20,399 nt of DNA from a virus. Positions within the stretch are counted from its first letter, which is position 1; each line of letters starts with the position of its first letter. The stretch lies in IMG/VR virus record IMGVR_UViG_3300032284_000414, positions 1 through 20,399 of that record; one strand, 5' to 3'. Positions 1 through 20,399 of the stretch are shown here, one piece after another. Under the pieces are notes generated by a model. That model ran no database searches, was not told the DNA's origin, and saw only the letters and a list, made by a program, of their open reading frames with translations. Both the position numbers and the translations under genes were made by a program.

Positions 1-2
1 AC

Positions 3-437
3 ATTGAATCATTTATTCAATTGAAAGAAGAGTTTTCTGATGCAGTTTTTATTCGTGAAGTAGTTAAACGTCTTGAAAATTATGGGGTTGGTGCGCTTTT
101 AAATAAATTTCGTCAAGAAAAGAAAAATGCAAAGAGAGGTCGGAGAGTTGCTAAAACTGTTGGTGTTATAATTTCTAGGTTTACAGATCAATTAGAACTT
201 TTTGATGCTGAGGTGTATTATGAGGCATTAGAAGGAACTTTGGCTGAAGCTGGGTATTACCCAACTAATTTTTCTAATATTTGGAAGAATGAAACTAACG
301 GTCAACTAATTAAGTTGATTGTTCTTCCCGCACGGCATGAAAGTTATAAAGTTGTTACGACCTGGAAATCTTTTAAAGACTGTATTATGTTCAAAGAATT
401 AGAGGATAATAATATTGTCACTCTCAAAACAGCGTAA
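3..437 (+). CDS. hypothetical protein, 5' end outside the window
   Basis: The reading frame is open to the left edge: codons from base 3 read in frame through the TTG at base 21, so the true start is probably upstream. The visible part is about 144 residues ending at a TAA at 435-437. It is soluble, with a basic stretch (KNAKRGRRVAK) and no membrane segment. I do not recognise a family. The last bases overlap the start of the next gene (TTG at 415), so the two are probably co-transcribed and translationally coupled. The position beside a DNA-modification-like gene suggests a link to that pathway, but this is weak inference. Confidence 0.7.
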   Translation: MESFIQLKEEFSDAVFIREVVKRLENYGVGALLNKFRQEKKNAKRGRRVAKTVGVIISRFTDQLELFDAEVYYEALEGTLAEAGYYPTNFSNIWKNETNGQLIKLIVLPARHESYKVVTTWKSFKDCIMFKELEDNNIVTLKTA

Positions 438-1407
438 AGAAACTTTCACTAAGTGGTATCGCTGGTCACTTTCCATAAAGGATTGTGATCCAGCAATATC
501 CATGACCAACTACTTGTTCCGTAGGTTCGAGCATAACAAAGAACAACAACTTTGGATTGCTTGGATCTACGGAACAACCTATCACCTTCCAACTACTTGG
601 GTGATCTGGAATGAGTTCCCAGACATGGAGCTTGTTGGTGTTGATAGATTACAGAAGTGGAACAATGATAACTACAAGAGGCTACGTTATCAGACAGACA
701 CTAAATGGAACAAGGGACATCTTCCTCAGCAATTCATATCATACAAGAACTGGGTTGGAGATCGTTCACAGCAGGAATCTTTTTATAAAGGGTTTGTTGA
801 AGGAAGTCCAAAACTAAATTTTAGAAATTTGTTTGAAGAAGTCAAAACGAAGTTCCATAAATTTGGTCGTTACTCCACTTGGTTTTATTTACAAACACTA
901 AAGCAGTGCTGCGGATTTCCTATTGAACCAGACAGTCTAATGCTTGAGGATTATAGTGGTTCTCGCTCTCATCGTAATGGTTTGTGTCTAGCTTTAGGTA
1001 AAGATGATTGGTATGATAAGAAGCTTGATGCTGAGGAACTGGCATATCTAGACGTACAGTCATATATGATTCTAGAAGAAGTTCGCAAAGAGTTTCCTAA
1101 TACCGATTACTTTGACATGGAAACTTGTCTTTGTTCCTTTAAGAAATTATTTAGAAAAAGTCGTGGTAGATATCTAGGATACTATCTTGATCGTCAGGCT
1201 GAAGAAATTCAGCAGTGTGAGCAGGATGATTGGTTTGGTATTGATTGGAAACCACTTTGGGATTCTAGAAATGAAACCATAAATAATAAGCTGTTGACTA
1301 ATAAGATAAATCATAGTAAGATGGCATTGTACCTTGACAATAATGTTCTAGATGCTACTGGATTATTTGAAAACAATAAAGTGGGTCTAGATTTTTTTAT
1401 GGAGTGA
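415..1407 (+). CDS. putative amino-acid:DNA transferase / alpha-glutamyl-putrescinyl thymine pyrophosphorylase (aGPT-PPlase-like)
   Basis: A 330-residue protein starting at TTG 415, eight bases after an AGAGGA ribosome site at 401-406; no better ATG lies nearby. It resembles the aGPT-PPlase family, which has a DNA-glycosylase-like helix-hairpin-helix fold and replaces a pyrophosphorylated 5-hydroxymethyl-deoxyuridine with an amino acid or polyamine in phage DNA. Landmarks are IYGTTYHLPTTWVIWNEFP (51-69), a W/R/D-rich stretch (82-100), FGRYSTWFYLQTL (150-162), HRNGLCLALGKDDWYD (186-201) and YLGYYLDRQAEEI (253-265). The assignment is by remembered motif pattern, not a search. The next gene is a kinase of the type that makes this enzyme's precursor, which strengthens the call. 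The TGA overlaps the next gene's ribosome site. It could instead be a glycosylase-fold relative with a different role. Confidence 0.65.
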   Translation: MSLSKQRKETFTKWYRWSLSIKDCDPAISMTNYLFRRFEHNKEQQLWIAWIYGTTYHLPTTWVIWNEFPDMELVGVDRLQKWNNDNYKRLRYQTDTKWNKGHLPQQFISYKNWVGDRSQQESFYKGFVEGSPKLNFRNLFEEVKTKFHKFGRYSTWFYLQTLKQCCGFPIEPDSLMLEDYSGSRSHRNGLCLALGKDDWYDKKLDAEELAYLDVQSYMILEEVRKEFPNTDYFDMETCLCSFKKLFRKSRGRYLGYYLDRQAEEIQQCEQDDWFGIDWKPLWDSRNETINNKLLTNKINHSKMALYLDNNVLDATGLFENNKVGLDFFME

Positions 1408-1409
1408 TC

Positions 1410-1958
1410 ATGAAAGTAGTTGCGTTGATGGGAGAACCAGGGTGCGGCAAGTCCACCCTTATGCGTAGACTTATGACTCAGTGGAGATTTGATGCTACCA
1501 CTCTTAAACAAGATTTCAAACTAGTTCCTTATCATTATAAAGGCTTTCCTAACGGAGACATTTATATCCTCGGTAAGTATGAGGAAGGTGAAGTCTTTGC
1601 TGGTACAGACCGTATGAGTATGGCTGTTCAGCCTGAAGCTATTAAGTTTCTTGATACGCTACCTGACACTGCTATCGTTTTGTTTGAAGGCGACAGACTT
1701 TGCACCGCATCATTCCTAGAGAATTGTGCTAACAAGTTTGATACTAAAATCATTTACCTACAAACCGACAGAGATATCCGCAAAGAGCGTTATGCTGAGC
1801 GTGGTAGCAATCAAAATGAAACTTGGTTGACAGGTAGAGAATCCAAGATTGGTAACATCCTTACCAATATGGAACTGATGTTCATTACTGAGAAGATGAA
1901 GAATAATAATATTGAAGAACAGAACAGTGTTGTTGACTATATTAACACTTTGCTTTAG
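1410..1958 (+). CDS. P-loop kinase, probable 5-hydroxymethyl-dUMP DNA kinase type
   Basis: A 182-residue P-loop protein. The start is ATG 1410, five bases after GGAG at 1401-1404; an upstream in-frame GTG at 1404 lies in the ribosome site and is disfavoured. Walker A GEPGCGKST is at residues 8-16. A GKYEEGEVFAGTDRMSM segment and a hydrophobic strand ending FEGDR (probable Walker B region) follow. A basic DIRKERYAERG stretch could be a lid. This organisation resembles the P-loop kinases that phosphorylate 5-hmdU within phage DNA before amino-acid transfer. Pairing with the upstream aGPT-PPlase-like gene fits that pathway. A nucleotide kinase acting on free nucleotides is the main alternative. 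The last codons contain a promoter for the next gene. Confidence 0.65.
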   Translation: MKVVALMGEPGCGKSTLMRRLMTQWRFDATTLKQDFKLVPYHYKGFPNGDIYILGKYEEGEVFAGTDRMSMAVQPEAIKFLDTLPDTAIVLFEGDRLCTASFLENCANKFDTKIIYLQTDRDIRKERYAERGSNQNETWLTGRESKIGNILTNMELMFITEKMKNNNIEEQNSVVDYINTLL

Positions 1959-1961
1959 AAT
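1933..1961 (+). promoter_or_regulatory. sigma70-type promoter, TTGACT-17-TAGAAT
   Basis: The -35 TTGACT is at 1933-1938, the spacer is 17 bp and the -10 TAGAAT is at 1956-1961. It lies inside the 3' end of the kinase gene; the TAG stop is the start of the -10. The expected start of transcription is about 1968, the A of the next gene's first ATG. The hexamers match the promoter at 19519. Confidence 0.65.
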
Positions 1962-1967
1962 GGGGTT

Positions 1968-2276
1968 ATGATGAAGAAGGTTGAGGAAGTTGCATATAAA
2001 TACGATGAGGACGATTCCCTAGAAGAAATTAAGAGATATATTGATGCTACCTATGGGCAGCATTATTCACAGAATAAGTATCAGGCTACTGAATTTATTA
2101 TTGATGGTGGCCATGGTACTGGTTTCTGTATCGGGAATGTTCTCAAGTATGCCCAGCGTTATGGGCGTAAGGGTAGCAGAGAAGATTGGCGCAGTGATCT
2201 ACTAAAGGTTATTCATTACGCTATCATTCAGTTACATGTGCATAATTTAGAAGATCGAGATGAGCAAGGTATTTAA
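1968..2276 (+). CDS. DUF3310-like (SaV-like) phage protein
   Basis: A 102-residue protein. The segment GFCIGNVLKYAQRYGRKGSREDWRSDLLKVIHYA matches the usual DUF3310 pattern of a GN(V/I)xKYxxRxxxK stretch followed by D-L-xKAxxY; the family occurs widely in phages and has no settled biochemical role. Tandem ATGs stand at 1968 and 1971. The promoter geometry puts transcription start near 1968, favouring leaderless translation from the first ATG. On read-through mRNA, GGGG at 1962-1965 is better spaced for the second. It lies between the putative DNA-modification pair and an oxygenase, so a nucleotide-related role is possible but unproven. Confidence 0.7.
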   Translation: MMKKVEEVAYKYDEDDSLEEIKRYIDATYGQHYSQNKYQATEFIIDGGHGTGFCIGNVLKYAQRYGRKGSREDWRSDLLKVIHYAIIQLHVHNLEDRDEQGI

Positions 2277-2278
2277 TT

Positions 2279-2941
2279 ATGAAATTTAATTATTTAGAAG
2301 AAGTTGATGTTCTTGTTATAGATGATTTTTATAGCAAGGATAATCTAAAAGAAATAAATGCAGAGCTGACAGCATTAACAAGTCCTGCTATAATGAAATC
2401 CAGTAATTCTTCTTCTGGTGGTGCGTTAGGTGCATTAACAAATAATATTGGAGAACCTCTAACTTCTAAAACTGGACTGTATCTAGAGAAATATTATACA
2501 AAAAACATTCTTGAAAGATCAGCTTTAGTTAGATTGACACGAGAAATTATAATAAGTCAAAAATTCTTAAAGAAGCTGCATGAAGTAAATCCTTTCTTTA
2601 AAATTATTGGTAGTGAAGAAATTTATGCTAGTCATCTTTTATCTTATTACGAAGATGGAGATTATTATGCTAGACATCATGATATTTCTTCCTTTACTTT
2701 TTTCGCTTATTTCCATAAGAAACCAAAGAAGTTTGCTGGTGGTGATTTAACTGTTTACTCTTATGATAATAAAAAGCAAGTAGATATTGAACCTAATGAC
2801 AATAGAGTTATTTTGTTCCCTGGATGTACAGAGCATGAAGTGAAACGTGTTAATTCAGAATTCAAACATAGTTATAGTGGTAAGGGTCGTTATTGTTATA
2901 GTATGTTTTTCAATATTAACACCATACCTCGAGTTGGCTGA
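2279..2941 (+). CDS. 2OG-Fe(II) oxygenase, prolyl-4-hydroxylase-like
   Basis: A 220-residue protein with the double-stranded beta-helix signature of 2-oxoglutarate/Fe(II) dioxygenases. H133-x-D135 in ARHHDISSFT, distal H186 in CTEHEV and R204 in GKGRYCYSMFFNI supply the iron and 2-oxoglutarate ligands. The FAGGDLTVY and RVILFPG strands are typical of the fold. The substrate is unknown: phage members may hydroxylate proteins, and a DNA base target is conceivable because of the neighbouring modification-like genes. It starts two bases after the previous stop with a weak AAGG ribosome site. The codons are A+T-richer than in the neighbouring glycosyltransferase gene. A late promoter element begins immediately after the TGA. 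Confidence 0.85.
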   Translation: MKFNYLEEVDVLVIDDFYSKDNLKEINAELTALTSPAIMKSSNSSSGGALGALTNNIGEPLTSKTGLYLEKYYTKNILERSALVRLTREIIISQKFLKKLHEVNPFFKIIGSEEIYASHLLSYYEDGDYYARHHDISSFTFFAYFHKKPKKFAGGDLTVYSYDNKKQVDIEPNDNRVILFPGCTEHEVKRVNSEFKHSYSGKGRYCYSMFFNINTIPRVG

Positions 2942-2949
2942 TATAAATA
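2942..2949 (+). promoter_or_regulatory. T4-type late promoter element TATAAATA
   Basis: A perfect match to the T4 late -10 element TATAAATA, immediately after the oxygenase stop codon. Transcription would start near 2956, giving a leader of about 33 nt before the glycosyltransferase ATG at 2989, with the ribosome site AAAGGTGA at 2974-2981. T4-type late promoters need no -35. Confidence 0.55.
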
Positions 2950-2988
2950 ACTAAGTTGAGTTTATAATAATAGAAAGGTGATTTTATA

Positions 2989-3951
2989 ATGGAAGTCAAG
3001 CTACCAGTTGAAGAACTACGAAAGCGTAAGCTCTTTATTGCCACTCCTATGTATGGTGGTATGTGTGCGGGTATGTTTGCTCGTAGCACTAACGATCTAT
3101 CTGCCCTTGCTGTAAAGTATGGTATTGAGCTTCGTTACTACTATCTCTTTAATGAATCGCTAATCACTCGCGCTCGTAACTATTGCGTTGATGAGTTTAT
3201 GCGTTCAGATGCCACTCATCTACTATTCATTGACTCTGATATTGGTTTCAATGCCAATGACGTAATCACGATGCTTGCGTTACAGTCCGATGAAAGTGAA
3301 TATGATATTCTATGCGGTCCTTATCCTAAGAAGTGTATCTCTTGGGAAAAGATTAAGTTAGCTGTCGATAAGGGTATGGCTGATGACAATGTCAATAACC
3401 TAGAGAAGTATGTTGGCGATTATGTGTTCAATCCTGCTGGTGGTAGAACTGAAATTAAGATTGATGAACCTGCTGAGATCCTAGAGTCTGGCACTGGGTT
3501 TATGATGATTAAGAAGTCAGCACTAGAGAAGATGGGTAAGGCATATCCTGAACTAGTATACAAGCCTGACCATGTACGCACCGCAGCGTTTGATGGCTCA
3601 CGCCTTATCATGTGTCTGTTTGATGCTCTTATTGATAACAAGTATGCGCATCTTCGTACTGACATTAGGAAGTTCTATGATAAGAATCCTAATGCTTCGC
3701 AAGAAGATGTGTTGAAGTATGTTGATGATACCATGCATGATGCAGATGGTAATGAATACTCTAATCGCTACCTGTCAGAAGATTATATGTTCTGTCAGTG
3801 GGCACGAAATATTGGTTTACAGGTATGGTTATGCCCGTGGATTCAATTACAGCATGTTGGAACTTATGTGTTCGGTGGTTCCCTTGCTGACTTGGCATCT
3901 GTTGGTGCTGCCGCTACAGCCGATCCGTCCCAGCTTGGTAAGAAATCTTAA
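2989..3951 (+). CDS. GT-A-fold glycosyltransferase
   Basis: A 320-residue protein with a family-2-like layout: an N-terminal strand KLFIATPMYGG (14-24), a nucleotide-sugar/metal motif IDSD (D82, D84) in HLLFIDSDIGFN, and a later SEDYMFCQWARNIG segment in the usual acceptor/catalytic-base position, followed by QHVG. There is no signal peptide or membrane helix, so it should act in the phage-infected cytoplasm. Related proteins occur near replication genes of T4-like environmental phages. The acceptor is not evident: surface polysaccharide, a virion protein or a modified DNA base are all possible. A strong AAAGGTGA ribosome site precedes the ATG. The stop overlaps the ribosome site of gene 45. 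Confidence 0.75.
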   Translation: MEVKLPVEELRKRKLFIATPMYGGMCAGMFARSTNDLSALAVKYGIELRYYYLFNESLITRARNYCVDEFMRSDATHLLFIDSDIGFNANDVITMLALQSDESEYDILCGPYPKKCISWEKIKLAVDKGMADDNVNNLEKYVGDYVFNPAGGRTEIKIDEPAEILESGTGFMMIKKSALEKMGKAYPELVYKPDHVRTAAFDGSRLIMCLFDALIDNKYAHLRTDIRKFYDKNPNASQEDVLKYVDDTMHDADGNEYSNRYLSEDYMFCQWARNIGLQVWLCPWIQLQHVGTYVFGGSLADLASVGAAATADPSQLGKKS

Positions 3952-3963
3952 GGAGATAATATA

Positions 3964-4620
3964 ATGAAGTTTAGTGATGTGACTCTTGATGTGTTGAAGA
4001 ATTTTTCCTCTATTAATTCTAGCATGCTTTTCCGTAGTGGTAATACAATTCGTACTATCTCGCCGCAAAAGACTATTATGGCGAAGGCAGAAGTTGACGA
4101 AAGCTTTGATAAGGATTTCGCGATTTATGATCTGCCACGTTTCCTAGGTGTTATGTCTTTGTTTGAAAAGCCAGAAGTGACTTTGAATGACAAGGAAGCA
4201 GTCATCCTAGATAACTCGCGTAAGCTAGTATATACCTATGCTGATGCCTCGACGTTTGCTACTCCTCCTTCTAAGGATGTAACATTCCCTGATGCTGAAG
4301 TTAATTTTACTCTAAAGAACGAAGATCTTCAGAAGGTTCAACGTGCTGGTAATGTTCTTCAGCTACCTGAAATTGCTGTGGTTGGTGATGGTACGACTAT
4401 CGCGCTGAAGGCGTATGATAGCAAGAACCCAACAGCTGACTCTTATGTTGCAACTATTGGTACGACTGATCGTGTGTTTAATGCAATCTTTAAGAATGAA
4501 AACTTGAAGCTTATCCCCGCTGACTATGACGCATCCGTTTCGTCTAAGGGTATCTCCAAGTTCACTTCTGCTAAGATTACATATTGGATTGCCACTGAGG
4601 CAACTTCAACTTTTAACTAA
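3964..4620 (+). CDS. 45: DNA polymerase sliding clamp (gp45)
   Basis: A 218-residue trimeric processivity clamp, compared with 228 residues in T4. The N-terminal MKFSDVTLDVLKNFSSINSSMLF closely parallels the T4 gp45 start, and FAIYDLPRFLGVMSLF matches its AIYDLNGFLGILSL segment. The clamp is loaded onto DNA by gp44/gp62, tethers gp43 and, in T4, also activates late transcription. AGGAG at 3951-3955 overlaps the preceding stop and lies 8 bases before the ATG. It is followed directly by a promoter and a 10-bp hairpin that separate it from the clamp-loader genes. In T4 the mRNA of this gene is a RegA target; regA is encoded nearby. Confidence 0.96.
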   Translation: MKFSDVTLDVLKNFSSINSSMLFRSGNTIRTISPQKTIMAKAEVDESFDKDFAIYDLPRFLGVMSLFEKPEVTLNDKEAVILDNSRKLVYTYADASTFATPPSKDVTFPDAEVNFTLKNEDLQKVQRAGNVLQLPEIAVVGDGTTIALKAYDSKNPTADSYVATIGTTDRVFNAIFKNENLKLIPADYDASVSSKGISKFTSAKITYWIATEATSTFN

Positions 4621-4649
4621 TTGACTTATTTGAGGGGAGGAGTTATACT
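4621..4649 (+). promoter_or_regulatory. sigma70-type promoter, TTGACT-17-TATACT
   Basis: The -35 TTGACT at 4621-4626 follows the gene 45 stop directly. The spacer is 17 bp and the -10 TATACT is at 4644-4649. Transcription start is predicted near 4656. It would drive the zinc-ribbon gene and 44-62-regA. Confidence 0.7.
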
Positions 4650-4661
4650 AGACTCCTCCCC
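4634..4661 (+). terminator. 10-bp G+C-rich hairpin after gene 45
   Basis: A perfect inverted repeat: GGGGAGGAGT at 4634-4643 and ACTCCTCCCC at 4652-4661, with an 8-base loop. It is followed by ACCCCTTTA, not a clean T-run, so it may be a weak terminator or a 3'-end stabilising structure. The promoter's -10 lies in the loop. Confidence 0.55.
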
Positions 4662-4687
4662 ACCCCTTTATATTATGGAGTTATATT

Positions 4688-4903
4688 ATGAATAGACAAG
4701 ATAGCGCAAGGAAGCTTCCAAGAAACCTAACAGTTAGAACTGTATTTGGTGATATTGAAGTTAATACTAAAAAGTGTAACACCTGCCATGTTACAAAACC
4801 TGTTGATGCCTTTTACTTAAAGTCTAAATCTACAAGAAGGCACCCCGATTCTATTAGGGAGCAATGCATTACTTGTTGGGACATTAACAAAGGCAGGAAG
4901 TAA
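4688..4903 (+). CDS. small zinc-ribbon-like protein
   Basis: A 71-residue basic protein with two CxxC knuckles, C30-x2-C33 (KCNTCH) and C60-x2-C63 (QCITCW), separated by 26 residues; this is expected to bind one zinc ion. The pattern resembles the isolated zinc ribbons seen at the edges of phage HNH-type proteins, but no nuclease motif is present. GGAG at 4677-4680 precedes the ATG. It sits between gene 45 and gene 44, which are adjacent in T4, and has its own promoter. A nucleic-acid-binding role is plausible; the actual function is unknown. Confidence 0.75.
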   Translation: MNRQDSARKLPRNLTVRTVFGDIEVNTKKCNTCHVTKPVDAFYLKSKSTRRHPDSIREQCITCWDINKGRK

Positions 4904-4907
4904 TATC

Positions 4908-5846
4908 ATGTTAGAAGATTATCTGTGGGTGGAGAAATACCGACCCAAGACTATTGATGAGTGTATTCTTCCTGATGAACTAAAGAAAACGTTTCAGCAG
5001 TTTGTTGATCAGAAGAATATTCCTAATCTATTACTGACTGGTGGTGCTGGTGTAGGTAAGACTACTGTAGCACGTGCTATGTTAGAACAACTTGATTGCG
5101 ATTATATTGTAATCAATGGATCACTTAATGGTAACATTGATACTCTGCGTGGTGAGATTTCTCAATTCGCATCAAGTGTTTCCTTTAAGGGTGGTCGCAA
5201 GTATGTCATCCTAGATGAAGCTGACTATCTAAATCCGCAAAGCACTCAACCTTCTCTGCGTAATTTCATGGAAGAGTTTAGTCGCAACTGTGGTTTCATT
5301 CTCACTTGTAACTATAAGAACAAGCTTATTGCTCCTTTGCATTCTCGTTGCTCAGTTGTTGAGTTCAGGATTGCTAAGAAGGATAAGCCATCACTTGCTA
5401 TGCAGTTCATGAAGCGAGTAATGGATATTCTTCAGAAGGAAAATGTTCCCTTTGAGAAGGATGTTGTTGCTGAAGTTATTGGTAAGTATTTTCCTGATTG
5501 GAGAAGGGTACTAAATGAACTACAAAGACATTCTGCGACTGGCAACATCGGACAAAGTGTTTTGGGCGGTCTTTCTGGTGATTCTTATAAGGCTCTTCTT
5601 GAAGCTCTAAAGAATAAGAACTTTAGTGCAGCTCGTAAGTGGTTGGGTGAAAACTCTGATCTTGATAGTGCTACTCTATTCCGTCACATGTATGATAATA
5701 TCTCTGAGATTGTCAAGCCGGAGTCGATTCCCTATCTAATCCTACACCTAGCTGACTATCAGTATAAGGCAGCGTTTGTTGCTAATCCTGAGATCAACCT
5801 AGCAGCGTTCATTGCCCAAGTCATGAGTGACTGTGAGTTCAAATGA
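4908..5846 (+). CDS. 44: clamp loader large (ATPase) subunit (gp44)
   Basis: A 312-residue AAA+ ATPase of the T4 gp44 / replication-factor-C type. It begins YLWVEKYRPKTIDE, the usual RFC-box start. Walker A GGAGVGKT is at 45-52, Walker B ILDEAD at 101-106, sensor 1 ILTCN at 131-135 and the arginine-finger motif SRC at 146-148. Four copies with one gp62 open and load gp45. The ATG is preceded by AGGAAG overlapping the previous gene's end. The 3' end overlaps gene 62 in an ATGA, the same coupling as in T4, which helps set subunit stoichiometry. Confidence 0.96.
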   Translation: MLEDYLWVEKYRPKTIDECILPDELKKTFQQFVDQKNIPNLLLTGGAGVGKTTVARAMLEQLDCDYIVINGSLNGNIDTLRGEISQFASSVSFKGGRKYVILDEADYLNPQSTQPSLRNFMEEFSRNCGFILTCNYKNKLIAPLHSRCSVVEFRIAKKDKPSLAMQFMKRVMDILQKENVPFEKDVVAEVIGKYFPDWRRVLNELQRHSATGNIGQSVLGGLSGDSYKALLEALKNKNFSAARKWLGENSDLDSATLFRHMYDNISEIVKPESIPYLILHLADYQYKAAFVANPEINLAAFIAQVMSDCEFK

Positions 5847-6313
5847 CCGATGTATTCAAGGTCATGGTTAAAGCGAGTGATGTTAAAGAGCCAGTAGTCG
5901 AAGATCATAAGGTAAAGGCTCAATACAATCCATTCGACTTTATCAATAGCATCAATTCCCATAAGGATCTGTTCGCAGGAAGTGAGACCCCTGAGACAGT
6001 CGAGAAGGAATATACCCCCTGGATCGTTAATAAGGGGTTATCCTACTTCGCAGATACAGTAGAATCAGCTAACTTCGTCAATCGTTACCACCAGCTGGAC
6101 AAGAAAGTACAGTATGATTATTTAATAAATACTATACGTTCTAAGAAGCGCATGAGTAAATGGTGGAAGAAAGAGGATAATAATGACGTTGAAATGGTGA
6201 AAGAAGCCTTTGGTTATTCCCAGAAAAAGGCTGAAGTTGCTTTGTCATTACTATCCCCCGAAAACCTTAAAGATATAAAAAGAAGATTGAACAAAGGTGG
6301 GTTGAAGAAATGA
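5843..6313 (+). CDS. 62: clamp loader small subunit (gp62)
   Basis: A 156-residue protein, compared with 187 in T4. NPFDFINSIN, EKEYTPWIVNKGLSYF, and HQLDKKVQYDYLINTIRSKKR are characteristic of the gp62 family. It forms the fifth, non-ATPase subunit of the clamp loader. The ATG overlaps the gene 44 stop (ATGA), so translation should be coupled. The first 25 residues before NPFDF show no recognised motif. The gene ends in another ATGA overlap with regA. Confidence 0.93.
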   Translation: MTDVFKVMVKASDVKEPVVEDHKVKAQYNPFDFINSINSHKDLFAGSETPETVEKEYTPWIVNKGLSYFADTVESANFVNRYHQLDKKVQYDYLINTIRSKKRMSKWWKKEDNNDVEMVKEAFGYSQKKAEVALSLLSPENLKDIKRRLNKGGLKK

Positions 6314-6717
6314 AATTATCTATTGATTCATTAATAGAGGTTCTGCTAAAAGAACCTGACGATTTCCTTAAGGTCAAAGAGACTTTAACACGAATCGGCA
6401 TCGCTTCTAGAAAGACTAAGATTCTGTATCAGTCTTGCCATATCCTTCATAAACAGGGTAAGTATTACATTGTACACTTCAAGGAGCTATTCGCCCTTGA
6501 TGGTAAGCCGACAGACTTTTCAGATAGCGATGAGGGTCGCAGAAACACTATTGTGAATCTATTGGCTGAATGGGGTCTTATTAAGATTGCTACTCCAGAT
6601 AAGACCAAAGAGCCAGTAACTCCCTTGAGCCAGATAAAGGTACTGCCTTATAAAGAAAAGAGTGAGTGGGAACTTGTGACGAAATATAACATAGGACGAT
6701 CTGGTTCTAAAAATTAA
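6310..6717 (+). CDS. regA: RegA translational repressor
   Basis: A 135-residue RNA-binding repressor. Residues from about 13 onward align by eye with T4 RegA: the EPDDFLKVKETLTRIGIA, LYQSCHILHKQGKYYIVHFKE and LLAEWGLIKI segments are nearly identical. In T4 it represses translation of its own mRNA and those of 44, 45 and other early genes by binding near their start codons. It has about 12 extra N-terminal residues and a slightly longer tail than the 122-residue T4 protein. The overlap with gene 62 matches the T4 62-regA junction. Confidence 0.95.
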   Translation: MKLSIDSLIEVLLKEPDDFLKVKETLTRIGIASRKTKILYQSCHILHKQGKYYIVHFKELFALDGKPTDFSDSDEGRRNTIVNLLAEWGLIKIATPDKTKEPVTPLSQIKVLPYKEKSEWELVTKYNIGRSGSKN

Positions 6718-6734
6718 TTTTGAAATGAGATATT

Positions 6735-6923
6735 ATGGAACAATTTTGGGATCCTATTTACGGGGCAGTAGCTAGACCACCTAAAGATAACACCGTATGG
6801 ATATGGGATGTAGTCGGAGATAACTTGTTAGTTGTCAAAATCCCTAGAGAAGTATCTTGGTTTAGACGTTTTAAAACTAAAATGATAATGGGAAGTAAGT
6901 GGAAGAGAGTAAAAAATAAATAA
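6735..6923 (+). CDS. small hypothetical protein
   Basis: A 62-residue protein rich in tryptophan (W5, W22, W24, W42, W55) with a basic C-terminal end (WKRVKNK). There is no membrane segment or known motif. The ribosome site is weak (GAGAT at 6726-6730). It follows regA by 17 bases on the same strand and is probably the last gene of the clamp-loader transcript. Its reality rests on position and codon usage only. Confidence 0.55.
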   Translation: MEQFWDPIYGAVARPPKDNTVWIWDVVGDNLLVVKIPREVSWFRRFKTKMIMGSKWKRVKNK

Positions 6924-6933
6924 CTGCAAGCTA

Positions 6934-6962
6934 TTGACTTTATAACAGTGATAGCTTATATT
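6934..6962 (+). promoter_or_regulatory. sigma70-type promoter, TTGACT-17-TATATT, for hsp20
   Basis: The -35 TTGACT is at 6934-6939, the spacer is 17 bp and the -10 TATATT is at 6957-6962. Predicted start is about 6969, giving a leader of roughly 51 nt before the hsp20 ATG. No heat-shock sigma-32-like motif is obvious. Confidence 0.7.
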
Positions 6963-6968
6963 AGTACT

Positions 6969-7019
6969 GTGCTGCCATTGTGGGGCACATAAGACAACCT
7001 TGCTATTTTAGGAGGCAAT
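6969..7019 (+). promoter_or_regulatory. candidate ROSE-type RNA thermometer in the hsp20 leader
   Basis: The predicted leader folds into two hairpins. The first is GTGC at 6969-6972 with GCAC at 6985-6988, with partial extension inward. The second pairs CCTTGCT (6998-7004) with the ribosome site AGGAGG (7010-7015) across a 5-base ATTTT loop, leaving G7002 bulged and forming one G-U pair. UUGCU facing AGGA with a bulged G is the hallmark of ROSE thermometers on bacterial small heat-shock genes. Melting would expose the site. Seen by eye; no folding energy was computed. Confidence 0.5.
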
Positions 7020-7523
7020 ATGTATACTTCGTTCTCGCTTAATGCGAACACTTTCCCGCACCTTATCGGCTTCGAAAATCTCTTCGATAGAATTGATAAG
7101 ATTAATAATCTAAATAAAAATCATTCCAATTACCCACCTTATAACATCAGTAAGTTAGATGAGCAAACTTATCTAATTGAGATGGCTGTTGCTGGTTTCA
7201 ATGTCGATGATATTGACATCGAACTACAGAATGCTATTCTTACTATCGAGGGTAAACAAGAAACTGTTGATGATCTTGTTAAAGATGGTGTGTATAAGAA
7301 ACATATCCATAAGGGTATTTCAGACAGAGCATTTAGACGCCAGTTTACTCTAGCTGAGAATGTTCAGGTTGGTAAAGTTAAGTTGGTGAATGGTATGCTT
7401 AACATTTATCTAGAGCATATCATACCTGATGAGTTGAAGCCCAAGAAAATCAAAATTGATAATGATGCTCCTTCAAAAAAGGAACTGTTGACTGAAAAGG
7501 TTTTCGGTAAGAGAGCTTCTTAA
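7020..7523 (+). CDS. hsp20: small heat-shock protein, Hsp20/alpha-crystallin family
   Basis: A 167-residue ATP-independent chaperone. The alpha-crystallin domain spans roughly residues 40-145, with the typical YLIEMAVAGFNVDDIDIELQN and ILTIEGKQ strands, FRRQFTL, and VNGMLNIYLE near the end. The C-terminal IKI fits the I-x-I oligomerisation motif. Such genes are common in T4-like environmental phages and may help virion protein folding. The ribosome site AGGAGG ends four bases before the ATG and can be sequestered in a hairpin. The gene has its own promoter and ends at a convergent terminator. Confidence 0.93.
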   Translation: MYTSFSLNANTFPHLIGFENLFDRIDKINNLNKNHSNYPPYNISKLDEQTYLIEMAVAGFNVDDIDIELQNAILTIEGKQETVDDLVKDGVYKKHIHKGISDRAFRRQFTLAENVQVGKVKLVNGMLNIYLEHIIPDELKPKKIKIDNDAPSKKELLTEKVFGKRAS

Positions 7524-7527
7524 TAAG

Positions 7528-7590
7528 TTCCCGCTCGGTAATATTTCATCGATTTATTATGTTTTTTGAAAGAAAGTTACCGAGCGGGAA
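7528..7590. terminator. convergent (bidirectional) terminator-like inverted repeat
   Basis: A perfect 14-bp inverted repeat, TTCCCGCTCGGTAA at 7528-7541 and TTACCGAGCGGGAA at 7577-7590, with a 35-base A+T-rich loop. It lies exactly between the converging hsp20 and endolysin genes and is followed by TATTTTT on the plus strand. The long loop is unusual for an intrinsic terminator. Confidence 0.7.
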
Positions 7591-7595
7591 TATTT

Positions 7596-8207
7596 TTACA
7601 ACCAACCAGCATACTGCTGTGTATTCTTGATGCGGTCTTCTAGACCAATTGTACCACCGTTTACTTTCTTGGTGACAGCAGTAATGGTAGCATCGTCTGT
7701 ACCCTTATCGCATAGTTCCCAAATATGATTCTTTTCAAAGAACCACATGGCAGATTCAAAAGCAAGTTCTCCTGAAATTAGATCAGGATTGGTCATAATG
7801 TCTGGACGCTTACAGTAGTCAGAGAAGGCTTTGTAATTGTCTTTGCCAGTCAACTGTAGTGCGCCGCGACCACGATACTTGTAACCATCGCCAGAATGTT
7901 CATCGCCGTTGCCCATACGACCAGCGTATACTTTGTTAGCAATCTTTTCTGGTTGACGGGCATATGCCTCAGCCGAATGTAGATCAGGAAAATACTTGTG
8001 GAAAATCTTGGTTAGACCATCAGCAGAATAGTTTAGATTCTCTGAGAAGGACTTGAAATTACCAGACTCGTGGGCAGTCTGAGCGAAGAAGTGAGCAGCA
8101 CGATTCTTTGATAGTTTATAGAAAGCAGTAGCAGCCTTGAAAGTGCCGGGACCCCAAGCGCCGTCTGCGGTGACACCAATTTTCTTCTGTAAATCAACTA
8201 ATGACAT
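7596..8207 (-). CDS. endolysin, GH19 (chitinase/lysozyme-like) family
   Basis: A 203-residue peptidoglycan hydrolase. The short N-terminal stretch GVTADGAWGPGTFKAATAFY (11-30) resembles a peptidoglycan-binding repeat. The GH19 domain follows: FAQTAHESGNF with probable catalytic E47, SENLNYSADGL with E56 as candidate second acid, and GDGYKYRGRGALQLTG (106-121). There is no signal peptide or membrane anchor, so release would need a holin encoded elsewhere. It is the only gene on the minus strand here, has CGGAG before its ATG, and is preceded by a late-type promoter element, which fits a lysis gene. Confidence 0.92.
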   Translation of the reverse strand: MSLVDLQKKIGVTADGAWGPGTFKAATAFYKLSKNRAAHFFAQTAHESGNFKSFSENLNYSADGLTKIFHKYFPDLHSAEAYARQPEKIANKVYAGRMGNGDEHSGDGYKYRGRGALQLTGKDNYKAFSDYCKRPDIMTNPDLISGELAFESAMWFFEKNHIWELCDKGTDDATITAVTKKVNGGTIGLEDRIKNTQQYAGWL

Positions 8208-8236
8208 ATCATTCTCCGTTTTAGTATTAACTCTAA

Positions 8237-8244
8237 TATTTATA
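8237..8244 (-). promoter_or_regulatory. T4-type late promoter element for the endolysin
   Basis: On the minus strand this reads TATAAATA, the T4 late -10 element. The start would fall near 8230, about 23 nt before the endolysin ATG (8207 downward). It is half of a 12-bp palindrome shared with the plus-strand element. Confidence 0.55.
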
Positions 8245-8248
8245 AATA
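8241..8248 (+). promoter_or_regulatory. T4-type late promoter element for the nucleotidyltransferase
   Basis: TATAAATA on the plus strand. The predicted start near 8255 lies after the in-frame GTG at 8252 and before ATG 8273, supporting the latter as the start codon. Confidence 0.5.
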
Positions 8249-8272
8249 CAGGTGAACCAATCAGGATTTACC

Positions 8273-9007
8273 ATGAACAAGTTTAGAAGCTTCGTCCGGG
8301 AAGAGTTAGCATTAACGCTACAGTATCACGATACTCTAAACCAGCTTATCTGGGATGGCGAGAAAATGATACCTAAGATTCAGGATAGGCTCCTTCAGAT
8401 TGGTAATATGTGGGCTGAGTTCGCCCATATCCCCGAAGATGCTATAAGAGACATCGTTCTAACTGGCGGTAATGCCAATTACAACTATACACCTTATTCT
8501 GATTTAGATGTACACATCCTTATGGATATGTCTAAGCTTCCTCATGATAAAGAGTTCCTAGCTGACTATCTTCTCGATAAGAAGATGCTTTGGGCATTTA
8601 AGCATCCCTCATTAACTGTCATGGGTTATCCTGTAGAACTATATGCTCAGAACTATAGAGATCCGGTTGCTTCTCATCAGGGTGTGTATTCTCTTCTTAA
8701 AAAGAAGTGGCTCTATAAACCTAATATAGAAAATCATCCTGACTTCGAAAACGATATCGCTCTTAAAGCTAAGATTGAAGAGTACATTAAGATGCTTGAT
8801 ACCGTTCTCTCTGAACCAGGTGATCATATGGCTGAGATTAAGAAATTAAAAGAAAAGTTTAGAGAGATGCGTTCAGCTGGTATTCATCAGTCAGGTGAGT
8901 TCAGCAATGAGAATCTTATCTTTAAAGAATTGCGTAATCGTGGATACTTTCAGAAGTTGAATGATTACCTACAAAAAACAATGGATACGCAATTAAGTCT
9001 TTACTAA
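8273..9007 (+). CDS. nucleotidyltransferase (polymerase-beta-like fold)
   Basis: A 244-residue protein with the nucleotidyltransferase signature: LTGGNANYNYTPYSDLDVHIL gives G65-G66 followed by D77 and D79 as metal ligands. A long helical region follows (about 150-200), and no accessory domain is recognised. The reaction would be transfer of a nucleotide to RNA, protein or a small molecule; the substrate is unknown. ATG 8273 is preferred because AGGA at 8263-8266 is well spaced and the GTG at 8252 precedes the predicted late start. It is divergent from the endolysin and directly upstream of gene 43. Confidence 0.8.
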   Translation: MNKFRSFVREELALTLQYHDTLNQLIWDGEKMIPKIQDRLLQIGNMWAEFAHIPEDAIRDIVLTGGNANYNYTPYSDLDVHILMDMSKLPHDKEFLADYLLDKKMLWAFKHPSLTVMGYPVELYAQNYRDPVASHQGVYSLLKKKWLYKPNIENHPDFENDIALKAKIEEYIKMLDTVLSEPGDHMAEIKKLKEKFREMRSAGIHQSGEFSNENLIFKELRNRGYFQKLNDYLQKTMDTQLSLY

Positions 9008-9028
9008 TTAAACGTTTTATAGTATACT
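9000..9028 (+). promoter_or_regulatory. sigma70-type promoter, TTTACT-17-TATACT, for gene 43
   Basis: The -35 TTTACT at 9000-9005 has one mismatch from the TTGACT seen at the other sites. The spacer is 17 bp and the -10 TATACT is at 9023-9028. Start is predicted near 9035, about 22 nt before the polymerase ATG. Confidence 0.55.
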
Positions 9029-9056
9029 GTATTTTGTCATAAGCCAGTGGGGATAG

Positions 9057-11570
9057 ATGAATTTTTACACCAATGCATTTCAGTTGGGCAACCATATCTT
9101 TGTTCGCGGTATAGAAGGTGTTCGTCGTTTTAAGCAGAAGGTTGAGTACTCTCCCTTCTTATTTGTTTCCTCTAAAAAAGAAGATGCTGAATACAAAACG
9201 TTGACAGGATTACCTGTTGACAAGATTAACTTTGGCTCTATCAAAGAAGCAAAGGAATTTGTTGAGACCTACGACGGTGTTTCTAACATGAACATCTATG
9301 GTCTTGATAACTTCCTTTATTGCTATTTGAATGAAGAGTATCCTAATGAAATTCGTTATGATAAAGAACAGCTGAACATTGGCACACTGGATATTGAGGT
9401 TGAGTCTGATACAGGATTCCCTGATCCTGATAAGGCTGAAAAAGTTGTAACAGCTATTGCTATTAAAGTTAAGGATAGAGTTTGCGTATTAGGTTGCGGT
9501 GACTTTGTTAACAATGATCCTAACGTTGCTTATATTAAGTGTAAGGATGAATTTCATCTACTCATTAAGTTCCTTGACCTTTGGCAGCATTATGATCTTG
9601 ATGTTGTTACTGGTTGGAGTATTGAGTTCTTTGACATTCCCTACCTTGTAAATCGTATCACTAAGATTCTTGGTAAGGATTATGTCAAGCGTCTATCACC
9701 TTGGAATATTGTTCATGACCAGCAAGTGACTGTTATGAATAAGACACGCACTGTTTACAATCTTCGTGGTATCTGCGTGCTTGACTATCTTGAACTGTAT
9801 AAAAAGTACACCTATACTAATCAAGAGTCGTATCGTCTTGATCACATCTGCTCTGTTGAGATTGGTGAAGGTAAGACTGACTACTCCGAGTATGATAGTC
9901 TGTTTGATTTGTACAAGAAGAATTTTCAGAAGTTTATTGAGTATAACATTCGTGACGTTCAGCTGGTTGATAAGCTAGATAAGAAGCTTAACTTTATTGA
10001 CCAAGCATTGACTATTGCTTATGATGCTAAGATTACCTTTGATGATGTATTCAGTCCTGTTAAGACATGGGACGTAATCATTCATAACTATCTGCTTGCT
10101 AACAAGGTTGTTATTCCTCCACGTAAGACTAGTGCCAAGGCTGAACAGTTTGCTGGTGCTTATGTTAAGGATCCTAAAGTTGGTATTCATGACTGGGTTG
10201 TATCTTTTGATATTAACTCACTGTATCCTTCACTGATTGTTCAATACAATATCTCACCTGAAACTTTTGCTGGTAGTATTGATCATAAGTTCAGCGTTGA
10301 TGATTTACTTGCTGGTGTGCTTACGGATGATGTCATTCAAAAGAAGATGAAGGATGGTAACTACGCTATCACCGCCAACTCTTGTTTGTGGGATAGAAAT
10401 ATAAAGGGTGCGTTCCCTTCTCTTGTTGAGAAGATGATGGAAGAACGAAAGCTTTATAAGAAGAAGATGATTGCCGCCAAGAAGGCATATGAAAAAGAAC
10501 CAAGCAAGAAATTATACAATGAGATTGCTCGTTGTAATAATATGCAGATGGCTCGTAAGATCCTACTAAACTCTCTCTATGGTGCATTGGGTAACAAATA
10601 CTTCAGATACTTCTCCATTGAGTTTGCTGAAGCCATTACATTGACTGGCCAGTTTGTTATTCGTTGGATTGAAGGCAACCTTAATGAATACCTCAATGGT
10701 GTACTAAAGACTGGTGATAAGGATTATATCATTGCTGTTGATACTGACTCTAACTATATTAACCTTGGTCCTCTGGTTAAGAAGGTTGCTCCTGATAAGA
10801 GCATCGAAGAAACAGTTGACTTTGTTGATAAGATTTGTGAGAAGAAACTTGAACCTTATATTGATGAGTGTTTCCAAGAGTTAGCTAATCATACTAATGC
10901 ATACACTAACTTCATGAAGATGAAGCGTGAGTCTATTGCTAACAAGGGTATCTGGACTGCTAAGAAGCGTTACATCCTAAACGTTTATGATAATGAAGGT
11001 GTGCGTTATAGCGAGCCTCATCTTAAGATGATGGGTATTGAAGCTGTTAAGTCTTCAACACCCGCTGCTTGCCGTGAGTATATCACTGATGCTCTAAAAC
11101 TTATTATGAAAACAGATGAACAAACTGTACAAAAGTTTATTGCTGATCTGCGTATCAAGTTTAGAGATTTACCCTTTCAAGACATAGCATTCCCCAGAGG
11201 TTGCCGTGGTCTTGGTTATGATAAAGAAGGTTATGGTGATAAGAAAAATATCTATAAAGCGGGCACACCCATTCATGTTCGTGGTGCCTTACTTTACAAC
11301 CATCTACTAAGTAACTATGAGTTGACCAATAAGTATCCTTTAATTCAAGAAGGCGAGAAGGTTAAGTTCTGTTATCTGAAAACGCCTAACTCTTTAAGAG
11401 AAAATATTATATCTGTTCCTGGCATACTTCCTAAAGAGTTTAATCTCGACAGTTATATTGATTATGATTTACAGTTTGATAAGTCATTCCTTGATCCTCT
11501 CAGCATTATCTTAGATGTTATCGGTTGGTCACCAGAGAAACGCGCAACATTAGAAGGATTCTTCTCATGA
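9057..11570 (+). CDS. 43: family B DNA polymerase (gp43)
   Basis: An 837-residue replicative polymerase with 3'-5' exonuclease, slightly shorter than the 898 of T4. Exo I LDIEVE (D112, E114), Exo II GWSIEFFDIPYL and Exo III YNIRDVQLVD are all present, so proofreading is expected. Motif A is FDINSLYPS (D385), motif B KILLNSLYGALGN, and motif C AVDTDS (D562, D564), where valine replaces the glycine of the usual GDTDS. KKRYILNVYDNEG resembles the KKxY region. GGGG at 9049-9052 serves as ribosome site. The stop overlaps the next gene in an ATGA. The protein works with gp45 and gp44/62 encoded upstream. Confidence 0.97.
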   Translation: MNFYTNAFQLGNHIFVRGIEGVRRFKQKVEYSPFLFVSSKKEDAEYKTLTGLPVDKINFGSIKEAKEFVETYDGVSNMNIYGLDNFLYCYLNEEYPNEIRYDKEQLNIGTLDIEVESDTGFPDPDKAEKVVTAIAIKVKDRVCVLGCGDFVNNDPNVAYIKCKDEFHLLIKFLDLWQHYDLDVVTGWSIEFFDIPYLVNRITKILGKDYVKRLSPWNIVHDQQVTVMNKTRTVYNLRGICVLDYLELYKKYTYTNQESYRLDHICSVEIGEGKTDYSEYDSLFDLYKKNFQKFIEYNIRDVQLVDKLDKKLNFIDQALTIAYDAKITFDDVFSPVKTWDVIIHNYLLANKVVIPPRKTSAKAEQFAGAYVKDPKVGIHDWVVSFDINSLYPSLIVQYNISPETFAGSIDHKFSVDDLLAGVLTDDVIQKKMKDGNYAITANSCLWDRNIKGAFPSLVEKMMEERKLYKKKMIAAKKAYEKEPSKKLYNEIARCNNMQMARKILLNSLYGALGNKYFRYFSIEFAEAITLTGQFVIRWIEGNLNEYLNGVLKTGDKDYIIAVDTDSNYINLGPLVKKVAPDKSIEETVDFVDKICEKKLEPYIDECFQELANHTNAYTNFMKMKRESIANKGIWTAKKRYILNVYDNEGVRYSEPHLKMMGIEAVKSSTPAACREYITDALKLIMKTDEQTVQKFIADLRIKFRDLPFQDIAFPRGCRGLGYDKEGYGDKKNIYKAGTPIHVRGALLYNHLLSNYELTNKYPLIQEGEKVKFCYLKTPNSLRENIISVPGILPKEFNLDSYIDYDLQFDKSFLDPLSIILDVIGWSPEKRATLEGFFS

Positions 11571-11875
11571 ATAAAGTAGTAGTGGAGGTAGATAATTTTG
11601 ATTTCGGTTTTACAGCAACAACATCTGATCAAATCGTTGCTCCTGTGGTACAAGACTTGCAAGTTAAGCAGCAGTCTATAGATGAAGCTGAACAAGTATT
11701 CAGCGACACACTAGAAGAACATCGGGAAAGGATAGACAATCTATTGAAGGCTATCACTCCTTTGCTTAACAATCTTGCTAAGGATGCTGACACTAAAGAG
11801 TATATTCACTGGCCAAATCGTAAGGCGAAGATTGAGGAGTTCAGAATAAAATTAAACAAAATTGCTGGAAAATAG
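11567..11875 (+). CDS. small coiled-coil-like hypothetical protein
   Basis: A 102-residue acidic, helix-rich protein. Residues about 30-102 are heptad-like (QSIDEAEQVF...LKAITPLLNNL...KIEEFRIKLNKIAG). The start at ATG 11567 overlaps the gene 43 stop (ATGA), so it is preferred over upstream in-frame starts inside gene 43. It is the only gene between 43 and uvsX. No family is recognised; a replication or recombination accessory role is inferred from position alone. Confidence 0.75.
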   Translation: MNKVVVEVDNFDFGFTATTSDQIVAPVVQDLQVKQQSIDEAEQVFSDTLEEHRERIDNLLKAITPLLNNLAKDADTKEYIHWPNRKAKIEEFRIKLNKIAGK

Positions 11876-11876
11876 A

Positions 11877-11904
11877 TTGACTTATTTAGAAATTAGAGTA
11901 TTAT
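11877..11904 (+). promoter_or_regulatory. sigma70-type promoter, TTGACT-16-TATTAT, for uvsX
   Basis: The -35 TTGACT is at 11877-11882, the spacer is 16 bp and the -10 TATTAT is at 11899-11904, starting just after the coiled-coil gene's stop. It should drive uvsX, 41 and the following small genes. The leader includes AGGAG before ATG 11933. Confidence 0.6.
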
Positions 11905-11932
11905 AGTTGATATGAGTGTATGAGGAGATATT

Positions 11933-13003
11933 ATGAGCATTTTACAAAAACTAATGAAGACTTCAACGATTAAGGAATCAGATATTCTTTCTGATTCTAA
12001 GTTATTTGAAAAAGAGGATATGGTTCCCACGGCAGTGCCGATGCTTAACGTAGCATTGTCTGGTCGTCTCGATGGTGGATTAGTTCCTGGTATTACCATG
12101 TTTGCTGGACCAAGCAAGCACTTTAAGACTGCGTTCTCGCTTATGATGGTCAAGGCGTATATGGAGAAGTACCCTGATGCCGCACTGCTGTTCTATGACT
12201 CAGAGTTTGGTGCGCCTCAAGCATATTTTAAGACGTTTGGTATTGACACTGCACGTGTACTACATACGCCTGTTACCGATATTGAACAACTTAAGTTTGA
12301 TATAACAGCACAATTAAATGGTATGGATCGTGGTGATAAAGTTATTGTTGTTATTGACTCTGTAGGTAATCTTGCTTCTAAGAAGGAAGCTGAAGATGCT
12401 CTTGATGGTAAGAGCGTTGGTGATATGTCTCGCGCAAAGCAGTTGAAGTCATTGTTCCGTATTGTTACACCGCATCTTAAGCTAAAAAACATTCCGCTTA
12501 TTGTTGTGAATCATACCTATATGGAAATTGGTATGTTCCCCAAGGCTATCGTCGGTGGTGGTACTGGTGCATATTACTCTGCTGATAACATTTATATCAT
12601 TGGTCGTCAGCAGGAAAAAGATAACAAAGAAGATGCTAAAGAGGTAACTGGTTACAGCTTTATCATTAACGTTGAGAAGTCTCGCTTCCTTAAGGAAAAG
12701 TCAAAGATCCCGATTGAGGTTTCGTTTGATGGTGGTATTAGTCCTTGGTCTGGTTTGCTTGATGTAGCACTAGAGTCTGGTCATGTTATCAAGCCAAAGA
12801 ATGGTTGGTATCAAAAGGTTGATATGGAAACTGGTGAAATTGGTGACAAGAATTATCGCCAAGATGATACTTACACCAAGGATTTCTGGCTACCTATTCT
12901 TAAGGCTAAGTCGTTCAGAACCTTTATTGAAAATAAGTACATGATGGCGACTGGTAGCATCATGTCTGATCAAGAACTTAACGACATCTATGGCGAGGAC
13001 TAA
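11933..13003 (+). CDS. uvsX: RecA-like recombinase UvsX
   Basis: A 356-residue strand-exchange ATPase, shorter than the 391 of T4. Walker A AGPSKHFKT (58-66) is the UvsX variant, which parallels AGPSKSFKS in T4. VIVVIDSVGNLASKKE forms the Walker B region. IVGGGTGAYYSADNIYIIGR and INVEKSRF also match UvsX. It forms presynaptic filaments for recombination-dependent replication and repair. The last A of its TAA is the first base of the gene 41 ATG, so the two are coupled. Confidence 0.95.
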   Translation: MSILQKLMKTSTIKESDILSDSKLFEKEDMVPTAVPMLNVALSGRLDGGLVPGITMFAGPSKHFKTAFSLMMVKAYMEKYPDAALLFYDSEFGAPQAYFKTFGIDTARVLHTPVTDIEQLKFDITAQLNGMDRGDKVIVVIDSVGNLASKKEAEDALDGKSVGDMSRAKQLKSLFRIVTPHLKLKNIPLIVVNHTYMEIGMFPKAIVGGGTGAYYSADNIYIIGRQQEKDNKEDAKEVTGYSFIINVEKSRFLKEKSKIPIEVSFDGGISPWSGLLDVALESGHVIKPKNGWYQKVDMETGEIGDKNYRQDDTYTKDFWLPILKAKSFRTFIENKYMMATGSIMSDQELNDIYGED

Positions 13004-14442
13004 TGCTAGAAGAAATCATCTTTTCTCACTTGCTCTTCAACGAAGAGTATAGTAGGAAGGTTATTCCGTTTCTTAAGAACGAGTACTTTCAAACTAGAAC
13101 TAACAAAATTCTATTTGAATTGATTGACGGTTATGTTAAGACATATAACGTTGTTCCTTCTAAAGAGGCACTCAATACAAAGCTTCAGTCTCTTGATAAC
13201 ATCTCAGAAGATGAATTCAAGAGCTGTAGTGACATTATCACTAAGCTAGAGGCTGATCTTAAAACATCAGTTGATTGGTTATGTGATCAAACTGAGAAGT
13301 TCTGCCAAGAGAAGGCTGTATATAATGCTATCATGGATTCAATCAAGATCATTGATAAGAAAGATAAGAAGCGCGGCACTGGATCTATTCCTGAAATTCT
13401 TACTGAAGCTCTTTCCGTTTCTTTTGATACTAATATTGGGCATGACTTTATTGAAGATTCTGATCGACGTTATGACTATTATCATGTGAGGGAAGAAAAG
13501 CTTCAGTTTGATCTAGAATACTTCAATAAGATTACTAAGGGTGGTCTGTCAAAGAAAACTCTTAATATCATTCTAGCATCTACTGGTGTTGGTAAGACAA
13601 TGTTCATGACACACTGTGCTGCTCATCATCTTACACTAGGTAAGAATGTTCTTTACTTAACTATGGAAATGTCGGAAGAACGTATTGCTGAGCGTATTGA
13701 TGCAAATCTTATGGATGTTACCATTGATGACTTAAAGGAACTGCCTAAAGATGCATATGAAAAGAAGATGGTACGAATCAAGGGTGGTACTATTGGTAAG
13801 CTTATTGTAAAAGAATATCCTACAGCTGCTGCTGGCTCTGCTCACTTCCGCCATCTTCTTCAAGAGCTACGAATTAAGAAGTCATTCAAGCCTGATGTAA
13901 TCTATGTTGACTATCTAAACATCTGTTCTTCTGCTCGTATGAAGATGGGTGGTGCTGTTAACAGCTACATGTATATTAAAGCCATCGCTGAAGAGCTACG
14001 TGGTCTTGCTGTTGAGTTTGATGTTCCTATTATCTCAGCTACTCAAAGTAATCGTGGTGCATACAACTCTTCAGACGTTGGTCTTGATAACACTTCTGAA
14101 TCGTTTGCTCTACCTGCCACTGCTGACTTTATGTTTGCTCTAATTTCTACTGAAGATTTAGACGGGTTGAATCAGATTCTAGTTAAGCAGCTTAAGAATC
14201 GTTATGATGATCCCTCTAGCAATCGTAAGTTTATTATTGGTGTTAACAAAGCCAAGATGAAGTTTTATGACGTTGAACAATCAGCCCAAAAGGATATCCT
14301 AGATGGACCCACGACAAAGCATAGTGACAAGCCTGTTATGGATAATTCGTCGTTTGGTGAACGCTATGACGAAGAACAAAAAATGAGGTTTGTTACTAAG
14401 AAGGTTGGTCGTAAGGATTTTTCGGGAGTGAAGTTTTCATGA
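13003..14442 (+). CDS. 41: replicative DNA helicase (gp41, DnaB-like)
   Basis: A 479-residue hexameric helicase, close to the 475 of T4. An N-terminal helical domain is followed by a RecA-type motor: Walker A ASTGVGKT (192-199), YLTMEMSEERIAERI (H1a), Walker B DVIYVDYLNI, then SATQSNRGAYNSS and the arginine-finger region LKNRYDDPSSNRKF. It unwinds the fork 5'-3' and recruits primase (gp61, not in this window). It is in an operon with uvsX. The 3' end overlaps the next small gene by four bases. Confidence 0.96.
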   Translation: MLEEIIFSHLLFNEEYSRKVIPFLKNEYFQTRTNKILFELIDGYVKTYNVVPSKEALNTKLQSLDNISEDEFKSCSDIITKLEADLKTSVDWLCDQTEKFCQEKAVYNAIMDSIKIIDKKDKKRGTGSIPEILTEALSVSFDTNIGHDFIEDSDRRYDYYHVREEKLQFDLEYFNKITKGGLSKKTLNIILASTGVGKTMFMTHCAAHHLTLGKNVLYLTMEMSEERIAERIDANLMDVTIDDLKELPKDAYEKKMVRIKGGTIGKLIVKEYPTAAAGSAHFRHLLQELRIKKSFKPDVIYVDYLNICSSARMKMGGAVNSYMYIKAIAEELRGLAVEFDVPIISATQSNRGAYNSSDVGLDNTSESFALPATADFMFALISTEDLDGLNQILVKQLKNRYDDPSSNRKFIIGVNKAKMKFYDVEQSAQKDILDGPTTKHSDKPVMDNSSFGERYDEEQKMRFVTKKVGRKDFSGVKFS

Positions 14443-14624
14443 TGTATAAGATTAAGACGTTTGGTAATGTGTTTGCTATTCTAGAAATTGAAAGTAATAT
14501 GATTATCTTTAAGAGTAATGATGAAGGTGTAGTGAAGAGAATGTGTAAGAGTTTGAATGGTGGTTCTGGATTTGATGGACATACTCCACGCTTCTTTAGT
14601 CTGCTGTATACTCAAGTAGCATGA
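14439..14624 (+). CDS. small hypothetical protein
   Basis: A 61-residue protein, MMYKIKTFGNVFAIL at its start, starting in an ATGA overlap with gene 41 and ending in an ATGA overlap with the metallopeptidase gene. Two tandem ATGs are possible starts. The predicted mixture of beta strands and the GGSGFDGHTPRFF turn give no known family. Tight overlaps on both sides make it a real gene in the uvsX-41 transcript. Confidence 0.7.
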   Translation: MMYKIKTFGNVFAILEIESNMIIFKSNDEGVVKRMCKSLNGGSGFDGHTPRFFSLLYTQVA

Positions 14625-15085
14625 TTGTAGTTTTCGACACAGCAGTTAATGTGAAGAGCAAGGAGGAGCTTGAGAGAGCTTGTTACTTCTTTGCTACTCA
14701 GCTGCTGACTGACGAAGAAATTGATCAGCTGAATATTGAAATTGATTTAAAAAAGAAGTTAGACAGCAGTGCTTTAGGATACTGCGAATCATTAGATGAA
14801 GGCACTATTCAAAGAAACTTTAGAATAGAATTACAGAGAGGTCTTACCTCTGAAGTTCTATCGTCACTCGCGCATGAGATGGTGCATCTAAAGCAGTATG
14901 TTCGTAATGAATTACGAGAGAGTGATAATTATCATAAGAGTCAGTGGCATGGAACTTTAATTGCTGATAGAGATGAAGATTATTATGATCATCCATGGGA
15001 GATAGAAGCCTATGGTCGTGAGGTTGGGTTAAGATACAAATATCATAGAACCTTTCCTAATAGAGTAGCAGGAGAAGTTATCTAG
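14621..15085 (+). CDS. HExxH zinc metallopeptidase-like protein
   Basis: A 154-residue protein with HEMVH (85-89), the zinc-binding and catalytic helix of zincins. A downstream HPWEIEAYGRE (124-134) provides E127 or E129 as third zinc ligand, as in gluzincin-like and SprT-like small phage proteins. There is no signal peptide, so it would act in the cytoplasm. The substrate is unknown: a virion precursor or host protein is possible. It overlaps the previous gene (ATGA), and the last base of its TAG is the first base of tRNA-Tyr. Confidence 0.8.
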   Translation: MIVVFDTAVNVKSKEELERACYFFATQLLTDEEIDQLNIEIDLKKKLDSSALGYCESLDEGTIQRNFRIELQRGLTSEVLSSLAHEMVHLKQYVRNELRESDNYHKSQWHGTLIADRDEDYYDHPWEIEAYGREVGLRYKYHRTFPNRVAGEVI

Positions 15086-15169
15086 GAGGGGTGCCCGAGT
15101 GGCTAAAGGGGACGGACTGTAAATCCGTTGGTTACACCTACGCTGGTTCGAATCCAGCCCCCTCCACCA
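15085..15169 (+). tRNA. tRNA-Tyr (GUA)
   Basis: An 85-nt class II tRNA. The acceptor arms GGAGGGG (15085-15091) and CCCCTCC (15159-15165) pair fully, with discriminator A and an encoded CCA (15167-15169). The anticodon stem ACGGA/TCCGT encloses GTA at 15119-15121. The T-arm is GCTGG-TTCGAAT-CCAGC, and the variable arm is long, as expected for bacterial tRNA-Tyr. Confidence 0.95.
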
Positions 15170-15199
15170 CGACCCATTGATTTTGATAAAAAATAATGC

Positions 15200-15228
15200 T
15201 TGACTTTTATCGAAAAAGGGCGCATAAT
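15200..15228 (+). promoter_or_regulatory. sigma70-type promoter, TTGACT-17-CATAAT
   Basis: The -35 TTGACT is at 15200-15205, preceded by AATGC. The spacer is 17 bp and the -10 CATAAT is at 15223-15228, followed by GGTTGT. Predicted start is about 15235. It would drive two small genes and tRNA-Asn. Confidence 0.7.
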
Positions 15229-15484
15229 GGTTGTTGAAACTGATGAAGGAAACTTAATTTTGGAAAAGATTCACTATATCAATAAATTAAAAGCCATCAC
15301 TGATGAAGGAAACTTAATTTTGGAAAAGATTCACTATATCAATCAATTAAAAGCCATCAAATCAGAAGCCTTAAAAATAGGGATAGATTGGCCGACCCAA
15401 AACCCCACAGAAGCCACTAGGGAAGAACTTAGAGACTTTCTGAAAGAGGTTCAGGAAGCTATCATAGAAAATAAAAATGTTTAG
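15227..15484 (+). CDS. small protein with a 20-residue tandem duplication
   Basis: An 85-residue hydrophilic protein from ATG 15227 with no recognised family. Residues 5-24 and 25-44 are the same 20 amino acids (starting TDEGNLILEKIHYIN) with one K/Q difference, followed by a lysine- and glutamate-rich helical tail. The ATG overlaps the promoter's -10, so a transcript from that promoter would not include it. TTG at 15260, nine bases after AAGGA at 15246-15250, or the equivalent TTG at 15320 in the second copy, may be the real start; the 15227 start would need read-through mRNA. It overlaps the next gene by 8 bases. Confidence 0.6.
   Translation: MVVETDEGNLILEKIHYINKLKAITDEGNLILEKIHYINQLKAIKSEALKIGIDWPTQNPTEATREELRDFLKEVQEAIIENKNV
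15239..15358 (+). repeat. 60-bp perfect-phase tandem duplication (two copies)
   Basis: Units 15239-15298 and 15299-15358 match at 59 of 60 positions; the only difference is 15284 A versus 15344 C. The period is 20 codons, so the reading frame is kept. The near identity indicates a recent duplication. Confidence 0.97.
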
Positions 15485-15668
15485 ATTTCCTTACACATTC
15501 AAATTACACCCATTAGCGTATTATAGCGTAATCCGCACGATAGGTATGGTTATAGCATGTCAGCTTTCGTTTAGCACAAACCACTCATGGCTGTGGGCAA
15601 TCCCCCAAACCTTCTTTGGTTGGGGATATGTATTGTATTGGGTTATAATTAAAGCGTTTGTTAATTAA
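15477..15668 (+). CDS. small membrane protein, two predicted helices
   Basis: A 63-residue protein with two hydrophobic segments, roughly residues 14-32 and 39-60, joined by a short loop (STNHSW). The start ATG 15477 overlaps the end of the preceding gene. The sequence is rich in aromatic residues. It could be an inner-membrane protein; a holin-like role cannot be excluded but is not supported, as the endolysin lies far away on the other strand. The family is unknown. Confidence 0.6.
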   Translation: MFRFPYTFKLHPLAYYSVIRTIGMVIACQLSFSTNHSWLWAIPQTFFGWGYVLYWVIIKAFVN

Positions 15669-15675
15669 GAATTGT

Positions 15676-15751
15676 TCCGTGGTAGCTCAGTCGGTAGAGC
15701 ATCTGACTGTTAATCAGAGTGTCCCTGGTTCGAGCCCAGGCCATGGAGCCA
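15676..15751 (+). tRNA. tRNA-Asn (GUU)
   Basis: A 76-nt tRNA. The acceptor TCCGTGG (15676-15682) pairs with CCATGGA (15741-15747) through one G-U pair; discriminator G and an encoded CCA follow. The anticodon stem TCTGA/TCAGA encloses GTT at 15709-15711. The T-arm is CCTGG-TTCGAGC-CCAGG. Confidence 0.95.
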
Positions 15752-15767
15752 AAATTAGGAGATGAGT

Positions 15768-15968
15768 ATGACTAAACACGAAGAAGCCGAATCTATCCTA
15801 AGCAAGATTTACAATACAACTCTTGCGTTAGAGAATAGCAATAAAAATACTTGGGCTGAGAAGTATTGGGGTATTGTCAATCACAGGTTGCAGCGTCAGT
15901 TGCAGTCTAAACTAAATGAGATCGACAATCCTCAGCAGTGGATCCAAGTGGTACAGGTAAAATATTGA
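15768..15968 (+). CDS. small hypothetical protein
   Basis: A 66-residue helical, charged protein with an N-terminal MTKHEEAESILSKIYN. ATG 15768 is chosen over ATG 15762 because AGGAG at 15757-15761 is six bases upstream of the former and abuts the latter. It follows tRNA-Asn by 16 bases and overlaps the next ORF (TGATG). No family is recognised. Confidence 0.65.
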   Translation: MTKHEEAESILSKIYNTTLALENSNKNTWAEKYWGIVNHRLQRQLQSKLNEIDNPQQWIQVVQVKY

Positions 15969-16108
15969 TGTTCAAATTGTTATGTAAGCTGAGACTGCAT
16001 AGGTGGGTCGCGGATTACCGTCCCAGTCGCTGCGACTACTATCCCTTCCCTATCCTCGTTCGCAAAACCTGTACGGTCTGCGGGAAGACTGTGTCGAACG
16101 AGGACTAA
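15968..16108 (+). CDS. very small cysteine-containing (zinc-knuckle-like) protein
   Basis: A 46-residue ORF beginning at ATG 15968, one base inside the preceding TGA, and ending at TAA 16106-16108. It carries KTCTVCGK (C35-x2-C38), plus C6, H11 and C22, which could complete a zinc site. The start MFKLLCKLRLHRW followed later by CxxCGK is a pattern seen in tiny phage proteins, as far as I recall. Base composition is G+C-richer than upstream genes. Termination coupling with the upstream gene supports translation. Confidence 0.6.
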   Translation: MFKLLCKLRLHRWVADYRPSRCDYYPFPILVRKTCTVCGKTVSNED

Positions 16109-16138
16109 GTCCTTGATTTTGTTATATAAAAATAATGC

Positions 16139-16167
16139 TTGACTTTTATTCGATATCGACGTATTAT
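16139..16167 (+). promoter_or_regulatory. sigma70-type promoter, TTGACT-17-TATTAT
   Basis: The -35 TTGACT at 16139-16144 has upstream AATGC; the spacer is 17 bp and the -10 TATTAT is at 16162-16167, followed by GGTTGT. It shares about 15 bases around the -35 with the promoter at 15200. Predicted start is about 16174, giving a leader of about 52 nt. Confidence 0.7.
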
Positions 16168-16225
16168 GGTTGTATGGTGAGGTGAGGAAATGGTTCCTAT
16201 CCCCATATTGATGGAGTTTTTTATT

Positions 16226-16624
16226 ATGACTAGTTCTTTTAAGCGAGGCGACAAGGGTAAGATCGCCATTGAGTTGATTAATGCCTATCAGGCTCTGCCC
16301 CAGAACGAAGTAGCCTCTAAGATCGCCGAAGCTCTGGGTCTCCCCCAGGCTCGAGGCGTCGCCTACTATCGCTGGTACGTTAATAAGGGTCTGACCCAGG
16401 TCTCCGCTCCGGTTCGCGGAGAGAAGGCTCCTCGAGCCTCTAGGAAGGCTGGAGAGGCCAAGGCGAAGGTCGCCGCTACTCCTAAAGCCTCTTCGGGTCC
16501 GAAGGCTTCTAAGCCCTCCCCTGATCAGGTCCAGGCGTTCAAGGACGGTCTGGAGCGTGCTCGAGTCCGTGCCGAGCTGAAGGCTTCGGTTGATACTATG
16601 GTCCTGGATAGCCAGGTCGCCTAA
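16226..16624 (+). CDS. histone-H1-like basic protein with N-terminal helical domain
   Basis: A 132-residue protein. Residues about 5-60 form a compact helical domain (FKRGDKGKIAIELINAYQ... AYYRWYVNKGL) resembling small phage DNA-binding-like domains. A central region (about 65-100) is rich in alanine, lysine, serine and proline, like histone H1 tails, and a helical end follows. ATG 16226, nine bases after GGAG at 16213-16216, is preferred over ATG 16190, whose ribosome site is too close. The codons are strikingly G+C-rich (GCC, CTG, GTC, CTC), unlike the replication genes. It has its own promoter and a strong terminator, suggesting a highly expressed single-gene unit. The DNA-binding role is inferred. 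Confidence 0.7.
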   Translation: MTSSFKRGDKGKIAIELINAYQALPQNEVASKIAEALGLPQARGVAYYRWYVNKGLTQVSAPVRGEKAPRASRKAGEAKAKVAATPKASSGPKASKPSPDQVQAFKDGLERARVRAELKASVDTMVLDSQVA

Positions 16625-16642
16625 TAGGGTCATATCGGGTAC

Positions 16643-16670
16643 AAAGGGTGGGGGAAACTCCACCCTTTTT
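16643..16670 (+). terminator. rho-independent terminator
   Basis: An 11-bp stem, AAAGGGTGGGG (16643-16653) with CTCCACCCTTT (16658-16668), one G-U pair, a GAAA tetraloop (16654-16657) and a run of five T's ending at 16670. It lies 18 bases after the H1-like gene and just before the next promoter. Confidence 0.92.
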
Positions 16671-16672
16671 GC

Positions 16673-16701
16673 TTGACTTTTTATCTCTTTTCAGGTACAA
16701 T
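16673..16701 (+). promoter_or_regulatory. sigma70-type promoter, TTGACT-17-TACAAT
   Basis: The -35 TTGACT is at 16673-16678, two bases past the terminator. The spacer is 17 bp and the -10 TACAAT is at 16696-16701. Start is predicted near 16708, about 21 nt before the HAD gene. Confidence 0.7.
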
Positions 16702-16728
16702 AAGTATGTAAAAGAGAGAGTTGTAAGA

Positions 16729-17337
16729 ATGAAGAGTTTCAGAGAGTTCGAAAAAGATAATTTAGATCATACCCTATTCATATTCGATATCGATGATACT
16801 CTATTCAAGACGAATGCTAGGGTGTTCGTTAAGGATCCGAGTGGTAAAGTCATCGACCGACTAAACAATCAAGACTTCAATACTCATACGCTCCTACCGG
16901 GACAAAGCTATGAGTTTTCTGAGTTCAAAAATGCCAGTATGTTTGATATGACTAGTCGTCCTATCAAGGCTATGTTGGATATGGTAAAGCATCTTCAGAA
17001 AAAGATTGAAGGCACTGGTAGTCTGATCACCTTTATCACTGGTCGTTCTGACTTTGATAATAAAGAAAAGTTCTTGAACGTTTTCCGTAAGAGGAATATC
17101 GATATCGATAAGATCCACATTCATAGAGTGGGTAATGATCCGGGTCCGGAAACTATAGCAGTTAAGAAGGCCAAGGTAACTACCATGTATCTCGCTACTG
17201 GTAAATACAAGACAGCTGAGATGTATGACGACAGCAAAGAAAACTTAGAAGAGTTCAAAAGCCTTCAGAGTAGTTTTCCTGATGTATCGTTCTCTGCGTT
17301 TCAGGTGTTTCATAACGGAACGTCTAAACAGTTATAG
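16729..17337 (+). CDS. HAD-superfamily phosphatase
   Basis: A 202-residue protein. Motif I is DIDDT (D20, nucleophile; D22, acid/base), motif II is the TGRS in FITGRSDF, a lysine follows in the DNKEKF region, and the acidic motif IV is MYDDSKEN. This order is that of HAD phosphatases. The substrate is unknown: nucleotides or 3'-phosphate ends of nucleic acids are reasonable for a phage. ATG 16729 is chosen because the longer frame would start inside the terminator; an AGAGAG stretch may act as ribosome site. It is likely co-transcribed with the following oxygenase gene. Confidence 0.85.
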   Translation: MKSFREFEKDNLDHTLFIFDIDDTLFKTNARVFVKDPSGKVIDRLNNQDFNTHTLLPGQSYEFSEFKNASMFDMTSRPIKAMLDMVKHLQKKIEGTGSLITFITGRSDFDNKEKFLNVFRKRNIDIDKIHIHRVGNDPGPETIAVKKAKVTTMYLATGKYKTAEMYDDSKENLEEFKSLQSSFPDVSFSAFQVFHNGTSKQL

Positions 17338-17345
17338 GTTTAATT

Positions 17346-17957
17346 ATGAAACGTGATGAAATATTTCCTACTATTATTTGGCATGATGTTCTTCCTATAG
17401 ATAATTCTGTTATTCTATCTGGGTGTAAAAGGTTGCAAAAAGAAAGACCAATCTCAGCACGCAAAAGTAATGTTGGTGGTTGGCAGAGCAAAGATATTTG
17501 GTATAAAACTGTGCCAGAGTTTCATGAATTAGAAGAAATTATTCTTCTTCATGCAACTAAAATTTACGCAAATCAAATGAGAATGGATAGAAATTATGAG
17601 CTCTGGTTTCATACCATGTGGATCAATATAAATAAAAACAGAGATTATAATCAAACACACACGCACCCACGAGCTCTCTTGAGTGGAGCATATTATGTTA
17701 AGACTCCTAAAGATTGCGGAAAATTAGTATTCCCACGAAATTATGATGAAGTCAATTTTATACATGCATTTCATTCAAATATTTCCCAAGATGGAGAAGC
17801 TGATCTACACATGGGAACTAAAGAATATGAACCAAAAGAAAAAAAATTAATATTGTTCTTAGGAAATACTCCTCATTTCGTGCAACCAAACAACAGTAAT
17901 GAAGAAAGAATATCAATTTCTTTCAATTTAGAATGTAGAGAAAAAAAGCCCCGTTAG
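17346..17957 (+). CDS. 2OG-Fe(II) oxygenase-like protein (TIGR02466-like)
   Basis: A 203-residue protein. THTHPRALLSGAYYV carries H105 and H107, LFLGNTPHFVQPN carries distal H177, and ERISISFNLE carries R188. This is the layout of the TIGR02466-type putative oxygenases common in T4-like environmental phages, in which H-x-H(P) stands where H-x-D is usual. The substrate is unknown. The codons are A+T-rich compared with the HAD gene. The last 10 bases, including the TAG stop, lie inside tRNA-Thr, so mRNA and tRNA processing must compete. Confidence 0.8.
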   Translation: MKRDEIFPTIIWHDVLPIDNSVILSGCKRLQKERPISARKSNVGGWQSKDIWYKTVPEFHELEEIILLHATKIYANQMRMDRNYELWFHTMWININKNRDYNQTHTHPRALLSGAYYVKTPKDCGKLVFPRNYDEVNFIHAFHSNISQDGEADLHMGTKEYEPKEKKLILFLGNTPHFVQPNNSNEERISISFNLECREKKPR

Positions 17958-18023
17958 CTCATCCGGTAGAGCAACGGTTTTGTAAACCGTAGGTGGTCTG
18001 TTCGAGTCGGACACGGGGCACCA
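17948..18023 (+). tRNA. tRNA-Thr (UGU)
   Basis: A 76-nt tRNA. GCCCCGT (17948-17954) pairs with ACGGGGC (18013-18019), then A and an encoded CCA (18021-18023). The anticodon stem ACGGT/ACCGT encloses TGT. The T-arm is GTCTG-TTCGAGT-CGGAC with one G-U pair. Bases 8-10 (TAG, 17955-17957) are the upstream gene's stop. Confidence 0.93.
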
Positions 18024-18043
18024 ACTTTTATTATGGATACCAC

Positions 18044-18403
18044 ATGCATATAATGCCAGCCTATTTTACGACAAGCAATTTGAGTCGTCGTAAATCTAAA
18101 AAGAAAACGCAGAAGCAATTGAAGGCTGAAGCTGATCATGAGAAGTTTCTGAAGAAGCTTGGATATAAACCTTCTGACCAATATCCTACGTTAGAAGTTC
18201 GCCACAAGCATACAGTATTAGAAACTAAACAGCTTCCGGCGACTTCTGATTCCATTCCTGGTCACATGGCTAAGAAGGAACCTATGCAGTATTCTGGTAA
18301 GCGAGAGCTACTAGGTATTGCTACAATGCACAAGAGCAATATGGTTCCAGTTTTTGCTGACAACAAACAAGTAGCTATCGATATCGCAAGGATGAGACGA
18401 TGA
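18044..18403 (+). CDS. conserved phage hypothetical protein, basic
   Basis: A 119-residue protein with a very basic N-terminal part (SRRKSKKKTQKQLK) and a C-terminal block GIATMHKSNMVPVF...IARMRR that I recall from many tailed-phage hypothetical proteins. ATG 18044 has GGAT five bases upstream; ATG 18053 (MPAYFTTS) is the alternative and may be the conserved start. There is no membrane segment. The function is unknown; the basic region suggests nucleic-acid contact. Confidence 0.7.
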   Translation: MHIMPAYFTTSNLSRRKSKKKTQKQLKAEADHEKFLKKLGYKPSDQYPTLEVRHKHTVLETKQLPATSDSIPGHMAKKEPMQYSGKRELLGIATMHKSNMVPVFADNKQVAIDIARMRR

Positions 18404-18407
18404 CAGA

Positions 18408-18659
18408 TTGCAAGCTATCGTGCGACTTATAAATAAAGAGAAGGAACGCATCAGGTATCTCTCAGAGAAGCTTGATGACGTTATCGGAGAGTGCCACAGT
18501 AAAGATGACATCATAGCACTGTCCTCTTTGTTTTTGGTATATGCTAGGAAGCTTCTCGCTTTCGGAGCATCTGATGAACAGCTTAGTGATGACTTGATTT
18601 TTTATTATATTTCTAATAAGATGTATACCAAATCAGGAATTAAAAATGAAAAACTTTAA
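18408..18659 (+). CDS. small helical hypothetical protein
   Basis: An 83-residue ORF from TTG 18408, with GTG 18420 an alternative; neither has a well-spaced ribosome site, so the start is uncertain. It is helical and charged at first (LINKEKERIRYLSEKLDD), with a middle SSLFLVYARKLLAF segment too short and mixed for a clear membrane helix. The end overlaps the next gene by 14 bases. The function is unknown. Confidence 0.55.
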   Translation: MQAIVRLINKEKERIRYLSEKLDDVIGECHSKDDIIALSSLFLVYARKLLAFGASDEQLSDDLIFYYISNKMYTKSGIKNEKL

Positions 18660-18867
18660 AGATTTCGCTGAAGCCACTGAGAAACTCGAGAGCATTGCTA
18701 TTGAAGTTCTTGGTATGGACAGTCAGTGGAGACGAGTCGGTGGTGGTATCTTTAATAGACCACAGTCTATTGCTCAGGCACTAGACAGCACCAAGAAGCG
18801 TTACCCAAAGAATCGTGTGCGCGCTGTAGGTCAGGACACAAGTAAGTTTTATGATATGCTTCCCTAA
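18646..18867 (+). CDS. small hypothetical protein
   Basis: A 73-residue protein, MKNFKDFAEATEKLESIAIE at its start, an opening like those of many short phage proteins. The GGGIFNRPQSIAQAL and RYPKNRVRAVG segments are not recognised as a named family. ATG 18646 lies within the previous gene's 3' end. It is followed 12 bases later by an oxygenase-like gene with a strong ribosome site. Confidence 0.65.
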   Translation: MKNFKDFAEATEKLESIAIEVLGMDSQWRRVGGGIFNRPQSIAQALDSTKKRYPKNRVRAVGQDTSKFYDMLP

Positions 18868-18879
18868 TAGGAGATATGT

Positions 18880-19503
18880 ATGAGTTATGTGACAACAAAA
18901 ATGCTTGACCTTGATCTTAAGAAGATGAATAAAAGCTGCCATAAGATGTATCTTTTTATTAAAGAGAATTTTACACCTGATGGTAAGACAGATTATAGTG
19001 GCCAGAGTACAATGACCACAAAGTTATACTCTCAGTATAATCTTATGATGTATCCTCAACCAGAGTTTCATGAATTGTTTTTAGAAATTCAAAAATATTT
19101 TCATGAAATTGCTAATCCGACAGAACCACATTATGCTCAGTTCTGGTTAAACTTCTATACCAATGGGGAATATATTGATTGGCACCACCATTGGCCAATG
19201 AGTTATAAAGCTTGGCATGGATTTTATTGTGTCAATTCAGAAAATCCTGAAAGCAAAACAACCTACAGAGTTCCTCCTGCTAATGGAATGCAAATAAAAA
19301 ATCCTGAGAAGCATGAAGAAGTTGAAATCATCAGTAAGAACAACCTTCTAGTCATCAGTCCAAGTGCTGGTGATCAACATAGAAGTTGGCCATGGGAAGG
19401 TAATGGTGAACCAAGAATCACAATTGCTTTTGATATTGTACCAAGATCACAATTCAACAAGCAGGGCAATCCCATACAAAAAAATCATTGGATCCCAATT
19501 TAA
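18880..19503 (+). CDS. putative 2OG-Fe(II) oxygenase-like protein
   Basis: A 207-residue protein. WHHHWPMSYKAWHGFYCV (H102-H104) fits the first iron-ligand strand, PSAGDQHRSWPW supplies distal H167, and EPRITIAFDIVP supplies R179 for 2-oxoglutarate. The pattern parallels the gene at 17346, with an H-x-H in place of H-x-D, and is similar to oxygenase-like proteins of cyanophage-type T4 relatives. AGGAGA at 18869-18874 precedes the ATG. The substrate is unknown. It is the third member of this superfamily in the window. Confidence 0.7.
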   Translation: MSYVTTKMLDLDLKKMNKSCHKMYLFIKENFTPDGKTDYSGQSTMTTKLYSQYNLMMYPQPEFHELFLEIQKYFHEIANPTEPHYAQFWLNFYTNGEYIDWHHHWPMSYKAWHGFYCVNSENPESKTTYRVPPANGMQIKNPEKHEEVEIISKNNLLVISPSAGDQHRSWPWEGNGEPRITIAFDIVPRSQFNKQGNPIQKNHWIPI

Positions 19504-19518
19504 CATTAAGTTTAATGC

Positions 19519-19547
19519 TTGACTTATTTGTTATTATACGCTAGAAT
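19519..19547 (+). promoter_or_regulatory. sigma70-type promoter, TTGACT-17-TAGAAT
   Basis: The -35 TTGACT at 19519-19524 has upstream AATGC; the spacer is 17 bp and the -10 TAGAAT is at 19542-19547, followed by GGTTGT and then ATG at 19554. The predicted start of transcription coincides with that ATG. Confidence 0.72.
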
Positions 19548-19553
19548 GGTTGT

Positions 19554-19913
19554 ATGATTGAGACTATAGAAGTTCGTAATCCTACTCGTCCTAGTGCTCG
19601 CTATGCGGGTATGCCGGAAACGTATAAACTTACTGGTGAGATTATTCCCAACCCTAGATGGGCTGGTCCTGATAAGATTGCCATGATGGTTGCTGATAGA
19701 TACACTCCATTGCGCATCATCCAAAAATCAAACATCATCGGTAAATACTATGAACCAAAGATCGTAGCTCCAGTCATTAAGACTTGGAAGGTCTCTGGTT
19801 CGAAGAATAATACCTATGAAGTGACTGCTGATGCGGGTATGTTTAGATGTACCTGTGTTGGTTTTCAGTTTAGACATGATTGTAAACATATCAATCAGGT
19901 GAAAGCAGCATGA
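19554..19913 (+). CDS. SWIM-type zinc-finger protein
   Basis: A 119-residue protein ending in a SWIM motif, C99-x-C101-x8-C110-x-H112 (CTCVGFQFRHDCKH). SWIM fingers bind DNA or protein and occur in bacterial and phage proteins. The NNTYEVTADAGMFRCTC strand leading into it is typical. The first 85 residues have no recognised domain. No ribosome site precedes the ATG, and the promoter geometry predicts a leaderless message. It overlaps the next gene in an ATGA. Confidence 0.8.
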   Translation: MIETIEVRNPTRPSARYAGMPETYKLTGEIIPNPRWAGPDKIAMMVADRYTPLRIIQKSNIIGKYYEPKIVAPVIKTWKVSGSKNNTYEVTADAGMFRCTCVGFQFRHDCKHINQVKAA

Positions 19914-20215
19914 ATAATTATTTTCAACCAACCATATGTTGGATAAAGGAAGACTGGCGCAGTGATAAGTTTCGATTCTTTATTGAAATACTCGCTTGGG
20001 TTATTTCTGTTGGTTGTAGTCTTACAATGGCTCTCACCGTCCCCAATGCTCCCCTCCAGTTCATATATCCTTTTTGGATTGCTGGATGTGCTATGTATGG
20101 TTGGGCTGCTTATACTCGTCGCTCTTTTGGTATGCTGGCTAATTATATGCTGATCGTTTCTATTGATTGCGTTGGGTTTACGCGAATTATACTAAACAGT
20201 CTTACAGGATATTAA
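19910..20215 (+). CDS. small integral membrane protein, three predicted helices
   Basis: A 101-residue protein with hydrophobic segments at roughly 22-43, 51-67 and 74-96 after a soluble N-terminal tail containing KEDWRSDKFR. The YPFWIAGCAMYGWAAYTRRSFGMLANYMLI region loosely recalls PnuC-like transporter fragments, but the length is far too short for a full transporter. It is coupled to the SWIM gene by an ATGA overlap. The function is unknown. Confidence 0.7.
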   Translation: MNNYFQPTICWIKEDWRSDKFRFFIEILAWVISVGCSLTMALTVPNAPLQFIYPFWIAGCAMYGWAAYTRRSFGMLANYMLIVSIDCVGFTRIILNSLTGY

Positions 20216-20216
20216 A

Positions 20217-20399
20217 ATGGCAAAGCTGAAACCGAAGTACATGACCTTTGAGAAACAGTTTATTGGTGAAGAGCCAAGACTCAAAGATTGCACTAACCAA
20301 AGTGAAGTGATCAAGGCACTAAATTGGTACAATTACAATTACAATGTTGATGACACTGTTAAGTGGTTGTATGAATATGTTGATAATCGTAATACAACT
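20217..20399 (+). CDS. conserved T4-like phage hypothetical protein, 3' end outside the window
   Basis: The first 61 codons of a gene, open to the right edge. ATG 20217 directly follows the membrane-protein stop; AGGAT precedes it. NQSEVIKALNWYNYNYNVDD followed by KWLYEYV resembles the N-terminal part of conserved hypothetical proteins in cyanophage-type T4 relatives, as far as I recall. No catalytic motif is visible. Confidence 0.75.
   Translation, partial: MAKLKPKYMTFEKQFIGEEPRLKDCTNQSEVIKALNWYNYNYNVDDTVKWLYEYVDNRNTT

Follow-up and report, generated by a model that had tools for sequence, protein, structure and literature searches.

The window, i.e. the whole stretch of DNA analysed here, is a 20.4 kb virus fragment of an incomplete genome, the 5′ edge of which falls inside a gene. 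Close to this edge two ORFs lie on the + strand at 415–1407 and 1410–1958, with 2 bp between them. The first encodes 330 amino acids from a TTG start and overlaps the end of the upstream gene (1–437, +), the frame of which is open to base 1 and which constitutes the C-terminal end of a hypervariable gene, referred to below as the slot gene. The second encodes 182 amino acids from an ATG at 1410, with a GTG at 1404 as a possible alternative start. On the same strand there follow a DUF3310 protein (1968–2276; PF11753, E = 2e-9) and a phrog_1574 glycosyltransferase-like protein (2989–3951; E = 2e-62). An earlier note made from the sequence alone had read the two ORFs as an aGPT-PPlase/AADT-like protein and a kinase of the 5-hmdU type adjoining the replication core of a T4-like phage, and had suggested that this phage carries a modified base. 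The ORF coordinates were confirmed, the family matches of the pair proved to be far above chance, and the placement beside a T4-like replication core was supported.

Profile searches with the 415–1407 protein gave a match to PF18724, the amino acid:DNA transferase (ADDT, or AADT) family, at E = 4.1e-22 (79.5 bits against a curated cut-off of 26.2) and to phrog_3271 at E = 1e-57, with a match to aGPT-PPlase3 slightly below its cut-off. Approximately 100 columns are invariant in an alignment of 32 ADDT proteins with identity down to 62%, and the protein is thus under coding constraint. A structure predicted from these 32 aligned relatives is all-helical (pLDDT 79, pTM 0.83) and has a helix-hairpin-helix glycosylase-like fold as in PUGT, the 5-phosphomethyl-dU glycinyltransferase of phage PaMx11 (substrate according to the entry title). 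PUGT (8z2n/8z2m) was the best fit among solved structures (Z = 16.6, rmsd 3.5 over 245 residues), followed by a queuine salvage enzyme (Z = 10.8) and helix-hairpin-helix DNA glycosylases (Z of about 7–10). Sequence searches of both the ADDT and the kinase against solved structures gave no meaningful match, and the link between ADDT and PUGT comes from fold comparison only; that between ADDT and gp51 of phage M6 runs through their shared Pfam family, direct profile comparison being uninformative. Judged by family and predicted fold, 415–1407 is a putative amino acid:DNA transferase, with transfer to 5-phosphomethyl-dU as its predicted reaction, in agreement with the earlier assignment.

The 1410–1958 protein is a P-loop nucleotide kinase, presumably acting on 5-hydroxymethyl-pyrimidines in DNA, that matches PF18751 (Ploopntkinase3; E = 2.4e-14, 53.8 bits against a cut-off of 27) and phrog_800 (E = 1e-15), and carries the conserved motifs GEPGCGKS (Walker A), GTD and EGDR. 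phrog_800 also contains M6 gp54, a PF18748 5-hmdU DNA kinase, and direct profile comparison using hhalign aligned the window kinase with gp54 at 94% probability (E = 1e-7), which points to common ancestry. PF18747 and PF18748 were absent among the best 25 of the 30 families matching the window, whereas the kinases of SH19 and M6 do match PF18747/PF18748. Likewise, the helical partner PF18723 gave no match in genomes G000–G009, Cr30 or Melnitz and was matched in SH19 and M6. On sequence grounds the window protein is akin to the named 5-hmdU kinases, yet outside their Pfam families, so that the kinship claimed in the earlier note holds. The phrog_800 name, ‘terminase small subunit’, is misleading, and several presumed base kinases in public records are labelled either thus or as ‘adenylate kinase’ (Magpie gene 4, Rinkes gene 8 and Cr30 gp114).

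The window pair closes a conserved cassette of seven genes that is cut by the contig edge. Positions 1–2017 are 98.3% identical to positions 4489–6505 of a related locus, L001, where the genes upstream encode a 447-amino acid TET/JBP dioxygenase at L001 57–1400, a class-II glutamine amidotransferase (Cys2), an amidoligase-like protein and a GNAT protein, giving the order TET/JBP – amidotransferase – glutamine synthetase (GS)-like amidoligase – GNAT – GIY-YIG/ParB slot – ADDT – kinase. Gene orders were read across 80 related loci, which were found by ADDT similarity and are not independent. Where at least 700 bp of sequence follows ADDT (76 viral loci), the kinase is present in 72, and the common order runs MazG – TET – amidotransferase – (amidoligase) – (GNAT) – (slot) – ADDT – kinase – DUF3310 – phrog_1574 – clamp. 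Where the flanks comprise at least 5.6 kb upstream and at least 1.5 kb downstream (21 loci), TET and the amidotransferase are present in all, the kinase in 20 and the amidoligase in 16. A second order occurs in L067 and L073–L079, with TET immediately after ADDT and ahead of the kinase where the sequence extends so far; the order ADDT – TET – kinase was seen in L074, L078 and L079.

No Tet_JBP match was obtained in the window at E = 0.001, the TET gene itself lying outside it. An intact TET/JBP gene linked to the pair was found in relatives, PF12851 being matched in all nine long relatives as well as in Cr30 and Melnitz, and the H-x-D, H and R residues that form the Fe and 2OG ligands are invariant. 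The same association of TET, ADDT and kinase recurs in distant lineages, namely Cr30 and the mycobacteriophages Magpie and Prince. We consider it very improbable that these genes are non-functional remnants, or that their targets are not the bases of phage DNA (but e.g. tRNA or the nucleotide pool): the kinase does resemble small-molecule kinases in general, with many weak AAA/kinase matches for 1410–1958, but the ADDT, TET and kinase active sites are strongly constrained across the family, the operon is kept in two gene orders and the ADDT model has a PUGT-type fold.

The tailoring genes upstream of the pair suggest what may follow amino acid transfer. Of 21 amidoligase members, 14 gave weak matches to PF12224 (best E = 4.8e-4, those listed falling below the cut-off), and the predicted amidoligase model (pLDDT 92) has the glutamine synthetase/YbdK fold, with Z = 10.7 to YbdK and Z = 9–10 to many glutamine synthetases. 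Amidation of the carboxylate installed by ADDT is the simplest reading of an amidoligase together with a free-standing class-II amidotransferase. This step is uncertain because 5 of the 21 loci lack the amidoligase yet keep the amidotransferase, and the latter may also supply ammonia to another enzyme; for example, delivery to ADDT itself may give 5-aminomethyl-dU.

The slot gene is located between GNAT and ADDT and is swapped wholesale between near-identical phages. The window fragment (1–437) matches the 3′ portion of the slot gene in L001 (3495–4925, 476 amino acids). L001 and L004 are 98.9% identical over the 3,474 bp before the slot and 98.5% identical after it, with about 1.4–1.5 kb between that cannot be aligned (L001 3475–4913, L004 3612–5130); the same pattern of swapping was seen between L048 and L052, the flanks of which are 99.6% and 97.4% identical. 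The gene is absent from many loci, with a clean junction between L029 and L027. The 41 slot proteins fall into 13 clusters, and most combine a GIY-YIG-like start with a ParB-like DGNxR..AA segment whilst others have an HNH-like start, a domain reading made partly by eye from weak profile matches. In Magpie, Terij, Rinkes and Tonitrus, too, a ParB-like gene adjoins a TET, kinase or deazaguanine gene. The slot would be explained by an intergenic homing element, or else by a partner that evolves rapidly and serves in targeting or in killing competitors.

Downstream of the pair, the DUF3310 protein is the next gene in most loci, and as a widespread phage protein it is a doubtful member of the cassette. 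The phrog_1574 protein lies between the kinase and the sliding clamp in 19 of 21 loci and is possibly a further base-modifying enzyme; homologues occur in DLP6, which has a TET, in phiM12 and in phages lacking ADDT. Since it also occurs in phiM12, where it lies beside the clamp, and in many cyanophages, it is not specific to the cassette, and we rejected it as a core part. TAGT glycosyltransferases gave no match in the window or its relatives. Elsewhere in the window, 8252–9007 encodes a protein of phrog_36119 that weakly matches a nucleotidyltransferase family (PF01909, below cut-off) and is kept at a different position in genomes G001 and G002, and 16648–17337 encodes a HAD-like protein similar to the phosphatase domains of polynucleotide kinases (phrog_415, E = 1e-8).

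The earlier note had assumed the classical start to thymine hypermodification, and had remarked that the partner enzyme is absent from the window. By this route, proposed for M6, ViI and phiW-14 (PMC6449724), a dUMP hydroxymethylase encoded elsewhere would lead to 5-hmdUTP and its use by the polymerase, the kinase and ADDT would act afterwards, and TET would have some other job. The window's own record, at merely 20.4 kb, leaves room for such a gene, but PF00303 (thymidylate synthase/hydroxymethylase) gave no match in nine relatives of 50–162 kb, whilst the positive controls SH19 (ViI-type), Cygsa01 and M6 were all matched. Four relatives encode ThyX instead. Furthermore, TET is absent from SH19 and Cygsa01, and TET and hydroxymethylase are mutually exclusive among the phages tested for both. 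Cr30 does encode a PF00303 protein (E = 4e-113), which looks like an ordinary ThyA by its segment IWNSWADENG, which we take to be the usual thymidylate-synthase tryptophan segment. We therefore regard a hydroxymethylase start as highly unlikely, and the absence from the nine relatives probably refutes this route, and this route only. The proposal of a modified base survives because a TET/JBP dioxygenase occupies the same cassette in the relatives, in every one readable far enough.

Other sources of the hydroxymethyl group were also considered and rejected. ThyX belongs to a methylating thymidylate synthase family and is patchy in the relatives. The 2OG oxygenases of the window (2279–2941, 17346–17957 and 18880–19503) are generic 2OG-FeII_Oxy_3/_5 proteins with no Tet_JBP match. 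The first of these was rejected as the hydroxylase also because, although present in the window and L002, it is missing between DUF3310 and phrog_1574 in L001, L003 and L004, a distribution that looks like recent insertion or loss.

TET enzymes act on either thymine or 5-methylcytosine. No match to the C5-methyltransferase family PF00145 was obtained in the window, G001–G010, Cr30, DLP6, C48C1, S-CBWM1, Magpie or Terij, in a search in which control genomes gave matches. This lack of a C5-cytosine methyltransferase in the relatives, Cr30 or Magpie favours, and does not prove, thymine as the substrate base; a methyltransferase could be encoded in unsequenced parts of the relatives (contigs, none proven complete) or provided by the host. 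We see it as unlikely that TET converts 5mC, made by a host or unseen phage methyltransferase, to 5hmC and that the kinase and ADDT then hypermodify cytosine. Phage TETs reportedly act on 5mC, according to Burke et al. in 2021, and Melnitz has an HhaI-like C5-methyltransferase, a TET/JBP and a related kinase close together, a neighbourhood suggesting that the TET and kinase group can go with cytosine. Against such use in the present cassette, besides the PF00145 result, Melnitz gave no match to the ADDT family (PF18724; there was no positive control in the same search, although the model matches the window, Cr30, M6 and Magpie proteins), and the structurally solved ADDT uses 5-phosphomethyl-dU, as its entry title states. 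Among the phages examined Melnitz alone fits the cytosine scheme.

Other phage gene sets also came to light during these comparisons. In Melnitz, a Methylophilales phage, positions 4010–8090 of L082 encode in a row an HhaI-type C5-methyltransferase, a TET/JBP, a 427-amino acid protein with no family match and a PF18751-like kinase. This looks like a cytosine hypermodification cassette, and is not remarked as such in the searched passages of the phage's own paper. DLP6 (L123) and S-CBWM1 (L125) encode a TET/JBP, annotated as ‘SNF2 DNA repair protein’, together with a TAGT-type glycosyltransferase (PF20691 above cut-off) and no C5-methyltransferase, and by this gene content are candidates for base-J-like glycosylated hmU in phages.

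Returning to thymine as the favoured substrate, the cassette can be set against known systems. It shares with the classical hydroxymethylase system the ADDT family, a P-loop kinase of the same superfamily and the expected phosphorylation followed by amino acid installation (PMC6449724). It differs in having TET/JBP and no hydroxymethylase, in having a PF18751 kinase rather than PF18747/PF18748 with no PF18723 partner, and in tailoring by an amidotransferase, a GS-like amidoligase and GNAT, whereas the neighbours of ADDT in M6 are a PLP-type enzyme and a radical-SAM protein. The Bclasvirinae mycobacteriophages Magpie and Prince have a ParB – TET – ADDT – kinase module, as here with a TET/JBP, a PF18751 kinase, ADDT and a ParB-like gene; neither a hydroxymethylase nor a C5-methyltransferase was matched in Magpie, and Prince gene 2 is annotated as ‘thymidine hydroxylase’. 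In Rhodococcus phage Tonitrus, ParB, Tet-like, aGPT-PPlase2 and 5-hmU kinase genes have been described as one hypermodification system (PMC11955845), with aGPT-PPlase2 where the present cassette has ADDT. These modules comprise four to five genes at the genome start (in Magpie beside the terminase), have no amidotransferase, amidoligase or GNAT among the listed genes, and encode proteins about 28–33% identical to those of the cassette. The T4-like genome of Caulobacter phage Cr30, which is complete, encodes a TET, an ADDT and a kinase belonging to the same PHROGs but, unlike in the cassette, these genes are scattered over approximately 9 kb, with a weak TAGT-type glycosyltransferase beside ADDT and no neighbouring amidotransferase or amidoligase annotated.

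In phages, TET/JBP cytosine modification combines a 5mC methyltransferase, TET and a TAGT glycosyltransferase, and base J of kinetoplastids is made by JBP and a glucosyltransferase. With these systems the cassette shares a TET/JBP dioxygenase that makes the hydroxymethyl group after replication; here, however, the next steps fall to a kinase and an amino acid transferase rather than a TAGT, and no C5-methyltransferase was found. Iyer et al. in 2013 reportedly predicted that the products of TET/JBP serve phages as a point of departure. The parts are known, whereas the combination and the starting step are unlike the textbook route. New, as far as checked, are the T4-like environmental lineage with its added amidotransferase, amidoligase and GNAT, the consistent lack of both hydroxymethylase and C5-methyltransferase, and the slot gene.

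Taken together, gene content and order make it likely that the cassette carries out post-replicative thymine hypermodification by TET, kinase and ADDT, probably followed by amidation and acylation. TET/JBP, encoded just outside the window, would hydroxylate thymine in DNA at its methyl group, yielding 5-hydroxymethyl-dU, and the kinase (1410–1958) would phosphorylate the new hydroxyl. The amine of a free amino acid would then displace the phosphate through ADDT (415–1407), giving an aminoacyl-methyl-U. The class-II glutamine amidotransferase and GS-like amidoligase would probably convert the carboxylate of the installed amino acid into an amide, and GNAT would probably acylate the amidated product, the outcome being a bulky thymine derivative that would shield phage DNA from nucleases. 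The choice of base and of amino acid, the sequence and chemistry of the tailoring steps and the protective function are inferences. More tentatively, and with rather less than even confidence, the full pathway may consist of a JBP-like thymine hydroxylase acting on finished DNA, leading to an undescribed base whose 5-methylene bears an amino acid that is amidated and perhaps also acylated, with a GIY-YIG/ParB partner choosing sites or destroying unmodified competitor DNA.

If post-replicative thymine hypermodification is correct, common environmental T4-like phages would hypermodify thymine with the nucleotide pool unchanged, by means of the enzyme family responsible for base J in trypanosomes, and 5-hmdU-derived bases would have a second, post-replicative origin. 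The cassette would also supply enzymes for attaching amino acids to thymines in DNA, and the target of phage TET/JBP proteins in phages lacking a C5-methyltransferase would become directly testable in the cultured phages Cr30 and Magpie.
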